Below the pieces are notes generated by a model. The model made no database searches, was not told where the DNA came from, and was given only the letters and a program-made list of their open reading frames with translations. This document shows, one piece after another, positions 1 to 64,000 of a stretch of 64,000 nucleotides of DNA. Source of the DNA: Clostridiaceae bacterium (GTDB taxonomy: Bacteria; Bacillota; Clostridia; Oscillospirales; QAMX01). The stretch's first letter is position 1. Every line of letters starts with the position of its first letter. Position numbers and translations under genes: made by a program. The DNA lies in assembly GCA_018384365.1 (NCBI GenBank), contig JAHAYX010000018.1, positions 1-64,000 of the forward strand, read 5' to 3'.

Positions 1-537
1 TCTCTGTATATCGAAGGCGGAACCGTGACGGTATATGGCCCGACAGATGGCGCTAACGGTGCGCTGGACTTTGCAGGCAGCGCGTCCATATCCGGCGGCA
101 TAGTCATTGCACTCGGAAGCGGCGGAATGGCGAAGGGATTCGGAAGCGGCTCGAGCCAGTGCTCTTTCCTGTACACCTTCCCCTCCGCAGTTGCCGCCGG
201 TACACAGATCACCATCCGGGATCAGGACGGCGCCCTGCTTGCCGAAGTCACGGCGGAAAAGGCCGCGCAGACGATGGTGTTCTCCAGCGCAGAATTGACG
301 CAGGGTGAAACCTACACCGTGACAGCCGGCAGTGTCAGCGGAGAGATTACGCAGGATGCTGTGGCGGCCGGTTCCGCAGGAATGGGCGGCTTCGGCGGTT
401 TTGGAGGCGGTATGGATGGCGGCCGCGGCGATCGCCCCGGAAAACCGTCGGAAGGAGACACGAAAATGCCGCCGGACGGCAAAATAGCGCCGCCTTCCGA
501 CAACGCACCGCCGGAAACGGACGGTAAGATGCCTTGA
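1..537 (+). CDS. Carbohydrate-binding domain protein, C-terminal part (5' truncated)
   Basis: The reading frame is open from the first base of the window, so the N-terminus is missing; 178 residues remain. The visible part begins with short beta-repeat units (SLYIEGGTVTVYG, then ALDFAGSASISGGIV), typical of the right-handed beta-helix carbohydrate-binding domain of the Cthe_2159/DUF4353 family, which is exported and binds acidic plant polysaccharides. A small beta domain follows, and the last 50 residues are a low-complexity Gly/Pro/Asp tail. I see no sortase motif or transmembrane anchor at the C-terminus. The family call rests on the repeat pattern. A strong terminator follows directly, so this is the last gene of its unit. 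Confidence 0.6.
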   Translation, partial: SLYIEGGTVTVYGPTDGANGALDFAGSASISGGIVIALGSGGMAKGFGSGSSQCSFLYTFPSAVAAGTQITIRDQDGALLAEVTAEKAAQTMVFSSAELTQGETYTVTAGSVSGEITQDAVAAGSAGMGGFGGFGGGMDGGRGDRPGKPSEGDTKMPPDGKIAPPSDNAPPETDGKMP

Positions 538-540
538 GAA

Positions 541-571
541 AATGCTCCCGATCCAGTCGGGAGCATTTTTT
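541..571 (+). terminator. Intrinsic terminator, probably bidirectional
   Basis: An 11-bp stem (AATGCTCCCGA / TCGGGAGCATT) with a 5-nt loop is followed by six T. It starts four bases after the stop codon of the upstream gene. On the minus strand the stem is followed by TTTTCTC, so it may also end the convergent GNAT gene. Confidence 0.9.
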
Positions 572-670
572 ATCAGAAAAGCAGTTCCGTACGCAGGCTA
601 TGTCGGATGTCGTGGAAATATCGGCTGGGAAAAAGGAAAAAAGCCGCAGTGGAAGGCCGACCGTGATCCC

Positions 671-1114
671 TCACAGGTTCCGGATCAACAGAAGCTTACC
701 TTCGACCAATTTACCAGTGTTATGAAAGCCCATCGACTCATAGAGCGCAATGGCTGGGCCGTTTTCCGGGTCTGCGGAGGTGAAAAACGGCACATGGCCT
801 TGCGCCTTTTCCAGCTGTTCCAGCAAAAGCACAAGAGCGCGGCGGCCGTATCCTTTTCTTTGGTGCTCCTGATCGATCATCAGGCGCCACAAGCCCCACA
901 TGGGCGGATCAAAATCCGTATCGCAGGCGTAGAGAAGAAATCCGACCGCCTGTTCCCCCGCATAAATGGCAAGCGGACAGGCCTGAGGAGTATAGGCGGC
1001 CTGTGCCAGGGAAAAGGCGTTTGACGCTACAAAAGAACGCTGCTGCTCCGAAACGGAGAGCTGTGTGATGGCATACCAGTTTGTCCCGTCAACGGGGCGC
1101 AGGTTGATCTCCAT
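671..1114 (-). CDS. GNAT family N-acetyltransferase
   Basis: A 147-residue acetyl-CoA-dependent acetyltransferase; substrate unknown. The acetyl-CoA-binding loop is visible as HQRKGYGRRAL near residues 85-95, and the late motif ENGPAIALYESMGF is typical of the fold's C-terminal strands. The frame stays open upstream, but the ATG at 1114 is chosen because GGGAGG lies 8-9 bases before it and the GNAT fold starts there (MEINLRPV). It lies downstream of pckG on the same strand, separated by a strong terminator, so it is probably expressed on its own. Confidence 0.8.
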   Translation of the reverse strand: MEINLRPVDGTNWYAITQLSVSEQQRSFVASNAFSLAQAAYTPQACPLAIYAGEQAVGFLLYACDTDFDPPMWGLWRLMIDQEHQRKGYGRRALVLLLEQLEKAQGHVPFFTSADPENGPAIALYESMGFHNTGKLVEGKLLLIRNL

Positions 1115-1197
1115 ATACTGCCTCCCGGTACAATTTGGTGCAGTATACCGCAAAGCGCGACATTTCGTCAAGCGGCGCTTTGACATTGTAATAAAAA

Positions 1198-1237
1198 CGC
1201 AAAAAAGTGGTGGTATGCGGCTGCATACCACCACTTT
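1198..1237 (-). terminator. Terminator of pckG
   Basis: A perfect 15-bp inverted repeat (1204-1218 with 1223-1237) has a 4-nt loop. Read on the minus strand it ends in a T-rich run, 14 nt past the pckG stop codon. Confidence 0.93.
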
Positions 1238-1250
1238 GAAAAGCAAATGC

Positions 1251-3035
1251 TTACTTTTTGAGGTTCTCCTCCAGCTTTGCAAGCTCAGCCCAAAGCTCCT
1301 TCGGCACCTTGTTCTCGTCGAACTTGCCATAGAAAGCCTTGATGCTGTCGAGGTCGGCGATCCAGGAATCCTTGTCCACGGTGAGGATGGACTTCAGATC
1401 GTCGATATCGAAGGTGTGGCCCTTCTTGATCTCATAGTTCATGCCGGTAAGGTCGAGGTCCTCAGCCTTCGGCACGTAACCGATAGCAGTCTCATCAGCG
1501 CCGACCTTGCCTTCGCAGCGGGCGATGATCCACAGCAGGACACGGAAGTTGTCGCCGAAGCCCGGCCACATGAAATTGCCTTCGTCGTCAAGACGGAACC
1601 AGTTGACGTTGAAGATGTGCGGCTTCTTGGTGATCTTCTCGCCCATGTCGAGCCAGTGCTGCCAGTAGTCACCCATGTTGTAGCCGCAGAACGGCAGCAT
1701 GGCCATCGGGTCACGACGGACAACGCCGACAGCGCCGGAAGCGGCAGCAGTCGTTTCGGAAGCCATGATGGAACCGACGAAGACGCCATGCGTCCAGTCA
1801 CGGGATTCGTAAACCAGCGGAGCAGTCTTTGCACGGCGGCCGCCGAAGATGATCGCGGAGATCGGCACGCCCTGCGGATTCTCAAACTCGGGGCTAATGC
1901 ACGGGCAGTTGATAGCCGGTGCGGTGAAGCGGGAGTTCGGATGAGCACCCTTGGAACCGTCTTCCGGATTCCACGGCTCGCCCTTCCAGTTGTTCACGCC
2001 GTGCGGCGGGTTCTTATCGAGGCCTTCCCACCAAACGCCGCCGTCAGCAGTCTTGACAACGTTGGTGAAGATGGTGTTGCGACGGGTGGAAGCAAGTGCA
2101 TTGGGGTTGGACTTCTCGTTGGTGCCAGGTGCGACGCCAAAGAAGCCATATTCGGGGTTGATGGCATAGAGCTGTCCGTCTTCGCCGACACGCAGCCAGG
2201 CAATGTCGTCACCAACGGTCTCAACAGCGTAACCCTGATCGCGGAACTCCTTCGGCGGGATCAGCATGGCGAGGTTGGTCTTGCCGCAGGCAGACGGGAA
2301 TGCGCCGGTGACATACTTCTTCGTGCCATCCGGGAACTTGATGCCGAGGATGAGCATATGCTCAGCCATCCAGCCTTCGTTGCGGCCGAGGTAGGAAGCA
2401 ATACGCAGAGCGAAGCACTTCTTGCCGAGGAGGACGTTTCCGCCGTAACCGGAGTTAACGGAGCAGATGTAGTTATCCTGCGGGAACTGAACAATGTAAC
2501 GCTTCTCTTCGTCCAGATCAGCCTTTGCATGGATACCCTTGATAAAGTCGGGGTTGTCGCCCAGTGCATCCAGAACCTTCTGGCCGATACGGGTCATGAT
2601 GTTCATGTTCAGGACAACATAGATGGAGTCGGTGATCTCGATGCCGTACTTGGCAAACGGGGAACCGACAGGAGCCATGGAATACGGCAGGACGTAGCAG
2701 GTACGGCCCTTCATGGCGCCGTCATACAGGCCCCACAGGAGCTTGTACATCTCATCCGGAGCCATCCAGTTGTTGGTGGGGCCGGCTTCTTCCTTAGTCG
2801 GTGTGCAGATGAACGTACGGCCTTCGACACGTGCGACATCGTTTACCGCAGTGCGGTGATAGTAACAGCCGGGGAGCAGATCCTGATTCAGAAGCTCCAT
2901 CTCGCCGGTTCTGCAGGCCTCAGCGCGCAGCTCGTTCAGTTGCTCTTCGCTGCCGTCGATCCAGACAACACGATCCGGCTTGGTGAGAGCAACCATCTCA
3001 TCAACCCATGCGAGAACAGCCTTATTATTGGTCAT
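1251..3035 (-). CDS. pckG: Phosphoenolpyruvate carboxykinase (GTP)
   Basis: Interconverts oxaloacetate and PEP using GTP/GDP; in anaerobic gut Clostridia it can run towards CO2 fixation (PEP to oxaloacetate) as well as gluconeogenesis. Its 594 residues match the GTP-dependent family (about 600) rather than the ATP type (about 530). The kinase-1 loop GAFPSACGKTN sits near residue 245, and the guanine-pocket motif NWFRLDDEGNFMWPGFGDN is near residue 470. AAGGAG lies 8 bases before the ATG. It is monocistronic, with a near-perfect promoter and a strong terminator, as expected of a highly expressed central-carbon enzyme. Confidence 0.97.
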   Translation of the reverse strand: MTNNKAVLAWVDEMVALTKPDRVVWIDGSEEQLNELRAEACRTGEMELLNQDLLPGCYYHRTAVNDVARVEGRTFICTPTKEEAGPTNNWMAPDEMYKLLWGLYDGAMKGRTCYVLPYSMAPVGSPFAKYGIEITDSIYVVLNMNIMTRIGQKVLDALGDNPDFIKGIHAKADLDEEKRYIVQFPQDNYICSVNSGYGGNVLLGKKCFALRIASYLGRNEGWMAEHMLILGIKFPDGTKKYVTGAFPSACGKTNLAMLIPPKEFRDQGYAVETVGDDIAWLRVGEDGQLYAINPEYGFFGVAPGTNEKSNPNALASTRRNTIFTNVVKTADGGVWWEGLDKNPPHGVNNWKGEPWNPEDGSKGAHPNSRFTAPAINCPCISPEFENPQGVPISAIIFGGRRAKTAPLVYESRDWTHGVFVGSIMASETTAAASGAVGVVRRDPMAMLPFCGYNMGDYWQHWLDMGEKITKKPHIFNVNWFRLDDEGNFMWPGFGDNFRVLLWIIARCEGKVGADETAIGYVPKAEDLDLTGMNYEIKKGHTFDIDDLKSILTVDKDSWIADLDSIKAFYGKFDENKVPKELWAELAKLEENLKK

Positions 3036-3073
3036 GGTGATTTCTCCTTTTCTTCATTTGGTATTCTCAAATC

Positions 3074-3102
3074 ATTATAACAAGGTCTAAAACCTGTGTC
3101 AA
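3074..3102 (-). promoter_or_regulatory. Sigma-A-type promoter of pckG
   Basis: On the minus strand, a consensus TTGACA (plus positions 3097-3102) and TATAAT (3074-3079) are separated by exactly 17 bases, about 40 bases upstream of the pckG start codon. Confidence 0.9.
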
Positions 3103-3171
3103 CACAAATTATTGCAGGATAACCCGCGGGGAATTGTAGTATTTGAATAACGGATATCACAAATTTGACAC

Positions 3172-3375
3172 TTACGGGTCGATTTTGAAATCGAGGTTGG
3201 TGTCGATATTCATTTTGGGAGGCGGCAGACGCTTCGTGGGGTCATATTTGAACTTGCGGCAGGTGTGCCTTGCACCGACAACGCCGTATTTGCGGCAGAG
3301 CATATCCGCAGCATCCAGCGGCACGGCGCGTTCGCAATGCGCGCAGCAGTGCGGAATGTCTTTTCGGAAAAGCAT
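3172..3375 (-). CDS. Small conserved Cys-rich protein of unknown function
   Basis: A 67-residue protein starting MLFRKDIPHCC. Cysteines fall at 10, 11, 14 and 27, then again near 40 in the segment RHTCRKFKYDPTKRLPPP; this looks like a small metal-binding knuckle followed by a basic, proline-rich tail. From memory, similar short proteins with a C-x2-C and an R-x-Y-D-P-L/T-K-R motif occur widely in Clostridia without an assigned function; I could not verify this here. GGGAGG lies 9 bases before the ATG. It follows ylbJ on the same strand after a 116-nt gap, so co-transcription is possible. Confidence 0.65.
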   Translation of the reverse strand: MLFRKDIPHCCAHCERAVPLDAADMLCRKYGVVGARHTCRKFKYDPTKRLPPPKMNIDTNLDFKIDP

Positions 3376-3491
3376 GAACCGGAACCTCCCAGGAAAGTTT
3401 TGAAAGCGGGCGCCCTGTGCCGGGAGTGCATGGCGGGCGCATCCGGCAGAAACCCCGCTCTTTTTTAGTATACACTGTTTTTCGGCAAATA

Positions 3492-4652
3492 TCAAACCCT
3501 GCCGGCAAGTTTATCCCAAATCCAAAGTAAAAAAAGCGTGAACAAAACAGCTGCGCAGTTGATCAGCGCGCAGGCCAGATAGGCGATGAGGTTCATCTGC
3601 GTCAGGATTTCCACCTGCCCGGCGGCGATGACGGCCGTGCTGGCGGCAAGCGGGACGATACGGGAGAGTGCGGCCATATAAACGGCCGAGAGCACAGCGT
3701 GCAGCAGTTTGCCCGTAAGATACGGCAGCAGGGAGAGCCCGCTGTCGCCGAGAAAGCTTAAAACCTGGCAGTGCACACTGACGCCGGCCCAGCCGAGCAG
3801 GAAGGCGGCCATGGAAAGCCGCGCATTCATGCTTTCGGCGGCACCTTTTAAGGAGGTCAGGCCGGAGGTCATCTCAATGGCGCCGACAAGCAGGCGCTCC
3901 ACACTGCCGCTGTCTACTCCAAACGGGGTCAGCAGCCGTGCAATGGCGTGCGCCAACGCGCCGAGCGCACCGGAGGCGAAAAGCAGATTGATTGCAACGG
4001 CGAAAAAAATCACAAATGCGCTGATATTACCGATACCGGCCAGGCCGGAACGGACGGCCTCCACAAAAACGCGGGAGGGCTTCTGCTTTTCATAAGTACC
4101 GGCGCGTGTGCGCAGGATGGGCTCGCGGCGCTTGTAAAAACGAAAGCAGACGCCGACGGTGAGCGAGGCCAGCACGTGCGCAAGATATAAAAGCATCCCG
4201 GCACGGGAATTGGCAAATACACCGGCACCTACAACACCCAGAATAAACGCGGGCCCGGAGTTGTTGCAGAAGGAGAGCATCCGCTCGCACTCCGTCTTGG
4301 TACACAGCCCGCGCTCATACGATGTGATGGCGGCGCGCGCGCCGACCGGATAACCGCCGACGATGCCCATCAGAAAAGCGCTGGCACAGGCACCGTTCAG
4401 GTTGAAGACGCGGCGCATGATGGGCGCGGCAACGCGGCCCGCGGCTTCGGCAAAGCCGAGTCCGATGACCAGATTGGAGACCACCAGAAAGGGGAACAGC
4501 GAAGGGAGAATCACTTCGATGCACATGGCGGCCGCTTTTCCCGCCGTTTCGATGGACTCGGAGGTATACAGCACGAGGCCGGCGCCTGTGGCCAGCACGG
4601 CGGCGCACAACAGGATCCGGTAACAGATGCCTATTTTGTTCCGAATGGACAT
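3492..4652 (-). CDS. ylbJ: Sporulation integral membrane protein YlbJ-like (nucleoside-recognition/Gate family)
   Basis: A 386-residue polytopic membrane protein with about eight to ten hydrophobic segments. Gate-domain signatures are present: LPSLFPFLVVSNL near residue 50, then GIVGGYPVGARA and SFCNNSGPAFILGVVG around residues 95-140. In Bacillus, YlbJ is a sigma-E mother-cell protein needed for spore cortex formation. The gene is divergent from yqfC, and both families are sigma-E-controlled in Bacillus, which supports a shared sporulation-specific control region. GAAGGAG lies about 13 bases before the ATG, a rather long spacing. Confidence 0.88.
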   Translation of the reverse strand: MSIRNKIGICYRILLCAAVLATGAGLVLYTSESIETAGKAAAMCIEVILPSLFPFLVVSNLVIGLGFAEAAGRVAAPIMRRVFNLNGACASAFLMGIVGGYPVGARAAITSYERGLCTKTECERMLSFCNNSGPAFILGVVGAGVFANSRAGMLLYLAHVLASLTVGVCFRFYKRREPILRTRAGTYEKQKPSRVFVEAVRSGLAGIGNISAFVIFFAVAINLLFASGALGALAHAIARLLTPFGVDSGSVERLLVGAIEMTSGLTSLKGAAESMNARLSMAAFLLGWAGVSVHCQVLSFLGDSGLSLLPYLTGKLLHAVLSAVYMAALSRIVPLAASTAVIAAGQVEILTQMNLIAYLACALINCAAVLFTLFLLWIWDKLAGRV

Positions 4653-4679
4653 ATGAATGAGATACCACTCCTTCGCGGC

Positions 4680-4701
4680 GCATATTCAATTCAATATATG
4701 C
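4680..4701. promoter_or_regulatory. Divergent ylbJ/yqfC control region with inverted repeat
   Basis: The 83-bp gap between the divergent genes holds the inverted repeat GCATAT-(10)-ATATGC in an AT-rich patch. Both flanking families are sigma-E regulated in Bacillus, and ATATT-like -35 elements can be found here on both strands. I could not place a convincing -10 element, so only the presence of a shared regulatory region is claimed. Confidence 0.4.
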
Positions 4702-4735
4702 CGAAAACGGGGGAATATGCGGAGGCTGAGAGAAT

Positions 4736-5008
4736 ATGGCGAAAATGAAGCTGTCACAGCGGCTGTCGCGGGCGCTGGAACTGCCCGCGGATGCGGCATT
4801 GCCTGTGCCGCGGCTGGAGATAACGGGACGAAACGATATTCTGATCACAGGCAAGGCTGTCCTGCTGGAATACAGCCCGGAGCTGGTCCGGGTGGCGCGC
4901 GATTCCTGCGAAGTGACGGTCCGCGGCACGGACCTGCGCATTTGCGCGATGGATAAAATGGGGATGCAGGTTTTGGGGCTGATTGCCTCTGTGGAGTTTC
5001 GGGAATAA
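4736..5008 (+). CDS. yqfC: Sporulation protein YqfC
   Basis: A 90-residue protein of the YqfC/YabP-type family; the segment GRNDILITGKAVLLEYSPE near residue 31 and the end LGLIASVEF are typical. In Bacillus it is a mother-cell sigma-E gene paired with yqfD. GGAGG lies 10 bases before the ATG. It is the first gene of yqfC-yqfD-phoH-ybeY-era-recO-mutS2 and sits 11 nt before yqfD. Confidence 0.9.
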   Translation: MAKMKLSQRLSRALELPADAALPVPRLEITGRNDILITGKAVLLEYSPELVRVARDSCEVTVRGTDLRICAMDKMGMQVLGLIASVEFRE

Positions 5009-5019
5009 GGAGGCGGCGG

Positions 5020-6204
5020 ATGATCCTGAAAGGCTTTCACAATTATCTGCGCGGCAGTGTGCGCTGCGATGTGATGGGCATTCATCCGGAACGCTTTTTC
5101 AATCAGTGCGTGAAGGCGGGAATCGCTTTCTGGGATATATGCTATGTCACGCCGAACCGGATGACGCTTTCCATGAGCGCCCGGGATTTCCGGCATATCC
5201 GGCCGGTTGCGCGCAGCGCCGGCTGCACGCTGCGCCTGACGAAAAAACGCGGCGCGCTGTATACCTCCCGCCGTCTGCGGCGGCGCTATGCGCTGCTGTT
5301 TGGCGCGGCGGTGCTTGCTTTTTTCTTCTGGGCCATGAATTCTCTGATTCTCACGATCGATGTGACCGGGTATGAGCGGGTGGCTCCCGCGGAAATACTA
5401 AGCGCAATGAAAGCGGAGGGCGTCGGTGTGGGAACGCGCGTTTCCCTGGTGGATGCTTCGCGCCTGCGCAATAAAATTCTGCTGGAAATTCCGGAGCTTT
5501 CCTGGTTTACCGTGACTATCAGGGGCAGCCATGCCGTTGTGGACGTGCGCGAACGCGGCGATACACCGGAGGTGCCGGATCACTCGCTGCCTGCCGACAT
5601 TGTGTCGGACCGGACGGGCGTGGTTACCATCTGCCGTGTGTTCCGGGGAGAAGGACAAGTGGAGGTGGGATCGCTTGTGCACGAGGGTGATCTTCTGGTA
5701 TCCGGCCTGGTGCATCTCCGGCTGGACGAAAAAACCATGCTGACACACGCATCGGCGGATATCTATGCAAGGGTCTGGCACCAGGCAACCGCCGCAGTGC
5801 TGCTGGATGGCGAGACGAAGGTTCCAACCGGGAGAAAAAGTGTGCGATATGCGCTGAGTTTGGGAAAATTCCGCATAAATTTTTATAAAGACGGTAGAAA
5901 ACCGTTTGACAAATATGATAAAATAAGTAACCGTTATGAAATGGAACTTTCGGATGGCTCACAGCTTCCGTTTGCGCTGATCCGTGAGACGTATTACGAG
6001 TACGAAACCTTCCGCTCCGCGCCCGATGAGCAGGAGCAGGCAGCGCTTCTTGCCCGGGCTGCACAGCAGCTGGTGGCCGGACAGGGCGAGGGCAGCGTTG
6101 TGTCCAATCTCGGCCTGCGTGTGTGGATAACGGACCGCGTGCTGTACGCCCGGGCAACGGGCGAAAGCGTGCAGAAAATTGGGGTGACCGTGCTCCGTGA
6201 ATAA
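5020..6204 (+). CDS. yqfD: Sporulation protein YqfD
   Basis: A 394-residue membrane-anchored sporulation protein. A basic N-terminal domain (1-85) is followed by one transmembrane helix near residues 90-112 (YALLFGAAVLAFFFWAMNSLIL) and a large outer domain containing the conserved RINFYKDGRKPFDKYDKI segment. In Bacillus it is a mother-cell sigma-E gene. It is translationally close to yqfC and ends 13 nt before the chosen phoH start. A short AT-rich patch at 5860-5945 lies inside the conserved coding segment. Confidence 0.9.
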   Translation: MILKGFHNYLRGSVRCDVMGIHPERFFNQCVKAGIAFWDICYVTPNRMTLSMSARDFRHIRPVARSAGCTLRLTKKRGALYTSRRLRRRYALLFGAAVLAFFFWAMNSLILTIDVTGYERVAPAEILSAMKAEGVGVGTRVSLVDASRLRNKILLEIPELSWFTVTIRGSHAVVDVRERGDTPEVPDHSLPADIVSDRTGVVTICRVFRGEGQVEVGSLVHEGDLLVSGLVHLRLDEKTMLTHASADIYARVWHQATAAVLLDGETKVPTGRKSVRYALSLGKFRINFYKDGRKPFDKYDKISNRYEMELSDGSQLPFALIRETYYEYETFRSAPDEQEQAALLARAAQQLVAGQGEGSVVSNLGLRVWITDRVLYARATGESVQKIGVTVLRE

Positions 6205-6217
6205 AATGAGAGGTACT

Positions 6218-7225
6218 ATGGAACAAACAATCAATGTAGAACGGATTGAATATCTCATCAATGTGTTTGGTTCGTTTGATGAAAACATTAAAATCATCGA
6301 GCGGGAGCTTGGCGTCCACGTGATTTACCGGGATACGGAGATCAAGATCGTCGGCGACCCGGAACGGCTGATGGTGGCGTCCAGGGTTGTGGAGGGGCTG
6401 CTGTCGATCGCGTCGCGCGGCGAAGCCATCAATTCGCAGACGGTGATGTATGTCATCAGCCTGGCGCGCGAGGGAAATACGGATCGTCTGGCGGAGCTCT
6501 CCAAGGATGTGATCTGCGTGACGGCGCGCGGGAAGCCCGTCAAGGCAAAGACACTTGGCCAGAAGCGCATGATAGACGCCATCCGGAAAAATACCGTCAC
6601 GATCTGTGTCGGTCCTGCCGGTACGGGCAAAACCTATCTGGCGGTCGCGGCGGCGGTTACGGCCTTCCGCGAGAAGCAGGTCAACCGCATTATTATCACG
6701 CGCCCTGCCGTGGAGGCGGGCGAGCGTCTGGGTTTCCTGCCCGGCGATCTGCAGTCTAAAGTGGATCCCTATCTGCGCCCGTTGTACGATGCACTTTTTG
6801 ATCTGATGGGCCCGGAGACCTATCACAACTGCGTGGAGCGCGGCAATATCGAGGTCGCGCCGCTGGCCTATATGCGCGGCCGCACGCTGGATGAATCTTT
6901 CATCATCCTGGACGAGGCGCAGAACACCACGCCGGAGCAGATGAAGATGTTTTTAACGCGTATCGGCTTTGGCTCCAAGGCTGTGGTAAACGGCGACGAA
7001 ACGCAGATCGACCTGCCGATCGGGAAAGCCAGCGGCCTGAAATCTGCGCTGAAGATCCTCGATCACGTGGAGGATATCGCCATTTGCCGCCTGACGGAGC
7101 GCGATGTAGTGCGTCACGAACTGGTACAGCGCATTATCCGCGCCTATGAGGAATACGAAAAGAAAAATCAGAAACGCGAGACCTCCGCAAAGCACTATAC
7201 GGGGCGTCCGCCGAAAAATAACTGA
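6218..7225 (+). CDS. phoH: PhoH family ATPase
   Basis: A 335-residue PhoH-type P-loop protein. The N-terminal KH-like region (about 1-85) precedes the Walker A motif GPAGTGKTYLAV near residue 135 and the Walker B region DEAQNTTPEQMKMFLTR near residue 230. The family is an RNA-associated ATPase/helicase whose gene is usually next to ybeY, as here. The frame could begin at 6197, overlapping yqfD, but the ATG at 6218 follows GAGAGG and gives the usual N-terminus (MEQTINVER). Confidence 0.93.
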   Translation: MEQTINVERIEYLINVFGSFDENIKIIERELGVHVIYRDTEIKIVGDPERLMVASRVVEGLLSIASRGEAINSQTVMYVISLAREGNTDRLAELSKDVICVTARGKPVKAKTLGQKRMIDAIRKNTVTICVGPAGTGKTYLAVAAAVTAFREKQVNRIIITRPAVEAGERLGFLPGDLQSKVDPYLRPLYDALFDLMGPETYHNCVERGNIEVAPLAYMRGRTLDESFIILDEAQNTTPEQMKMFLTRIGFGSKAVVNGDETQIDLPIGKASGLKSALKILDHVEDIAICRLTERDVVRHELVQRIIRAYEEYEKKNQKRETSAKHYTGRPPKNN

Positions 7226-7233
7226 GGTGTGAT

Positions 7234-7740
7234 ATGCCGCTTCATAAAATAGAGATCACCGGCGCCGACCGAAAGACGGAAAAACTGATTCGCCGCTGCA
7301 TCCGCGCGGCGCTGCGGTATGAACGCGTCCCATTCCGCGCAAAAGTGAATGTCACCGTGACGGATGACGCAGGCATCCGCGAATTGAACCGCGAGCACCG
7401 CAATATCGACTCGCCGACGGATGTGCTGTCCTTCCCGCTGCTGGACTGGGTGGACGGCAGGGGAGAAATGCCGCAGCCCTGGGACTATGACCCCGATACC
7501 AAATGCGTGGAGCTGGGCGATGTGGTGATTTCCGCCGAACGCGCCCGCGCACAGGCCGTGGAATTTGACCACAGCTTCGAGCGGGAGTGCGGCTATCTGG
7601 TGGTACATTCGATTTTGCACCTGCTGGGCTATGACCATGTGGACGAGGGCCCCAGAAAAGCGCTGATGCGCGGCTTTGAAGAGGATATTATGCTGGTGGC
7701 ACTGGGAAAACCGAAGAAAAAGAAGCTCGCAAAGGTATAA
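7234..7740 (+). CDS. ybeY: Endoribonuclease YbeY, rRNA maturation factor
   Basis: A 168-residue zinc-dependent endoribonuclease in 16S rRNA 3'-end maturation and 70S quality control. The zinc motif H-x3-H-x5-H appears as HSILHLLGYDH near residues 125-135. The conserved NREHRNIDSPTDVLSFP lies near residue 54. It starts 8 nt after phoH, a standard arrangement. Confidence 0.96.
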   Translation: MPLHKIEITGADRKTEKLIRRCIRAALRYERVPFRAKVNVTVTDDAGIRELNREHRNIDSPTDVLSFPLLDWVDGRGEMPQPWDYDPDTKCVELGDVVISAERARAQAVEFDHSFERECGYLVVHSILHLLGYDHVDEGPRKALMRGFEEDIMLVALGKPKKKKLAKV

Positions 7741-7810
7741 ATACGCCGTTTACAGCGAATGAAAAAGCCGGCGGAGGAATGCCGGTGAACAGGATAGTTG
7801 GAGTGAAAGA

Positions 7811-8698
7811 ATGCAGATTACAAAAACAGCCATGTTTTCGATCGTCGGCCGTCCGAATGTTGGAAAGTCGACGCTTTTAAACGCACTGACGGGCGAGAAA
7901 ATCGCCATCGTCTCCTCAAAACCGCAGACGACGCGCAACCGCATCAGCGGCATCGTCAACCGCGCAGGTGTTCAGTATATTTTTATGGATACGCCCGGTT
8001 TTCATAAGCCGAAGAATAAACTGGGCGACTTTATGGTCGGCGTCGTGCACGAAACCGTGTCCGATACGGATGCGGCCATCCTTGTCGTGGAGCCGCGCGC
8101 ACCGGGCCGTCAGGAGCAGATGCTCTACCGGGAAATCACCGAACAGGGCCTGTCCTGCGTACTGGTCATCAACAAGATTGACACCATTGATAAACGCGAG
8201 ATTCTCGGCGTGATCGGGGAATATACCAAACTCGGCGAATTTGCCGCCGTGGTGCCCGTCTGCGCCCGTACGGGCGACGGCGTGGATATCCTGATGGACG
8301 AGCTGGAGAAGTTCGCGGAGGAAGGCCCCGCGCTTTATCCGGAAGGGATGGTCTCCGACCAGCCGGAACGCGTGATTGTCGCGGAATTTGTCCGGGAAAA
8401 GCTGCTGCGCCTGCTGGACCGCGAGATTCCGCACGGCACGGCCGTGGAAATTGAACTGTTTGAAGAACAGGAAAACGGCACGATGGAGATCGGTGCGGTG
8501 ATTTACTGCGAAAAAGCGTCGCACAAGGGAATTATCATCGGAAAAGACGGCGCCATGCTGAAGAAAGTCGGCGAGCAGGCCCGCGCGGATATGGAACATC
8601 TGCTGGGCACAAAGGTCTATCTGACGCTTTGGGTGAAGGTGCGCGAGGGCTGGCGCGACAACGAGCATTTCATGCGTAATTTTGGTTATGAACAGTAA
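7811..8698 (+). CDS. era: GTPase Era
   Basis: A 295-residue GTPase that binds the 3' end of 16S rRNA during 30S assembly. G1 is GRPNVGKSTLL near residue 13, G3 is DTPGFHKP near residue 60, and G4 is INKID near residue 122. The C-terminal KH domain carries GKDGAMLKKVGEQAR near residue 240. The cdd and dgkA genes that often lie between ybeY and era are absent; only 70 bp separate the two. The stop codon overlaps recO. Confidence 0.97.
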   Translation: MQITKTAMFSIVGRPNVGKSTLLNALTGEKIAIVSSKPQTTRNRISGIVNRAGVQYIFMDTPGFHKPKNKLGDFMVGVVHETVSDTDAAILVVEPRAPGRQEQMLYREITEQGLSCVLVINKIDTIDKREILGVIGEYTKLGEFAAVVPVCARTGDGVDILMDELEKFAEEGPALYPEGMVSDQPERVIVAEFVREKLLRLLDREIPHGTAVEIELFEEQENGTMEIGAVIYCEKASHKGIIIGKDGAMLKKVGEQARADMEHLLGTKVYLTLWVKVREGWRDNEHFMRNFGYEQ

Positions 8699-9443
8699 AA
8701 TTGTGTCGCCGGGCCTTGTCCTGCGGGAACTGCCCGTGAAGGACAATAACAGCCTGCTCACGATTCTGACGGCGACGGACGGCCTGGTCACCGCAACGGC
8801 TTATGGCGCACGCAAGAGCGGAAGCTCGCTTTCCTCCGGCACAAAGCTTTTCAATTATTCGGAATTCACGCTGCTGGAAAGCCGGGGACGCTATAAGGTG
8901 GACAGTGCGAAAAGTCTGGAGCAGTTCTTTGCGCTGTCAAACTCCGTCGAGGGACTGGCGGCAGCGTCGTATTTTGTTCAGCTGCTGTACGACGTCAGCC
9001 TGGCGGGCGAACCGGATACCGCCGTTCTGCGTCTGGCATTGAACGCGCTGTATGCCCTTGCAAAGGGCAAACGTTCCCACCGCCTGGTCAAGGCGGCTTT
9101 TGAACTGCGGCTGATGGCACTTGCGGGATTTGAACCGGAGCTGGATGCCTGCGTGGGCTGCGGAAGCGATGCGCTGTCCTTTTTCAGCGTGACGGACGCG
9201 GGAATGTATTGTGAAAACTGCGCCGTACCGCGCCGTGCCGCCGGTGACCGTATCTATCCGCTGTACCCTGCGGCGCTGGACGCCATGCGCTACATACTCT
9301 CCGCCGAAATGCCGCGCCTGTTCTCCTTTTCTCTGGGTGACGAGGCGGCGGAAAATCTGGCGTTCCTCTGCGAAGTATACACGCGCGAGCAGATGGGGCG
9401 CAGCTATGAAAGTCTGGATATTTACCATTCACTATGTGACTGA
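8688..9443 (+). CDS. recO: DNA repair protein RecO
   Basis: A 251-residue recombination mediator that loads RecA in the RecFOR pathway. The N-terminal OB fold (PGLVLRELPVKDNNSLLTIL) is followed by a helical domain and a four-Cys zinc site, C-x2-C near residue 150 and C-x2-C near residue 172. The ATG at 8688 is inside the last codons of era, an 11-nt overlap that suggests coupled translation; no strong ribosome site is visible, and an in-frame TTG lies two codons upstream. Confidence 0.93.
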   Translation: MNSKIVSPGLVLRELPVKDNNSLLTILTATDGLVTATAYGARKSGSSLSSGTKLFNYSEFTLLESRGRYKVDSAKSLEQFFALSNSVEGLAAASYFVQLLYDVSLAGEPDTAVLRLALNALYALAKGKRSHRLVKAAFELRLMALAGFEPELDACVGCGSDALSFFSVTDAGMYCENCAVPRRAAGDRIYPLYPAALDAMRYILSAEMPRLFSFSLGDEAAENLAFLCEVYTREQMGRSYESLDIYHSLCD

Positions 9444-9457
9444 CAGGAGTTTTTGCT

Positions 9458-11857
9458 TTGAGCAGTTTATATGAAAAATCGATTCTGACGCTGGAACTGC
9501 CGGCCGTACTGGAAAAAATCGCCCAGTACGCGGTCAGTGACGGCGCAAAGGAGCGGATACGGTCGATCCGTCCGTACCGCTACCTCGAGGACATTCGCAT
9601 CAGCCTCGGGGAAATCACGGACGCGCTGCGGCTGATGGCTTCCCGCAGTGCGCCGACCTTTTCGGGTCTGCACGACGTGACCGTGCAGCTGCGCCGCGTG
9701 GAAATCGGCGGCACGCTGGGCCCTGCGGAACTGATGCGCGTTGCGGATTTGCTGCGCTGTGCGCGTGCGACTGCCGAGTACGGCGACCCGTCCGGGCGGC
9801 GCGACGGACTGAAAACGTCGCTCGACCATTATTTTGTATCCATTTCCACCAATAAATTTTTAGAGGACCGGATTTCCGCCGCTATTTTGAGCGAGGAAGA
9901 AATTGCGGACACGGCTTCTCCGGAACTTGCCTCCATCCGCCGCCAGATCCGTGCGGCGAACTCCCGCGTGCGCGATGTGCTGAACCGGATTATCACCTCG
10001 CAGACCTATTCCAAGTATCTGCAGGAATCCCTGATTACCCAGCGCGGCGGCCGTTTTGTCGTGCCGGTCAAGGCAGAGTTCAAGGGGGAGATCAGCGGCC
10101 TGGTGCATGACGTCAGCTCCTCCGGTGCGACGATCTTTGTGGAGCCGGCGCAGGTAGTGGAGGCCAACAACGAAATCAAGGTGCTCACCGCAAAAGAAGA
10201 AAAGGAGATTGAACGCATTCTGGCGGAGCTTTCCGCGGAAGTGGCGAATTTCTCCGGCAGCATTGCGGACGATATCCGCATCCTGACGATGCTGGATGCC
10301 ATTTTTGCCAAGGCACAGTATTCGCTGGCGACGGACTCCTATGCGCCGCAGCTCTCCGATGAGCTGATTGTGGACTTGAAACGCGCCCGTCATCCGTTGC
10401 TGGATCAGAAAACAGCGGTGCCGATTGACGTTCATATCGGGAAAACCTTCAATACGCTCGTGATCACCGGCCCGAACACGGGCGGCAAGACCGTGGCGCT
10501 GAAAACGCTGGGTCTTCTGACGCTGATGGTGCAGTGCGGGCTGCATATCCCGGCGAGCGATGACTCGACCGTTTCCCTTTTTACGCGTATTTTTGCCGAT
10601 ATCGGCGATGAACAGAGCATTTCGCAGTCACTTTCGACTTTTTCCTCCCATATGTCCAACATTGTCGGCATTCTGGAGGAATTGGACGACCGTTCGCTCA
10701 CGCTCTTTGACGAGCTGGGCGCCGGCACCGACCCGACCGAGGGTGCGGCGCTTGCCATGGCGATTATTGAGCACGTGCGCGCGCAGGGCTCGCTGGTTGC
10801 GGCCACGACGCACTATGCGGAGCTGAAAATGTTTGCCATTAGCGCGGACAACGTGGAAAACGCCGCGTGTGAATTTGACGTGGAAACGCTGAAGCCGACC
10901 TACCGTCTGCTGATCGGCGTACCCGGCAAGTCCAATGCGTTCGCCATATCCAAACGCCTTGGTCTGGACGAACGGATTATTGAAGAAGCGAGAAAAACGC
11001 TCTCCGGCGAAAGCGTCCGCTTTGAGGATGTGCTGACCGACCTGGATCGCAAGCGCCAGACCATGGAACGCGAGCTGGCGCTGGCCGCCAGAACGCGTAT
11101 GGATGCGGAGAAGGAGAAAAAAGAAATCGAAAAACGCGAGGCTGCGCTGGAACGCGAGAGCGTGAAAGCGTTGGAGGAGGCGCGCCGCCAGGCGCAGAAG
11201 ATCCTGTCGGACGCCAAGGCTGCGTCGGACGCGGCGTTTGACGAACTGGCGGAGTTGAAGCGTCAGGCCGCTGCCGAGCAGTTCGCCATTGATGTGGTCG
11301 GCGCGCGCGCAAAGATGTCGCGCAAGATCAACGATGCGGCGGCGCGGGCCAATCCTGATATGCCGCGTCGAGCCGAGCGGAAAGCAAGACCCGTGCGTCC
11401 GGGTGATATTGTGGCCTTCGGCGGGGCCGGAACGCGCGCCGAAGTGCTGACGGAGCCGGATAAAAACGGCAATGTGACGCTGCAGGCCGGCATTATGACC
11501 GTGACAGCAAAGGCGGACAGTCTGACTGTGCTGGAGGAGGACACCAAGCGGGAAAAGGTGAAGTTCACGCCGGCGAAGGAGAGCGCGTTTCTGCGCGCCT
11601 CCGCAACGCGAAATGCTTCGACCACGCTGGACCTGCGGGGCATGATGTCCGATGAAGCGGTGATTGAGCTGGAGCGTTTCCTTGATACGGCGCAGCTTGC
11701 CAAGCTCTCCCCCGTGACGATCATTCACGGCAAGGGAACGGGCGCACTGCGCACAGCTGTGCAGCAATATCTGCGCCATGACCACCGCATTGCCGCTTTC
11801 CGCCCGGGCAAATATGGCGAGGGCGAGGCCGGTGTGACCGTTGTAGAGTTGAAATGA
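9458..11857 (+). CDS. mutS2: MutS2 family ATPase/endonuclease
   Basis: A 799-residue MutS2. Walker A is GPNTGGKTVALKT near residue 338; Walker B is LTLFDELGAGTDPTEGAAL near residue 415. A long Glu/Lys/Arg coiled coil spans about 510-620. The C-terminal Smr domain begins at LDLRGMMSDEA near residue 723 and includes HGKGTGALR. MutS2 suppresses recombination, and in Bacillus it rescues collided ribosomes. The start is TTG at 9458, preceded by AGGAG at 9445-9449; no ATG is available near the family N-terminus. Last gene of the yqfC operon. Confidence 0.96.
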   Translation: MSSLYEKSILTLELPAVLEKIAQYAVSDGAKERIRSIRPYRYLEDIRISLGEITDALRLMASRSAPTFSGLHDVTVQLRRVEIGGTLGPAELMRVADLLRCARATAEYGDPSGRRDGLKTSLDHYFVSISTNKFLEDRISAAILSEEEIADTASPELASIRRQIRAANSRVRDVLNRIITSQTYSKYLQESLITQRGGRFVVPVKAEFKGEISGLVHDVSSSGATIFVEPAQVVEANNEIKVLTAKEEKEIERILAELSAEVANFSGSIADDIRILTMLDAIFAKAQYSLATDSYAPQLSDELIVDLKRARHPLLDQKTAVPIDVHIGKTFNTLVITGPNTGGKTVALKTLGLLTLMVQCGLHIPASDDSTVSLFTRIFADIGDEQSISQSLSTFSSHMSNIVGILEELDDRSLTLFDELGAGTDPTEGAALAMAIIEHVRAQGSLVAATTHYAELKMFAISADNVENAACEFDVETLKPTYRLLIGVPGKSNAFAISKRLGLDERIIEEARKTLSGESVRFEDVLTDLDRKRQTMERELALAARTRMDAEKEKKEIEKREAALERESVKALEEARRQAQKILSDAKAASDAAFDELAELKRQAAAEQFAIDVVGARAKMSRKINDAAARANPDMPRRAERKARPVRPGDIVAFGGAGTRAEVLTEPDKNGNVTLQAGIMTVTAKADSLTVLEEDTKREKVKFTPAKESAFLRASATRNASTTLDLRGMMSDEAVIELERFLDTAQLAKLSPVTIIHGKGTGALRTAVQQYLRHDHRIAAFRPGKYGEGEAGVTVVELK

Positions 11858-11925
11858 CGTGTAAAAATGTACTGTAAGGGCGAAATTCGGAGCTTATATC
11901 ACCAGAAGATTAGATAAAATGACGA

Positions 11926-11954
11926 TTGCATTAAAAAGCAAGGCTGTATATAAT
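11926..11954 (+). promoter_or_regulatory. Promoter of the HPr-like gene
   Basis: TTGCAT at 11926-11931 and a consensus TATAAT at 11949-11954 are 17 bases apart. The start codon is about 95 bases downstream, which leaves a leader of roughly 85-90 nt. No terminator is obvious between mutS2 and this promoter. Confidence 0.75.
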
Positions 11955-12049
11955 TAAAATGCAAGTGTGTAATCCCGGCGGATTTTCCAGAAAACCCCGC
12001 CGTGCCAAATTGGTTTTTTGATTACAAACAACAGACAGGAGCGGTGTTT

Positions 12050-12313
12050 ATGTTTTCTAAGGATGTAGAGGTCGTCAATCAGGTTGGTTTATATGCGCGC
12101 CCTGCGACATATTTCGTACAGAAGGCGAACGAGTATAGGAGTACTGTTTGGGTCGAAAAGGGAGAGCGTCGTGTCAACGCAAAGAGCCTGCTTGGTATCC
12201 TGTCTCTCGGCATCACCAAGGGCACGAACATTACGATTCTTGCCGAAGGTTCTGACGAGCAGGAGGCTGTTATGGCCCTTGTTGAACTGGTGAGTTCCAA
12301 CTCCGCCGAATAA
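12050..12313 (+). CDS. HPr-family protein with Tyr at the catalytic His (Crh-like)
   Basis: An 87-residue HPr fold. The active-site loop reads GLYARPAT, so residue 15, the His phosphorylated by enzyme I in true HPr, is Tyr (TAT, 12092-12094), while Arg17 and Pro18 are kept. The regulatory site NAKSLLGILSLG puts a Ser exactly at position 46, where HPr kinase acts. This matches the logic of Bacillus Crh (Gln15, Ser46): no sugar phosphotransfer, but a possible CcpA corepressor after Ser46-P. AGGAG precedes the ATG at 12050 by 8 bases. It is flanked by its own promoter and terminator and precedes uvrC. A cellular role is inferred, not shown. Confidence 0.88.
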   Translation: MFSKDVEVVNQVGLYARPATYFVQKANEYRSTVWVEKGERRVNAKSLLGILSLGITKGTNITILAEGSDEQEAVMALVELVSSNSAE

Positions 12314-12332
12314 GCTGAAAAAGCGGCCATAT

Positions 12333-12366
12333 ACCTCTCAGAAGGTTCCCTTCTGGGAGGTTTTTT
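12333..12366 (+). terminator. Terminator of the HPr-like gene
   Basis: A 13-bp stem, ACCTCTCAGAAGG with CCTTCTGGGAGGT (one mismatch or G-T pair), has a 3-nt loop and is followed by a run of T. Confidence 0.92.
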
Positions 12367-12595
12367 CATGAAAACGCACTGGCGCCGCTGCGCAATCCCT
12401 GCAAAGTGCCTGTTAAGCGGTTCCGGGGCAGGCGGTTTTGCAGCGCTTCCGGGATCTTGCGCAGACGGGGCGGGGCCCGGCCGGAATTGTGATGCAGAAG
12501 TTCCGCTTTTTTGTATCAGCTTTTGAGAAAGTGCAGAAAAGAGCTTCTTTTTTTAGATAAAGTTACAAACTCATTACAATCCCTGACAAATTTGT
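12367..12595. other. Intergenic region without a recognised gene
   Basis: About 230 bases between the terminator and the uvrC promoter. The first part is GC-rich with short complementary blocks and the last part is AT-rich (a T7 run near 12550). I found no convincing reading frame with a ribosome site and no RNA family I recognise; a weak GAAG/CTTC-based hairpin before the T run is possible. Confidence 0.35.
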
Positions 12596-12624
12596 TTGAC
12601 TTTCCAGCCGGTATAGGGTACAAT
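12596..12624 (+). promoter_or_regulatory. Promoter of the uvrC operon
   Basis: TTGACT at 12596-12601 and TACAAT at 12619-12624 are separated by 17 bases. The uvrC ATG is 41 bases downstream of the -10 element. Confidence 0.82.
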
Positions 12625-12665
12625 AACCTCGGATATGTATCTGTGGCTGTGAAAGTAGATAGTTT

Positions 12666-14480
12666 ATGGATCAGAAAGAACTCAGAGCGAAAGCATATGC
12701 GCTGCCGATGCGCCCCGGCGTTTATCAGATGAAGGATGCTTCGGGAACGATCATTTATGTCGGTAAGGCAAAAAAACTCCGGAACAGGGTTTCGAGCTAT
12801 TTTATCAATACCGGGAACCACGGCATTAAGACGGAGACCATGCTCTCGCACGTGGACAACTTTGAAGTCATCATTACCACTACGGAGTGGGAAGCGCTTG
12901 TGCTGGAAAATACCCTGATCAAGCGCCATATGCCGAAGTACAATATCCTCCTGAAAGATGATAAAGGCTATCCGTTCATCCGGGTGGACACCCGGCTTCC
13001 GTATGTCTCTTTTTCCATCGCTTCGGCAATCGGGGAGGATGGCGCGAGATATTTCGGCCCCTACCGGGGCCGCCAGGTTGCACGGGAAGTGATCGACATT
13101 GTGACCTCCACCTTCCGCCTGCCGACCTGCAAACGCAGTTTTCCCAAGGATATCGGCCGGGACAGGCCGTGCATCAATTATCAGCTGGGCAAATGCGTCG
13201 GGGTCTGCGCGGGCATTCCCTATGAGGAGTACCGCGCACTTGTCAATCAGGCCGTGATGCTGCTGGAAGGGCATTACGACGAACTGGCCGGACGGCTGCG
13301 CAGCGAAATGGAGGCTGCTGCGGAAAATCTGGAGTTTGAGCAGGCCGCGCGTCTGCGCGACAGGCTGCGTGCGCTGGAAAAAGTGGGCGACCGTCAGAAG
13401 GTCGTGGCCGCACGCGCGCCGGATACCGATATCATCGGGTTTTATGCAGGCTCCGTGAAAAGCTGCGCCGTTGTGCTGCATTATATGGGCGGCACGCTGT
13501 ATGCAAAGGACGTGCAGATGATGGATGCTGCTGCCGAATCGGAGATTCCGGGTCTGATGGACGCTTTTGTCAAGCAATTTTATGAACGTGCCTCTGACAT
13601 CCCGGCGGAAATCGTGTGCAGCACGGTTCCGGAGGACTGCGAGCTGACGCAGCAGTGGCTGGAATCGCTTGCAGGCCACAAGGTTTCCCTGAAAGGGCCG
13701 GGACGCGACCGCAAGCGCTTTACCAACATGGCTTATATCAATGCGCGCGACGAGGCCGAGCGCGCGACGGCACGCCGGGAGCGTCAGTCAAAGATTGCGG
13801 ATCTTCTGATGAAGATGCTGTCGCTCGAAAAGAAACCGAACAGAATAGAAGCATACGATATTTCAAATACTGCGGGGGAGGAAACGGTTGGAGGCATGGT
13901 GGTTTTTGAAAACGCCAGGCCGAAGCGAAACTCCTACCGGAAATTCAAAATACGCGAAATCGAAGGGCAGAACGACTACGCCGCAATGGCGCAGATGCTG
14001 ACGCGCCGCTTCAAGCATCTTTTGGAGGGCGATGAGAAGTTCTCCGTGATGCCCGACCTGATTCTGATAGACGGCGGCGTGGGCCATGTCCATGCGTCGC
14101 TGGAGGCAATCCGCGCCATGGGCGTACAGTGCGAGGTGCGCGGCATGGTGAAGGACAGCCATCACCGTACCCGCGCGATCGTGGATGAAAACGGTCTGGA
14201 AACCGGCATCAGCACGAATCCGGCTGTATTTTCGTTCATCGGCACGATCCAGGAGGAAGTCCACCGCTTCGCGATTTCCTATCATCGCAATCTGCGGGAC
14301 AGCCTGCACTCCATGCTGGATGAGATCGACGGGATCGGACCCAAACGGCGTGACGCGCTGCTGCAAAAATATAAAAGCATTGACGCAATCAAGGCTGCGG
14401 ACGTTTTGGAGCTGGAGCGGATCCTGCCCAAGAGTGCGGCCGCGGCTGTTTACCGATTTTTTCATAATGAGGATGGTTAA
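12666..14480 (+). CDS. uvrC: Excinuclease ABC subunit UvrC
   Basis: A 604-residue subunit that makes both incisions in nucleotide excision repair. The GIY-YIG domain is at the N-terminus (PGVYQM with IIYVGKAKKLRNRV). A UVR interaction segment (ENLEFEQAARLRDRLRAL) lies near residue 220, an RNase H-like endonuclease domain around 375-530 (IEAYDISNTAGEETVGGMVV), and the C-terminal helix-hairpin-helix (LDEIDGIGPKRRDALL) near 550. The Shine-Dalgarno sequence is weak. The stop codon abuts the rsmD start with no gap. Confidence 0.97.
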   Translation: MDQKELRAKAYALPMRPGVYQMKDASGTIIYVGKAKKLRNRVSSYFINTGNHGIKTETMLSHVDNFEVIITTTEWEALVLENTLIKRHMPKYNILLKDDKGYPFIRVDTRLPYVSFSIASAIGEDGARYFGPYRGRQVAREVIDIVTSTFRLPTCKRSFPKDIGRDRPCINYQLGKCVGVCAGIPYEEYRALVNQAVMLLEGHYDELAGRLRSEMEAAAENLEFEQAARLRDRLRALEKVGDRQKVVAARAPDTDIIGFYAGSVKSCAVVLHYMGGTLYAKDVQMMDAAAESEIPGLMDAFVKQFYERASDIPAEIVCSTVPEDCELTQQWLESLAGHKVSLKGPGRDRKRFTNMAYINARDEAERATARRERQSKIADLLMKMLSLEKKPNRIEAYDISNTAGEETVGGMVVFENARPKRNSYRKFKIREIEGQNDYAAMAQMLTRRFKHLLEGDEKFSVMPDLILIDGGVGHVHASLEAIRAMGVQCEVRGMVKDSHHRTRAIVDENGLETGISTNPAVFSFIGTIQEEVHRFAISYHRNLRDSLHSMLDEIDGIGPKRRDALLQKYKSIDAIKAADVLELERILPKSAAAAVYRFFHNEDG

Positions 14481-15068
14481 ATGAAAGTAATCACCGGCTC
14501 TGCCCGAGGACGCAATCTGGTATCTGTGGAAGGTCTTGAAACGCGTCCGACTTCCCAGAGAACGAAAGAAAGCATTTTCAATATTATCCAGTTTGATATC
14601 GAGGGCCGCAGCGTGCTCGACCTGTTTGCCGGAACCGGCCAGATGGGCATTGAGGCGCTCAGCCGCGGTGCGACGGACGCCGTATTCGTGGATACCCGGC
14701 GCGACTGTGCGGACGCGATCCGTAAAAATCTGGAGCACACGAAGTTTTCAGACGTGGGTACCGTGGAACTGACGGACTTCCGCGCCTATATCAAGCGCGC
14801 AAAGCCGGAAAGTTTCGGGCTGATCTTTCTGGATCCGCCGTATGGAACCGGTATGCTCCGGCAGGCGGTTTCGCAGATCATGCGCTGTGACCTGCTCTGT
14901 TATGGCGGCATGATCGTCTGCGAGGGCGACCGGTCGGATGAACTGCCGGAACCCATCGCGCCGTACTGCAAGGGCAGAGAATATGTCTATGGCAGGACGA
15001 AAATTACACTTTATATAAAGAAACAGGGAGAAGAACATGAAGACAGCGGTGTATCCGGGCAGCTTTGA
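14481..15068 (+). CDS. rsmD: 16S rRNA (guanine(966)-N2)-methyltransferase RsmD
   Basis: A 195-residue SAM-dependent methyltransferase. The SAM loop is VLDLFAGTGQMGIEALSRGA near residue 48, and the catalytic motif is LIFLDPPYGTG near residue 112, the DPPY form typical of N-methylation. GAGG lies 8-9 bases upstream, inside the uvrC end. Its last 32 bases overlap the start of coaD in another frame; the rsmD-coaD pairing is common in Firmicutes, but an overlap this long is notable. Confidence 0.95.
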   Translation: MKVITGSARGRNLVSVEGLETRPTSQRTKESIFNIIQFDIEGRSVLDLFAGTGQMGIEALSRGATDAVFVDTRRDCADAIRKNLEHTKFSDVGTVELTDFRAYIKRAKPESFGLIFLDPPYGTGMLRQAVSQIMRCDLLCYGGMIVCEGDRSDELPEPIAPYCKGREYVYGRTKITLYIKKQGEEHEDSGVSGQL

Positions 15069-15522
15069 CCCGATTACCAACGGGCATCTGGATGTTATCA
15101 TCCGTGCAGCCAATATTTTTGACAAGCTTGTCGTGGCAGTTTTGAATAATTCCAGCAAATCCCCCGTTTTCACGGTGGAGGAGCGGGTGGAACTGATCCG
15201 GGAATCCGTGCCGAGAATCCCGGCGTGTGAAATCGTCGTTACGTCCTTCAATGGACTTTTGGCGGATTTCGCACAGGAAATCGGCGCAACAACGGTTGTG
15301 AAGGGCCTCCGTGCCATGTCGGACTTTGAATATGAATTTCAGCAGGCTCTTGCCAACCGGAAAATGAACCACAGGCTGGATACCGTATTTTTGATGACGA
15401 GCGACAGATACATGTATTTGAGCTCCAGCCTTGTGCGCGAAATCGGCCGCCACGGCGGCGATATATCGGACTTTGTGCCGTTGAAAATACAGAAAAGAGT
15501 ACTCGAAAAATTAAGCCGGTAA
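15037..15522 (+). CDS. coaD: Phosphopantetheine adenylyltransferase
   Basis: A 161-residue enzyme that adenylylates 4'-phosphopantetheine, the penultimate step of coenzyme A synthesis. The nucleotidyltransferase motif is YPGSFDPITNGHLDVI (T/H-x-G-H at GH near residue 16), and the second signature is YMYLSSSLVREIGRHGG near residue 122 (the ISSS/VR motif). The length matches the family (about 160). AGGGAGAAGA precedes the ATG. Confidence 0.97.
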   Translation: MKTAVYPGSFDPITNGHLDVIIRAANIFDKLVVAVLNNSSKSPVFTVEERVELIRESVPRIPACEIVVTSFNGLLADFAQEIGATTVVKGLRAMSDFEYEFQQALANRKMNHRLDTVFLMTSDRYMYLSSSLVREIGRHGGDISDFVPLKIQKRVLEKLSR

Positions 15523-15570
15523 CTGGCGCCCCGACGGGGCATGACAGTTTCCACGAAAGGATTGTGTTTT

Positions 15571-16050
15571 ATGGCAGGCGGAATCGACGAATTAATTGAT
15601 GTATTATATGGTATGGTAGAAGAGGCATGGAGTATGCCCCTCGGACGGGACAAATGCCTGATCGAGCGCGAACGTGTGCTGGATATTCTGGATGAGCTCC
15701 GCGTGAATTTGCCGGGCGAAATCAAGGCGGCCCGCGACGTGGTGGAAAAACGCAACGAGCTGTTGGCCGAGGGTAAGCGTGAGGCGGAGTCTATCCGCAA
15801 GCAGGCCGAGGAAAAGGCCGCGCAGCTTTTGAACAACAACGAACTGGTTGCGCAGGCGAGACAAAAATCAACGGAAATCCTCAACAATGCCGAAACCAAG
15901 TCCCGCGAGCTGAAGCTTGCGGCAAGCAATTACTGCGACGAGATCCTGAAACAGACGGAGGAAACCGTTACGGCAACGCTGAACGAACTGCGCGAGGTGC
16001 GCCAGCAATTCAAGGCGGCCATGCAGAGCAGCGGCGCCAGCGGAAAATAA
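15571..16050 (+). CDS. Coiled-coil protein of the ATPase-stalk/DivIVA-like type
   Basis: A 159-residue soluble protein. The first 60 residues contain a segment with the feel of a DivIVA/cell-division-type motif (CLIERERVLDILDELRVNLP). Residues 60-150 are strongly predicted coiled coil (repeated E/K/R/A heptads). Such genes are usually annotated as ATP synthase subunit B/E-like, but with no ATP synthase genes nearby this is only structural resemblance. I chose the ATG at 15571, preceded by AAAGGA, over the in-frame ATG at 15541. Its place between coaD and rsmH, at the edge of the division cluster, hints at a cell-shape or division role; that is inference. Confidence 0.6.
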   Translation: MAGGIDELIDVLYGMVEEAWSMPLGRDKCLIERERVLDILDELRVNLPGEIKAARDVVEKRNELLAEGKREAESIRKQAEEKAAQLLNNNELVAQARQKSTEILNNAETKSRELKLAASNYCDEILKQTEETVTATLNELREVRQQFKAAMQSSGASGK

Positions 16051-16081
16051 TCCGGTTTTACAGTTTTTTAAAGAAATGCGG

Positions 16082-16111
16082 TTGAATGGACAGTGCGCGA
16101 AAATTTATACT
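16082..16111 (+). promoter_or_regulatory. Putative promoter of the division/cell-wall cluster
   Basis: TTGAAT at 16082-16087 and TATACT at 16106-16111 are 18 bases apart, about 65 bases before rsmH. A typical cluster would begin here with mraZ, which is absent, and no MraZ-box repeats (GTGGG or TGGGN repeats) are apparent. Confidence 0.6.
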
Positions 16112-16175
16112 ATTCCTGCCATCTTCCGCAGCCGGACGAACCTGTCCGGCTCAATCTTCTGTTTGTGAGGCAGTC

Positions 16176-17096
16176 ATGGCTGAATTTCATCATGTCAGTG
16201 TTCTGCACCGCGAGTGCATAGAAGGCCTGTGCATCAGGGAGGACGGCGTTTACGTTGACGCAACGCTCGGCGGCGCCGGTCACTCCGCCAGCATTGCCCA
16301 GCGCCTGACAACAGGCCGGCTGTACGGGCTGGACCGCGACGACGATGCACTTGCTGCGGCAGGAGAGCGCCTTGCCCCGTTTGGCAGCCGCGTGACACTT
16401 GTGAAAACCGATTTCCGCAATATGGCGGACCATATACGGGAACCGATTGACGGTGTGCTGTTTGACCTTGGCGTGTCGTCGTTCCAGCTGGACGAGCCGG
16501 AACGCGGCTTTTCCTATATGCACGACGCGCCGCTTGATATGCGCATGGACCGTACGGCGGGGCTCACGGCGTATGACGTGGTAAACGAGTATGCGCGCGA
16601 GGAACTCAAGCGGATCATTGCGGACTATGGCGAGGAGCGGTTTGCAGGCCCCGTTACCGCGGCGATCGTGCGTGCCCGGGAGGGAAAACCGATCCGGACC
16701 ACGCTGGAGCTTGCGGAAATTGTGGCTTCTGCCATACCCAATGCAAAACGGGAACGACAGCATCCGGCAAAGCGTACCTTTCAGGCAATCCGTATTGCGG
16801 TAAACGACGAACTGGCCGCAGTGGAGGAGGGCATCCGGGCCGCCGTCGGCCTTTTGGCGCCGGGCGGACGTATCCTGGTGATCACCTTCCATTCGCTGGA
16901 GGACCGTATTGTGAAATCGGAGTTCCGGAGACTTTCAAACGGCTGCACCTGCCCGCCGGATTTCCCGGTGTGCGTGTGCGGTGCGAAGCCTGTTGTGCGG
17001 ATCGTCAATCATAAACCGATTTTGCCGTCTGCGGAGGAGCTTGCGGAAAATCCCCGCTCGCGCAGCGCAAAACTGCGGATCGCAGAAAAAATCTGA
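16176..17096 (+). CDS. rsmH: 16S rRNA (cytosine(1402)-N4)-methyltransferase RsmH
   Basis: A 306-residue SAM methyltransferase (formerly MraW). The N-terminus HHVSVLHRECIEGL, the SAM motif YVDATLGGAGHS near residue 28, GVLFDLGVSSFQLDEPERGFSY near 98 and the C-terminal ITFHSLEDRIVK near 240 are all family signatures. GAGG lies just before the ATG at 16176; the frame extends upstream to 16086 but without family-like sequence. First gene of the cluster. Confidence 0.96.
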   Translation: MAEFHHVSVLHRECIEGLCIREDGVYVDATLGGAGHSASIAQRLTTGRLYGLDRDDDALAAAGERLAPFGSRVTLVKTDFRNMADHIREPIDGVLFDLGVSSFQLDEPERGFSYMHDAPLDMRMDRTAGLTAYDVVNEYAREELKRIIADYGEERFAGPVTAAIVRAREGKPIRTTLELAEIVASAIPNAKRERQHPAKRTFQAIRIAVNDELAAVEEGIRAAVGLLAPGGRILVITFHSLEDRIVKSEFRRLSNGCTCPPDFPVCVCGAKPVVRIVNHKPILPSAEELAENPRSRSAKLRIAEKI

Positions 17097-17126
17097 CCCT
17101 TTTTCCCCGTCAAGGAGGCGGAATCC

Positions 17127-17681
17127 ATGGACAGTACGGAAGTTTTAAAAGAATACGGGAAGTATGTGGACACGGAGCATCTGGCTACCGGCGGAAACGT
17201 TGCATACGACCTGTCGCGGTTTGACAATCGCGCGCGGGTGCGCGAAGCGGTGCTGGAAGCGCCGGAGGAGCAGCGCGTCAGCCGGAAACGGGAAGCGTCG
17301 CCGCGTGAGAAACTGTCGCTGGGCGTGATCTTTCTGTATGCGCTGATTGCGGGCCTGGCTGCGCTGCTGATCAGCAACTATATGACCCTGACGATTTTGA
17401 CGGACGATCTTTCGACGCTGACCGGCGATCTCGAAGATCTGAAAAATGAGGAAATCATCCTGCAAAAGCAGTACGACCAGCGGTACATACTGAATGACAT
17501 TGAAACCTATGCGGTGAACAACCTGGGAATGGTGAAGCTGGAGAGCAACATGATGGAATACATCGAACTTTCCAACCCGGACACGATCACCGTGATTGAT
17601 CCCTATGAGGACAGTAAAGTGTCGGGCTTTTTCGAGAAGCTTTCAGAGCGTCTGAAGGAACTTCTGGAATTTTTGGCCTGA
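17127..17681 (+). CDS. ftsL: Cell division protein FtsL-like
   Basis: A 184-residue bitopic membrane protein: a cytosolic segment (1-62), one transmembrane helix near residues 64-84, then a short coiled coil (about 88-115) and an outer tail. Sequence similarity within this family is always low, so the call rests on topology and on its place between rsmH and the PBP gene. FtsL bridges FtsQ/DivIB and DivIC in the divisome. AAGGAGG lies 8 bases before the ATG. The C-terminal 60 residues are longer than in Bacillus FtsL (117 residues). Confidence 0.75.
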   Translation: MDSTEVLKEYGKYVDTEHLATGGNVAYDLSRFDNRARVREAVLEAPEEQRVSRKREASPREKLSLGVIFLYALIAGLAALLISNYMTLTILTDDLSTLTGDLEDLKNEEIILQKQYDQRYILNDIETYAVNNLGMVKLESNMMEYIELSNPDTITVIDPYEDSKVSGFFEKLSERLKELLEFLA

Positions 17682-17888
17682 CGGCGGGATATAGTAAAGG
17701 CAGAAAGCCGCTGCGCGGCAGCTGCAGGCAAATTCCGGCAGGCAGAAATGCCGCAGCGTGGAATCCAAAAATAAAAAATACAGTTTGACAGGGGCGGGAA
17801 CGTAGCTTGCGATATGGTCGCGCAGGTCTTCACGGATTCACGCCCTGTGTTTTGTTTCAGGCAGAATGCCCGGGAAAGGAGGCTTTTT
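17682..17888 (+). other. Intergenic leader before the PBP gene
   Basis: About 200 bases, with short GC-rich inverted segments (near 17720-17760) and a TTGACA at 17785-17790. No good TATAAT partner lies at 16-18 bases (TGCGAT at 17), so an internal promoter is possible but weak. SpoVD genes are partly sigma-E controlled in Bacillus; I see no clear sigma-E site. Confidence 0.35.
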
Positions 17889-20156
17889 ATGGACAGATGG
17901 CGTGGTTTGAACAGCTCTTCGGTGTTTAAGCGCATCATGTTTGTCATGCTTTTTGTAGGCGTTTTTGCGTTTCTTGTGCTGATCGGGAAGCTGTTCCAGG
18001 TACAGGTAGTCGCATACGAGGAGTATCAGCAGAAGGCGGTATCCCAGCAGACCCGCAATGAGATCCTGACGCCGTCGCGCGGAACGATTTACGACAGCAA
18101 TATGAATGCGCTGGCGGTCAGCGCCACAGTGGAAACCGTGTGTATCTCTCCGAACGACATCCGGGATAACGATGACCCGGAGGCTACCGCCCAGCTGATT
18201 GCTTCCGGCCTGTCTCAGATTCTGGGCGTAGATTACGACACGGTATATAAGCGCGCAACCAAAACCGGCAGCTATTATGAGTACGTGAAAAAACGTGTGG
18301 AAGCCGACGAAGCCGACCGGGTGCGTGAATTTATCAATGAACATGACCTGGCAGGCGAAATCTTCCTTGTCGAGGATACCAAGCGCTATTATCCCTATGG
18401 TTCCGTGGCTTCCCAGATCCTGGGCTTTGTCGGAACGGACAACACCGGGCTTTACGGCATCGAGTATGCGTTTGACGAGACGCTGCAGGGAACGCCGGGA
18501 CGCATTATTGCAGCAAAAAATGCAAAGGGCACCGATATGCCTTTTGAATATGAGCAGTATTACGATGCGGAGGACGGCGACAGCCTGGTTTTAACGATTG
18601 ACGTGGTAATCCAGAGCTATCTGGAGCGGGCTTTGGACAGCGCGCGTGAAAATGCGGGCGCTTCCAGCGCAGTCGGCATTGCCATGAACGTCAAAAATGG
18701 CGAAATTCTCGCCATGTCCTCAAAACCGGACTTTGATCCGAACGAACCGCTGACCATCCAGAGCGGTGACATCAACGAGTCGCTCTCCCTGCTCTCGGGA
18801 GATGAATATACCGAGGCGCTCAGTCTGGAACGCCAGAAAATGTGGGCCAACGCCGCCATCAGCGATACCTACGAACCGGGTTCTGTTTTTAAAATCATCA
18901 CGGCGGCCATGGCACTGGAGGAGAGCGTAACCTCCTTAAACGACAACTCGTTTATCTGCAACGGTTCCAAATCCATTACCATCTATGACCGCCAGATCGG
19001 CTGCTGGAAAGATAACGGCCACGGTGTGGAAACCTTTACGGAAGGCGTTATGAATTCCTGCAACCCGGTCTTTATTGAAGTAGGCAAACGCCTGGGCGGC
19101 TCCACGTTCTTTAAGTACTTCGAGGCCTTTGGCCTGACGCAGAAAACGGGAGTCAATCTGCCGGGCGAAGGCGGCGGCGCATCGACGCTGTATCACTCGG
19201 AAAGTTATCTGAACACCATCCCGATTTCACTGGCGACCTCCACCTTCGGCCAGACCTTCACCATTACGCCGATTCAGCTGATCACGGCGGTTTCCGCGGC
19301 GGTCAATGGCGGCACGCTTTATGAGCCGCATATAGTGAAACAGGTCATTGGCGCGGACGGAACGGTCAAGCAGACCTTTGACCCGACGCCGGTGCGGCAG
19401 GTGATTACAGAGAAAACGTCGGCAGACCTGTGCTATGCACTGGAAAAAGTCGTTTCCGAAGGCACCGGTTCAAATGCCTATGTCAAAGGCTATAAAGTCG
19501 GCGGAAAGACCGGTACGACGGTTATTACCTCCACAAACGAAAGCGATGAGAAAAAATACATTTCGTCCTTCCTGGCCTTCGCGCCTGCGGACGATCCGCA
19601 GATTGCCGTGCTGATCCTGGTCAAGGAGCCGACCACGGCAACGCACTCCGGCAATATGCTGGCGGCGCCCTACGCGGCGGAAGTGATTGAGAATACGCTG
19701 CAGTACCTGGGCGTGGCTCCGGAATATACGGAGGAGGAATTCCAGTCGCTGGATATTACGACACCGGATTTCACGGGCATGACGCTGGAGGAAGTGGAAC
19801 TGAAGGCCAAGGAAATGTCTCTGACCTACCGTGTGGTCGGCGACGGCGAATATGTGACCGACCAGATGCCTGTGATCGGCGCAGTAGTACAGCGCAGCGC
19901 GGAAATGGTCATTTATATGGGCGGCTCGAAGCCAAGCCATAAGATCGGCATACCGAATATTACGGGCATGACGCTGGGCGGCATCCGAAGGCTTTTAAAG
20001 GACTCCTACCTGTATATCCGCGCCGTGGGCAACACCTCGGAGGAGTCTTTAGTGCTTTCCGCCAGCCAGGATCCGCCATATGGCACTATGGTGGAGGCGG
20101 GCACCGTCGTCACGGTCAGCTTTATCAAGGATACGTCGGATGAAAATATTGAATAG
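17889..20156 (+). CDS. spoVD: Class B penicillin-binding protein with PASTA domains (SpoVD/PBP2X-like, FtsI)
   Basis: A 755-residue membrane transpeptidase: a short cytosolic N-terminus, a transmembrane helix at about 14-34, a PBP dimerisation domain to about 220, then the transpeptidase domain. Catalytic motifs are SVFK near residue 332, SCN near 389 and KTG near 538. Two C-terminal PASTA repeats begin near 625 and 685 (PDFTGMTLEE and PNITGMTLGG). It is the only PBP in the cluster, whereas Bacillus has both pbpB and spoVD here, so it may serve septal synthesis, spore cortex, or both. The ATG at 17889 follows AAAGGAGG. Confidence 0.92.
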   Translation: MDRWRGLNSSSVFKRIMFVMLFVGVFAFLVLIGKLFQVQVVAYEEYQQKAVSQQTRNEILTPSRGTIYDSNMNALAVSATVETVCISPNDIRDNDDPEATAQLIASGLSQILGVDYDTVYKRATKTGSYYEYVKKRVEADEADRVREFINEHDLAGEIFLVEDTKRYYPYGSVASQILGFVGTDNTGLYGIEYAFDETLQGTPGRIIAAKNAKGTDMPFEYEQYYDAEDGDSLVLTIDVVIQSYLERALDSARENAGASSAVGIAMNVKNGEILAMSSKPDFDPNEPLTIQSGDINESLSLLSGDEYTEALSLERQKMWANAAISDTYEPGSVFKIITAAMALEESVTSLNDNSFICNGSKSITIYDRQIGCWKDNGHGVETFTEGVMNSCNPVFIEVGKRLGGSTFFKYFEAFGLTQKTGVNLPGEGGGASTLYHSESYLNTIPISLATSTFGQTFTITPIQLITAVSAAVNGGTLYEPHIVKQVIGADGTVKQTFDPTPVRQVITEKTSADLCYALEKVVSEGTGSNAYVKGYKVGGKTGTTVITSTNESDEKKYISSFLAFAPADDPQIAVLILVKEPTTATHSGNMLAAPYAAEVIENTLQYLGVAPEYTEEEFQSLDITTPDFTGMTLEEVELKAKEMSLTYRVVGDGEYVTDQMPVIGAVVQRSAEMVIYMGGSKPSHKIGIPNITGMTLGGIRRLLKDSYLYIRAVGNTSEESLVLSASQDPPYGTMVEAGTVVTVSFIKDTSDENIE

Positions 20157-20174
20157 AGACGGGAAGTGCTTTTG

Positions 20175-21638
20175 ATGCGTCTTGACAAGTTGCTGCAAAA
20201 CGTGGAAGTCCTGCAATCGGACTGCGCCATGGATACGGAAATAACGGATATTGTCTTTGACTCCCGCCGGGCGGCGCCCGGTACGGCTTATGTTGCCGCG
20301 CGGCGCATCGGCGCAAACGGCCATGACTATCTTGACGCCGCCGTGGAAAACGGCGCGTCCGTGATCGTGGCGGAGCGGGAGGTTCCCGGCGCACCGTTTG
20401 TCGTGGTGCCGGACGGTAACCGCGCGATGGCGGTGATGTCCGCGAATTTGTACGGAAATCCCGCCGGAAGCATGACGGTAATCGGCATCACCGGCACAAA
20501 AGGGAAAAGCACCACTGCTTTTATGGTCAAAACCATTCTGGAACGGGCCGCAGGCTGTAAAGTGGGCCTGATCGGCACGCTTGGCGTGTTCTGCGGGGAG
20601 GAAATGCTGGAAGCCGCCAAAAACACAACGCCGGAAACGCCGGAGCTCCACCGTTTGTTTGCACGTCTTGCCGCTTTGGGCTGCACGCACGTGGTTATGG
20701 AGGTCAGCTCCCATTCCCTCGATATCGGCCGCGTGTGGGGAATTCCCTTTGCCTCTGCCGTTTTCACCAATCTTTCTCAGGACCATCTGGATTACCATGT
20801 CACGATGGAAAACTACCTCCATGCCAAGGCAAAACTTTTTGATATGGCGCCTGCCGCGGCCGTGAATATCGACGACCCCGCAAGCGCGTATCTTCTGGCG
20901 CATACCACGGCGCAGAAGCTGCGCTTTTCGGCCGCGAAGGCCGATGGCGCGGATCTCTGGGCGGAGCGGATCGATCATCATGCTTCCACCGGCGTGGAAT
21001 TCGACGCCGTGACGGCGGCGGAGCGCTGCCATGTCCGGCTTTCCTCTCCGGGCGGATTTATGGTGTATAACGCGCTTTCCGCAATCGCCTGCGCGATGAC
21101 GCTGGGAATTCCCTTCCGGGCCGCCGCGGAGGCGGTATCCTGCACACGCCCGGTGGCCGGACGCGCGCAGACCGTGGACGCGGGGCAGGATTTCCGCGTG
21201 ATTGTGGACTATGCGCATACACCGGAAAGCGTGCGGCAGATGTCGGAAACTGCCCGCGAGTTTACGAAGGGCAGATTGATTTCCGTATTCGGCTGCGGAG
21301 GCAACCGCGACCGCACGAAACGTCCGCGCATGGGGGAAGCCGCCGCTGCGTATGCCGATTTGCTGGTTGTAACGACGGATAACCCCCGGTTTGAGGAGCC
21401 GGAGGATATTATTGCCGATATATTGCCCGGAATTGACCGGGATAAGTGTCCCACGGAGGTAATTCCGGACCGCCGCACGGCAATTCGCCGCGCAATTGCG
21501 CTGGCTCGCACGGGCGATACGGTACTGATCATGGGGAAAGGCCACGAAACCTATCAGGAAGTGCGCGGTGTCCGCTCACATTTCGACGACTGCGAGGAAG
21601 TGGAAGCCTGTCTGAAGCGGGGTGCCGTGCATGATTGA
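20175..21638 (+). CDS. murE: UDP-MurNAc-L-Ala-D-Glu:meso-diaminopimelate ligase
   Basis: A 487-residue Mur ligase adding the third residue of the stem peptide. The ATP loop is GTKGKSTTAF near residue 107. The motif DNPR near residue 402 marks the meso-DAP-specific enzymes (lysine enzymes carry a different motif here). The ATG at 20175 follows GACGGGAAG; upstream GTG and TTG codons are in frame but lack better spacing. The last 8 bases overlap murF. Confidence 0.97.
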   Translation: MRLDKLLQNVEVLQSDCAMDTEITDIVFDSRRAAPGTAYVAARRIGANGHDYLDAAVENGASVIVAEREVPGAPFVVVPDGNRAMAVMSANLYGNPAGSMTVIGITGTKGKSTTAFMVKTILERAAGCKVGLIGTLGVFCGEEMLEAAKNTTPETPELHRLFARLAALGCTHVVMEVSSHSLDIGRVWGIPFASAVFTNLSQDHLDYHVTMENYLHAKAKLFDMAPAAAVNIDDPASAYLLAHTTAQKLRFSAAKADGADLWAERIDHHASTGVEFDAVTAAERCHVRLSSPGGFMVYNALSAIACAMTLGIPFRAAAEAVSCTRPVAGRAQTVDAGQDFRVIVDYAHTPESVRQMSETAREFTKGRLISVFGCGGNRDRTKRPRMGEAAAAYADLLVVTTDNPRFEEPEDIIADILPGIDRDKCPTEVIPDRRTAIRRAIALARTGDTVLIMGKGHETYQEVRGVRSHFDDCEEVEACLKRGAVHD

Positions 21639-22995
21639 ACGATCACTTGCCGAGATTGCCTCCTGGGCGGGAACCGCCTGTCCGGCGGGATATGAGCAGG
21701 TTATAATACGGGACGTCTGCAAGGACAGCCGGGCTGCGCGCCCGGGCAGTCTGTTTGTGCCGCTGCCCGGAACCCGGTTTGACGGCCATGACTTTCTGCC
21801 GTCAGCTGTCGCAGGCGGCGCCTCCGCCGCACTGTGCGCAAAAGACGGCATGGAACTGCCAATCCCGCTTTTGCGGGTGGAGAACGTTCTGGCGGCCTGT
21901 CAAGCTATTGCGGCGGGCTATCGCAAACAATTTTCGCCGCGCGTTGTGGGAATCACGGGCAGCGTCGGAAAAACGACGACAGCACGGATGACGGCGGCGG
22001 TTCTGGGTTCCCGTTACCGCCTGTTGACAACGGAAGAGGACTCCAACGGGCAGATCGGACTGCCGTTTGCCCTGTTCCGTCTGCTGCCGGAGCATGAGGC
22101 GGCGGTTCTGGAAATGGGAATGTCGCAGCCCGGCGAGCTGACGCGCCTGACGCGGATGGCCTGCCCGGATGTCGCGGTGATCAACTCGATCGGCACGGCG
22201 CACATCGAATTTTTCGGCACCCGGGAGAATATATGTAAAGCAAAGCTTGAAATTCTCCAGGGCCTGCGCCCTGGCGGGCAGGTGATCCTCAATGGCGACG
22301 AGCCGCTTTTGTGGGAACTGCGCGGAAAACTGGGGTTTCCGGCGCTGTATTACGGTCTGCACAATCCGGAGGCCGACCTGCGCGCAGAAATCCTGAAGAC
22401 AGAACAGGGCGCGACCGTGTTCGCCGCACACTATCAGGGCGGCCGGCAGACGGTACGCCTGCCGGCGGTTGGTGCGCACAATGTATCCAATGCGCTTGCC
22501 GCGATTCTGGCCGGGATCTGCACGGGAATTGATTTTTCCTCTGCGGCCGCTGCCGTGGAGAACTATTCCCCGGCGCGCGGCAGACAGAATATCCAAACCT
22601 CCGGCGGCATCACCATCATCAATGATTCCTATAACGCCAGCCCCGAGGCAGTTTGTGCCTCGCTGACGGTTTTAAAGAACCTCCCGGCGGCAAGACGCTT
22701 TGCTGTGCTGGGCGGTATGCTGGAACTGGGCGATTACGCGCAGGAGGGCCACGAACTCTGCGGCCGCTGCGCCGCAGAGTCGGCAGATTTTCTCTTTACC
22801 TATGGCGGGGACGCGTATCTGGACGGTGCGCGTGCCGCCGGAATGGACAGCGCGCACGCAGCGGCCTATGCAACGCAGGAAGCGCTGGTGCGGCGACTGC
22901 TTGCGGAAGTCAGGCCGGGCGACGCCGTCCTGTTTAAGGGCAGTCATGGAATGCACATGGATGCAGCGCTTGCGCTGTTTCAAAAAGAATTGTAA
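21631..22995 (+). CDS. murF: UDP-MurNAc-tripeptide:D-alanyl-D-alanine ligase
   Basis: A 454-residue Mur ligase adding D-Ala-D-Ala to the lipid II precursor. The ATP loop is GITGSVGKTTTARM near residue 109, with the downstream Mur motif NDSYNASPEAVCASL near 330. The ATG at 21631 lies inside the murE end, so translation is probably coupled. The D-Ala-D-Ala ligase gene (ddl) is not in the window. Confidence 0.96.
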   Translation: MIERSLAEIASWAGTACPAGYEQVIIRDVCKDSRAARPGSLFVPLPGTRFDGHDFLPSAVAGGASAALCAKDGMELPIPLLRVENVLAACQAIAAGYRKQFSPRVVGITGSVGKTTTARMTAAVLGSRYRLLTTEEDSNGQIGLPFALFRLLPEHEAAVLEMGMSQPGELTRLTRMACPDVAVINSIGTAHIEFFGTRENICKAKLEILQGLRPGGQVILNGDEPLLWELRGKLGFPALYYGLHNPEADLRAEILKTEQGATVFAAHYQGGRQTVRLPAVGAHNVSNALAAILAGICTGIDFSSAAAAVENYSPARGRQNIQTSGGITIINDSYNASPEAVCASLTVLKNLPAARRFAVLGGMLELGDYAQEGHELCGRCAAESADFLFTYGGDAYLDGARAAGMDSAHAAAYATQEALVRRLLAEVRPGDAVLFKGSHGMHMDAALALFQKEL

Positions 22996-23013
22996 AAACG
23001 GAAGGGTTTTTGT

Positions 23014-24030
23014 ATGATGCAGAGCCTTGTGGTATTTATTGTTGCCTTTGCGGTTTCCGCAATTTCCGGTCCCATTGTGATTCGAACGCTGCGGCGTTTG
23101 AAATTCGGTCAGAAGATCCTGGAGGATGGACCGAAATGGCATTTGAAAAAGCAGAATATCCCCACGATGGGCGGCTTTATTTTCTTCTTTGGCATTGTGG
23201 CCGCGATGGCGGTGGCTCTGATCGCATTCGGCACGCAGGGGTGCGGACGCTGGCTGCTGGTCCTGGCCATGGCAACGGCTTTTGGCGCGATTGGTTTGAT
23301 TGACGACTGGAGCAAGATCAAAAAGAAGCAGAATAAGGGCCTCAGCGCCGGACAGAAATTTCTGCTTCAGCTTGCCGTTGCCGTGCTGTTTATCACGCTC
23401 ATGCGCACAATGGGCCTGCTTTCGCCGGTGATTGCCGTTCCGTTTTTGAATGTTTCCTTTGAAATTCCCTGGATTGTCTACTTCGTTTTCATGAGCTTCA
23501 TCATCGTCGGGACAGACAATGCCGTGAACCTGACTGACGGGCTGGACGGCCTGGCAGCCAGCGTAACGCTGGCGGTTATGGCGTTTTTTGCATTTGCCGC
23601 GCACTATCTTGCCAAGGCGGCAGCGGACGGCACCGTGATGCAGGCTTTTGCCATGCTGCCTGCGGCTGTCTGCGGCGCACTTGGCGGTTTCCTGATCTAT
23701 AATTTCAACCCGGCGCGCGTTTTCATGGGCGACATGGGCTCACTTTTCCTGGGCGGCCTGGTGGCAGGCATGGCGTTTGCCATTGATCTTCCGCTGATTC
23801 TGATCCCGGTTGGCCTGGTCTATATCGTGGAAGTCCTGAGCGATATCATCCAGGTGGGGTATTTTAAGCTCAGCGGCGGAAAACGTATTTTCAAAATGGC
23901 GCCGATCCATCATCATTTTGAACTGTGCGGTTACAGCGAGCGCCAGATTGTGATTACGGCGTTTGTCATCACCGTTTTGATGTGCATACTCGGTTATTTT
24001 GGCGTCGTTTGGCTGAATCCGATTGCCTGA
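23014..24030 (+). CDS. mraY: Phospho-MurNAc-pentapeptide transferase MraY
   Basis: A 338-residue polytopic enzyme making lipid I from undecaprenyl phosphate. The catalytic region NAVNLTDGLDGLAA is near residue 169, the acidic pair DDWSKIKKKQNKGLSAG near 93, and the histidine motif MAPIHHHFELCG near 296. About ten hydrophobic helices are visible. Two consecutive ATG codons begin the gene, after GGAAGG. murD, which usually follows, is absent; ftsW comes next. Confidence 0.96.
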   Translation: MMQSLVVFIVAFAVSAISGPIVIRTLRRLKFGQKILEDGPKWHLKKQNIPTMGGFIFFFGIVAAMAVALIAFGTQGCGRWLLVLAMATAFGAIGLIDDWSKIKKKQNKGLSAGQKFLLQLAVAVLFITLMRTMGLLSPVIAVPFLNVSFEIPWIVYFVFMSFIIVGTDNAVNLTDGLDGLAASVTLAVMAFFAFAAHYLAKAAADGTVMQAFAMLPAAVCGALGGFLIYNFNPARVFMGDMGSLFLGGLVAGMAFAIDLPLILIPVGLVYIVEVLSDIIQVGYFKLSGGKRIFKMAPIHHHFELCGYSERQIVITAFVITVLMCILGYFGVVWLNPIA

Positions 24031-24040
24031 GGAGGCTGTT

Positions 24041-25312
24041 ATGGCAGATACAAGACGACAAAGCCGCGCAGAACTTGCACGGCAGAATCAGGAGGAACGC
24101 AGGCCGCGGGAAACACGGCCCTATGAGCCTGCCGCGGCGCGCGCAGGCGATGCGCCCGTTCCGTCCAATGTCCGGCGCGAGGTACGGCGCCGGCCTGCCG
24201 CCGAGAAACCGGTGGTGGGCGGATTTGACGTGCCGTATTTCATGCTGGTTGTCATGCTGACCCTGATTGGCCTTGTAATGCTGTTTTCCGCCAGCTATTC
24301 CTCCGCCTATTATTACTATGGCGATGCAACGTATTTTATTTGGCGCCAGTTTCTGTTTGCGGCGCTCGGCTTTGCCGTGATGTTCATCGTCATGGCCATT
24401 CCGTATCAGATCCTGCATAAACTGGCATTCCCGATGCTTGTGGCTGCGGCGGTGCTGCTTGTGATGGTGTTGTTCATCGGCCAGACGCGTAATAATGCGC
24501 AGCGCTGGATTGGTATCGGTGAAGTTTTGACTTTCCAGCCTTCCGAAATCGCAAAAGCTGCCGTTATCATCAGCTTTTCAAGCCTTGCCGTGCGTATGGG
24601 CAAGCGCATGAAAACCTTTACGTACGGCGTTGTACCCTTCCTGGTTATTATTGGTTTCTTTGGCTTCCTGCTGATGAGAGAACCGCACCTTTCCGCGACG
24701 ATTATCATTGCTGTTACGGGCATTGTGATCATTTTCATGGCCGGTGCTCACATCGGCAAGCTGGCCGCACTCGGCGTGGTCGGCGTCGCGGCAGTTCTGT
24801 GGATTGTTTTTGGCCTGGGCTACGGCCTGGACCGCATCAATATGTGGCTGGACCCGACGCTGGATCCCCAGGGCGACGGCTATCAGATCTTACAGTCGCT
24901 TTATGCGTTGGGCTCCGGCGGCATGTGGGGCCTTGGCCTCGGACAGAGCAGGCAGAAGCACCTGTTCCTGCCGGAACCGCAGAATGACTTCATTTTTGCG
25001 ATCATCTGCGAGGAACTGGGCTTTGTCGGGGGCGCGCTGATCCTTGTCATCTTTGCCGCATTTGTTGTTCGCGGCTACTATATTGCGCTGCGCGCAAGGG
25101 ATAACTTCGGCTCCCTGCTGGTTGCAGGTTTCACCACGCAGGTTGCCCTGCAGATTATTCTGAATATCGGCGTTGTCACCGGTCTTTTGCCGGTTACGGG
25201 CGCGTCGCTGCCATTTTTCTCGTCCGGCGGCACGTCGCTGGTTATCCTGTTTGCAGAATTGGGCGTTGTGCTGTCGGTATCGCGGCAGATACCTGCGCAG
25301 CGGAAAGGATAA
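24041..25312 (+). CDS. ftsW: SEDS peptidoglycan polymerase FtsW
   Basis: A 423-residue SEDS-family glycosyltransferase working with the class B PBP at the septum. A charged cytosolic N-terminal extension of about 60 residues (rich in Arg/Glu/Pro) precedes ten hydrophobic segments. The signature near the end (GLLPVTGASLPFFSSGGTS) is at residues about 375-393. Its position between mraY and murG supports FtsW over RodA or SpoVE; a SpoVE role in sporulation cannot be excluded. GAGGAGG lies 7 bases before the ATG at 24041. Confidence 0.93.
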   Translation: MADTRRQSRAELARQNQEERRPRETRPYEPAAARAGDAPVPSNVRREVRRRPAAEKPVVGGFDVPYFMLVVMLTLIGLVMLFSASYSSAYYYYGDATYFIWRQFLFAALGFAVMFIVMAIPYQILHKLAFPMLVAAAVLLVMVLFIGQTRNNAQRWIGIGEVLTFQPSEIAKAAVIISFSSLAVRMGKRMKTFTYGVVPFLVIIGFFGFLLMREPHLSATIIIAVTGIVIIFMAGAHIGKLAALGVVGVAAVLWIVFGLGYGLDRINMWLDPTLDPQGDGYQILQSLYALGSGGMWGLGLGQSRQKHLFLPEPQNDFIFAIICEELGFVGGALILVIFAAFVVRGYYIALRARDNFGSLLVAGFTTQVALQIILNIGVVTGLLPVTGASLPFFSSGGTSLVILFAELGVVLSVSRQIPAQRKG

Positions 25313-25315
25313 AGT

Positions 25316-26443
25316 ATGAGAGTTTTGATCGGTACGGGTGGTACGGGCGGACATATTAACCCTGCAATCGCCATTGCAAAGGGCATTTTAGCGCGCAGCC
25401 CGGGCAGTGAGGTACTGTTCTGCGGCGCATCCGGCGGTCTCGAGGAAAAACTGGTAACGCGCGAAGGATTCCGGCTGGAAACCTTTGATATCCGCGGCTT
25501 TCGCCGTAGCTTGAAGCCTGCAGGAATTGCCTATAACTGCAAAGTCCTTGGCATGGCGCGCCGCGCTCTTTCGGCAGCGCGGGATGTCGTCGAAAAATTC
25601 CATCCGGACGTAGCGATCGGCTGCGGCGGCTATGCCAGTTTTCCCATAGTCTATGCCGCGCAGTCAAAGGGTGTTCCGACTGCCATTTTGGAAGTCAACG
25701 CCTTGCCCGGCCTCACGACGAAGGTGCTGGCGCGCCGTGCGGACACGGTGATGATCAGCTTTGAAGAAACCCGTGCCCTGATAAAGGGCGGGAACATTGT
25801 CCTGACAGGCAGCCCGGTGCGGGAGGATATCCTGTTTGCCAAAAAGGATGAGGCACGCCGCGAACTGAGGCTGGATACCCGTCCGCTGATTGTTTCGGTC
25901 TGGGGTTCGCTCGGTGCGGAACGTATGAACCATATCATGGCGGACTTTACGGCGCTGGAAGCACAGGAGGACCGGCATTATCTGATTCATGCGATCGGCA
26001 GCTATGGCTATACCTGGGTGCGGGACGAAATCCGGAAGAAGGGTGTTGACCTGGAACAGCATCCGAACATTGACATCCGGGATTATATCTATGATGCCGC
26101 GCGCGTTTACGCTGCGGCGGATGTGATTCTGTGCCGCGCCGGCGCGGCAACGCTGGGGGAAATGGCTATGATGGGCAAACCGGTCGTGATCGTCCCTTCG
26201 CCGAATGTTGCAGAAAATCATCAAGAGAAAAATGCGCGTGCCATCGAAAAGGAAGGCGGCGCAATCGTGATACTGGAGCGCGACTGCACGGCGGAGCGCC
26301 TGTATCAAACCGTGAACAGCCTGCTTGAGAATCCTGCGCGCCTGCAGGAAATGTCCCGCAGGATCTCCCACTTTGCAGTTCCGGACGCCATGGAGAAAAT
26401 CTACCAGGCAATCTGCCAGACGACGAAAAAGGCCAAACGCTGA
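25316..26443 (+). CDS. murG: Undecaprenyldiphospho-MurNAc-pentapeptide GlcNAc transferase MurG
   Basis: A 375-residue GT28 glycosyltransferase making lipid II. The glycine-rich N-terminal loop GTGGTGGHINPAIAIAK is at residue 6. The C-terminal UDP-GlcNAc site includes LCRAGAATLGEMAMMGKPVVIVPSP and AENHQEKNA near 270-305. It starts 3 nt after ftsW. Confidence 0.97.
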   Translation: MRVLIGTGGTGGHINPAIAIAKGILARSPGSEVLFCGASGGLEEKLVTREGFRLETFDIRGFRRSLKPAGIAYNCKVLGMARRALSAARDVVEKFHPDVAIGCGGYASFPIVYAAQSKGVPTAILEVNALPGLTTKVLARRADTVMISFEETRALIKGGNIVLTGSPVREDILFAKKDEARRELRLDTRPLIVSVWGSLGAERMNHIMADFTALEAQEDRHYLIHAIGSYGYTWVRDEIRKKGVDLEQHPNIDIRDYIYDAARVYAAADVILCRAGAATLGEMAMMGKPVVIVPSPNVAENHQEKNARAIEKEGGAIVILERDCTAERLYQTVNSLLENPARLQEMSRRISHFAVPDAMEKIYQAICQTTKKAKR

Positions 26444-26538
26444 CCTGGCACACCTCGACTGAAACCGGCATACTATGGGCTGAACGCTTGATCAGACGCT
26501 GTTTTTCAGGAAAGCGGCGCGAAACGGGAGGCCGGTGT

Positions 26539-27795
26539 ATGACGGAATTTGTGATTCACGGTGGAAGAAAACTGAAAGGCAGTATTGCCGTTCAAGGCTC
26601 CAAAAACGGAGCGTTGCCCCTCCTTGCGGCAGCTTTGCTCGTCTGCGGGGAAGTGGTAATTGAAAACTGCCCGCAGCTGAGCGACGTGGACTGCGCTCTT
26701 GATATCCTTACATATTTGGGCTGTAAAGCCGGTCGCAGCGGAAACAGCGTCGCAGTGGACTGCACCGGTATGTGCGCACACGATATCCCGGAACGGCTGA
26801 TGAAGCGGATGCGCTCATCCGTGGTGTTTCTGGGCGCGATTCTGGCACGTGCGGGGTGCGCGGAAATGACCATGCCCGGCGGCTGCATGCTGGGGCCGCG
26901 TCCGATTGATTATCATCTCGACGCGCTGCGCGCCCTGGGCGCAGAGATTGCTGCGGAAGGGGAACGTCTGCTTTGCAGAGCGGATAGCCTGCGTGGCTGC
27001 GATCTCTTCCTGCCGTTTCCTTCGGTTGGAACAACCGAAAACGCCATGCTGGCGGCTTCGGCCGCACAGGGAACGACGCGGATTATGAATGCGGCGCGGG
27101 AACCGGAAATTCTGGATCTGGCGGGCTTTCTGAACGCCATTGGCATCCCCGTGCGCGGCGCGGGAACGACAGTGATTGAGGTGGAAGGCGGCTGCCGTAC
27201 ACACGGCGCCCGCTATACGGTGGCGACTGACCGGATTGCCGCGGGAACCTATTTATGCGCAGCAGCTGCGTGCGGCGGCACGGTGGAGATCACAAACGCC
27301 CGGCCGGAGCATATGGCCGCTTTGACCAATGCCCTGCGCCATGCCGGCTGCGATATTCTGGAAAAACTGGGCTATATGCGGCTGACGGCGCCCTCTCACA
27401 TTGCGCCGGTCGGCATCGTGGAAACCCGGCCGTACCCCGGGTATGCAACCGATATGCAGCCGCCGCTGATGGCGCTGATGTGTACGGCGGAGGGCACGAG
27501 TGTTTTTATTGAAAATATCTTTGAATCCCGCTATAATCATATGGAACAGCTGCGGCGTATGGGCGCAGACATTCAAAGCGAGGGCCGCTTTGCGGCGGTT
27601 CATGGCGTGGCGCGCCTGACAGGCGCCCCGGTGACGGCGCCGGATCTGCGTGCAGGGGCTGCTCTTGTAACGGCGGCGCTTGGGGCCTATGGCCGAACCG
27701 AAATTTCCCACATTGACCACCTGGAACGTGGCTATGAAAGAATGGATGAAACGCTCCGCAGACTGGGCGCCGATGTAATCCGGCGTGAGCAATAG
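26539..27795 (+). CDS. murA: UDP-GlcNAc 1-carboxyvinyltransferase MurA
   Basis: A 418-residue enolpyruvyl transferase, first committed step of peptidoglycan synthesis. The fosfomycin-reactive loop reads MPGGCMLGPRPIDYHL, with the active-site Cys at residue 116, so fosfomycin sensitivity at the target is expected. The N-terminal KLKGSIAVQGSKNGALPLLAA is typical. The ATG at 26539 follows GGGAGG; in-frame sequence upstream to 26488 has no family similarity. Confidence 0.96.
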   Translation: MTEFVIHGGRKLKGSIAVQGSKNGALPLLAAALLVCGEVVIENCPQLSDVDCALDILTYLGCKAGRSGNSVAVDCTGMCAHDIPERLMKRMRSSVVFLGAILARAGCAEMTMPGGCMLGPRPIDYHLDALRALGAEIAAEGERLLCRADSLRGCDLFLPFPSVGTTENAMLAASAAQGTTRIMNAAREPEILDLAGFLNAIGIPVRGAGTTVIEVEGGCRTHGARYTVATDRIAAGTYLCAAAACGGTVEITNARPEHMAALTNALRHAGCDILEKLGYMRLTAPSHIAPVGIVETRPYPGYATDMQPPLMALMCTAEGTSVFIENIFESRYNHMEQLRRMGADIQSEGRFAAVHGVARLTGAPVTAPDLRAGAALVTAALGAYGRTEISHIDHLERGYERMDETLRRLGADVIRREQ

Positions 27796-27831
27796 CCGGT
27801 TTTCTCGGCGCGGGGACAAATGGAGACCAGT

Positions 27832-28881
27832 ATGGCAAAACGGAAAAGAAAAAGTCAATACCGGAGCAGGCCTCGCGCGAACGCGCCGAGGCCTCGAGGC
27901 GATGCTGCGCAGCCTGCCAGAACCGCTTACGAAGCACAACGCCGTCAGGAGCCTGCGGCACGGCGTCAGCCGGATGCGGCGCGCGTGCAGGAACAGCGCC
28001 GGACGTCTGAGGCAGGAAATGCGGCGGCTTCACAGCGCCGGACACGCCCTGCTCCTGTGAAAAAGTCCCGCCGGCGCGAAAAACTGCCGCGCAATGTGGA
28101 GCCATTTACCTTTGAGGAAGCAAAACGCACCCGCCCGCGCCGCAGAAAAGAATCCTCCGGCCGCACCGGGGAAATTCTATACCGCGTTTTGCTGACCGCG
28201 ATGATCTGCGCGGCTCTTTTCTTCATTGCGTCGGTCTTTTTTGAAGTCAAAACGATTGAGGTTACCGGGACAAGCCGGTATCTGCCGGAATATGTGGCGG
28301 AACTCTCCGGCGTGGAGAGCGGAGACAAGCTCCTCTTTATCAATAGGTTTCAAATATCGCAGAATTTGTTTGAAAAACTGCCCTTTGTCAAGGAAATCAA
28401 GGTCCGTCGGCGCTTCCCCAATACGGTCCTGATTGAACTGACGGAGAGAACACCGGCTGCAAAGCTGGTCAGCGGAGGCATCTCCTATATCATCGACGAA
28501 GAAGCCTTTCTGCTGGAATACACGGCGCTGGGAGATGAGTACCGGCTCCCGGTCATCAACGGCGCGGCGCCGTCGGAGTATCAGCCGGGGCGACAGCTTG
28601 TGTTTGAGGACGGCCTGATGCTGGAGTCTCTGAAAAGTATTCTCGCGGAACTTGTGAAATCCGACTGGATTGCGAATATCAGCGAAATCAACCTGGAAAA
28701 AATCTATAACATTTCTTTCCAATACGCCAACCGCTTCACGGTGGTGCTGGGCGATGCCAGCGAGCTGGAATATAAGCTGGCTGTTTTTCGGGTGATGCTG
28801 GAACGGCTGAAGGATACCGACCAGGGAACAATTGACCTCTCGACACCGGAAATGGCGCGTTTCCAGCCCTATACGACCTGA
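27832..28881 (+). CDS. divIB: Cell division protein FtsQ/DivIB (POTRA domain)
   Basis: A 349-residue bitopic divisome protein. It has an unusually long, very basic cytosolic N-terminus (1-112, rich in Arg/Pro/Ala/Gln), a transmembrane helix near 115-136, the POTRA domain (FFEVKTIEVTGTSRYLPEYVAEL onwards) to about 210, then the FtsQ beta domain (LIELTERTPAAKLV). It forms the FtsQLB/DivIB-DivIC-FtsL complex that activates FtsW-PBP. The ATG at 27832 follows TGGAGA; an ATG four codons upstream is also in frame. Confidence 0.88.
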   Translation: MAKRKRKSQYRSRPRANAPRPRGDAAQPARTAYEAQRRQEPAARRQPDAARVQEQRRTSEAGNAAASQRRTRPAPVKKSRRREKLPRNVEPFTFEEAKRTRPRRRKESSGRTGEILYRVLLTAMICAALFFIASVFFEVKTIEVTGTSRYLPEYVAELSGVESGDKLLFINRFQISQNLFEKLPFVKEIKVRRRFPNTVLIELTERTPAAKLVSGGISYIIDEEAFLLEYTALGDEYRLPVINGAAPSEYQPGRQLVFEDGLMLESLKSILAELVKSDWIANISEINLEKIYNISFQYANRFTVVLGDASELEYKLAVFRVMLERLKDTDQGTIDLSTPEMARFQPYTT

Positions 28882-28952
28882 CCACACGGCGAAAAACAGC
28901 AGATTTCCAGGAATTACGGTGACAATCTGGTTAAAAATTTTGTAATTTTATG

Positions 28953-28981
28953 TTGACTATGGACTCATTTGAGGTTAAAAT
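28953..28981 (+). promoter_or_regulatory. Promoter of ftsZ
   Basis: TTGACT at 28953-28958 and TAAAAT at 28976-28981 are 17 bases apart, with the ftsZ ATG 54 bases further on. The 154-bp gap and AT-rich context support a separate ftsZ promoter. Confidence 0.8.
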
Positions 28982-29035
28982 AATAGAAAAGGGATTATAC
29001 ATTTTTCAAATACTCTCTAAGTTGGAGGTACATAT

Positions 29036-30199
29036 ATGGGCTTCGAGTTTGAAACCGGAACGGATAACGTCGTAAATATAAAAGTCATTGGCGTTGGCGG
29101 CGGCGGCAATAATGCGGTAAACAGAATGATTGCAAGCGGCCTGCACGGCGTTGATTTTATTTCCATCAATACGGACAAGCAGGCGCTTCTGCACGCGGCG
29201 ACCCCGCGCAAACTGCAGATCGGCGAAAAGCTGACGAAGGGTTTCGGCGCAGGCTCCAACCCGGAAATCGGCAAGCGTGCTGCCGAAGAAACCAGAAGCG
29301 AGATTTCGAAACTGCTTGAGAATACGGACATGGTGTTCATCACCGCCGGTATGGGCGGCGGCACCGGCACGGGCGGCGCACCGATCGTTGCCGAGGTTGC
29401 CAGAGAACGCGACATCCTGACGATCGGCGTTGTTACGCGTCCTTTTGATTTTGAAGGTTCTGCCCGCCGTTTGCAGGCGGAGGCAGGTATTGAGGAAATG
29501 CGCTCCAAGGTGGACGCACTGATTGTCATTCCGAACGAGCGCCTGAAGCTCGTCAGCGAACAACGCATTACCTTTAAAAACGCATTTGAAATTGCAGACA
29601 ATGTCCTGCGTCAGGCGATCCAGAGCATTTCCGAACTGATTACCATGGAAGGTATCATCAATCTGGACTTTGCGGATGTCACCTCCATTATGAAGGGCGC
29701 AGGTTATGCGCATATGGGCACCGGTACTGCCACCGGCCGCGACAAGGCTGAGCAGGCTGCGCGCCTGGCGATCCAGAGCCCGCTGCTGGAGACCTCCATC
29801 AACGGCGCCCGCGGCGTGATTATCAACATCACGGGTTCTCCGGATATCACCCTGGAAGAAGTGGAAAATGCAGCCATGATGGTCAAGGAAGCCGCACACG
29901 AAACGGCGCACATCATCTTTGGCGCATCCATTGACGACAATATGGAAGATGAAATCCGCGTGACGGTGATTGCAACCCGCTTTGACCAGAACCCGACACT
30001 CACATATGAAGAGCGCGAAACCGAAAAGACCCACTCCGCAGTGGAAGAGGGCAACACGGTTGTGTTCTCCCGCGATGAGATCAATGCGGCGGCGGAAGCA
30101 GCCAATGCACCGGATCTGGACAGCAAGGATGATCTCTTCGACGATATTGACAAGATCTTCAAGCGTGGTTCCGCAAAACGCGACAATTTCGATTTCTAA
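29036..30199 (+). CDS. ftsZ: Cell division protein FtsZ
   Basis: A 387-residue tubulin-like GTPase forming the Z ring. The GTP motif GGGTGTG is at residues 107-113 and the T7 synergy loop [11 protein letters not shown] near 205. The core ends near residue 320; a short linker leads to a C-terminus reading [19 protein letters not shown], which lacks the usual D-I-P-x-F-L-R peptide that binds FtsA, SepF and other partners. TTGGAGG precedes the ATG. No ftsA lies before it. Confidence 0.97.
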
Positions 30200-30208
30200 G
30201 GAATTCGG

Positions 30209-30787
30209 ATGAGCGCACAGCAAGGCTGGGAGGCTCTGGAAGCCGCCTGTCGGAACTGCACGGCATGCGGACTGGCTGCCGGACGCACGAATGTGGTGTT
30301 CGGAACCGGCAACCGGAATGCAGAGCTGATGTTTATCGGCGAAGGCCCCGGTGAGCAGGAGGATCTGCGCGGCGAACCGTTTGTCGGACCGGCCGGAATG
30401 CTTTTGAATGAGTACCTGACAGCGATCGGCATTTCCCGCGGGGAAGTGTACATCGCCAATATCATCAAATGCCGCGCTCCGCATAACCGCGATCCGGAGT
30501 CGGAGGAAGAAGACGCCTGTCTGCCTTGGCTGCGGCGTCAGACGGCGCTGGTGAAACCGAAAATTATAGCCTGCCTTGGCAGAATTTCCGCAAAACGCAT
30601 CATCAAACCGGATTTTAAGATCACGAAGGAGCATGGCGTCTGGTTTGAAAAAGGCGCGTATCGCATGATTGCAACGTATCATCCCTCGGCGCTGCTGCGT
30701 GATCCGTCCAAGCGTGCGGATGCTTACCGGGATTTTATTGAAATTGCGGAAGCCTATGCCGCACTTTCCGGAAAAGAACGTCCATAA
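30209..30787 (+). CDS. Uracil-DNA glycosylase, family 4 (Fe-S)
   Basis: A 192-residue uracil-DNA glycosylase that starts base excision of deaminated cytosine. The 4Fe-4S ligand pattern of family 4 is present: C14-x2-C17, then Cys near 86 (IIKCRAPHNRDP) and near 102. The catalytic motif is GEGPGEQEDLRGEPFVGPAG near residue 44 and the C-terminal motif is YHPSALLR. It starts 9 nt after ftsZ and is probably transcribed with it. Confidence 0.94.
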   Translation: MSAQQGWEALEAACRNCTACGLAAGRTNVVFGTGNRNAELMFIGEGPGEQEDLRGEPFVGPAGMLLNEYLTAIGISRGEVYIANIIKCRAPHNRDPESEEEDACLPWLRRQTALVKPKIIACLGRISAKRIIKPDFKITKEHGVWFEKGAYRMIATYHPSALLRDPSKRADAYRDFIEIAEAYAALSGKERP

Positions 30788-30790
30788 GAG

Positions 30791-30819
30791 GTGCCCGGCT
30801 GTTTGGCCGGGCACTTTTT
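30791..30819 (+). terminator. Terminator of the ftsZ-udg unit
   Basis: A GC-rich stem GTGCCCGGC / GCCGGGCAC with a short loop is followed by five T, three bases after the stop codon. Confidence 0.92.
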
Positions 30820-30942
30820 GCATCCATAGGGCAGTGAACGGCAGCGCTGCACCGACGGCTGCGTACAGGGCTGACGGTTTTTCGCCCTGCAAGAGAAAAA
30901 GCGTCAGCAGGAAAAAGTTTTTTGAAAAACGGCAAATTCCTC

Positions 30943-30971
30943 TTGACAAATCGGGGTTTTGCCATTATAAT
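30943..30971 (+). promoter_or_regulatory. Consensus promoter of tRNA-Leu
   Basis: TTGACA at 30943-30948, a 17-base spacer and TATAAT at 30966-30971: a perfect sigma-A consensus, 21 bases before the mature tRNA 5' end. Confidence 0.95.
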
Positions 30972-30992
30972 TATACCTGCTGTTCGCGATAT

Positions 30993-31075
30993 GCGGTCAT
31001 GGCGGAATAGGCAGACGCGTACGTTTGAGGGGCGTATGGGCAACCGTCCGGGTTCAAGTCCCGGTGACCGCACCA
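30993..31075 (+). tRNA. tRNA-Leu (anticodon GAG)
   Basis: Acceptor stem GCGGTCA/TGACCGC, D stem GCG/CGC, anticodon stem TACGT/GCGTA around loop TTGAGGG (anticodon GAG, reading CTC/CTT), an extended variable arm, T arm CCGGG-TTCAAGT-CCCGG, discriminator A and an encoded CCA (31073-31075). The class II variable arm and anticodon identify leucine. A perfect promoter and a terminator make it a single-gene unit. Confidence 0.97.
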
Positions 31076-31076
31076 C

Positions 31077-31109
31077 AAAAACCTGCAAGATTTTCTTGCA
31101 GGTTTTTTC
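31077..31109 (+). terminator. Terminator of tRNA-Leu
   Basis: The stem AAAACCTGCAAGA / TCTTGCAGGTTTT has a loop of about 3 nt and ends in a T run, directly after the encoded CCA. Confidence 0.92.
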
Positions 31110-31177
31110 TTGCATAAATTATGAAACGCTGCGCTTCGTCAAACGGTATTTTGATCAAAAGGACAGGTGATAGACAC

Positions 31178-31717
31178 ATGGGAAGCGAAAACAAAAAGCT
31201 GAATGACTCGTTTTTTCAGCGCGACCGGCTCGTGGTGGCGCCGGAGCTTGTGGGAAAGCTTCTGGTGCATCAGCTGCCTTCAGGTGAGCGACTGTCGCTG
31301 CGCATTACGGAAACGGAGGCCTATGGCGGGGCGGAGGACACGGCGTGTCACGCACATCGCGGCAGAACGCCGCGCACGGAATTGCTGTATGGTCCTGCCG
31401 GCGTGATCTATGTCTATCTCTGTTATGGAATACATTGGCTTCTGAACATCATCACCGGAGAGGAAGGCAGTCCGCAGGGCGTGCTGATTCGCGCCTGTGA
31501 AGGCGCGGAGGGTCCCGGACGTCTGACAAAAGCGCTGGGAATTACCGGCGCACTCAATGGGGGCAGGCTTTCGGATGGGATCCTCACCGTGGTGGATGAC
31601 GGTATGCGCTGCGAGATCGTACCGGACCGCCGTGTGGGCATCGGCTATGCTTCCGAGGAGGATCAGGCGCGTTTATGGCGTTTTAAAATGGGTAAGAACT
31701 TGTCATCAGTGGAGTGA
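31178..31717 (+). CDS. DNA-3-methyladenine glycosylase, AAG/MPG family
   Basis: A 179-residue alkylpurine DNA glycosylase of the mammalian AAG fold. Signatures: ELVGKLLVHQL near residue 22, the catalytic region ITETEAYGG near 43 (Glu as general base), AHRGRTPRTELLYGPAGVIYVYLCYGIHWLLN at 60-90, and EGPGRLTKALGI near 120. The ATG at 31178 follows AGGACAGGTG; in-frame sequence from 31121 lacks family similarity. It ends 4 nt before the cob adenosyltransferase gene, so the two are probably co-transcribed although functionally unrelated. Confidence 0.93.
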   Translation: MGSENKKLNDSFFQRDRLVVAPELVGKLLVHQLPSGERLSLRITETEAYGGAEDTACHAHRGRTPRTELLYGPAGVIYVYLCYGIHWLLNIITGEEGSPQGVLIRACEGAEGPGRLTKALGITGALNGGRLSDGILTVVDDGMRCEIVPDRRVGIGYASEEDQARLWRFKMGKNLSSVE

Positions 31718-31721
31718 GACA

Positions 31722-32243
31722 ATGGGATTGATACATCTATATTGCGGAGATGGGAAAGGCAAAACCACAGCTGCCTTTGGACTGGCGCTTCGCGCCCAGG
31801 GCGCAGATTTCCGGGTGGTGATCGCGCAGTTTCTGAAAACGGAACCAACAGGGGAGGTCACTGCGCTGCGGAACCTTCCGCGGGTGACGCTGCTGCGCGC
31901 CGAGCGGCGCTTCGGATTCACCTGGACACTGTCACCGGAGGAGCAGCAGGCCCTGCGCCGGGAACAGAATGCACTTTTCAGTCGTGCCATTGCGGCCTGC
32001 CCGCAGGAGGGACCTGTGCTGCTGGTGCTGGACGAAGTGGTGGGCACGGATCGGTACGGTTATCTGGACCCTGCGCCGCTGCGCACATTTTTGCGGGCTG
32101 TCCCGGAGAATGTGGAGGTCGTATTGACGGGTCGGGATCCGGCTCCGGATATTCTGGAACTGGCTGATTATGTGACGGAAATGAAAAAAATTCGCCATCC
32201 GTTCGACCGGGGAATTCCGGCGCGGGATGGCATTGAGCAGTAA
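31722..32243 (+). CDS. cobO: Corrinoid (cob(I)yrinate a,c-diamide) adenosyltransferase
   Basis: A 173-residue CobA/CobO/BtuR-type enzyme that transfers adenosyl from ATP to Co(I) corrinoid. The inverted P-loop GDGKGKTTAAFGLALRA is at residues 9-25, VLLVLDEVVGT near 108 and VVLTGRDP near 136. The family acts in de novo synthesis or salvage. It is the only cobamide-biosynthesis-type gene in the window, convergent with the corrinoid-activator gene across a shared terminator, which makes a role beside the corrinoid module plausible. Confidence 0.9.
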   Translation: MGLIHLYCGDGKGKTTAAFGLALRAQGADFRVVIAQFLKTEPTGEVTALRNLPRVTLLRAERRFGFTWTLSPEEQQALRREQNALFSRAIAACPQEGPVLLVLDEVVGTDRYGYLDPAPLRTFLRAVPENVEVVLTGRDPAPDILELADYVTEMKKIRHPFDRGIPARDGIEQ

Positions 32244-32244
32244 A

Positions 32245-32278
32245 AAAACCGGGTACGTATTTTACGCACCCGGTTTTG
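32245..32278. terminator. Bidirectional terminator between cobO and the RACo-type gene
   Basis: AAAACCGGGT pairs with ACCCGGTTTT around an inner CGTA/TACG extension. A/T runs on both sides let it serve both converging genes. Confidence 0.85.
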
Positions 32279-32284
32279 GTTTTC

Positions 32285-33847
32285 TCAGCTTTCCGGAAAG
32301 AGCATATTTTCAATATAGGCATCGCGGAAAACAGGGTCTGTCGAGAGCTCCAGCGTCTGTGCTCTTGCCGCAATGCCCTCGGCCTCCGCAATCTTATCCC
32401 GGGAAAGCAGCTGCATCACGGCGCCCATTCCGGCCGCGTTTCCAATGGCATGAATTTGTCCGGAAAATCCGGCGGGGATCAGCCCGATCCGCTGCGCGCT
32501 GGCGGTATCCAGCACGCTGCCAAAGCCGCCGGCAATCAACAGCCGGGCGATATCGACTGTGCGGAGTCCGGCGGAGGCAATCAGGGCCTCCATTCCGGCA
32601 CAGATCGCCGATTTTGCGAGCTGTACGGCACGGATGTCCTTCTGCGTGATGACTACCTGCGAATGGGGGAAACGAATGGCCGCCGTGCCGTCGGATTCGA
32701 CAAGCAAATCGTCCGGCAGTGCGAGATCGTCAATTGCGCCGGTTTCATCCAGATATCCGAGCGAGAGGCAGGCGGCAACTGCATCTATTATACCGGAACC
32801 GCAGATTCCCCGCGGCGTTCCGCCGCCGATCGTGTCATAGAATAGGGCGCCGTTTTCCGCACGGACATGCGAAATTGCACCTTCGGAGGCGGTCATGCCC
32901 ATCTGGATGCCTGCACCCTCAAAGGCTGGACCGGCTGCCGTGGAACAGCACAGCAGCTTCCCGTTTGCAGCCAGTGCGATCTCACCGTTTGTGCCGATAT
33001 CAGCCAGCAAAACAGGCTCTGAGCGAGACAACATACCGCTGGAGAGGATGCCGGAGGTAATGTCGCCGCCGACATAGGCCGAAATGCACTTTGTTATGTA
33101 AACCTTAGCGTTTGGCGCCGAAAGCCCAAGATCAGCGGCGGAACAGAATTCCCCGAAGCTGCGGTCCTGTGCAAAGGGAGCCTGCGCAATGGAGGATGGA
33201 TCCGCGCCAAGGAGGAAATACTCCATCGCCGTATTTCCGGTGAAAACAACGGACTGAAGCGCAGAAAGGGAGACGCCGGCCGTGCGGCACAAGCGGGCAA
33301 GCAGGGTATTTGCACAGCCGTGTATCTGTTCAGCCAAAGCAGGCCCGCCGCCTGAAACGGCATGAGAAATGCGGGAAATGACATCCGCGCCAAATGCGGC
33401 CTGCGGATTCTTTTCTGCGTCTGCGGCGAGCAGAGCGCCGGAGGTCAGATCATAAAGATAGGCAGCGACGGTCGTGGTGCCGATATCAAAGGCAGCACCG
33501 CAGCCCTCCGCCCAGGGCCTTCGCGAAAAATTCGCAAGTTCCCCGGAAGTCAGAATCTGCTCCCCCACGATATCGGGCAGGATTAGCTCCGCGTCACCCA
33601 GCGCGGTTGTCATGCAGGCGTAGCGGACGCCCTGCGCGATTTCCTCCGCAGTAAGCCAGGAGGCTTCCGTTTCGGAAAGCGGGGAAAGTGCACCGTGTGC
33701 AATTACTCTGCATTTGCGGCAGCGCTGTCTGCCGCCGCAGGGCATGGAAAGCGGAAGATGTTCCTGCGCAAAAAGTGTTGACAAGCGCACAGGGGTGCTG
33801 TACTCTAAAACGGTAGTGGAACCATTTTGATAAATCGTCAGTTTCAT
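32285..33847 (-). CDS. RACo/RamA-type reductive activator of corrinoid proteins (2Fe-2S + ASKHA domain)
   Basis: A 520-residue protein that, by family, uses ATP to reduce inactivated Co(II) corrinoid proteins to Co(I). The N-terminal plant-ferredoxin-like domain has C37, C43, C46 and C78 (CGGRQRCRKC, then a distant C). The ASKHA/DUF4445 domain has DIGTTT at 121-126, ADIGTNGE at 282-289 and AGGFG at 439-443. It is shorter than typical RACo (about 630) and lacks most of the linker region. AGGAGGGTC precedes the ATG. It diverges from the PocR/AraC regulator; the corrinoid protein at 35231 is the likely partner. Confidence 0.9.
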   Translation of the reverse strand: MKLTIYQNGSTTVLEYSTPVRLSTLFAQEHLPLSMPCGGRQRCRKCRVIAHGALSPLSETEASWLTAEEIAQGVRYACMTTALGDAELILPDIVGEQILTSGELANFSRRPWAEGCGAAFDIGTTTVAAYLYDLTSGALLAADAEKNPQAAFGADVISRISHAVSGGGPALAEQIHGCANTLLARLCRTAGVSLSALQSVVFTGNTAMEYFLLGADPSSIAQAPFAQDRSFGEFCSAADLGLSAPNAKVYITKCISAYVGGDITSGILSSGMLSRSEPVLLADIGTNGEIALAANGKLLCCSTAAGPAFEGAGIQMGMTASEGAISHVRAENGALFYDTIGGGTPRGICGSGIIDAVAACLSLGYLDETGAIDDLALPDDLLVESDGTAAIRFPHSQVVITQKDIRAVQLAKSAICAGMEALIASAGLRTVDIARLLIAGGFGSVLDTASAQRIGLIPAGFSGQIHAIGNAAGMGAVMQLLSRDKIAEAEGIAARAQTLELSTDPVFRDAYIENMLFPES

Positions 33848-33881
33848 AGAGACCCTCCTGTGGGTATCTTAAAAAACTTTT

Positions 33882-33907
33882 TTCCGAAAGTCAAGTGCCT
33901 TTCGGAA
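33882..33907. promoter_or_regulatory. Inverted repeat, candidate operator in the divergent corrinoid region
   Basis: A perfect 9-bp inverted repeat (TTCCGAAAG, 8-base spacer, CTTTCGGAA) lies in the 84-bp gap between the RACo-type gene and the regulator. Neither side carries a T run that would make it a terminator. A regulator site controlling both genes is the simplest reading. Confidence 0.55.
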
Positions 33908-33931
33908 GCGCGAGGGAAGGAGCACCGTGCC

Positions 33932-35137
33932 TTGACAGATGAGACAAAGAAAAACTGCATGCAATTGCTGTCGCATCTGGAAGGCGTCAGCGGTGTGGCA
34001 TGCAGTATGCTGGACGCCGTGGAAATGCGGCTGTATGGCAATACGGAATTCTGTATGCAATGCCGCTATGCAGGCTGCGACCACTGCAACACGGCGCATT
34101 ATGGCTGCAGCGAGTCCTTCCGATGGGGCGGCCGCTATATTTATTACTGCACGGCCGGTTTGGTATTCACTGCGTCTCCGCTGCTGGGTGAAAATGGGGT
34201 TTCGGAGGGCGGCCTGATTGCCGGCCCGATGATACTGGGTGAAGAAGAGGATACCCTGTCTGCACTGGACGCGCCGTACCGCAGTCTTGCGGCATCTTTG
34301 CCGGTTTTGTCCACAGTACGCGTACGTGACCTTTCGGAGATTCTGGCTGTTATGACGGCGTATGTAAACGGCGCGCCGCATTTGCCGGGTATCCAGATGA
34401 AAACGGTGCCGGCGCACTTCACGGACCGCGGCAAGTTTTCAGATTACGAGGATGCGCGCTATTTTCTCGATGGCGAACGCCAGCTTCGGGCTTTTGTTGC
34501 CGCAAACGAGCGGGCAAAGGCACAGGCTCTGCTGAACGATCTGCTGGGACATATTTATTTTTCAAGCGGTTTCGATCTGAGTACCATAAAGGCCCGGGTA
34601 ATGGAGCTGATTGTTATTCTTTCCCGGGCGGTGATTGAGGCGGGCGCTGAAATGAGCGAGATCCTGCTGTATAACGCGGAATACTTCAATAATATCGAAC
34701 ACTTTACGGATCTGGAGGAAACGAGCGTCTGGCTGAGCGGCGTGATGCACCGTTTTATCAATTATACCTTTGACTTCCGCCGTGTGAAGCACGCAGATGT
34801 GGTGCATAAGATTATGGAGTATATACGCGGCAACTATCACCGGAAAATTACGCTTGAGGATATTGCCGGTCAGGTGTATCTGAGCCGTTCCTATATCAGC
34901 AGCCTGTTCAAGGAAGAAACGGGCTGCAGCCTGACGGGATACATCAACCATGTCCGGATCGAACAGAGCAAGCGGCTGCTGGCGGATAACAAAATTGCCC
35001 TGGTGGACATTGCCGGATTGTGCGGCTTTGAAGATCAGAGTTATTTTACAAAAGTGTTTAAAAAGGAAACCGGGATGCCCCCGAACCGCTATCGTGCCTT
35101 GCATGCCGGCAGCGTGCAATATTTCGAAGAATCATAA
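33932..35137 (+). CDS. PocR-domain sensor / AraC-family transcriptional regulator
   Basis: A 401-residue regulator. The N-terminal PocR ligand-sensing domain (about 1-165) has a dense Cys cluster at 41, 44, 49, 52 and 59, then the YYCTAGL motif with Cys73. A helical linker (190-290) leads to a C-terminal AraC/XylS DNA-binding domain with two helix-turn-helix motifs (ITLEDIAGQVYLSRSYISSLF and LVDIAGLCGFEDQSYFTKVF). PocR domains control propanediol/cobalamin and methyltransferase genes. The TTG at 33932 is chosen because AAGGAG lies 9 bases upstream; the frame upstream overlaps the divergent gene and lacks a ribosome site. Confidence 0.88.
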   Translation: MTDETKKNCMQLLSHLEGVSGVACSMLDAVEMRLYGNTEFCMQCRYAGCDHCNTAHYGCSESFRWGGRYIYYCTAGLVFTASPLLGENGVSEGGLIAGPMILGEEEDTLSALDAPYRSLAASLPVLSTVRVRDLSEILAVMTAYVNGAPHLPGIQMKTVPAHFTDRGKFSDYEDARYFLDGERQLRAFVAANERAKAQALLNDLLGHIYFSSGFDLSTIKARVMELIVILSRAVIEAGAEMSEILLYNAEYFNNIEHFTDLEETSVWLSGVMHRFINYTFDFRRVKHADVVHKIMEYIRGNYHRKITLEDIAGQVYLSRSYISSLFKEETGCSLTGYINHVRIEQSKRLLADNKIALVDIAGLCGFEDQSYFTKVFKKETGMPPNRYRALHAGSVQYFEES

Positions 35138-35230
35138 TATTTTTATAAAATCAAAAAATTATACTATCTTTCGCCCGGACTATCCCCTAAAATGAGAACA
35201 GGAATTTGACTGTTCACGGAGGTTTTTGAT

Positions 35231-35875
35231 ATGGTACGCATGGAAGAAATCAGCGAATTTCTGCAGAAGGGCCGCGCGCGCAATGTGAAGCAGCTTGTGG
35301 AGGAGGCTCTTTCCGAGGGAACTGCGCCCGGCGTGATTCTGGAAGAGGGACTTTTAGCCGGCATGGGTGTGATCGGCGAAAAATTCAAGAATAACGAGGT
35401 GTTTGTGCCGGAAGTGCTGATTGCCGCGCGTGCTTTGAATGCCGGACTGGATATTCTGCGTCCGAAGCTCGCGGAATCCGGCGTGGAGGCCAAGGGTACG
35501 GCCGTGATCGGCACGGTGAAAGGCGATCTCCACGATATCGGCAAGAATATCGTGAAAATTATGTTTGAAGGACACGGCATCCAGGTCGTAGATCTGGGCG
35601 TGGATGTATCGGCGGAGCAGTTTGTAGACGCTGCGGTGGAAAATCATGCAAATTTGATTTGCTGCTCTGCACTCTTAACGACGACTATGGGCGAAATGGG
35701 CCGGGTCGTTGAAATCCTGAAGGAACGCGGCCTGCGCGACAGCGTGAAGGTGATGGTCGGCGGCGCGCCGATCACCCAGAGCTTCTGCGACTCGATCGGT
35801 GCAGACGCTTATGCGCCGGACGCTGCAACCGGTGCGGAAGCGGCGATCCGACTCCTTGGCGAAATGGAAGGCTGA
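35231..35875 (+). CDS. Corrinoid (B12-binding) methyl carrier protein, MtaC/MtbC/MttC type
   Basis: A 214-residue two-domain corrinoid protein: a helical cap (B12-binding 2, residues 1-88) and a Rossmann-like cobalamin domain with GDLHDIG at 98-104, where His101 is the expected lower cobalt ligand. In methyltransferase systems it carries the methyl group from a substrate-specific MtxB enzyme to MtxA or to the acetyl-CoA pathway. CGGAGG precedes the ATG. It lies 93 bp after the PocR/AraC gene and is followed by a terminator; no methyltransferase gene is adjacent. Confidence 0.94.
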   Translation: MVRMEEISEFLQKGRARNVKQLVEEALSEGTAPGVILEEGLLAGMGVIGEKFKNNEVFVPEVLIAARALNAGLDILRPKLAESGVEAKGTAVIGTVKGDLHDIGKNIVKIMFEGHGIQVVDLGVDVSAEQFVDAAVENHANLICCSALLTTTMGEMGRVVEILKERGLRDSVKVMVGGAPITQSFCDSIGADAYAPDAATGAEAAIRLLGEMEG

Positions 35876-35889
35876 GTGTTTGAAAAATG

Positions 35890-35926
35890 AAAAGTCCGTT
35901 GTTTCAAAAAACAGCGGACTTTTTTG
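35890..35926 (+). terminator. Terminator of the corrinoid protein gene
   Basis: A 13-bp imperfect stem (AAAGTCCGtTGTT / AACAgCGGACTTT) is followed by a T run, 14 bases after the stop codon. Confidence 0.9.
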
Positions 35927-35983
35927 CTGTCCGGAAAGAACAGAACGCCTACGCGATGCGGATTCTTACCCGTAAATTGATAG

Positions 35984-36018
35984 AAAAAACGCCTCCGTCC
36001 ATTCCTGACGGAGGCGTC
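35984..36018 (-). terminator. Terminator of the GH3 gene
   Basis: The stem ACGCCTCCGTC / GACGGAGGCGT is followed on the minus strand by TTTTTTC, 34 bases past the GH3 stop codon. Confidence 0.9.
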
Positions 36019-36051
36019 GCTTGTTTGATTTCGGGAACTGGTTCTGCACGC

Positions 36052-38445
36052 TTACAGAACGGCTGCATCGGCGTAGAAACCGCGCTTTGCGGGGTCAATT
36101 TCGATCGTCTTTGCCTGCGTAAAGACCTTGCAGTCCTTTCTTGTGACGCTGTCAGATCCGATGTAGAAGGCAAAGTCGCCTTCCTCAAGCACCCATTTGT
36201 TTTCGCGGTTGATGAAAGCAAACTGGTCGGCGCGGACGGTAAAGCTGACGGTTTTGGTTTCCTTCGGCTCCAATGTCACGCGGCAGAAGCCCGCAAGCTC
36301 CTGATACGGACGGATCTTGGAACCAAGCAAATCTCTGGCATACAGCTGCACGACCTCGTCGCCCTTCACGTCGCCGGTGTTGGTCACATCAACGCGGATG
36401 GTAAGCACCGGATTCTCACTGCCGTCCGAGGTAAGGGTCATATTGTCGTATGCAAAGCTCGTGTAGCTCAGACCGTAGCCGAACGGGAGCAGAATCGGGC
36501 GCGGCAGCTCGCGGTAGCCGTTGGTCAGGCCGCAGGTCAGCCGGTGGGTTCCGTTGTTCATATAGTGATAGACGGGGCCAACGCCTTCGGCATAGGGGAC
36601 ATCAAAGGGCAGGCGTCCGCCGGGGTTGTATGCACCGGTTAAAACGTCCGCAATGGCGTCCGAACCCCATGTGTTCGGCAGCCACGCCTCGAGCACGGCG
36701 TCCGCGGCATCGAAGGCCTTCGCGTCGATCATCGGACGCTCGTCGGTATGGACGATGATGCACTTCTTTGCAGCAGCACAGACGAGCTGTACGAGTTCAC
36801 TCTGCGCCGCAGGCAGACCGACATGGCTGTTGTCCGTGCCTTCTCCGTTATTCGTCATCGGACCCCATCCGCACTTGGAGCCAACGGTCAGAATTACCAC
36901 GTCCGCATCCTGCGCAGCGGCAACAGCTTCCTCAAATTCGGTATCCTCCGGATCGAGATAGCTGCATCCGCGCACATACACGCTGTTTGGGAAAACATCG
37001 TGGATGGCTTCGAAGATCGTGCGGCTTTCCGGATACAACTTCTGAAGGCGGCGGTCGATCAGCGTAAGCGCTTCCTCCGCCGTGAACGGGAAGGTGCGTG
37101 CAGGTCTCGGCGTTTCATCAAGCGGATTGAATTCTCTGGCCATCGGCGGTCTGCTTTCCGTTCCGATCTGCTCCAGCTTTGCAAGGTTCATGTCAACGAG
37201 TGTGGCGAAAATATAACCGGAATACAGGAATCTGCGGTTGTTGCCCGTCGGGCCGATCACGGCGACGCGGACGTTTTGATCCCGAAGCGGCAGTACACCG
37301 TTGTTTTTCGTCAGGGTTATGGTACGGCGCGCGGCTTCCTTTGCTTTTTCGGTGTTTTCCGGGTTATAGAATGTGTCTTTGATGGTGTCTTCCTTTGGCA
37401 TCGGGTCTTCAAACAGACCCAATTCGAATTTGAACTTCAAAACGCGCAGACAGGCGGTGTCAATATCCTCCTCTGTCACGAGGCCCTTTTCATACGCCTC
37501 CAGAAGCGGTTTATCATAGGCAACAGGCGCCGGGCACTCAATGTCCAATCCTGCCTTGAGGCACTGTGCCGCGGCATCCGGAAGATCCTTCGCGGTGCGG
37601 AAATTGTACACCAGACGCTGAATCGAACTATAATCGCTGGTAACAGGCCCATCAAAGCCAAGGTCCCCGCGCAGCATATCCGTCAGGATGCTGTGGCTCG
37701 CGCATACCGGCTCTCCATTGATCTCGCAGTAGGAATTCATAACGCTGCCGATTCCTGCCATGTGGATTGCGGCGTCAAACGGCTTTGCATATATCTCCCG
37801 CAGTTCGCGCGCGTCTGCTACGGTTCTTGTCTGATTGATACCGCCTTCGCTCGCACCGTGACCGAGGAAGTGCTTGCCGGTCGCGGAAGCACCGTTTTTC
37901 AAATCATCGGTCTGTATGCCCTTGACAAAGGCAACGCTCATCCTGGCAGAGAGGGTGGGATCCGGGCCGTAGGTCTCGCTGATACGCCCCCAGCGTATAT
38001 CGCGCGATACGTCAAGTACGGGCGAGAGTGCCTGCCGATACCCGACGGCCAGCATTTGTTTTCTTGTACGATCCGCCATGTCCTGCACGATGTCCGGGTC
38101 AAAAGATGCTGCAAGACCGATGGAGGTCGGGAAGACGGTCGCAAAATTCATACACAAACCGCTGAGCGCTTCGTTGTGCATAATTACGGGGATCCCAAAA
38201 CGGGAGGATGCCATACAGTGCTCCTGTCCTTTGCGGATGGCGGCAGCGGTTTCTTCGGGGCTCTCGTGAACAAGTATACCCTCCGGATACATTTCGCCCA
38301 TACCGTTTTCGAATTCATAGGTTTCCGGCGGTTTCAATGCGCATTGCAGCTGCTTGACTTTTTCCTCGATTGTCATGCGGCTGAGAAGGTCGTTTGCGCG
38401 TTCAAGCGGAGACAGTGTGGCATCGAGATACGGGAATATTGGCAT
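36052..38445 (-). CDS. Glycoside hydrolase family 3 (beta-glucosidase/beta-xylosidase type)
   Basis: A 797-residue GH3 enzyme with no signal peptide, so probably cytosolic and acting on imported oligosaccharides. The N-terminal TIM barrel carries KHFLGHGASEGG near residue 195 and the nucleophile motif GPVTSDYSS with Asp near 270. The alpha/beta sandwich domain has DADVVILTVG near 515, and a C-terminal fibronectin-III-like domain begins at FGYGLSYTSF near 660. The substrate (glucoside, xyloside or arabinoside) cannot be read from sequence. GAAAGGAG precedes the ATG. Confidence 0.95.
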   Translation of the reverse strand: MPIFPYLDATLSPLERANDLLSRMTIEEKVKQLQCALKPPETYEFENGMGEMYPEGILVHESPEETAAAIRKGQEHCMASSRFGIPVIMHNEALSGLCMNFATVFPTSIGLAASFDPDIVQDMADRTRKQMLAVGYRQALSPVLDVSRDIRWGRISETYGPDPTLSARMSVAFVKGIQTDDLKNGASATGKHFLGHGASEGGINQTRTVADARELREIYAKPFDAAIHMAGIGSVMNSYCEINGEPVCASHSILTDMLRGDLGFDGPVTSDYSSIQRLVYNFRTAKDLPDAAAQCLKAGLDIECPAPVAYDKPLLEAYEKGLVTEEDIDTACLRVLKFKFELGLFEDPMPKEDTIKDTFYNPENTEKAKEAARRTITLTKNNGVLPLRDQNVRVAVIGPTGNNRRFLYSGYIFATLVDMNLAKLEQIGTESRPPMAREFNPLDETPRPARTFPFTAEEALTLIDRRLQKLYPESRTIFEAIHDVFPNSVYVRGCSYLDPEDTEFEEAVAAAQDADVVILTVGSKCGWGPMTNNGEGTDNSHVGLPAAQSELVQLVCAAAKKCIIVHTDERPMIDAKAFDAADAVLEAWLPNTWGSDAIADVLTGAYNPGGRLPFDVPYAEGVGPVYHYMNNGTHRLTCGLTNGYRELPRPILLPFGYGLSYTSFAYDNMTLTSDGSENPVLTIRVDVTNTGDVKGDEVVQLYARDLLGSKIRPYQELAGFCRVTLEPKETKTVSFTVRADQFAFINRENKWVLEEGDFAFYIGSDSVTRKDCKVFTQAKTIEIDPAKRGFYADAAVL

Positions 38446-38618
38446 AAAAAACTCCTTTCAGGTTGACTGAGACAGGAAAATATGTAGATTTCGGCAGTTT
38501 TCCTGCCACAACCGGTAGTCTGCATGTGATTGGATGATTCGAAAGCGGGATGTCAGCGCTGTTGTGATTGTTTGCCTTTCCGCTTTCGTCTCGTCTCAGG
38601 GAATTTCATTTATTATCC

Positions 38619-38646
38619 ATTATATCAGATTTCAGGATAATCGCAA
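38619..38646 (-). promoter_or_regulatory. Promoter of the GH3 gene
   Basis: On the minus strand, TTGCGA (plus 38641-38646) and a consensus TATAAT (plus 38619-38624) are separated by 16 bases. The -35 element overlaps the palindrome at 38642-38658. Confidence 0.7.
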
Positions 38647-38658
38647 GAGTCTCTTGCG
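38642..38658. promoter_or_regulatory. 17-bp perfect palindrome, candidate operator
   Basis: CGCAAGAG-T-CTCTTGCG is a perfect 8-bp inverted repeat around one base, covering the -35 element of the GH3 promoter. The size and symmetry fit a dimeric LacI- or GntR-type repressor site. No repressor gene lies in the neighbourhood. Confidence 0.6.
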
Positions 38659-38723
38659 GAAAAGCGAAGGCTGGGGACTCTTTTCGCCTGCACAGGAGCA
38701 TCGACAGAATATGCGGCAGACAC

Positions 38724-38752
38724 TTGATTTTTCAAACAAAGCAGGCTATATT
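38724..38752 (+). promoter_or_regulatory. Promoter of the GH-A-like gene
   Basis: TTGATT at 38724-38729 and TATATT at 38747-38752 are 17 bases apart. The half-palindrome AACGG-AA-CCGTT (38763-38774) lies where early transcribed bases would be, a usual repressor position. Confidence 0.65.
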
Positions 38753-38833
38753 GAATAGTACGAACGGAACCGTTAAGATGTGGTCCGTCGATACGGGGCG
38801 ACCCGAAAAAACGAAAAGAAAAGGAAACGGGAG

Positions 38834-40948
38834 ATGAACAAAGGTTTATATTTTATGGGATGGTATCGCGATATGTGGAATTACCATCCGAGTTTGCCGA
38901 TGAAAAATATGCAGATGATCGAAGATATCGAGGATATCCATGCCAATATGCTGATCTGGTCCTGTTTGGGCAGCGGAGCAATCGGCCTTCCGTATCTCGA
39001 TCGCGAGGCCAATGACGATACGCCGCCGCGTATGCGCCTGTATGGCTTCATGAATGACAGCGAATTTTGCGCGGAGTGTAAAAAACGCGGTATTCGGGTG
39101 TTTTCCGTACTGTGGAAAGGGCAGCTTTGGGAATTCGGCGCGGAATGGAACGAAGATGAGAGCCGTCTGCTCTCGCTGAACATCCTGCGCGGCGCTTCCG
39201 AAAACAAAAAATACCTTGGCATGAGCGAACTTTCGACGAACCGCTACCCGAAAGTGTTCAAGCCCATGGAAACGTATTTCCCCGATGGGCTGACCAACTG
39301 CTTTGGTGAAAAGGCTGTGGATTTCCTGGAGGAATTCAAGTCGGTTTCGTTGGAGGGCCGCAATATCCTCTCTGCCTGGTTAATGGCGCCGGAGCACGAC
39401 CACAAATGCTACACGCCGTGCTGCAACAAGGACTCCTATTTGAAATACATGAAGCGTGATGTGGAAATGATGATCGATGCAGGCGCAGGCGGTCTGCACA
39501 TCGACGAATATGATACGCAGAAACACGTCACCAGCAATGCGGGCTGCTTCTGCCGCGAATGTGTCGCAAAATTCCGGGATTATCTCCGCAAAAACAAAAT
39601 TGCGCTGCCGGAGGATGCCGGCGATCCGGAAACGTTTGATTACCGCGCATATCTGCTGGCAAAGGGATATCGGGACGAAGACCTGCTTGCCTGCAATGCA
39701 AACGCCCGCTGGGATATTCCGCTCTATCGTCATTTCTTCGATATGCAGATGGCGTCGGTGGAATGGGTCGTCCGTGAGCTCTCACAGCACGCGAAGGCCT
39801 ATTCTCAAAAAACGCGCGGGGAGGATTTCCCGGTTACCGCGAATCTCTACCAGTGCTATCCGCTTGCCGACAGTGTCAAAAAGTATCTCGATATCCTGGC
39901 CGGCGAAAAAACCAACCTCCAGCTGCGTCAGGATGGCTGGTATCGCTTTGCAACAGGCTGGCTGAACGGAAAAGACTGCTGTTTCGCGGAGGACCCCAAT
40001 GCGTATATCCGCGAAATCGTCACGGATATCAAAGACGGGATCAACGACCGGTTCATTCTGTTCGCTATAGAACCGATTGCGCACGGGTTCCACATTGCGT
40101 TCCCCTATGGTTCCTGGCTGCAAAACCAGGTGAAGGATGCATTCTGGCCGGATCTGCGTCTGCTGCGCCGTCTTGGCCCGTGGCTTGACGAACAGGATGC
40201 GTTCTTCGGCAAAAAGCACATCGCGGATATCGGCATCGTCTACGATTCGCCGTCTGCCTATGAAAATTGCGTCAGCGAACCGTTCTGGAACGGCGTCGAG
40301 CCCCAGAAGGTGGATCTGACCGGCGTCACAGACCTTGGCAGGCAGGGTGGCTTCGCAGGCCAGGGGAATTTCGGCCACTTCTTTAAGCTGGTACAGGACC
40401 TTTCCAACCGTCATGTGCTCTATAATGTGCTCTTTGAAAGCGCCGATGAGCCGCTGACCCGTGAAAGACTTGCGGGATACCGCACCATCGTGGTACCGGA
40501 CGCTTTCCTGATGGATGAGGCCAATGCCGCAGTGCTCAATGACTTTACAGCGCAGGGCGGCACGGTGATTTCTCTGGAAAGAAAAATAGATGCGCTGCAG
40601 GTGGAGACATCCTACACGGCAGCAGATGCCGGTGCGCTGGTGGACAAACTGGCCGCATCCGCCACGTATCTCTCCGCTCCGGAATCTCCGCTTTATGGCA
40701 TGGATCTGCGCGAGACCGAAACCGGCTGCGCACTCCATCTGGTGAATTATCACTATAACGAGAAAACGCATCGGATCGATCCGCTTCCGGAATTGAAATT
40801 CGGCCTGCATTTCGCAGCCGGTGCGGTAAAGGCGCACTGCTTCCCCGAAAATCCGGATCTGCGCGTAACGCTGGAGGGCGACACGCTCCGCGTCGAAAAC
40901 GCCGGCATCTATACCATTCTGGAAATCACGAAACCGGCAGCGGAATAA
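38834..40948 (+). CDS. Putative GH-A-type TIM-barrel glycosidase (GH42/GHL6-like), uncharacterised
   Basis: A 704-residue protein without signal peptide. The N-terminal half looks like a TIM barrel (GLYFMGWYRDMWNYHP, GGLHIDEYD near residue 219-227, FAIEPIAHGFHIAFPYG near 415), and the region from about 520 (RTIVVPDAFLMDEANAAVL, then GGTVISLER) resembles the beta-galactosidase trimerisation domain. A Cys cluster, CYTPCC near 192-197 and CFCREC at 238-243, recalls the zinc site of GH42 enzymes. I cannot assign a CAZy family with certainty. The ATG at 38834 follows AAAAGGA; upstream frame is not conserved-looking. Confidence 0.65.
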   Translation: MNKGLYFMGWYRDMWNYHPSLPMKNMQMIEDIEDIHANMLIWSCLGSGAIGLPYLDREANDDTPPRMRLYGFMNDSEFCAECKKRGIRVFSVLWKGQLWEFGAEWNEDESRLLSLNILRGASENKKYLGMSELSTNRYPKVFKPMETYFPDGLTNCFGEKAVDFLEEFKSVSLEGRNILSAWLMAPEHDHKCYTPCCNKDSYLKYMKRDVEMMIDAGAGGLHIDEYDTQKHVTSNAGCFCRECVAKFRDYLRKNKIALPEDAGDPETFDYRAYLLAKGYRDEDLLACNANARWDIPLYRHFFDMQMASVEWVVRELSQHAKAYSQKTRGEDFPVTANLYQCYPLADSVKKYLDILAGEKTNLQLRQDGWYRFATGWLNGKDCCFAEDPNAYIREIVTDIKDGINDRFILFAIEPIAHGFHIAFPYGSWLQNQVKDAFWPDLRLLRRLGPWLDEQDAFFGKKHIADIGIVYDSPSAYENCVSEPFWNGVEPQKVDLTGVTDLGRQGGFAGQGNFGHFFKLVQDLSNRHVLYNVLFESADEPLTRERLAGYRTIVVPDAFLMDEANAAVLNDFTAQGGTVISLERKIDALQVETSYTAADAGALVDKLAASATYLSAPESPLYGMDLRETETGCALHLVNYHYNEKTHRIDPLPELKFGLHFAAGAVKAHCFPENPDLRVTLEGDTLRVENAGIYTILEITKPAAE

Positions 40949-41019
40949 TCCGCTTCCCTCCTGCGATGGGATTCCGCGAAAACGGGACGGCATATTGTCC
41001 CTGCTATTCTGATAGGACA

Positions 41020-41055
41020 AAAGGACGGTACAAACTGTACCGTCCTTTGCTTTTT
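41020..41055 (+). terminator. Terminator of the GH-A-like gene
   Basis: A perfect 13-bp stem (AAAGGACGGTACA / TGTACCGTCCTTT) has a 3-nt loop, followed by GCTTTTTC. It may also serve the converging flavoprotein gene. Confidence 0.88.
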
Positions 41056-41097
41056 CTATGTATTTTTCAGCTTTTTTGCACAACCCTGCGGGAGAAC

Positions 41098-41721
41098 TCA
41101 GCGAATGAAGTTTGTGCGTGCGATCGGCTCCGCTGTGGGAACGGAGATCCCGGCCTTTCGTCCGGCTTCGAAGGAGCGGAGCATCCAGGCCATGTTGCGC
41201 GCAAGCGTGCGCATGGTCTGCAGGCCTTCTGCATCCTGCTGTGCATCGGCGGCATTGGCACCATGCACCATATTCCAGTACTGCGAGGGGACAACCGGCA
41301 TATTGGCAATCGTGAAATATTTATTCAGAGAATCAAAGGCTGCGGTTGCGCCGCCTCTGCGGCAGCAGACAACTGCCGCACCGGGTTTATAGGCAAAATT
41401 GCGTTTCCCCGCATAAAAAGCACGGTCGAGTACAGCGTGTAGGGCTCCCGCAGGTCCGGCAAAATGAACGGGAGAACCGAAGATGAACCCATCACACGAT
41501 GCTGCTTTCTCTATAATCGTATTGACCGGGTCATCCTGAAAAACACAGCGGCCGGTTTTGCCGCAGGAACGGCAATCGATACAGCCGTGGACAGCCGCCG
41601 TGCCAAGGTGATAGATTTCCGTCTCGATGCCTTCTTCCTTTAGCACACGCGCTGCCTCGGAAAGGGCCGCATAGGTTGTGCCGTGCGCGTGCGGACTGCC
41701 ATTCAACAACAAAACTTTCAT
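41098..41721 (-). CDS. NADPH-dependent FMN reductase / iron-sulfur flavoprotein-like
   Basis: A 207-residue flavodoxin-fold protein. The FMN-phosphate loop is LLLNGSPHAHGTTYAAL at residues 4-20; the segment GSPVHFAGPAGALHAVLDRAF is near 82-102. A Cys motif CIDCRSCGKTGRC (about 47-59) resembles the compact cluster site of iron-sulfur flavoproteins, so it may carry an Fe-S centre. The physiological partner is unknown. AGGAGG precedes the ATG. Confidence 0.88.
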   Translation of the reverse strand: MKVLLLNGSPHAHGTTYAALSEAARVLKEEGIETEIYHLGTAAVHGCIDCRSCGKTGRCVFQDDPVNTIIEKAASCDGFIFGSPVHFAGPAGALHAVLDRAFYAGKRNFAYKPGAAVVCCRRGGATAAFDSLNKYFTIANMPVVPSQYWNMVHGANAADAQQDAEGLQTMRTLARNMAWMLRSFEAGRKAGISVPTAEPIARTNFIR

Positions 41722-41750
41722 AATACTCCTCCTGTTTGCGTGATATCCTT

Positions 41751-41779
41751 ATCTTATCATATGGGGAGGAGTTAGGCAA
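41751..41779 (-). promoter_or_regulatory. Promoter of the FMN reductase gene
   Basis: On the minus strand, TTGCCT (plus 41774-41779) and TAAGAT (plus 41751-41756) are 17 bases apart, about 30 bases before the start codon. Confidence 0.55.
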
Positions 41780-41790
41780 GCCGCCGCGGC

Positions 41791-42300
41791 TTAGCCAAGG
41801 AGCCGGACCGTCAGCGCGGCCATGAGAAACGCGGCGGCGTCTGCCGCCAGTGCGGCGGGGACGGCATACCGCGTTTTTGTGACACCTGCCGCGCCGAAAT
41901 AGACGGCAATGGTGTAAAACGTGGTTTCGGAAGATCCCAGCATTATGGCGGCAACCCGGCCGATGAAGCTGTCCGGGCCAAATTCGCGCAGGATGTCGGC
42001 ACCTGCGGCAAGTGCACCGGAGCCGGAAAAGGGTTTGATCAGAATGAGCAGCAGAGTTTCCGCCGGGATCCCGACCTTTGCAAGGACCGGCCCCAGCAAA
42101 TGCGCCAGGCACTCGATTGCGCCGGAGGCCCGCAGCATGGAAACGGCAGTCAGCAGTGCAAGCAGGGAAGGCAGAATTCCCAGCGCCGTGTCAAGCCCTT
42201 CCCGCGCACCGCGGATGAAAACCGAGAATACCGGCGTCTTTCGAAACAGCCCGACCGTCACAATGCCGCAGATCAGGAGGGGCAGAATGAGATCGCTCAT
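41791..42300 (-). CDS. spmB: Spore maturation protein SpmB
   Basis: A 169-residue membrane protein of the nucleoside-recognition/Gate fold. ILPSLLALLTAVSMLRASGA near residue 42 and LIKPFSGSGALAAGADILREFGPDSFIG near 87, then GSSETTFYTIAVYFG near 121, are family signatures. SpmA and SpmB together promote spore core dehydration and heat resistance in Bacillus and Clostridium. The start codon overlaps the spmA stop codon by 4 bases (ATGA), indicating coupled translation. Confidence 0.93.
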   Translation of the reverse strand: MSDLILPLLICGIVTVGLFRKTPVFSVFIRGAREGLDTALGILPSLLALLTAVSMLRASGAIECLAHLLGPVLAKVGIPAETLLLILIKPFSGSGALAAGADILREFGPDSFIGRVAAIMLGSSETTFYTIAVYFGAAGVTKTRYAVPAALAADAAAFLMAALTVRLLG

Positions 42301-42941
42301 CGCGCAGATTTTTTGCGGAGCAACGGCAGGCGGCTGCGTTTGACGCCGTAAAGCGGAGATGCAGCCCGGGTGTTTCGCTGTATTTTGGCAAGCAGCAGAG
42401 CCGCCGCAATCCCCGTTGCCTGCGATACCAGCGTTGTCAGCCAGACGCAGGGCAGGATATCATAGGGTGCGGCGGAACCGAGCGAAGCGCGCAGCGCGGC
42501 AACCGTGGAGGGAATGAGCTGGAGCGACGCGCTGTTGATGACGACCAGCATACATAAATCGTCGTTGGCCGTTTCCCCGCCGTCCGACAGGGCTTTTGCC
42601 GCTTCGATACCGAACGGGGTTGCAGCGTTTGCAAGTCCCAGAAGATTCGCGGATATATTCGCACAGACGGCTTCCATGGCGCGTGCATTTTCGCGCGTTT
42701 TTTTCATCAGCAGGCCGACCGGGCGCCGCAGCACTCTGGCAAGCGCGGCGGCGGCGCCGCATTCGCGCATGACCGCCATCATGCCCTGCCAGAAACACAA
42801 TGCGCCGGTAAGCCCGATTACCAATGTGACGGCCTGCCCGGCGCCGTTGATTGCGGCGCTTCCCAGTTCGCCGGCTTTGCCAGAAATGAAGCCGAAAATG
42901 ACAGAGATCAAAAGTATAAAAACCCAGATTTTGTCAAGCAA
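42297..42941 (-). CDS. spmA: Spore maturation protein SpmA
   Basis: A 214-residue membrane protein with the Gate fold; VTLVIGLTGALCFWQGMMAVMRECG near residue 42, NISANLLGLANAATPFGIEA near 95 and INSASLQLIPSTVAALR near 135 are typical. I chose the TTG at 42941 because GGGGAGG lies about 10 bases upstream and the first transmembrane helix follows (DKIWVFILLISVIFGFISG); another in-frame TTG at 42959 begins inside the ribosome site. The dacF-type gene that precedes spmA in Bacillus is absent. Confidence 0.92.
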   Translation of the reverse strand: MLDKIWVFILLISVIFGFISGKAGELGSAAINGAGQAVTLVIGLTGALCFWQGMMAVMRECGAAAALARVLRRPVGLLMKKTRENARAMEAVCANISANLLGLANAATPFGIEAAKALSDGGETANDDLCMLVVINSASLQLIPSTVAALRASLGSAAPYDILPCVWLTTLVSQATGIAAALLLAKIQRNTRAASPLYGVKRSRLPLLRKKSAR

Positions 42942-43107
42942 AGCACGGCGCCTCCCCAAATTTCAAAAATTATACAAAACCAGAATTTTGTTATAGTATT
43001 TTAAAGGATTCATAGAATACTTGTGGATTCCATTCATTTTTCTTCCACAAATAATATCCAAAAAATGGACAATTGAATAGTAATTTCGACAAATTACAAA
43101 AAAATGG

Positions 43108-43136
43108 TTGACTATCTGCGGTTTATCAGTTATACT
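43108..43136 (+). promoter_or_regulatory. Promoter of the AbrB-type regulator
   Basis: TTGACT at 43108-43113 and TATACT at 43131-43136 are 17 bases apart, 33 bases before the ATG, in a strongly AT-rich region. Confidence 0.85.
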
Positions 43137-43169
43137 ATGTGCGTAGATTTCAGAAACGGGGGAAATGAT

Positions 43170-43415
43170 ATGAAGTCAACAGGAATTGTCAGAAAGGTGG
43201 ACGAACTGGGAAGAATCGTATTGCCAATCGAGCTGAGACGCACGCTGGATATTGCAGAGCGCGACCCGCTTGAGATATACACAGAGGGCAACGATACCAT
43301 CATTCTGAAGAAGTACCAGCCGACCTGCGTATTTTGCGGAGACGCAAGAGGCGTTAAGGTTTTCAAAGGCAAAAATGTTTGCGCGGATTGCGCAAAAAGC
43401 CTCGCCGAGTTTTAA
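43170..43415 (+). CDS. AbrB/SpoVT-family transition-state regulator with C-terminal zinc-ribbon-like motif
   Basis: An 81-residue swapped-hairpin DNA-binding protein. The N-terminal 50 residues are a clear AbrB domain (STGIVRKVDELGRIVLPIEL, then DPLEIYTEGNDTIILKKY). The C-terminus has C-x2-C (CVFC) and C-x2-C (CADC) separated by about 16 residues, a likely zinc knuckle seen in clostridial homologues. It probably represses post-exponential genes; proximity to spmAB fits a role around sporulation. GGGGG lies 8-9 bases before the ATG. Confidence 0.9.
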   Translation: MKSTGIVRKVDELGRIVLPIELRRTLDIAERDPLEIYTEGNDTIILKKYQPTCVFCGDARGVKVFKGKNVCADCAKSLAEF

Positions 43416-43431
43416 TGTAATATATGAGGCG

Positions 43432-43460
43432 ACTTCCGGCTTTATGCCGGAAGTTTTTTT
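43432..43460 (+). terminator. Terminator of the AbrB-type gene
   Basis: A 9-bp GC-rich stem (ACTTCCGGC / GCCGGAAGT) with a 5-nt loop is followed by seven T. Confidence 0.93.
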
Positions 43461-43502
43461 ATCTTGCGGCAGGCAGAGAAGGGGCGCGGCGGGCGGTCCC
43501 TC

Positions 43503-43531
43503 TTGTTTCCGGGGCGGTAATATTGTATAAT
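43503..43531 (+). promoter_or_regulatory. Promoter of the degV gene
   Basis: TTGTTT at 43503-43508 and a consensus TATAAT at 43526-43531 are 17 bases apart; the start codon is 72 bases downstream. Confidence 0.7.
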
Positions 43532-43603
43532 ACAGGACAGAACGACAAATCTGTGCGGATGAATTTTGAAAAACCGCGGTTTTGCAAAGAAAGGACGAAC
43601 GAA

Positions 43604-44473
43604 ATGGCCGAATATACCTTAGTGACGGATTCGACTTGCGATCTTGATTCCGGTTTATACGAAAAAATGGGTGTGCGCGTCATTGCGATGCATTATACGG
43701 TAAACGACCACGAATATGTGGACGACGGCACAAACGACAGCCATGAATTTTATGAGATGCTGCATAACGGAGCTTCGGCCTCGACCATGCAGATCAATGC
43801 GCAGACCTATCTGGACGTCTTTGAAGAGGAATTTGCCAGGGGAAACGACGTGCTTTATTTTTGCTTTGCGTCGGTGCTGAGCGGCAGCTATAACAATGCG
43901 CTCTACGCCGTGCAGGAGTGCACCGAAAAATGGCCGGACCGCCGTGTGATTGTAATCGATTCCAAAAGCGAGTGCGGCGGCGAGGGTCTGCTGGTCTATC
44001 ACGCGGCAGAGCTGAAGAAATCCGGCATGGAGATCGATGCGCTTGCCCGGTGGGCGGAAGACGCAATCCAGCGCCACTGTCATTATTTCACGGTGAACGA
44101 CTTAAACCATCTCTATCGCGGCGGCCGTGTAAGCCGCGGTGCAGCCGTCATGGGCACACTGGTTGGCATCAAGCCGGTGATGTACACAAACAGCAAGGGC
44201 GAACTTTGCGTTGGCGCAAAGGTGCGCGGCCGTATGCAGGCTGTCCGTATGCTGGCAGATAAGGTGGCGGCCAAGATTGTGGAGCCGGAGGGGCAGATTG
44301 TTTTCATCAACCATGCCGACTGCATGGAAGATGCCGAGCGCCTGGCAGAGGATATCCGAAGCCGTGTGAAGCCGGCGGAAGTCCGTATTTTAAACCTTGG
44401 CCCCGTGATCGGAGCGCACGTTGGGCCTGGCTGTCTGGCCGTGTTTTTTGTCGGTGATAACCGCGACTGGTAA
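43604..44473 (+). CDS. DegV family fatty-acid-binding protein
   Basis: A 289-residue DegV/FakB-type protein. The N-terminal motif LVTDSTCDLD at residues 5-14, the segment STMQINAQTYLDVFE near 60 and LSGSYNNAL near 89 are typical, as is the C-terminal GPVIGAHVGPGCLAVFF. FakB proteins present exogenous fatty acids to the kinase FakA; no fakA is adjacent. AAAGGA precedes the ATG by 8-9 bases. Confidence 0.92.
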   Translation: MAEYTLVTDSTCDLDSGLYEKMGVRVIAMHYTVNDHEYVDDGTNDSHEFYEMLHNGASASTMQINAQTYLDVFEEEFARGNDVLYFCFASVLSGSYNNALYAVQECTEKWPDRRVIVIDSKSECGGEGLLVYHAAELKKSGMEIDALARWAEDAIQRHCHYFTVNDLNHLYRGGRVSRGAAVMGTLVGIKPVMYTNSKGELCVGAKVRGRMQAVRMLADKVAAKIVEPEGQIVFINHADCMEDAERLAEDIRSRVKPAEVRILNLGPVIGAHVGPGCLAVFFVGDNRDW

Positions 44474-44535
44474 GCCGTGCTGCCGCGCCCTGTAACCGGC
44501 AGTGCAAATCCTTTCCGGCAGACTGTATTGGAAAA

Positions 44536-44577
44536 AACGCCCGCCGAATACACTTCGGCGGGCGTGATTCTTTTTTG
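44536..44577 (+). terminator. Terminator hairpin directly upstream of the tauE-like gene
   Basis: A perfect 12-bp stem (ACGCCCGCCGAA / TTCGGCGGGCGT) with a 5-nt loop is followed by GATTC and six T. Only 14 bases separate the T run from the next start codon, so it could end degV or act as an attenuator in the leader of the transporter gene. Confidence 0.85.
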
Positions 44578-44591
44578 AAAGGTGGTTATCT

Positions 44592-45362
44592 ATGCTGATC
44601 AAAGTGCTGATCTGCTTTCTGGCAGGAATGGGCGCGGGACTTGGCACCGGATTTGCCGGTATGAGCGCTGCGGCGGTGATTTCCCCCATGCTGATCACAT
44701 TTCTGGATGTCCCGGCGTATGAAGCGGTTGGAATTGCGCTGTCCTCAGACGTATTAGCCAGCGCAATCTCGGCGTACACTTATGGGAAAAACAAAAATCT
44801 TGATATCAAAAACGGTCTGGTCATGATGGCGGCGGTTTTAGTCTTTACCATGCTGGGCAGCTATGTGGCAAAGCTTGTACCAAACCGCACAATGGGAAAT
44901 TTTTCGGTGTTCATGACGCTCCTGCTTGGCATTAAATTCATCGTAAAACCGATTATGACGACCAAAGAACGCATGGCTGCCGTCGATGCAGGGAAACGTG
45001 TGATACAGTCCGTCATTTGCGGCGCTGCAATCGGATTTATCTGCGGCTTTGTCGGCGCGGGCGGCGGCATGATGATGCTGTTGATCCTGACCTCCGTACT
45101 GGGTTATGAACTCAAAACGGCGGTGGGCACGAGTGTGTTTATCATGTCCTTCACGGCGCTGACGGGTGCGCTTTCTCATTTTATCATTGGCGATCTGCCG
45201 GATCTGCTGCTTTTGGCGCTTTGCGTGGCTTTCACTTTGCTGTGGGCGCAAATCGCAGCCCGGTTTGCCAACAAGGCTTCGCCCATTGTCCTGAACCGCA
45301 CGGTTGGCGTGGTGCTGACGGTGCTTGGCGCAGCCATTCTGGCTGTGAACTATCTTGTGTAA
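44592..45362 (+). CDS. TauE/SafE family sulfite/organosulfonate-type exporter
   Basis: A 256-residue membrane protein with eight or so hydrophobic segments and the two-fold TauE/SafE pattern: GMGAGLGTGFAGMSAAAVISPML near residue 13 and the internal repeat GFICGFVGAGGGMMMLLILTSVLG near 148. Family members move sulfite, sulfoacetate or other anions, or are unassigned. AAAGGTGG precedes the ATG; it is followed closely by the thioesterase gene and probably co-transcribed with it. Confidence 0.9.
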   Translation: MLIKVLICFLAGMGAGLGTGFAGMSAAAVISPMLITFLDVPAYEAVGIALSSDVLASAISAYTYGKNKNLDIKNGLVMMAAVLVFTMLGSYVAKLVPNRTMGNFSVFMTLLLGIKFIVKPIMTTKERMAAVDAGKRVIQSVICGAAIGFICGFVGAGGGMMMLLILTSVLGYELKTAVGTSVFIMSFTALTGALSHFIIGDLPDLLLLALCVAFTLLWAQIAARFANKASPIVLNRTVGVVLTVLGAAILAVNYLV

Positions 45363-45375
45363 CGGAGCGTATCGT

Positions 45376-45864
45376 ATGAAAGTAATGCGTAAACAGAGAA
45401 ACAGCCGTATGTGCGTCGTGTGCGGCATGGACAACGCGTTTGGCTTGCAGGCCCAGTTTTATACGATGGAGGATGAAAGCGTGATGACGCTGTTTTCCTT
45501 CCGGCCGGAGCATCAGAGCTATCCCGGCCGGGTGCACGGGGGACTCATCACCGCGATGCTGGACGAGTTGGGCTTCCGTGCCTTCTGGGTACATGACGAG
45601 AACACGCTGGGCGTGACGATGACGCTGGAAACCAAATACCGCAAACCGGTGCCCTATGGCGTACAGCTGAAGGGTGTGGGCAGGATTGTGAAGCAATCTC
45701 CGCGCTTTGTGCGCAGCCGCGCGGAAATCTATGACCTTTCGGGGAATTTATTGGCCGGTGCGGACATTGATTATATCAAAATGGGCGTGGAACGCATCAC
45801 CGATGCGGATTTCCATGAAGAAATGTGCTATCTGATCGAGGATGGCGTTTCGGAAATTGAGTGA
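45376..45864 (+). CDS. PaaI-type hotdog thioesterase
   Basis: A 162-residue hotdog-fold acyl-CoA thioesterase. The core motif HGGLITAMLDELGFRAFW near residues 56-73 contains the conserved HGG and an acidic residue on the central helix. An N-terminal C-x2-C (CVVCGMDNAFGLQ) is typical of one clostridial branch. The substrate is unknown. CGGAG precedes the ATG at 45376; the frame continues upstream into the transporter gene. Confidence 0.88.
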   Translation: MKVMRKQRNSRMCVVCGMDNAFGLQAQFYTMEDESVMTLFSFRPEHQSYPGRVHGGLITAMLDELGFRAFWVHDENTLGVTMTLETKYRKPVPYGVQLKGVGRIVKQSPRFVRSRAEIYDLSGNLLAGADIDYIKMGVERITDADFHEEMCYLIEDGVSEIE

Positions 45865-45953
45865 CTGCGGCATGGGAGCGGGCGGTTTCCTGCGGAGCCC
45901 AGGCGTGCAGCCGGAACGGCGCGGGAGAGCTTTTACCGGATGAACGGAATGAA

Positions 45954-45990
45954 AAACGGACTGTCGGGAAAACCGGCAGTCCGTTTTTTT
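45954..45990. terminator. Bidirectional terminator (thioesterase / addA)
   Basis: The stem AACGGACTGtCGG / CCGgCAGTCCGTT has T runs on both sides. It lies between the thioesterase gene (plus) and the end of addA (minus). Confidence 0.88.
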
Positions 45991-46010
45991 CATGGATCAG
46001 GCAAAAGGTC

Positions 46011-49000
46011 TCAGATACAGACATCTGCGCCGGTGCGGAAGAAGTACAGGTGGCGTTCGGCGACAGGCTTGCCCGTAATGCGTGTCAGCGCAAGTGCGTA
46101 GGCGGTCAGCTGCGGACGGTATTGCTCAGCCAGCGTGTGCTCCCGGCCCGGCAGAACAAAGTCGGTTTTGAAATCCACCAGAACCAGGCCCTCCGGCTCC
46201 TCGAAGTAACAGTCGATTACGCCCTGGAAGAGGATCGAATCTTCGTCCGCATCTGGAACGCGGGCAAGCGTGTCCGGCTCGGAAATCACGGCGCACGGCG
46301 CAAGCAGGGAAAATTTAAACTCGCGCCGGATGGATCCGGAGGCCATCAGCCGCACGCCAAGCGGGGAGGTGAAAAAGGCAAATATACGCTGCGCACTGAC
46401 GGCGTCCGCCTGTTCCTCCGTCAGGAAGCGACGCTCGCGCAGCCGCCGGATCTCCGCCCTCACGCCCTCCAGCGTTGTACATGCGCGGAAATCCAGGAAC
46501 TGCATCACAAGATGGTGGGCCGTTCCGCGCTCTGTACTGCTGAGTCCGGTCTCCTGGATAAAACGCGGCCGCCGGTACTGCGGCAGAACACCCGCCTGCG
46601 CGGTATCTTCCACTGTATCTGCCGCACTGTTGTCCTCCGCCGGCGGCAGGGTGCGCGAAACGGCCTCTTCTGCCGCCTCTTCATCGGTAAAACGGCCCTT
46701 CAGAGACGTTGCGGTGAGTTTGGAGGGAATGTCCGCAGCGTCGGCAGAGGCATAACGGAAGGAAAACCGTTCCAATAAAACGCTGCGCGGGGGTATGGCG
46801 TCCGGAAGCGGTGCATGTTCGGTGTTTGCGGTTTCCTGCGGTACGGTGTCCGGCCGGACGGCCGAAAGCGCCCAGCCGTGGTTTTCCCTGTCCGGGAAAT
46901 TTGCCGCAATGCCGGCCTCGGAAAACAGCGGTGCGGCGCAGGGCAGGCGCAGAACAGGCGAGAGAATCCAGGAAAGCGGCGAATTTGCCGCCTGAAGCAT
47001 CTGGCTGGGCAAAGGTGCGCGGGAGAGATCGGGATACAGTTTCGCCGCCTGCGCCGAAGCTTTTTTCACCGGTGCAGTGACAATCAATTTTTCCCGCGCG
47101 CGCGTCATGGCGACATACAGGATGCGCATTTCCTCGGAAAGCCGTTCCTGACGCGACTGTATGGCAATGGAAAGACGCGGGAGCGTGGGATATTCGATCC
47201 GGCGATCCAGTTGGCGCCGTCGGAACCCGGCGCCCAGGTCCGGATGAATCAAAACGGGGTTGGATTGGTCCCGGGTGTTGAACTGTTGTGCGCAGTTGGC
47301 AAGGAATACGATGGGGAATTCCAGTCCTTTTGATTTATGGATGCTCATAATATGCACGGCAGAGGCGGAGGAGGGCGCAGGGGAGACCTCACAGCCGCGC
47401 GCGCGAAGCGCACGCATCATGTGGGCAAAGCGGTAAAGCCCGCAGTACCCGGCGCGTTCAAAACGCTGGGCCTGTTCCAGAAAGGCACGGAGTTTGCCGG
47501 GCCCCTCTGTTACATGACTGCAAACGGCCTCGAGCCGTGTTTCGTTCAGAATCCGCATGACAAGCCGGTCAGCCGGCATATCCTCAGCGGCCAGCTGCAG
47601 CCGGCTGATCGTCTCCAGCAGCGCGGCACAACGCTTGCCCAGCGCGGAATCCTCCTGCGCGGCGCGGCGCACAGCGCTCCAGAAGCTGACGCGCGGCGCG
47701 GCAATCCGGATGGCGGCCAGTTCATCGGCTGTAAAGCCGTAAAGCGGGGACCGCATCAGAGAGGCCAACGGGATATCCTGCTCCGGATTGTCCAGAACGT
47801 CGATAAAGGACATGAGAATCATCACATCCGGCGATGTGAAAAGGTCGGAACCAACGTCCTTCAGCGTGGAAATTCCCACGCGCGCCAGCGCCGATTCATA
47901 CAGCGCGGCCTTGCTTTTCACGCTGCGCAGCAGGATGGCGAAATCCTCCGGCACGCAGGGGCGCATGGCGTCAGCGGCGCGGTCGTAGACCGGATAGCCG
48001 CTGTCGAGCAGCGCGCGGATCCTTCCGGCCACATAAGCGGCGTCAGCCGCTGCACCGGAGCGCTCATCCTCCTCTTCGGTTTCCACCAGACAGAGTTCCG
48101 CTTCCCGGCCGGCGCAGTCCGGATAGTCCGCGCCGGGCACCAGCCGCTCCTGCTCGCCATAGGTGAGCTCGCCGAGCTCCGGCGACATGATGTTTTCAAA
48201 AATGTAGTTGACTGCTTCCGTTACCTCTTTCCGGGAACGGAAGTTTTTCGATAAAACGATACGTCCCGGCTCACCGGGGGCGGGATCGTCCGCATAGGCG
48301 AGATATTTGCGCAGGAACACATCCGGATTTGCCAGCCGGAAGCTGTAAATGCTCTGCTTGATATCGCCGACCATGAAAAGATTTGTCTCATTGCGCGACA
48401 GTGCCCGGAAGATGGCGTCCTGGACGTCATTGGTGTCCTGATATTCGTCGACCATGATCTCACTGTACCGGCAGGAAAGCGCATGGGCAAGCGGCGTCGG
48501 CTGTCGGCCGTCGTCCCCGAGCAGCATATGAACGGTGAGATGTTCCAGATCACCGAAGTCCAGGATGTTGCGCAGGCGTTTTTCCTCGTCCAGACGGTCC
48601 ATGTACTCGCCGACCAGAGAAAAAAGCGCCCGCCCATAGGGCGCGACGGCCCGCATATCTGCGAGAAACTGTGCCTCCGTAAAACCGAAATAATCGCGGC
48701 ACAGGACGGAAAAACTTTTCTTCCAGGAATCCCGCGGCGCCTTCACAAGCTCCAGCAGGACGGGATCATCAAAATTGCGCACCGGTTTCAGACTTGCAAA
48801 CGAAATGCTGTTTGCAAACGCACACGCTTCGTCCCAGCGGTTTTCTTCCAGCAGGCGGATCAGCGTCTGCAGATTTTCCAGATCGGCGGTGTAGGCCGAC
48901 GCATAGCCCTTTTCCAGCGCCGGATAGCCGCGCAGTGTTTCGCGTGCGGCGGACAGGGTCTCTTGCGCATACCGGCAGCGGTCCAATACGTGGGAAAGCA

Positions 49001-49646
49001 GAATGCGGCCGTATTCGCTTTCCAGCGGCTTGTCCGAACGCGGTCTTTCCAGCATATCGGCCAGCCATTTCCGGGGATAGGGATGGCTTTGCAGCTTTTG
49101 ATAGGTTTCCAGAATCACGGAACGCAGGCGTGAGTCGTCGCGCATGGCGGAAAGGGACTCGACCAGCATGAGAAACCCTTCGTTTTCCGATGAAGTGTTC
49201 TCATAGCGGGATTCAATCAGCTCATCCAGCACGTTTTCCCGCAGAATGGCAACTTCATCTTCATCCGCCACACGAAAATCCGGCGCCAGGCCGGCTGCCT
49301 GAAAGTTTTCCCGCAGCAAATAGGCACAGAAGGAATGTACCGTGGTGATCTGCGCACGGTCCAGCAGCGTCAGTTGACGGCGCAGCCGCCGGTTTTCGGG
49401 TGATGACAGCAGCTTCTCCGTCAGGGCGTCGGCAATTTTGGCCTTCATTTCCGCGGCGGCGGCCTTTGTGAAGGTGACGATCAAAAATTCATCAATGTTG
49501 CAGGGGTCCTCCGTATCCAGCAGGCGGCGGATGACACGCTCGACCAAAACGGCGGTTTTGCCGGAGCCCGCCGCGGCGGAAACAAGCAGGGCGCCGCCGC
49601 GGGACGTGATGGCGCGCAGTTGGGCGTCAGTCCATGTGACTGCCAT
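46011..49646 (-). CDS. addA: ATP-dependent helicase/nuclease subunit AddA
   Basis: A 1211-residue SF1A (UvrD-like) helicase fused to a RecB-type nuclease, part of the AddAB double-strand-break resection enzyme. Walker A is AAAGSGKT at 24-31, Walker B region VDEYQDTND near 395, GDIKQSIYSFR near 427, and the C-terminal nuclease motif VLVDFKTDFV near residue 1160. The ATG at 49646 follows AAGGAGG at 8 bases; a GTG three codons upstream is in frame but inside the ribosome site. The start overlaps the addB end by 20 bases. Confidence 0.97.
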   Translation of the reverse strand: MAVTWTDAQLRAITSRGGALLVSAAAGSGKTAVLVERVIRRLLDTEDPCNIDEFLIVTFTKAAAAEMKAKIADALTEKLLSSPENRRLRRQLTLLDRAQITTVHSFCAYLLRENFQAAGLAPDFRVADEDEVAILRENVLDELIESRYENTSSENEGFLMLVESLSAMRDDSRLRSVILETYQKLQSHPYPRKWLADMLERPRSDKPLESEYGRILLSHVLDRCRYAQETLSAARETLRGYPALEKGYASAYTADLENLQTLIRLLEENRWDEACAFANSISFASLKPVRNFDDPVLLELVKAPRDSWKKSFSVLCRDYFGFTEAQFLADMRAVAPYGRALFSLVGEYMDRLDEEKRLRNILDFGDLEHLTVHMLLGDDGRQPTPLAHALSCRYSEIMVDEYQDTNDVQDAIFRALSRNETNLFMVGDIKQSIYSFRLANPDVFLRKYLAYADDPAPGEPGRIVLSKNFRSRKEVTEAVNYIFENIMSPELGELTYGEQERLVPGADYPDCAGREAELCLVETEEEDERSGAAADAAYVAGRIRALLDSGYPVYDRAADAMRPCVPEDFAILLRSVKSKAALYESALARVGISTLKDVGSDLFTSPDVMILMSFIDVLDNPEQDIPLASLMRSPLYGFTADELAAIRIAAPRVSFWSAVRRAAQEDSALGKRCAALLETISRLQLAAEDMPADRLVMRILNETRLEAVCSHVTEGPGKLRAFLEQAQRFERAGYCGLYRFAHMMRALRARGCEVSPAPSSASAVHIMSIHKSKGLEFPIVFLANCAQQFNTRDQSNPVLIHPDLGAGFRRRQLDRRIEYPTLPRLSIAIQSRQERLSEEMRILYVAMTRAREKLIVTAPVKKASAQAAKLYPDLSRAPLPSQMLQAANSPLSWILSPVLRLPCAAPLFSEAGIAANFPDRENHGWALSAVRPDTVPQETANTEHAPLPDAIPPRSVLLERFSFRYASADAADIPSKLTATSLKGRFTDEEAAEEAVSRTLPPAEDNSAADTVEDTAQAGVLPQYRRPRFIQETGLSSTERGTAHHLVMQFLDFRACTTLEGVRAEIRRLRERRFLTEEQADAVSAQRIFAFFTSPLGVRLMASGSIRREFKFSLLAPCAVISEPDTLARVPDADEDSILFQGVIDCYFEEPEGLVLVDFKTDFVLPGREHTLAEQYRPQLTAYALALTRITGKPVAERHLYFFRTGADVCI

Positions 49647-52600
49647 TGTCCTCACCTCCTTCCAAAATTCCGTAAAACTCTTTGGCGTTCATAGCCGGGA
49701 TGTGCCGGATACGCGCAGCGTCCCGGTCGGCATCAAAGAAGCATACGCTTTTATAGTCACAGTAGGTACAGGCCTGCACGCCGTTTGTCACGGCGGGGCG
49801 CGCGCCGATCTGCCCTTCGGCCATCAGCTCCGCTGTCAGCGCCGTCATGCGGCGCACGTGGCGCTCGAGCAGCGCAAACTGCCCGGCATCGGCCACGCCG
49901 GAGGCGGCGGAGGGCTGACGGTTTTTCAAAAGCTTGACGGGGATAAAGCGGCCCTCGCTCTCGATGCCGGGTTCCATGGCTTCGATCACTTCCGGGTCGG
50001 AAAGTACGATCCCGGATCGCGCCAACGCCATGTCGAGCTTTTCACGCAGTTCTTCATCAGGCAGATCATGCGGTGCGGAGCAAGGCTCCGCCCGTGCGGG
50101 GGTGTACAGAATTCCGGCCGGGACGATTGCGTCCGCGCCGATCGCGGGATGCCGTGCGAGATAGCGCTGCGCATCCTGCCGCAGGGCAAAGAGGTAAACC
50201 GGCATCTGCATGCCGAGGCCGTTCATGATTTCACCGTAGGAAAACGCCTTGCTTCCGCTTTTGTAGTCCACAACGCGCACATACAGCACGCCGTTCCGTA
50301 CCCAGCCGTCCACACGGTCGGCAATGCCGCGCAGCGTGGCGGACCCGTGCCGGGTCTTGATTTGCACCGGCGGCATATCTTCCGAGAAGCTGAGTTCAAA
50401 GTCGAGCGGCAGGAAGCTGCTTTTTGAAAATTCATCGTAGAGATTATCAATCAAAATGTCAAGAGAATGGCGGATGCGATGGAAAAGGTACTGAAAACGC
50501 GCAGTTTTGGTCTGAAAATCGGGGATATCCCGCGCAATGTAATCGAGAACGCAGGCCCGCGCAAATTCCCGCACTTCCTCGCGCGTACAGGCGGAAAATC
50601 CGCCGGCCTCCTGCACGCGATGCACGGTTCCTTCCAGCACAAAATGGATGAAAAGGCCGCGTTGCGGTGCATCAAAGCCGGCTTCGCGCCGGGGCTGCAG
50701 GTTCAGTCCGTAGCGGGAGAAATACGCAAAGCGGCAGGTGTTGAAGGAATCCATGCGCGTCGCGCTGAGGCGCAGCTCACGTCCGTAAAGCCCCGGTACG
50801 TTGGCTTCACTGATGCGTTCCTCCGGCAAAACGGAATCGGGGTGCACCGGTTTTTCCGGTTCATCGCCGGAAAGTTCCCGCAGAACATCGAAAATCGCGG
50901 CTTCGGCGGCGTCACCGTGCAGTGCGGCGTAATCCAGGGCGGTGTGCGGAGATTCCAGCAGATAGGCGTCGTCACGGCTGCTGCATTGCCGGACGGTGAG
51001 CGCAGGGAAGAGCGAACACAGGCGCCGGACCAGGTAAGCAGGACGGATCTGGTTGCCGCTGCTGTCTGCGGCCGGATAGGAGAGATAGAGAAGTTCCCGC
51101 GCTTTTGCCAGAACGTGATAGACCTCGCTCAGACCGTCGGCGTCACGACCGGACGGCGTATAGGCAAGCTCAATGTCGTAGGAGGTGAGTTCCTCGCGGT
51201 CGGCATCCGTCAGCAGGCCGCCGCCGTCGCCGGGAACGGGCAGGGCGCCGTCCCGCGCGCCGAGCACGAGCACCGCGCGCGCGTCTGCCGCGCGCAGACG
51301 GGAGAGGTCGCCGCACGCCACCCGGTCGATGGCGGGCGGAATCGTGCCGATGTCATACCGGGAGAGGATCAGCGTAAACAGCTGTTCGAAATCATGCGCG
51401 GAAATCGCGCGGTCGCCGGAAATATCGGCAAAGCTGTCCAGACAGCGGCAGAAAATTTCCCAAAGCTGCCGGTATTCGTCCGCCTGGGTCAGTTCTCCTG
51501 CCGCACGAAGCTCCTCTGCGCGCGCGTCACAGGCGGCGGGAAGCCCGATTTCCAGAGAAAACTCATACACGGCGCGCACTTTGTCAAGCGCGGAGTCCTC
51601 GCCGCGCAGGCGGCTGCCGAGCCGCGTAAGCGGCTGGATAATACGCTGGCGTATGTCATTCAGGCGTGCAAGCAGGGCCGCGCCGTCCTCCGTCAGGGGG
51701 ACGCCGAATCCGTCCGGATTCATCCCCCAGGGCAGCTGCGCAGTCCATTGGCCGGGCTTTACCCGCCATTGCAGGCAATAGTTCTCCAAAAGATCAATGT
51801 CCGCACGGGGAATCCCCGTCAGACCGGTTTTCAGATAGGAAAATACATCCTCGTGCCGGAATCCGGATGCGGCGATCCGGACGGCGCGCAGAATCAGCGC
51901 CGTAACGGACTTGACGCGCAGATCGGTTTTCTGCGTGATATAAAAAGGAATGCCGAAGCGTTCCAGCGCCGACTCCAGCGGCAGGCGGTACGCGTCAAAG
52001 TCGCCGGACACCACGACAATCTCGCGGCAGCGCAGGCCTTCCCGCAAAAGACGCAGGATGCGCGCCGCAGCAAGTTCACATTCCGCAAAAATACCGGGCG
52101 CAGCCGTGAGTTCGATGTGCTGCGGCACGATTTCCGACGGCGCAGCGGTGTAGTCAAAAAGTCCTTGCTCGAGGACAGCCAGGTCCGCGTGACGCTGCGG
52201 CGGGGGCAGTGCGATGGATTCGGCGTGTCCGTCCCCGACCAGCTTGGCAAGGCGCGCCGCCGTTTCGCGGCTTTTGGCAAACAATTCGGAATCCGGGTCC
52301 GCAGGGTCAAAATCCAGCGCCGCATACACCTCCGCACGGGAGAGAGAGGCCAGAATCGCGTACTCCTGCGGCGTAAAACCGGAAAATCCGTCGATATAAA
52401 CCCGGCGGCCGGAAAACCAGTCAAGCGCACGAACGGCGTCGGCCAGCCGCGTCATCTCATCGCGCGGATCCGTAAAGCGTCCGGCGCATTGGGCGTCATA
52501 GGCGGCGCGGATGAGCAGAAGATCGTGCAGTTTCGCGGACAAAACGGAATCAAATTCGGGCAGCAGCGGCATGATTGCGCCATCATCCAGGCAGCAACTT

Positions 52601-52980
52601 TTGAATTCGTCAACAACCTTTACAAAGCCCTCAAGCAGCTCCGGGCCTGCTGCGCCTACGTAGTATTTCATGGAGGTGCGCACGCTTTCAAAGGCATTTT
52701 GCATCAGCAGGATACGCCCGCCGTCATCGAGCACCCGGTCGGCAAGTCCGCCGTATTCCGCAAAGACACGGTTTGCCAGCCGCCGGAAGGTCAGAACCTC
52801 GCAGGACAGCGAAATGCTGTCACCGCCCGCCTCGCAGAGCCGTCGCTCGGCTTCGTGCGAGTGCGTCTCCGGAACGAGAAAAATCTGGCGGCGGACGCTC
52901 TGTGCGGCGGCCTGTGCGGCGGCACGGTACAGATATGCACTTTTTCCGCTGCCCTGGCGTCCGAATACGAATGTGAGCAT
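49627..52980 (-). CDS. addB: ATP-dependent helicase/deoxyribonuclease subunit AddB
   Basis: A 1117-residue partner of AddA, with a helicase-like fold, a second nuclease domain and an Fe-S cluster. The P-loop is GRQGSGKS at 7-14, the nuclease motif VVDYKSGSKAF near 905, and the Fe-S ligands are a Cys in NTCRFAYFSRYG near 750 plus C-x2-C-x5-C in CTYCDYKSVC near 1085. AAAGGAGG-like sequence (AAAAGGAGG) precedes the ATG at 52980. It is the first gene of addB-addA. Confidence 0.96.
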   Translation of the reverse strand: MLTFVFGRQGSGKSAYLYRAAAQAAAQSVRRQIFLVPETHSHEAERRLCEAGGDSISLSCEVLTFRRLANRVFAEYGGLADRVLDDGGRILLMQNAFESVRTSMKYYVGAAGPELLEGFVKVVDEFKSCCLDDGAIMPLLPEFDSVLSAKLHDLLLIRAAYDAQCAGRFTDPRDEMTRLADAVRALDWFSGRRVYIDGFSGFTPQEYAILASLSRAEVYAALDFDPADPDSELFAKSRETAARLAKLVGDGHAESIALPPPQRHADLAVLEQGLFDYTAAPSEIVPQHIELTAAPGIFAECELAAARILRLLREGLRCREIVVVSGDFDAYRLPLESALERFGIPFYITQKTDLRVKSVTALILRAVRIAASGFRHEDVFSYLKTGLTGIPRADIDLLENYCLQWRVKPGQWTAQLPWGMNPDGFGVPLTEDGAALLARLNDIRQRIIQPLTRLGSRLRGEDSALDKVRAVYEFSLEIGLPAACDARAEELRAAGELTQADEYRQLWEIFCRCLDSFADISGDRAISAHDFEQLFTLILSRYDIGTIPPAIDRVACGDLSRLRAADARAVLVLGARDGALPVPGDGGGLLTDADREELTSYDIELAYTPSGRDADGLSEVYHVLAKARELLYLSYPAADSSGNQIRPAYLVRRLCSLFPALTVRQCSSRDDAYLLESPHTALDYAALHGDAAEAAIFDVLRELSGDEPEKPVHPDSVLPEERISEANVPGLYGRELRLSATRMDSFNTCRFAYFSRYGLNLQPRREAGFDAPQRGLFIHFVLEGTVHRVQEAGGFSACTREEVREFARACVLDYIARDIPDFQTKTARFQYLFHRIRHSLDILIDNLYDEFSKSSFLPLDFELSFSEDMPPVQIKTRHGSATLRGIADRVDGWVRNGVLYVRVVDYKSGSKAFSYGEIMNGLGMQMPVYLFALRQDAQRYLARHPAIGADAIVPAGILYTPARAEPCSAPHDLPDEELREKLDMALARSGIVLSDPEVIEAMEPGIESEGRFIPVKLLKNRQPSAASGVADAGQFALLERHVRRMTALTAELMAEGQIGARPAVTNGVQACTYCDYKSVCFFDADRDAARIRHIPAMNAKEFYGILEGGEDNGSHMD

Positions 52981-53002
52981 GACGGGCCTCCTTTTTTGAA
53001 AG

Positions 53003-53036
53003 AAAAAAGCCGGAGTGCGGGTTAAGCGCCTCCGGC
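53003..53036 (-). terminator. Terminator of rnpB
   Basis: GCCGGAG/CTCCGGC with a loop of about 14 nt is followed on the minus strand by TTTTTTC. It lies between the RNase P RNA 3' end and addB. Confidence 0.85.
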
Positions 53037-53052
53037 CGTGAATGTTATAGTT

Positions 53053-53422
53053 GTGAGCAAGCCTGTAAGCCGGGTTCTGTCGTGGACAATCATCTATCTT
53101 GCACGTACGTTGCCGCACGTGTCCATGCCACCTTGGGGGAATGGACCGGGCCGGTCTCCGTTTGCACGGACTCCCCACTGCGGTGTTGCTCCGGATAGAG
53201 TTTACAGGGCCCCTGTGTTACCATAGGGGCCGGTGAGCTCTTACCTCGCCTTTCCACCCTTACCTCGACGCCGCAAAACGACGCAAGGCGGTATATCTCT
53301 GTTGCACTTTTCCTGAAGTCGCCTTCGGCGGACGTTATCCGTTATCCCTGCCCTGTGGAGCCCGGACTTTCCTCACCCGGCGGCCTTTCGACGTACCGGG
53401 CGCGATTGTCCAGCTTACTCAC
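53053..53422 (-). ncRNA. rnpB: RNase P RNA, bacterial class A
   Basis: About 370 nt. Read on the minus strand, the P4-region core GAGGAAAGTCCGGGCTCC and CAGGGCAGGGATAACGG lie near the 5' end, and the matching 3' core GACAGAACCCGGCTTACAG is close to the 3' end; the terminal GTGAGTAAGC and GCTTGCTCAC pair. It is the catalytic RNA that processes tRNA 5' leaders, such as that of tRNA-Leu here. Exact ends are inferred from the terminal pairing. Confidence 0.96.
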
Positions 53423-53429
53423 GAAAGTT

Positions 53430-53459
53430 ATTATACCGCGCTGGTGCCGGTTTTGTCAA
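53430..53459 (-). promoter_or_regulatory. Promoter of rnpB
   Basis: On the minus strand, a consensus TTGACA (plus 53454-53459) and a consensus TATAAT (plus 53430-53435) are 18 bases apart, about 7 bases before the inferred RNA 5' end. Confidence 0.9.
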
Positions 53460-53565
53460 TGAAGGCGAAAAAATTACGTCTGCCGCCGCGTGCGGGGCAG
53501 AAAGGCTTGCCAGAAGAGGAAACAGTATGGTAAAATGGGGAAAACGCAAAGCGGAGGAATTGCAC

Positions 53566-54492
53566 ATGGGGGCAATCAGCCGGAAAATTTCACTGTCCGC
53601 CGAACGGCGCATTATCTGTATCAGCGATATCCACGGGCATCTTGACCTGTTTCAGAAGCTGCTGCAAAAAATCGGCTACCGGCCGGACAATCAGCTGATT
53701 CTGCTGGGTGATCTGTATGCAAAAGGCCCGAAACGCCACGAAACGCTGCAATTCATCATCCGCATGGCGGAAAATCCGAATGTCCATGTCCTGCGCGGCA
53801 ACTGTGACTGGGGAGAGGATTACCTGACGCCGGAGGAAGCGGCATGGCAGGACGATCTTCCGCACATTCTCGAGACAGAGGATTACATTTTTGTCCATGG
53901 CGGCCTGCCTTCGATGGAGTATGATGCGTTTGAACCGGTGAACTGCATGAAATTTGACAATTTTATGGAGCGGGCGGGCCGTTTTGAAAAGTGGGTGATC
54001 ACGGGACACTGGCCGGTGAATAACTATTGCCATGAAATTCCCTGCTTCAACCCCATCGTCAATGCGGAAAAGCACATCATTGCGATTGACGGCGGCTGCG
54101 TCGTTGTCCACCATGCCGGACAACTCAATGCCCTGCTCATTGAAAACGGACGGTTCTCCGCCGCCTCCGCGGATATGCTGCCGCAAATCCGGGTGGAGCG
54201 CGCGCAGCCTGCGTCCGGCGGTACGCTGTACATTACCTACACCGACCGTTTTGTTGAGGTGCTGGAGCACGGCGAGCCTCTCAGTCTCTGCCGCCACCTG
54301 GCAAGCGGAAAAATGCTGGAGATTCCGAATGAATTCCTCTGGCGTGACTGGAACGGACGGCTTGGCGCCGGTGTCGGCGCGACAGATTACTGGATGCCGG
54401 TGGAGGCAGGGGAAACGGTTTCCCTTGTGCGGGAGTACCCGGACAGACTGCTGGTCAAACGCAACGGCGTGCTGGGCTGGCTCGCCCGTTAA
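53566..54492 (+). CDS. Metallophosphoesterase (PPP-like) with C-terminal domain
   Basis: A 308-residue protein. The calcineurin-like domain (about 15-190) has SDIHGHLDLF, GDLYAKGP, LRGNCDW, VHGGLP and TGHWPV. Compared with the PPP consensus (GDxxDRG, GNHE) the second Asp-Arg is replaced and the His of GNH is Cys, so specificity or rate may differ. Residues 200-308 form an additional domain of beta character, of unknown role. The ATG at 53566 follows GCGGAGG; an earlier ATG at 53527 is in frame but lacks one. Substrate unknown. Confidence 0.82.
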   Translation: MGAISRKISLSAERRIICISDIHGHLDLFQKLLQKIGYRPDNQLILLGDLYAKGPKRHETLQFIIRMAENPNVHVLRGNCDWGEDYLTPEEAAWQDDLPHILETEDYIFVHGGLPSMEYDAFEPVNCMKFDNFMERAGRFEKWVITGHWPVNNYCHEIPCFNPIVNAEKHIIAIDGGCVVVHHAGQLNALLIENGRFSAASADMLPQIRVERAQPASGGTLYITYTDRFVEVLEHGEPLSLCRHLASGKMLEIPNEFLWRDWNGRLGAGVGATDYWMPVEAGETVSLVREYPDRLLVKRNGVLGWLAR

Positions 54493-54553
54493 GAAAGGAA
54501 CAGGCGTCTGGCAGAGCAAAAGATTGAAATTCGTGTCTATTGCAGGAATCATC

Positions 54554-54582
54554 TTGCAAATTTGCGGGCTTTTTGTTATGCT
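54554..54582 (+). promoter_or_regulatory. Promoter of the GH127 gene
   Basis: TTGCAA at 54554-54559 and TATGCT at 54577-54582 are 17 bases apart, 24 bases before the ATG, with GGGAGGG in between. Confidence 0.65.
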
Positions 54583-54606
54583 GAAACAAAATAGGGAGGG
54601 ATAATT

Positions 54607-56553
54607 ATGGAGAAGAAACAGTTTACGGTACCCGTACCGGTGAAAAATGTACAGGTGCATGATTCTTTTTTCAGCGATTTGATGAAGGTGACCATTGAAA
54701 AGCTGATTCCGTATCAGTGGCAGGCTTTGAACGACAAAATTCCGGATGCGGCGCCCAGTTACTGTATGCGCAACTTTAAAATTGCGGCAGGCATGGAAAC
54801 CGGCGAGCACGGCGGCTGTGTATTCCAGGACAGTGACCTGGCAAAATGGATCGAGGCCGTTGCCTATTCGTTGATTTGGCATCCGGATCCCGAACTGGAA
54901 CAGACGGCCGATGAGGCCATTGACATTGTGGAGCGTGCCCAGCTTCCGGATGGCTATCTGGATACCTATTACATTCTGACGGGCATTGAAAACCGCTGGA
55001 CGAACACGAAGGATAACCACGAAATGTACTGCGCCGGACATATGCTGGAGGCGGCTGTGGCGTATTATCTGGCAACCGGCAAGCGCAAGCTCCTGGACAT
55101 CATGATCCGTTGTGTGGAACACATCCGCTCCGTCATCGGACCGGAGGAGGGCAAAAAGCATACGTATCCGGGACATGAAGTGCTGGAAATGGCGTTATGT
55201 AAACTTTACGAGGTCACGGGCGACGAGCGCCATCTTGATCTGGCCAGATATTTCATTGATGAGCGCGGCAAAGCGCCCAGCTATTTCGTGGCAGAAGGCG
55301 ATCGCAACGACCGCCCGGTGAGACCGGAGTCTCCCTTTAATCTGCGCTATTATCAGGCGGACCGTCCGGTGCGCGAGCAGGAAGGTGCGGAAGGCCACGC
55401 CGTTCGCGCGGGATATCTGTATTCCGGCATGGCGGATGTCGCGCGCCTGACGCAGGACGATGCTCTGTTTGAAGCCTGCCAGCGCATCTGGCAGGATATC
55501 ACGCGCCGCCAGATGTATATTACCGGCGCAATCGGCCAGTCGGCAGCCGGTGAGTCCTTCTCGTTTGACTATGATCTGCCGAACGCCCTCGTGTACGGCG
55601 AAACCTGCGCCGCGATTTCACTGGCGTTCTTCGCACAGCGTATGCTGCGCCTTGCGCCGCGCGGCGAATATGCCGACGTGCTCGAACGCGTGCTCTATAA
55701 CGGTACGATCAGCGGTATGTCGCTGGACGGCACCAAATTCTTCTATGTGAACCCACTGGAGGTTGATCCGGCACGCTGTGCGCACAACCATCAGTTCCGC
55801 CATGTGAAGCCGGAGCGGCAGAAATGGTTTGGCTGCGCCTGCTGTCCGCCGAACCTGGGGCGTTTGATGGCATCTCTGCCCGGCTATCTCTATCACACAA
55901 ACCAGAATACGGTTTATGTTAACCTTTATACGACGAACGATATGACGGCTTCGCTGGACGCGGGAGAAGTTACCCTCTCCATGCAGACCCAGTATCCGTG
56001 GGACGGCGCTGTGCGCCTGACCGTTCACGCGGCGCCGGAGAACATGACGCTTGCTCTGCGCAAGCCCGGCTGGTGCCGCAGCTTTACCGTGCGGGTAAAC
56101 GGCGCACCGGCGGAATATGAGCTGCGTGATGGCTTCTTGTATCTCACGCGCGCCTGGGCGGCGGAGGACTGTGTTGAGCTTGACCTTGCCATGCCGGTGA
56201 TGGTGGTGCGTGCCAATCCGCGTGTTGCGGAGGATATCGGTAAAATCGCCGTGCAGCGCGGCCCGGTGGTGTATTGTCTGGAGGAGCCGGACAACGGAAA
56301 GAACCTGCAGCGCGTGTGTCTGGCGGCGGATGCGGCCTTTACGACGCGCTGGGAGCCGGATACCCTGGGCGGTATTGTGTCCATCGAAGCGGACGGCAGT
56401 GAATGGACGCTCGCCGGCTGGAACGATGATGTGCTGTACAGTGAAGATACTGTGCCATCGCTTACGGCCCGTCATCTGCGCTTTATTCCGTATTACGCCT
56501 GGGCAAACCGCGGGCCTGCGGAAATGACGGTCTGGGTCCGGGAAAAACTGTAA
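54607..56553 (+). CDS. GH127 beta-L-arabinofuranosidase
   Basis: A 648-residue enzyme of the HypBA1 family (DUF1680) that releases L-arabinofuranose from beta-linked plant glycans. An N-terminal (alpha/alpha)6 barrel is followed by beta domains. The GESFSFDYDLPN segment near 316 holds the likely acid/base Glu; E-x-C in YGETCAA near 332-334 and the Cys pair in GCACCPPNL near 411-412 match the zinc and nucleophile Cys site of HypBA1. No signal peptide, so probably intracellular. It has its own promoter and terminator. Confidence 0.95.
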   Translation: MEKKQFTVPVPVKNVQVHDSFFSDLMKVTIEKLIPYQWQALNDKIPDAAPSYCMRNFKIAAGMETGEHGGCVFQDSDLAKWIEAVAYSLIWHPDPELEQTADEAIDIVERAQLPDGYLDTYYILTGIENRWTNTKDNHEMYCAGHMLEAAVAYYLATGKRKLLDIMIRCVEHIRSVIGPEEGKKHTYPGHEVLEMALCKLYEVTGDERHLDLARYFIDERGKAPSYFVAEGDRNDRPVRPESPFNLRYYQADRPVREQEGAEGHAVRAGYLYSGMADVARLTQDDALFEACQRIWQDITRRQMYITGAIGQSAAGESFSFDYDLPNALVYGETCAAISLAFFAQRMLRLAPRGEYADVLERVLYNGTISGMSLDGTKFFYVNPLEVDPARCAHNHQFRHVKPERQKWFGCACCPPNLGRLMASLPGYLYHTNQNTVYVNLYTTNDMTASLDAGEVTLSMQTQYPWDGAVRLTVHAAPENMTLALRKPGWCRSFTVRVNGAPAEYELRDGFLYLTRAWAAEDCVELDLAMPVMVVRANPRVAEDIGKIAVQRGPVVYCLEEPDNGKNLQRVCLAADAAFTTRWEPDTLGGIVSIEADGSEWTLAGWNDDVLYSEDTVPSLTARHLRFIPYYAWANRGPAEMTVWVREKL

Positions 56554-56566
56554 CAGCGAGAATCTG

Positions 56567-56605
56567 AACTACCGCGAAGGCAGTCTGCTTTCGCGGTAGT
56601 TTTTT
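56567..56605 (+). terminator. Terminator of the GH127 gene
   Basis: A perfect 12-bp stem (AACTACCGCGAA / TTCGCGGTAGTT) with an 11-nt loop is followed by a T run. Confidence 0.9.
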
Positions 56606-56934
56606 AACCCTCGAGGCTGTGAAGTGATTTACTGTTTCTTTTGGGCAGAGCAGAAAAACGCTGAAATTACAATCAGACTCGTGCGTCATTGTTGACAGCG
56701 TGTGAATAACATATTATGATATTGATGTATTGGACAATGAAAAACCCAGCTTACCCCGAATGTTTTTGTTGCTTTTCAACAACAATGGCTGCACTTGCAT
56801 GGGATTCGGCTTGATTCAGCGCAGTATCTGGTGAATAGCCACAAACTGCGACCGTTTATCGGAAAGCAGTGGCATCTCCGCTTTTCAACGGATAAATATG
56901 GGAAAATGCATTTTACTATGGAAAGGATTCTTTT
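56606..56934. other. Leader and control region of the GH63-like gene
   Basis: These 329 bases carry a strong promoter (56692-56720) and then a leader of about 205 nt. The leader has a small hairpin (TGTTG-CTTTT-CAACA near 56767-56781). An in-frame stretch without a start codon runs from about 56736 to the stop at 56936; with no start or ribosome site I do not call it a gene. Confidence 0.4.
56692..56720 (+). promoter_or_regulatory. Promoter of the GH63-like/CocE unit
   Basis: A consensus TTGACA at 56692-56697 and TATGAT at 56715-56720 are 17 bases apart, about 215 bases before the start codon. Confidence 0.8.
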
Positions 56935-58665
56935 ATGAAATTTGTGGACGAGAGCGGTAGATTTATCAGCATCCTGGATTGCCCGTTTGGCAGAAGAGGA
57001 AGCCATTTTGCCATCTACGCAAAGGGCAGCGAGCATTTTGGCCGCGCATATGCCTATCTGACAACGACCCACGCAACGGTGGATAACCGCAAGAAGCTTT
57101 TCAATCTGATCCCGCTTTATGAAGGAGAACGCGTTCCGTTTGCCATCATCATGAAGCCCGCGGAAGTGATCTTCAGAACGCTGTACGGTGATCTGCGAAT
57201 CTGCATTGCCGAGACGAAGCTGATACTGATCAAGGGTGAAAACGGTCTGGGTATCCGTTTCTCCTCAACCACGGAAAAACTGGACCGTGTGACGAAGCCC
57301 AGAGGGAAAAATGCCTGGGAAACGACCTTCTCCCACGTGATGTCAACGGTGATCCATCCGGTCACCGGTAAAATCTCCGCTCATGCGCCGTGGAACTGGG
57401 ATGAGCTCTGCTGCGGCAAGAGTTACATTGATGTGGAGGCGGATGAAAACGGCAATCTGTTGGCCAGTCTGGAGGAATTCCGTCATTCCGGCTATGTCCG
57501 CGAGAGCTATCCGACCTATGAAGAGGGTCTGGCTGCCGTCACGGCAGACTGGGAGCAGTTCCTCGGCAATATTCCGGCGTTGCCCGGAAAATATGACGCG
57601 CTGCGTGAAAAAGCAGCCTGGAACCTGTGGTCCTTCCTGGTGGAGCCTTCCGGACAGCTGAAGCGCGAGATGCTTTACATGACGAAAGCCGGCCCCACGT
57701 CGCAGTGGCAGCTGACTTATCAGGCGGTCGCCTTTGCCAATAACACCCGGGCAGCGTGGGACCAGATGCTGGTACCGTTTGACCAGCAGTCCGAGGTCGG
57801 ACAGCTGCCGGACTATTATGACGAGGCACATGGACAGATGTATGCAACGCGTCCGCCGATCCATGGATGGGCGCTGAAGCTGATGAAAAAGCTGGGCTAT
57901 TACAAGAATGTCCCGCTGGAGGAAATTCGCGCGTTCTATCCGAAGCTGGCGCAGTGGGCTGACTGGTTCGGGAAATACCGTACCGACGGTGTTGACGGTC
58001 TGCCTCAGTATGAACACAGCGATGAGTCCGGCATGGAGGATGGTTCCACGTTCCGCGAGAGCAACTGCATGGTGACGCCGGATCTGCCGGCTTACCTGGT
58101 TCTGCTGTTCGAGGAACTGGGCGAAATGTCCCGGCAGATCGGATTGGACAGCTCTGTCAAGGAGATGTGGGATCAGAAGGCAAAGGATATGCTGGACAGA
58201 CTGATCAAAAAGCTCTGGAACGGCGAACGCTTTGTCGCACATACGCTGGAAAGCAAAACAATCGAAAAGGACTATGGCATTCTGGGTTATCTGCCTGTTC
58301 TGCTCGGCCATCGCCTGCCGGAGGAAATCCTGCAGAAGCTGCTCCGTGATTTGAAGGCGGAAGGCGATATTCTGAACGATTATGGCTTTGACAAGGAAAA
58401 AATCAGCGCGAGAGATCTCTGCGATGTTGGTCAGAACAGCGTCAGAGGCTTTGTGTATCACCCGTTCAATGTGATGCTGATCTCCGCGCTTGCCGATTGC
58501 GGCGAAGGGGAGTTCGCCAAAATGGTCGCCCGGCGGTATTGCGATGCCATGCTGTCCGTCAATAACCTGGCGAGCGAATTGAATACCTTTACGGGCCCGG
58601 TAGTGGGCGAATGGGTGTCCTGGACGGCCGGCGCTTACATCCTGATTTCGCGTTTTACGGAATAA
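56935..58665 (+). CDS. MGH1-like/GH63-type (alpha/alpha)6 glycosidase
   Basis: A 576-residue inverting-type glycosidase candidate. An N-terminal beta-sandwich region (1-190) precedes an (alpha/alpha)6 barrel. The barrel motif EHSDESGMEDGST near residue 362 corresponds to the W/E-S-G-M/L-D-N-S motif of GH63 and trehalase-like enzymes, with the acidic pair expected to be catalytic. AKKLWNGERFVAH-like sequence near 420 and the C-terminal GPVVGEWVSWTAGAY are also family-like. No signal peptide. The substrate cannot be read from sequence. AAAGGA precedes the ATG. It lies 87 nt before the CocE-type gene. Confidence 0.75.
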   Translation: MKFVDESGRFISILDCPFGRRGSHFAIYAKGSEHFGRAYAYLTTTHATVDNRKKLFNLIPLYEGERVPFAIIMKPAEVIFRTLYGDLRICIAETKLILIKGENGLGIRFSSTTEKLDRVTKPRGKNAWETTFSHVMSTVIHPVTGKISAHAPWNWDELCCGKSYIDVEADENGNLLASLEEFRHSGYVRESYPTYEEGLAAVTADWEQFLGNIPALPGKYDALREKAAWNLWSFLVEPSGQLKREMLYMTKAGPTSQWQLTYQAVAFANNTRAAWDQMLVPFDQQSEVGQLPDYYDEAHGQMYATRPPIHGWALKLMKKLGYYKNVPLEEIRAFYPKLAQWADWFGKYRTDGVDGLPQYEHSDESGMEDGSTFRESNCMVTPDLPAYLVLLFEELGEMSRQIGLDSSVKEMWDQKAKDMLDRLIKKLWNGERFVAHTLESKTIEKDYGILGYLPVLLGHRLPEEILQKLLRDLKAEGDILNDYGFDKEKISARDLCDVGQNSVRGFVYHPFNVMLISALADCGEGEFAKMVARRYCDAMLSVNNLASELNTFTGPVVGEWVSWTAGAYILISRFTE

Positions 58666-58752
58666 ACGCATGAAAAATTGATCACAGGTCATGGAAAGAA
58701 AACTCTGGGATAAAATCGTGAATTTGAGGAAAGATCAGAAAGGAGATTACCA

Positions 58753-60450
58753 ATGAAGCAGCTGAAGCTGATGGAAAATCTGATGGCGCCCATGCGGGAT
58801 GGCGTGCGCCTGGCCTGCAATGTGTGGAGACCGGACGACGATGCGGCATATCCGGCCATTCTGATGCGCACGCCGTATTTAAAGGAAGGGTTTGCCTGCG
58901 ATTATATGTATGGAAATTACCGGGAACTGGCCCTTTCCGGATATAACATTGTGGTACAGGATGTCCGCGGTACCGGAAAATCGGAGGGCGTTTTGCTGTC
59001 CTCCGGCGGCAACGAAGTGAACGATGGCTATGACACTATTGAATGGGTCGCTGCACAGGATTGGTGCGACGGCAATGTGGGTATGTATGGCCTTTCCTAT
59101 TTCGGCTTCACGCAGATGGCTGCCGCGAATGACAATCCGCCGCATCTGCGCACCACCTGTCCCTTCCAGAATTCGGCTCTGCATCCGCTCAGCGTGACGA
59201 AGTCCATGACCCTGGGCTGCTACCATCTTCGCTGGCTGTATGACCGCGTACGTGAGCGAATGAAGGCCAACAACGTGCCTGAGGAGGAACAGAAGCGCAT
59301 TTCCGACCAGATGGAGGCTTTTGTGGCAGATTGGCCGGCGCAGGTAATGCATCTGCCGCTTCGTGAAATTCCTGCGGCGTACATTCCGGGCGTTCCGTTG
59401 CTGCAGGACTTTATTGACCTGGTGGACGGCGTGGAGGACGACGCTTACTGGAAGGAAGCGCGCCGCCCCATTGATCTGGAGCACGTCCGCATCCCGATGT
59501 TCCATCTGACCGGCTGGTTCGACGCCGCATGTGGTGGTACTATCGATAACTACACCGTCATGCACAAAAACGGCGAGGAATTGACGAAGCAAAGTCGTCT
59601 TGTGATCGGCCCGTGGGGCCACGGCGGCGCTCTGAGCGCCGTAACGGACGGCGTGGATTTCGGACAGGAAAACAGCGGTGAAGGACAGCACGTCCGTGAA
59701 ATGATGAAGAGCTGGTTCGACAGATGGCTGAAGGGAAAGACGGACGAGGATTACCCGCTGGTTTACTATTATGTGATGGGGAAAAATGTATGGCGCTCCT
59801 GCGAGGAGTGGCCGCCTGCCGCCGAATACCGCAAGCTGTATCTCCACGGCGGAGAAGGAAAAAACGACGGCAGCCTGGATGCCAACGCGCCCGGCGACGA
59901 GGCGGCGCAGCGGTATGTCTATGATCCGGATAATCCCCAGCCCTCCGGCTTCCAGGATGCACAGGGCCATACATATTTCGCCGACCCGGCTGTGTTGGAA
60001 GATCGCGAGGACGTACTGGTTTACCGCTCCACACCGTTTGAGGAGGAGACGGAGGTGACCGGCTGCGTGAAACTGGTGCTGTATGCGTCAACGACTGCGG
60101 TTGATACGGATTTCTTCTGCAGAATGTCCGATATGGATGAAAACGGTGCTTCCCGTCAGATCCTGAAGGGAATTGTGAGAGCAAAATTCCGCAACGGCCG
60201 GACGCCGGAACTGCTTGTCCCGGGCCAGGTCTATGCGCTTGAAATCGAACTGGGCAACACCAGTTACACCTTCCGGCCCGGACACAGGGTCCGCCTGGAT
60301 ATCTCCTCTTCCTCGTTCCCGGAGCACAACAGAAATCTGAATACCGGCGAACGCGTCGGCGTCGGCGCACATCCCGTCAAGGCCGAGCAGACGATTTACC
60401 ACGACAGCCTGCACCAGAGCCATCTGCTGCTGCCTGTCTATCACGACTGA
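58753..60450 (+). CDS. CocE/NonD family serine hydrolase (peptidase S15 fold)
   Basis: A 565-residue alpha/beta hydrolase with the X-Pro dipeptidyl-peptidase C-terminal beta domain. The oxyanion-hole strand VVQDVRGTGKSEG is near 72, the nucleophile elbow GMYGLSYFG near 112-119 (Ser115), and GPWGHGG near 285 provides the His. The C-terminal jelly roll starts near 420. Members hydrolyse esters, amides or acylated sugars; placement after two glycosidase genes makes deacylation of a plant oligosaccharide plausible, but this is inference. AAAGGAG precedes the ATG. Confidence 0.88.
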   Translation: MKQLKLMENLMAPMRDGVRLACNVWRPDDDAAYPAILMRTPYLKEGFACDYMYGNYRELALSGYNIVVQDVRGTGKSEGVLLSSGGNEVNDGYDTIEWVAAQDWCDGNVGMYGLSYFGFTQMAAANDNPPHLRTTCPFQNSALHPLSVTKSMTLGCYHLRWLYDRVRERMKANNVPEEEQKRISDQMEAFVADWPAQVMHLPLREIPAAYIPGVPLLQDFIDLVDGVEDDAYWKEARRPIDLEHVRIPMFHLTGWFDAACGGTIDNYTVMHKNGEELTKQSRLVIGPWGHGGALSAVTDGVDFGQENSGEGQHVREMMKSWFDRWLKGKTDEDYPLVYYYVMGKNVWRSCEEWPPAAEYRKLYLHGGEGKNDGSLDANAPGDEAAQRYVYDPDNPQPSGFQDAQGHTYFADPAVLEDREDVLVYRSTPFEEETEVTGCVKLVLYASTTAVDTDFFCRMSDMDENGASRQILKGIVRAKFRNGRTPELLVPGQVYALEIELGNTSYTFRPGHRVRLDISSSSFPEHNRNLNTGERVGVGAHPVKAEQTIYHDSLHQSHLLLPVYHD

Positions 60451-60465
60451 CGACAACGTTACAGA

Positions 60466-60500
60466 AAAAAGAGCCGTTTGGATCTCCAAACGGCTCTTTC
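60466..60500. terminator. Bidirectional terminator
   Basis: A perfect 14-bp stem (AAAGAGCCGTTTGG / CCAAACGGCTCTTT) with a 4-nt loop lies between the converging CocE-type and cytidylate-kinase-like genes. The minus-strand T run is the stronger one. Confidence 0.9.
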
Positions 60501-60513
60501 GCATTTTCTGCAG

Positions 60514-61338
60514 TTATTTTTGCGTATAGGAAGTGGCATAGGCTTTTTCATAGGCGGCAAGCTGGTCCGGGGAAAGCGGCGTAACAGCTGTACCGTCCGG
60601 CAGAAGTCGTGCGCAGACAAAATCCTCTTTTTCCTGCAATGCCCGGAACACGGCTTTGTGTCCGCAAATGAGGAAATGGCGGTTATCCGAATACACGGCT
60701 TCGATCGCCGGGCTGTCGTCCATTTTTTCGAGCGGGAGTGTGGGATACAGGGTGCGGGGAGAAAGCATCATGCGCGTACCCTGCCAGGGATGTGTACTAT
60801 ACGCGGTAAAGCAATTGTAAATGGTCTTGCAGATGCTCTCCGGCGTTGCGAAGGAGGTGTCTATGATCAGGTCATAGTTGTGATAATCAAGATTATCTAC
60901 GTGGTAGATGTCACGGAAGCGCGCGTTTTCCACCAGACCGCGTTCCAGCAGCTTATCCCGTGCATCGTAGACGTCGCGGTAGGTCTCCTCGCTGCCGCGC
61001 GGATTCAGCATGACGCGCTGGGCAGCAATCAGCGGATCCACAATCACAAAAATTTTGAAGGAGCGCTCCGCAAAGTGCCAGGCCATGCGGGAATCGAAGA
61101 TGATCGCATCGTCGCGGCGTTCGCGCGACAGTTTTGCGACCGCATCGTCGATGACATGATCAAGTGCGGGATCCGAGAGCATACGCTGGTTCAGCTCCAG
61201 CGTGCTGATGCCCATTTCCTTTGCCACTTCACGCTGTACGGCGCCCGTGGAATAAATCTCAAAACCGTGGTTTTTCTGCAGAATTTTGCAGATGGTGGAT
61301 TTGCCGCTGCCAAGTTTGCCCGCGATTGTGATATGCAT
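60514..61338 (-). CDS. Cytidylate-kinase-like protein with C-terminal extension
   Basis: A 274-residue P-loop kinase. ITIAGKLGSGKSTICKIL is the P-loop at residues 3-20; IIFDSRMAWHF near 87 and the lid segment with conserved Arg/Asp (DVYDARDKLLERG) near 130 resemble the CMP kinase-2 family. The kinase part ends near 190; the remaining 80 residues (ParB- or host-specific domain not recognised) include HFLICGHKAVFRALQEKEDFVCARL. Substrate unknown. The ATG at 61338 follows GGGGTG; an ATG seven codons upstream is in frame. Confidence 0.78.
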   Translation of the reverse strand: MHITIAGKLGSGKSTICKILQKNHGFEIYSTGAVQREVAKEMGISTLELNQRMLSDPALDHVIDDAVAKLSRERRDDAIIFDSRMAWHFAERSFKIFVIVDPLIAAQRVMLNPRGSEETYRDVYDARDKLLERGLVENARFRDIYHVDNLDYHNYDLIIDTSFATPESICKTIYNCFTAYSTHPWQGTRMMLSPRTLYPTLPLEKMDDSPAIEAVYSDNRHFLICGHKAVFRALQEKEDFVCARLLPDGTAVTPLSPDQLAAYEKAYATSYTQK

Positions 61339-61374
61339 GAAAAATGCACCCCGTTTCACGTATGTTTAAAATAT

Positions 61375-61403
61375 ATCTTACTTCTGATACCGGAAATTGT
61401 CAA
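61375..61403 (-). promoter_or_regulatory. Promoter of the cytidylate-kinase-like gene
   Basis: On the minus strand, a consensus TTGACA (plus 61398-61403) and TAAGAT (plus 61375-61380) are separated by 17 bases, 36 bases before the ATG. Confidence 0.75.
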
Positions 61404-61416
61404 GGTATGAGGCGTG

Positions 61417-63453
61417 TTATTGCAGGGAACGGTAATATAGGCCGTTCGTCCGCGGAAAATCAGGCGCTGCGTGCGCTGCAAACAGGGAGGCAATGCATTC
61501 GCACGCGGCGGTAGATTCGCGCGTGAAATAGCAAACCAGATAATCAACGCCGGAAACCGGCTTATCCCCGATATACAGCGGAACGGAATTGAGAAGTGTT
61601 GTGTACTCTTTCCTGTGGCAGAGCAGCGGGAAGTCCACGCCGCGCCGGTCGGTCAGAGTGGGATGTCCGCTGCACGATGCACAGCCGGATTTGGCCGGAC
61701 AGGCACGCAGACGCATCAGCGGCAGCTGGCCATAGGCCAGAATACCGCGCGGCAGTGCGCCGCCCAGCGTTCGTATTTTCTGCATGGAAAGTTCAAAGGA
61801 AAGCACTGCGTCTGAAAGGCCCAGGCGCTCGTACTCAGACAGTGCACGCGTGTTCAGAATATTCAAGCCGAATCCGCCGTGGACGCGGAAGCCAAGACGT
61901 TTGGCAAGGCGGATGCCGTAGGCATTGTCCGTCAGAACGTCCTGCACGCCAAGCGCTGCAAGCCGGGAGAGCAGCTGCCCAAACGCAGGTTCTTTTTCCG
62001 GAAACAGCAGCGCGGGCAGTTCTGCGATGAGCCGGTCGCCGAACTGTTCTGTCAGTGCGGGCTCCTGCGCCAGAACCTCTGCCGGCAGGAGGATGCGGTC
62101 GAAAAGCCCCGTATCCGGCGGAAGCTGTGCTGCCGTCTCAAATCTGCCCCAGAGTGCCGGCTGCTGCGGGCAGGCATGGGGAACCTGGTTCTCAGGCAGT
62201 GCGGGACGGCAGGGGTGCGGATGAATCTGTCCGCGCATGGCCAGCAGTTCCTCCAGCGCTGCGCGCCGGAGTGCATTGAATCCCGAAACGGGCAGCATGA
62301 TGCCATCCGCAATCTGCGCCTCAAAACGGCGCAGATAAAAGGGCGTTCCGCCCATTTTCTCAAGACTTTTTCGTGCTGAATCGGCATCCGTCGGACGGGT
62401 TCTTGCCGCCTGCGGCGCGGGGCCGGTCACGCTGACCCGATCTTCTCCACAGACTGCGTCAAGCCGGGATTCGGTGGAGGTCAACACCAGGGACAAATCA
62501 ACCGGCAGCGTCTGCCGCTCGGCTTTGTATAATCCGGCAAGCTCGCCCAGCACGTTTTCGGCTGCCTGCACATCCTCGCGTCGGCGATGGCCGAACATCT
62601 CCGGGCTGCGCCGCCCGGTGAGGTAGCCATCCGTAAACCCGCTGCGCGAAAAAACGGCACGCAGGCGCTCGAGATCGGGCCGGTTGCCCGCCAATGCCTC
62701 GCGGCAGGCGGTAACAGCAGCCGCCACATATTCCGGGCGCTTCATGCGCCCTTCAATTTTCAGAGAAACTACACCGGCATCGGATAATTCCCGGATATGT
62801 GTTATAAATGAGAGGTCTTTCAGCGAAAGTGCGTATTCCTGCGTGCCGAAACGGAAATTGAGACGGCAAGGCTGCGCACACATCCCGCGGTTTCCGCTGC
62901 GCCCGCCCAGCATGGCGGAAAGATAGCAGGCACCGGAAACGCTCATGCAGTGCGCGCCGTGGACGAAGGTTTCCGTTTCGATCTCCGCATGGCTGTTAAT
63001 GCGTTCGATTTCGCGCAGAGAAAGCTCCCGGGCGAGCACGACCCGATCAAAACCGAGTTCCTGCATCAGCAGTACGCCGTCTGTATTGTGTACGGCCATC
63101 TGCGTGGAGGCATGGCGCCGGATGGTGGGATACCGGTCGCGAAAGAGCCGCATAACGGCAAGATCCTGAATAATCACGGCATCCGCACCGCTTTCGGCGA
63201 TCTGGCGTGCAGTTTCCTCCAGAGCCTCCATCTCATCGTCCATGACCAGTGTATTCACCGTTACATGCACATGCACGCCGCGTGCATGGCAATAGGATAC
63301 GGCGTCTGACAGCGAATATTCATCGAAGTTTTCTGCGCTGCGCCGGGCATTGAACCCCTTTGCGCCAAGATAAACGGCGTCTGCACCGCAGCGGACTGCG
63401 GCCAGCAGCTGTTCCTGCCCGCCGACAGGCGCGAGAATTTCCGGAAGTCCCAT
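61417..63453 (-). CDS. U32 family peptidase / RlhA-type protein (DUF3656)
   Basis: A 678-residue protein with an N-terminal TIM-barrel U32 domain. The four cluster-ligand cysteines C169, C176, C192 and C196 lie in FVHGAHCMSVSGACYL and GNRGMCAQPCR. The C-terminal half (about 320-678) matches the DUF3656-containing long U32 proteins. The family is called peptidase, but characterised members such as RlhA and TrhP hydroxylate 23S rRNA or tRNA with an Fe-S cluster; an RNA-modifying role is more likely than proteolysis. GAGGAT precedes the ATG. Confidence 0.9.
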   Translation of the reverse strand: MGLPEILAPVGGQEQLLAAVRCGADAVYLGAKGFNARRSAENFDEYSLSDAVSYCHARGVHVHVTVNTLVMDDEMEALEETARQIAESGADAVIIQDLAVMRLFRDRYPTIRRHASTQMAVHNTDGVLLMQELGFDRVVLARELSLREIERINSHAEIETETFVHGAHCMSVSGACYLSAMLGGRSGNRGMCAQPCRLNFRFGTQEYALSLKDLSFITHIRELSDAGVVSLKIEGRMKRPEYVAAAVTACREALAGNRPDLERLRAVFSRSGFTDGYLTGRRSPEMFGHRRREDVQAAENVLGELAGLYKAERQTLPVDLSLVLTSTESRLDAVCGEDRVSVTGPAPQAARTRPTDADSARKSLEKMGGTPFYLRRFEAQIADGIMLPVSGFNALRRAALEELLAMRGQIHPHPCRPALPENQVPHACPQQPALWGRFETAAQLPPDTGLFDRILLPAEVLAQEPALTEQFGDRLIAELPALLFPEKEPAFGQLLSRLAALGVQDVLTDNAYGIRLAKRLGFRVHGGFGLNILNTRALSEYERLGLSDAVLSFELSMQKIRTLGGALPRGILAYGQLPLMRLRACPAKSGCASCSGHPTLTDRRGVDFPLLCHRKEYTTLLNSVPLYIGDKPVSGVDYLVCYFTRESTAACECIASLFAAHAAPDFPRTNGLYYRSLQ

Positions 63454-63485
63454 AACGATCCTCGTTTCCTTTTCTGGTTACCCCT

Positions 63486-63514
63486 ATCATACCATAAAGT
63501 GCGCAGTTTGCCAA
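63486..63514 (-). promoter_or_regulatory. Promoter of the U32 gene
   Basis: On the minus strand, TTGGCA (plus 63509-63514) and TATGAT (plus 63486-63491) are 17 bases apart, 32 bases before the start codon. Confidence 0.75.
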
Positions 63515-63569
63515 CTGATGCGGTGTTTCGGCCGGCGCACCTGTCAAATCAGCGTCCGCCCAGCCGGGC

Positions 63570-63598
63570 TTTCAAAATCCGACTTTTTATGCTATACT
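63570..63598 (+). promoter_or_regulatory. Possible promoter of the last, truncated gene
   Basis: TTTCAA at 63570-63575 and TATACT at 63593-63598 are 17 bases apart, 34 bases before the ATG at 63633. The -35 element is weak. Confidence 0.5.
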
Positions 63599-63632
63599 AT
63601 GCAGCGTAACCGACGGGAAAGGAGTGCTTCCA

Positions 63633-64000
63633 ATGCGTGATCTGCTTCAGAAAGGAAACCGCCGCAGTGGATGGTGGCTTTGCTTCCTGCTTGCCGCAGC
63701 GCTCTGCGCCCGGGTGTATGCCTATGCGTTGCCGGCCCAAACGGGGGAAGCGGACGCAGTCTCCGAAACCGAGACGCAAGGGGAGAACGAACGCTGCTTC
63801 CTGTCCGAGGACAGGCCGATTTCCGGTCTGCCGGGGCCGGGTGCAGATACGCATACGGCGGAGAAACCTTCCAAAGAGGCGGATGCGGACGCGGGTGCGG
63901 ATACTCCTGCGGAACCTGCGGAAGATGCGGCAAAAGAAGCGGAGCGTCAGGCGGAAGTGGAACGTTTACTGCGTGAACGCCTTGCCAATGACCCGAACGC
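63633..64000 (+). CDS. Secreted protein of unknown function, N-terminal part (3' truncated)
   Basis: The frame is open from an ATG at 63633, preceded by AAAGGAG, to the window end (122 residues). The N-terminus is basic (MRDLLQKGNRRS) and followed by a hydrophobic segment WWLCFLLAAALCARVYAYA, a clear signal peptide or membrane anchor with a possible A-x-A cleavage site near residue 32. The mature part seen is low complexity, rich in Glu, Ala, Asp and Pro, with a start of coiled coil (EAERQAEVERLLRERLAND). No catalytic domain is visible before the edge, so no function is claimed. Confidence 0.7.
   Translation, partial: MRDLLQKGNRRSGWWLCFLLAAALCARVYAYALPAQTGEADAVSETETQGENERCFLSEDRPISGLPGPGADTHTAEKPSKEADADAGADTPAEPAEDAAKEAERQAEVERLLRERLANDPN

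Follow-up and report, generated by a model that had tools for sequence, protein, structure and literature searches.

In type 1 mlp gene clusters, which are found in obligate anaerobes and mostly in Firmicutes, URO-D enzymes are encoded with a corrinoid protein and an activator, and no folate methylase is present (Kountz and Balskus, PMC10418091). A split methionine synthase (MetH) with a RamA-like activator has been described in Phaeobacter inhibens (Price et al., PMC5764234), and in Ruegeria pomeroyi the carrier MtgC is common to glycine betaine demethylation and methionine synthesis, the demethylase being of the MttB type (PF06253) and the pterin-binding MtgD being needed (PMC12478193). The parts of the system considered here are already known from type 1 MGCs, split MetH, and shared MtgC; their combination is new, i.e., URO-D enzymes, a shared carrier, no pterin-binding protein, and dispersed genes.

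The window analyzed here is a stretch of 64,000 nucleotides from the MAG of a Clostridiaceae bacterium (2.11 Mb in 63 contigs, 88.7% complete; hereafter G000). A preliminary description of this DNA had proposed a corrinoid methyl-transfer module lacking a methyltransferase. We consider it likely that these genes form the common core of a corrinoid methyl-transfer system of the URO-D type and that the methyltransferases belonging to it lie elsewhere in the genome.

Gene content and boundaries of the module

The three genes initially assigned to the module, encoding a RACo activator, a PocR-AraC regulator, and a corrinoid protein, were all borne out by Pfam matches. The features of the locus are as follows.

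31722 to 32243, plus strand: ATP:corrinoid adenosyltransferase of the CobA/BtuR type, a neighbor gene (Pfam CobA_CobO_BtuR, 1.2e-51)
32245 to 32277, both strands: bidirectional terminator-like hairpin in the gap between the convergent cobA and RACo genes (RNA fold -18.8 kcal/mol on the plus and -23.0 kcal/mol on the minus strand; z -3.4 and -6.0, respectively)
32285 to 33847, minus strand: RACo/RamA-type ATP-dependent corrinoid reductive activase, 520 aa (Pfam RACo_C_ter, 4.1e-72; Raco_middle, 3.7e-45)
33882 to 33907, no strand: dyad TTCCGAAAG-N8-CTTTCGGAA in the RACo/PocR divergent promoter region (from the sequence and a scan)
33932 to 35137 (ORF open from 33827), plus strand: PocR-domain AraC-family regulator (Pfam PocR, 6.3e-10; HTH_18, 1.6e-20)
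35231 to 35875, plus strand: stand-alone corrinoid carrier, 214 aa (Pfam B12-binding, 4.6e-25; B12-binding_2, 1.2e-19)
35889 to 35924, plus strand: terminator-like hairpin past the carrier gene (RNA fold -20.2 kcal/mol; z -5.7)

The activator is built of a 2Fe-2S N-terminus, a middle region, and an ASKHA C-terminus, and its translation contains the N-terminal CX5CX2C...C cysteines, as in reductive activases of the RACo/RamA type. It had been described as about 100 residues short, which holds against the 632-position AcsV/RACo model but is not unusual within the clade, where the activators adjoining related carriers measure 456 to 633 aa (mostly 480 to 560 aa) and a length of 520 aa is ordinary. 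The carrier combines a B12-binding_2 cap with a B12-binding Rossmann domain bearing the motif DLHDIG, which fits DxHxxG, and thereby has the features of corrinoid proteins of the MtaC/MttC/MtgC type, with scores under the named MtgC/MttC equivalog cut-offs. Its nearest solved structure is 1y80 (4e-55), and it is the sole match to the B12-binding domain (PF02310) in G000. The domain make-up of the corrinoid protein and the activation by RACo/RamA are shared with the methanol, methylamine, and glycine betaine systems (MtaBC, MttBC, and MtgBC).

As initially reported, the module is bounded by terminators, the strong hairpins in the cobA/RACo gap and 3′ of the carrier gene both being trailed by T-runs. 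The adenosyltransferase gene does lie next door, but it is not a conserved neighbor: among the loci examined, it was found near a carrier elsewhere only in L048, and CobA was rejected as a module member. There was no Rfam match to a cobalamin riboswitch between 28 and 42 kb. Judging by sequence comparison with a congener (G001, 93% complete), the regulator probably starts at the TTG at about 33932. The dyad overlaps the −35-like TTGACT of RACo and may be an operator, although it is a weak candidate because only half of it is conserved in G001 and it is not kept in a further congener, G002. Inspection by eye of the regions upstream of the carrier, RACo, and the three URO-D-type genes of G000 presented below, in G000 and G001, revealed no convincing common operator.

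Association of the carrier with URO-D-type genes

The ORFs listed and scanned between 28 and 42 kb include no methyltransferase gene. The absence of a methyltransferase is thus confirmed locally but not genome-wide, since URO-D genes occur on other contigs. A URO-D profile search of G000 gave three matches, each on a contig other than that of the window.

U4, contig C26: 344 aa, URO-D profile 205 bits
U3, contig C48: about 343 to 398 aa, URO-D profile 84 bits
C12, contig C33: 412 aa, URO-D profile 23 bits, just below the cut-off

A search for MttB (PF06253), in contrast, yielded no match in G000 (88.7% complete) and was positive in only 3 of 79 related genomes. Unlike the MtaBC, MttBC, and MtgBC systems, G000 lacks an MttB-superfamily methyltransferase such as the methylamine/betaine systems require; MttB was rejected as the partner, and MttB, MtaB, and MtgB, the partner families that had been expected, were probably the wrong ones. 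In the 79 genomes, the carrier was found to track URO-D almost one to one: 45 genomes encode both, 1 the carrier only, 2 URO-D only, and 31 neither. URO-D is accordingly present in 45 of 46 carrier-positive genomes versus 2 of 33 carrier-negative ones (Fisher 1.9e-18, a value that ignores shared ancestry). When states were permuted within families, ten of which hold both states, only 3 of 20,000 permutations matched the observed agreement. The sole clear exception is G064, which carries a carrier of 51% identity and no URO-D. These results support the earlier suggestion that enzymes for the substrates are encoded at other sites and use this carrier in common, and they name the partner family, the URO-D-fold (MtaA-like) methyltransferases; the alternative of an unrecognized partner is not needed. 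Most carrier-positive genomes have one stand-alone carrier, and their URO-D genes number from 1 to 22 or more. Because one or a few carriers stand against so many URO-D genes per genome, the carrier is probably a hub that serves several URO-D enzymes.

Gene neighborhoods were compared in 80 loci encoding carriers 56 to 71% identical to that of the window and in loci from the 79 related genomes, which were scanned by tblastn and profile HMMs and also with a composition-scored ORF caller. A URO-D-type gene lies directly beside the carrier on the same strand in 34 of the 80 independent loci, and, where both flanks are complete, within 5 kb of it at 26 of 38 loci; the same distance takes in RACo at 49 loci, PocR-AraC at 43, and DUF2284 at 30. 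In L006 and L123 the order is PocR-carrier-U4, with a carrier of 70% identity. L011 has the layout of the window, with RACo divergent from PocR-carrier, and carries U4 at the RACo end; it differs by one extra gene between RACo and PocR. A dedicated methyltransferase gene adjoining the carrier in relatives, which the preliminary description had said would make the locus a simple rearrangement, thus largely exists: U4, with 53 to 72% identity, is beside the carrier in many of them, and in L016 a homologue of U3 (57% identical) is located immediately upstream of the carrier. However, the congener G001 has the trio alone and G002 has the carrier and RACo, and because the split state is common to G001, of the same genus, the arrangement is a stable genus-level dispersal and not an assembly accident.

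The three URO-D-type proteins of G000 differ from one another. U4 is 53 to 72% identical to the U4 proteins of 26 relatives, and H232, C234, and C316 are invariant in the 27 sequences. These residues form the H-x-C...C zinc-ligand pattern of the thiol/coenzyme M methyltransferases MtaA/MtbA, and from its sequence U4 would qualify, with this pattern in a URO-D fold, as one of these soluble coenzyme M methyltransferases (SCMTs; 4ay7). Unlike MtaA/MtbA themselves, it stays below the family cut-offs, the MtaA/CmuA model giving 128 bits against a cut-off of 235 bits, while its match to the MtaA structure reaches 1e-13. To our knowledge, coenzyme M, the usual acceptor of MtaA/MtbA, is not expected in this bacterium. 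U3 and C12 are distant from SCMTs. The AF2 model of C12 (pLDDT 86) has URO-D enzymes and MtaA as its top PDB matches, with modest TM scores of 0.4 to 0.5 and high rmsd, and suggests that C12 adopts the URO-D superfamily fold. U3 is grouped with genes encoding an L-fucose-isomerase-like protein, an FGGY kinase, and an iron alcohol dehydrogenase, a neighborhood kept in G001 at 75 to 92% identity; an alpha-L-rhamnosidase gene is also located beside it in G000. Because U3 sits in this conserved sugar/polyol gene cluster, the context suggests a methylated sugar or polyol as its substrate.

A sugar linkage was rejected as a general rule for URO-D genes. A comparison of 39 dispersed URO-D genes (122 neighbor proteins) with 20 control regions (106 proteins) revealed no general surplus of carbohydrate functions; the sole families to stand out were AraC regulators (6) and Gfo/Idh/MocA proteins (4), both in small numbers and neither being among the 25 families listed for the control. 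In the literature, we found no account tying the carrier to O-methyl carbohydrates, which is weak evidence given the limited literature coverage.

Methyl acceptor and alternative explanations

No pterin-binding (PF00809), MTHFR, or MetE domain was found in G000 (88.7% complete) or G001 (93% complete). Both genomes encode a stand-alone homocysteine methyltransferase that carries the zinc residues GLNCS...GGCC and is extended at its C-terminus by a conserved stretch of about 110 residues with no Pfam match. Since this enzyme is kept while pterin-binding, MTHFR, and MetE domains are lacking, homocysteine is the likely methyl acceptor, through the stand-alone homocysteine methyltransferase. In the third congener, G002, the carrier is accompanied by MetH and a homocysteine/MTHFR fusion. 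Of 20 carrier-positive genomes that lack both MetH and MTHFR, 18 encode a stand-alone homocysteine methyltransferase, and among MetH-less genomes this enzyme is present in 24 of 28 carrier-positive versus 3 of 13 carrier-negative ones (p 1.7e-4); homocysteine methyltransferase genes were also seen near the carrier in five loci (L027, L047, L070, L099, and L131). S-methylmethionine or betaine can also serve as methyl donors for stand-alone homocysteine methyltransferases, and the link to the acceptor is therefore correlative; the genes for the carrier and for the homocysteine methyltransferase could simply mark methionine prototrophy.

From these data we infer a direct partnership between carrier and URO-D enzymes, the direction of transfer, homocysteine as the acceptor, and the mode of regulation. 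The shared core would consist of the carrier, its ATP-dependent re-activator, and the regulator. The scattered URO-D enzymes would probably pass scavenged methyl groups via the carrier to homocysteine, giving methionine; RACo would re-reduce carrier oxidized to Co(II), and PocR-AraC would switch the core on. The methyl group on the carrier would be passed on to a thiol. Homocysteine is the most likely thiol, with the stand-alone homocysteine methyltransferase catalyzing the step, and U4, with the zinc-ligand pattern of the MtaA/MtbA thiol methyltransferases, possibly helps in this transfer. Against this reading, about 3 in 10 loci with complete flanks show no URO-D gene close to the carrier, and a dedicated partner gene could lie in the missing part of the 88.7%-complete genome. 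A more far-reaching version, which we regard as speculative, is a folate-free hub-and-spoke methionine synthase, in which a single carrier would gather the methyl groups delivered by numerous scattered URO-D demethylases, including some for O-methylated sugars or polyols. A stand-alone homocysteine methyltransferase with the conserved C-terminal domain would receive these groups, which would take the place of methyl-THF as methyl source for methionine in this lineage of anaerobic Clostridia.

The locus might instead be a type 1 mlp gene cluster in dispersed form, with URO-D enzymes that act as S- or Se-methyltransferases and remove methyl groups from methyl-sulfur or methyl-selenium compounds. 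The SCMT-like character of U4 (128 bits to the MtaA/CmuA model, 1e-13 to the MtaA structure, H-x-C...C kept) speaks for this possibility, and, as in type 1 clusters, no tetrahydrofolate methylase was found in G000, judged by PF00809. A type 1 cluster is, however, defined by the presence of at least Mlp2 and Mlp3 in one cluster together with genes for a corrinoid protein and an activase, whereas G000 has only one SCMT-like URO-D gene, unclustered and on another contig, in addition to two divergent URO-D types (U3 and C12, far from SCMTs) and a PocR-AraC regulator, and its relatives have many dispersed URO-D genes per carrier; we hold this explanation to be rather doubtful. Distinctly less probable is that carrier and activator both belong to a split methionine synthase that uses methyl-tetrahydrofolate, as in Phaeobacter inhibens, with no foreign methylated substrates involved. 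The separate B12-binding protein, the separate homocysteine methyltransferase, and the RamA-like re-activator correspond to the P. inhibens parts (PMC5764234), but the third module of such a synthase, for methyl-THF (PF00809), is absent from both G000 and G001, as is MTHFR. Moreover, the carrier follows URO-D demethylases and not pterin-binding genes, and 18 carrier-positive genomes also encode a full MetH.

Least probable of all, and quite unlikely in our judgment, is that the module serves an unrecognized non-URO-D partner or is a decaying remnant. As either possibility would allow, the trio or pair occurs without any URO-D gene inside 8 kb at 10 of 34 loci whose flanks are complete. The three genes are nevertheless intact, the carrier is 83 to 86% identical across the genus, and genome-wide the carrier co-occurs with URO-D, G064 being the sole clear exception. 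In the shared-core system that we favor, one carrier would serve both substrate demethylases and methionine synthesis, as MtgC does in Ruegeria pomeroyi, with the difference that G000 has URO-D enzymes and no pterin-binding protein.

Significance

The analysis names a partner family for a widespread corrinoid carrier that had looked like an orphan and would explain why looking for MttB, MtaB, or MtgB finds no partner. It also supplies a concrete set of proteins for joint testing. If homocysteine is the acceptor, the methyl groups of methionine in these anaerobes would come from foreign methylated compounds and not from folate, which would bear on which gut bacteria make methionine and on the roles of the many unassigned URO-D proteins of Clostridia.

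Surroundings of the corrinoid carrier

window 33882-33907: dyad TTCCGAAAG-N8-CTTTCGGAA, overlapping the -35-like element of the corrinoid activator (RACo) gene

Judged from its sequence, this dyad, of which just half is kept in the congener G001, may be an operator for the PocR-domain AraC-family regulator. In relatives, one RACo gene was found between two different carrier genes, all in the same orientation (L023:2976-6010 and L026:10001-13005), and a gene for the predicted metal-binding protein DUF2284 often lies near the carrier and activator (30 of the carrier loci scanned with profile HMMs, e.g., L059:10647-11204). No DUF2284 gene was seen within the window.

Stand-alone homocysteine methyltransferase

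L005:1135-2427, (-) strand: stand-alone homocysteine methyltransferase (alignment A6)

The C-terminal region of this protein, about 110 residues long and without a Pfam match, is conserved in the alignment and occurs across the order.

URO-D enzymes

The related genomes G048, G066, G013, G053, and G068 each carry from 15 to at least 22 URO-D genes, a large enzyme expansion, together with a single stand-alone carrier. In the window genome, the URO-D gene U3 lies within a cluster on contig C48 (L120:3682-11918) that is kept in G001 (L170). In both genomes, the cluster includes an L-fucose-isomerase-like protein, an FGGY kinase, and an iron alcohol dehydrogenase, and an alpha-L-rhamnosidase is part of it only in the window genome. 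These neighbours hint that U3 demethylates a methylated sugar or polyol.
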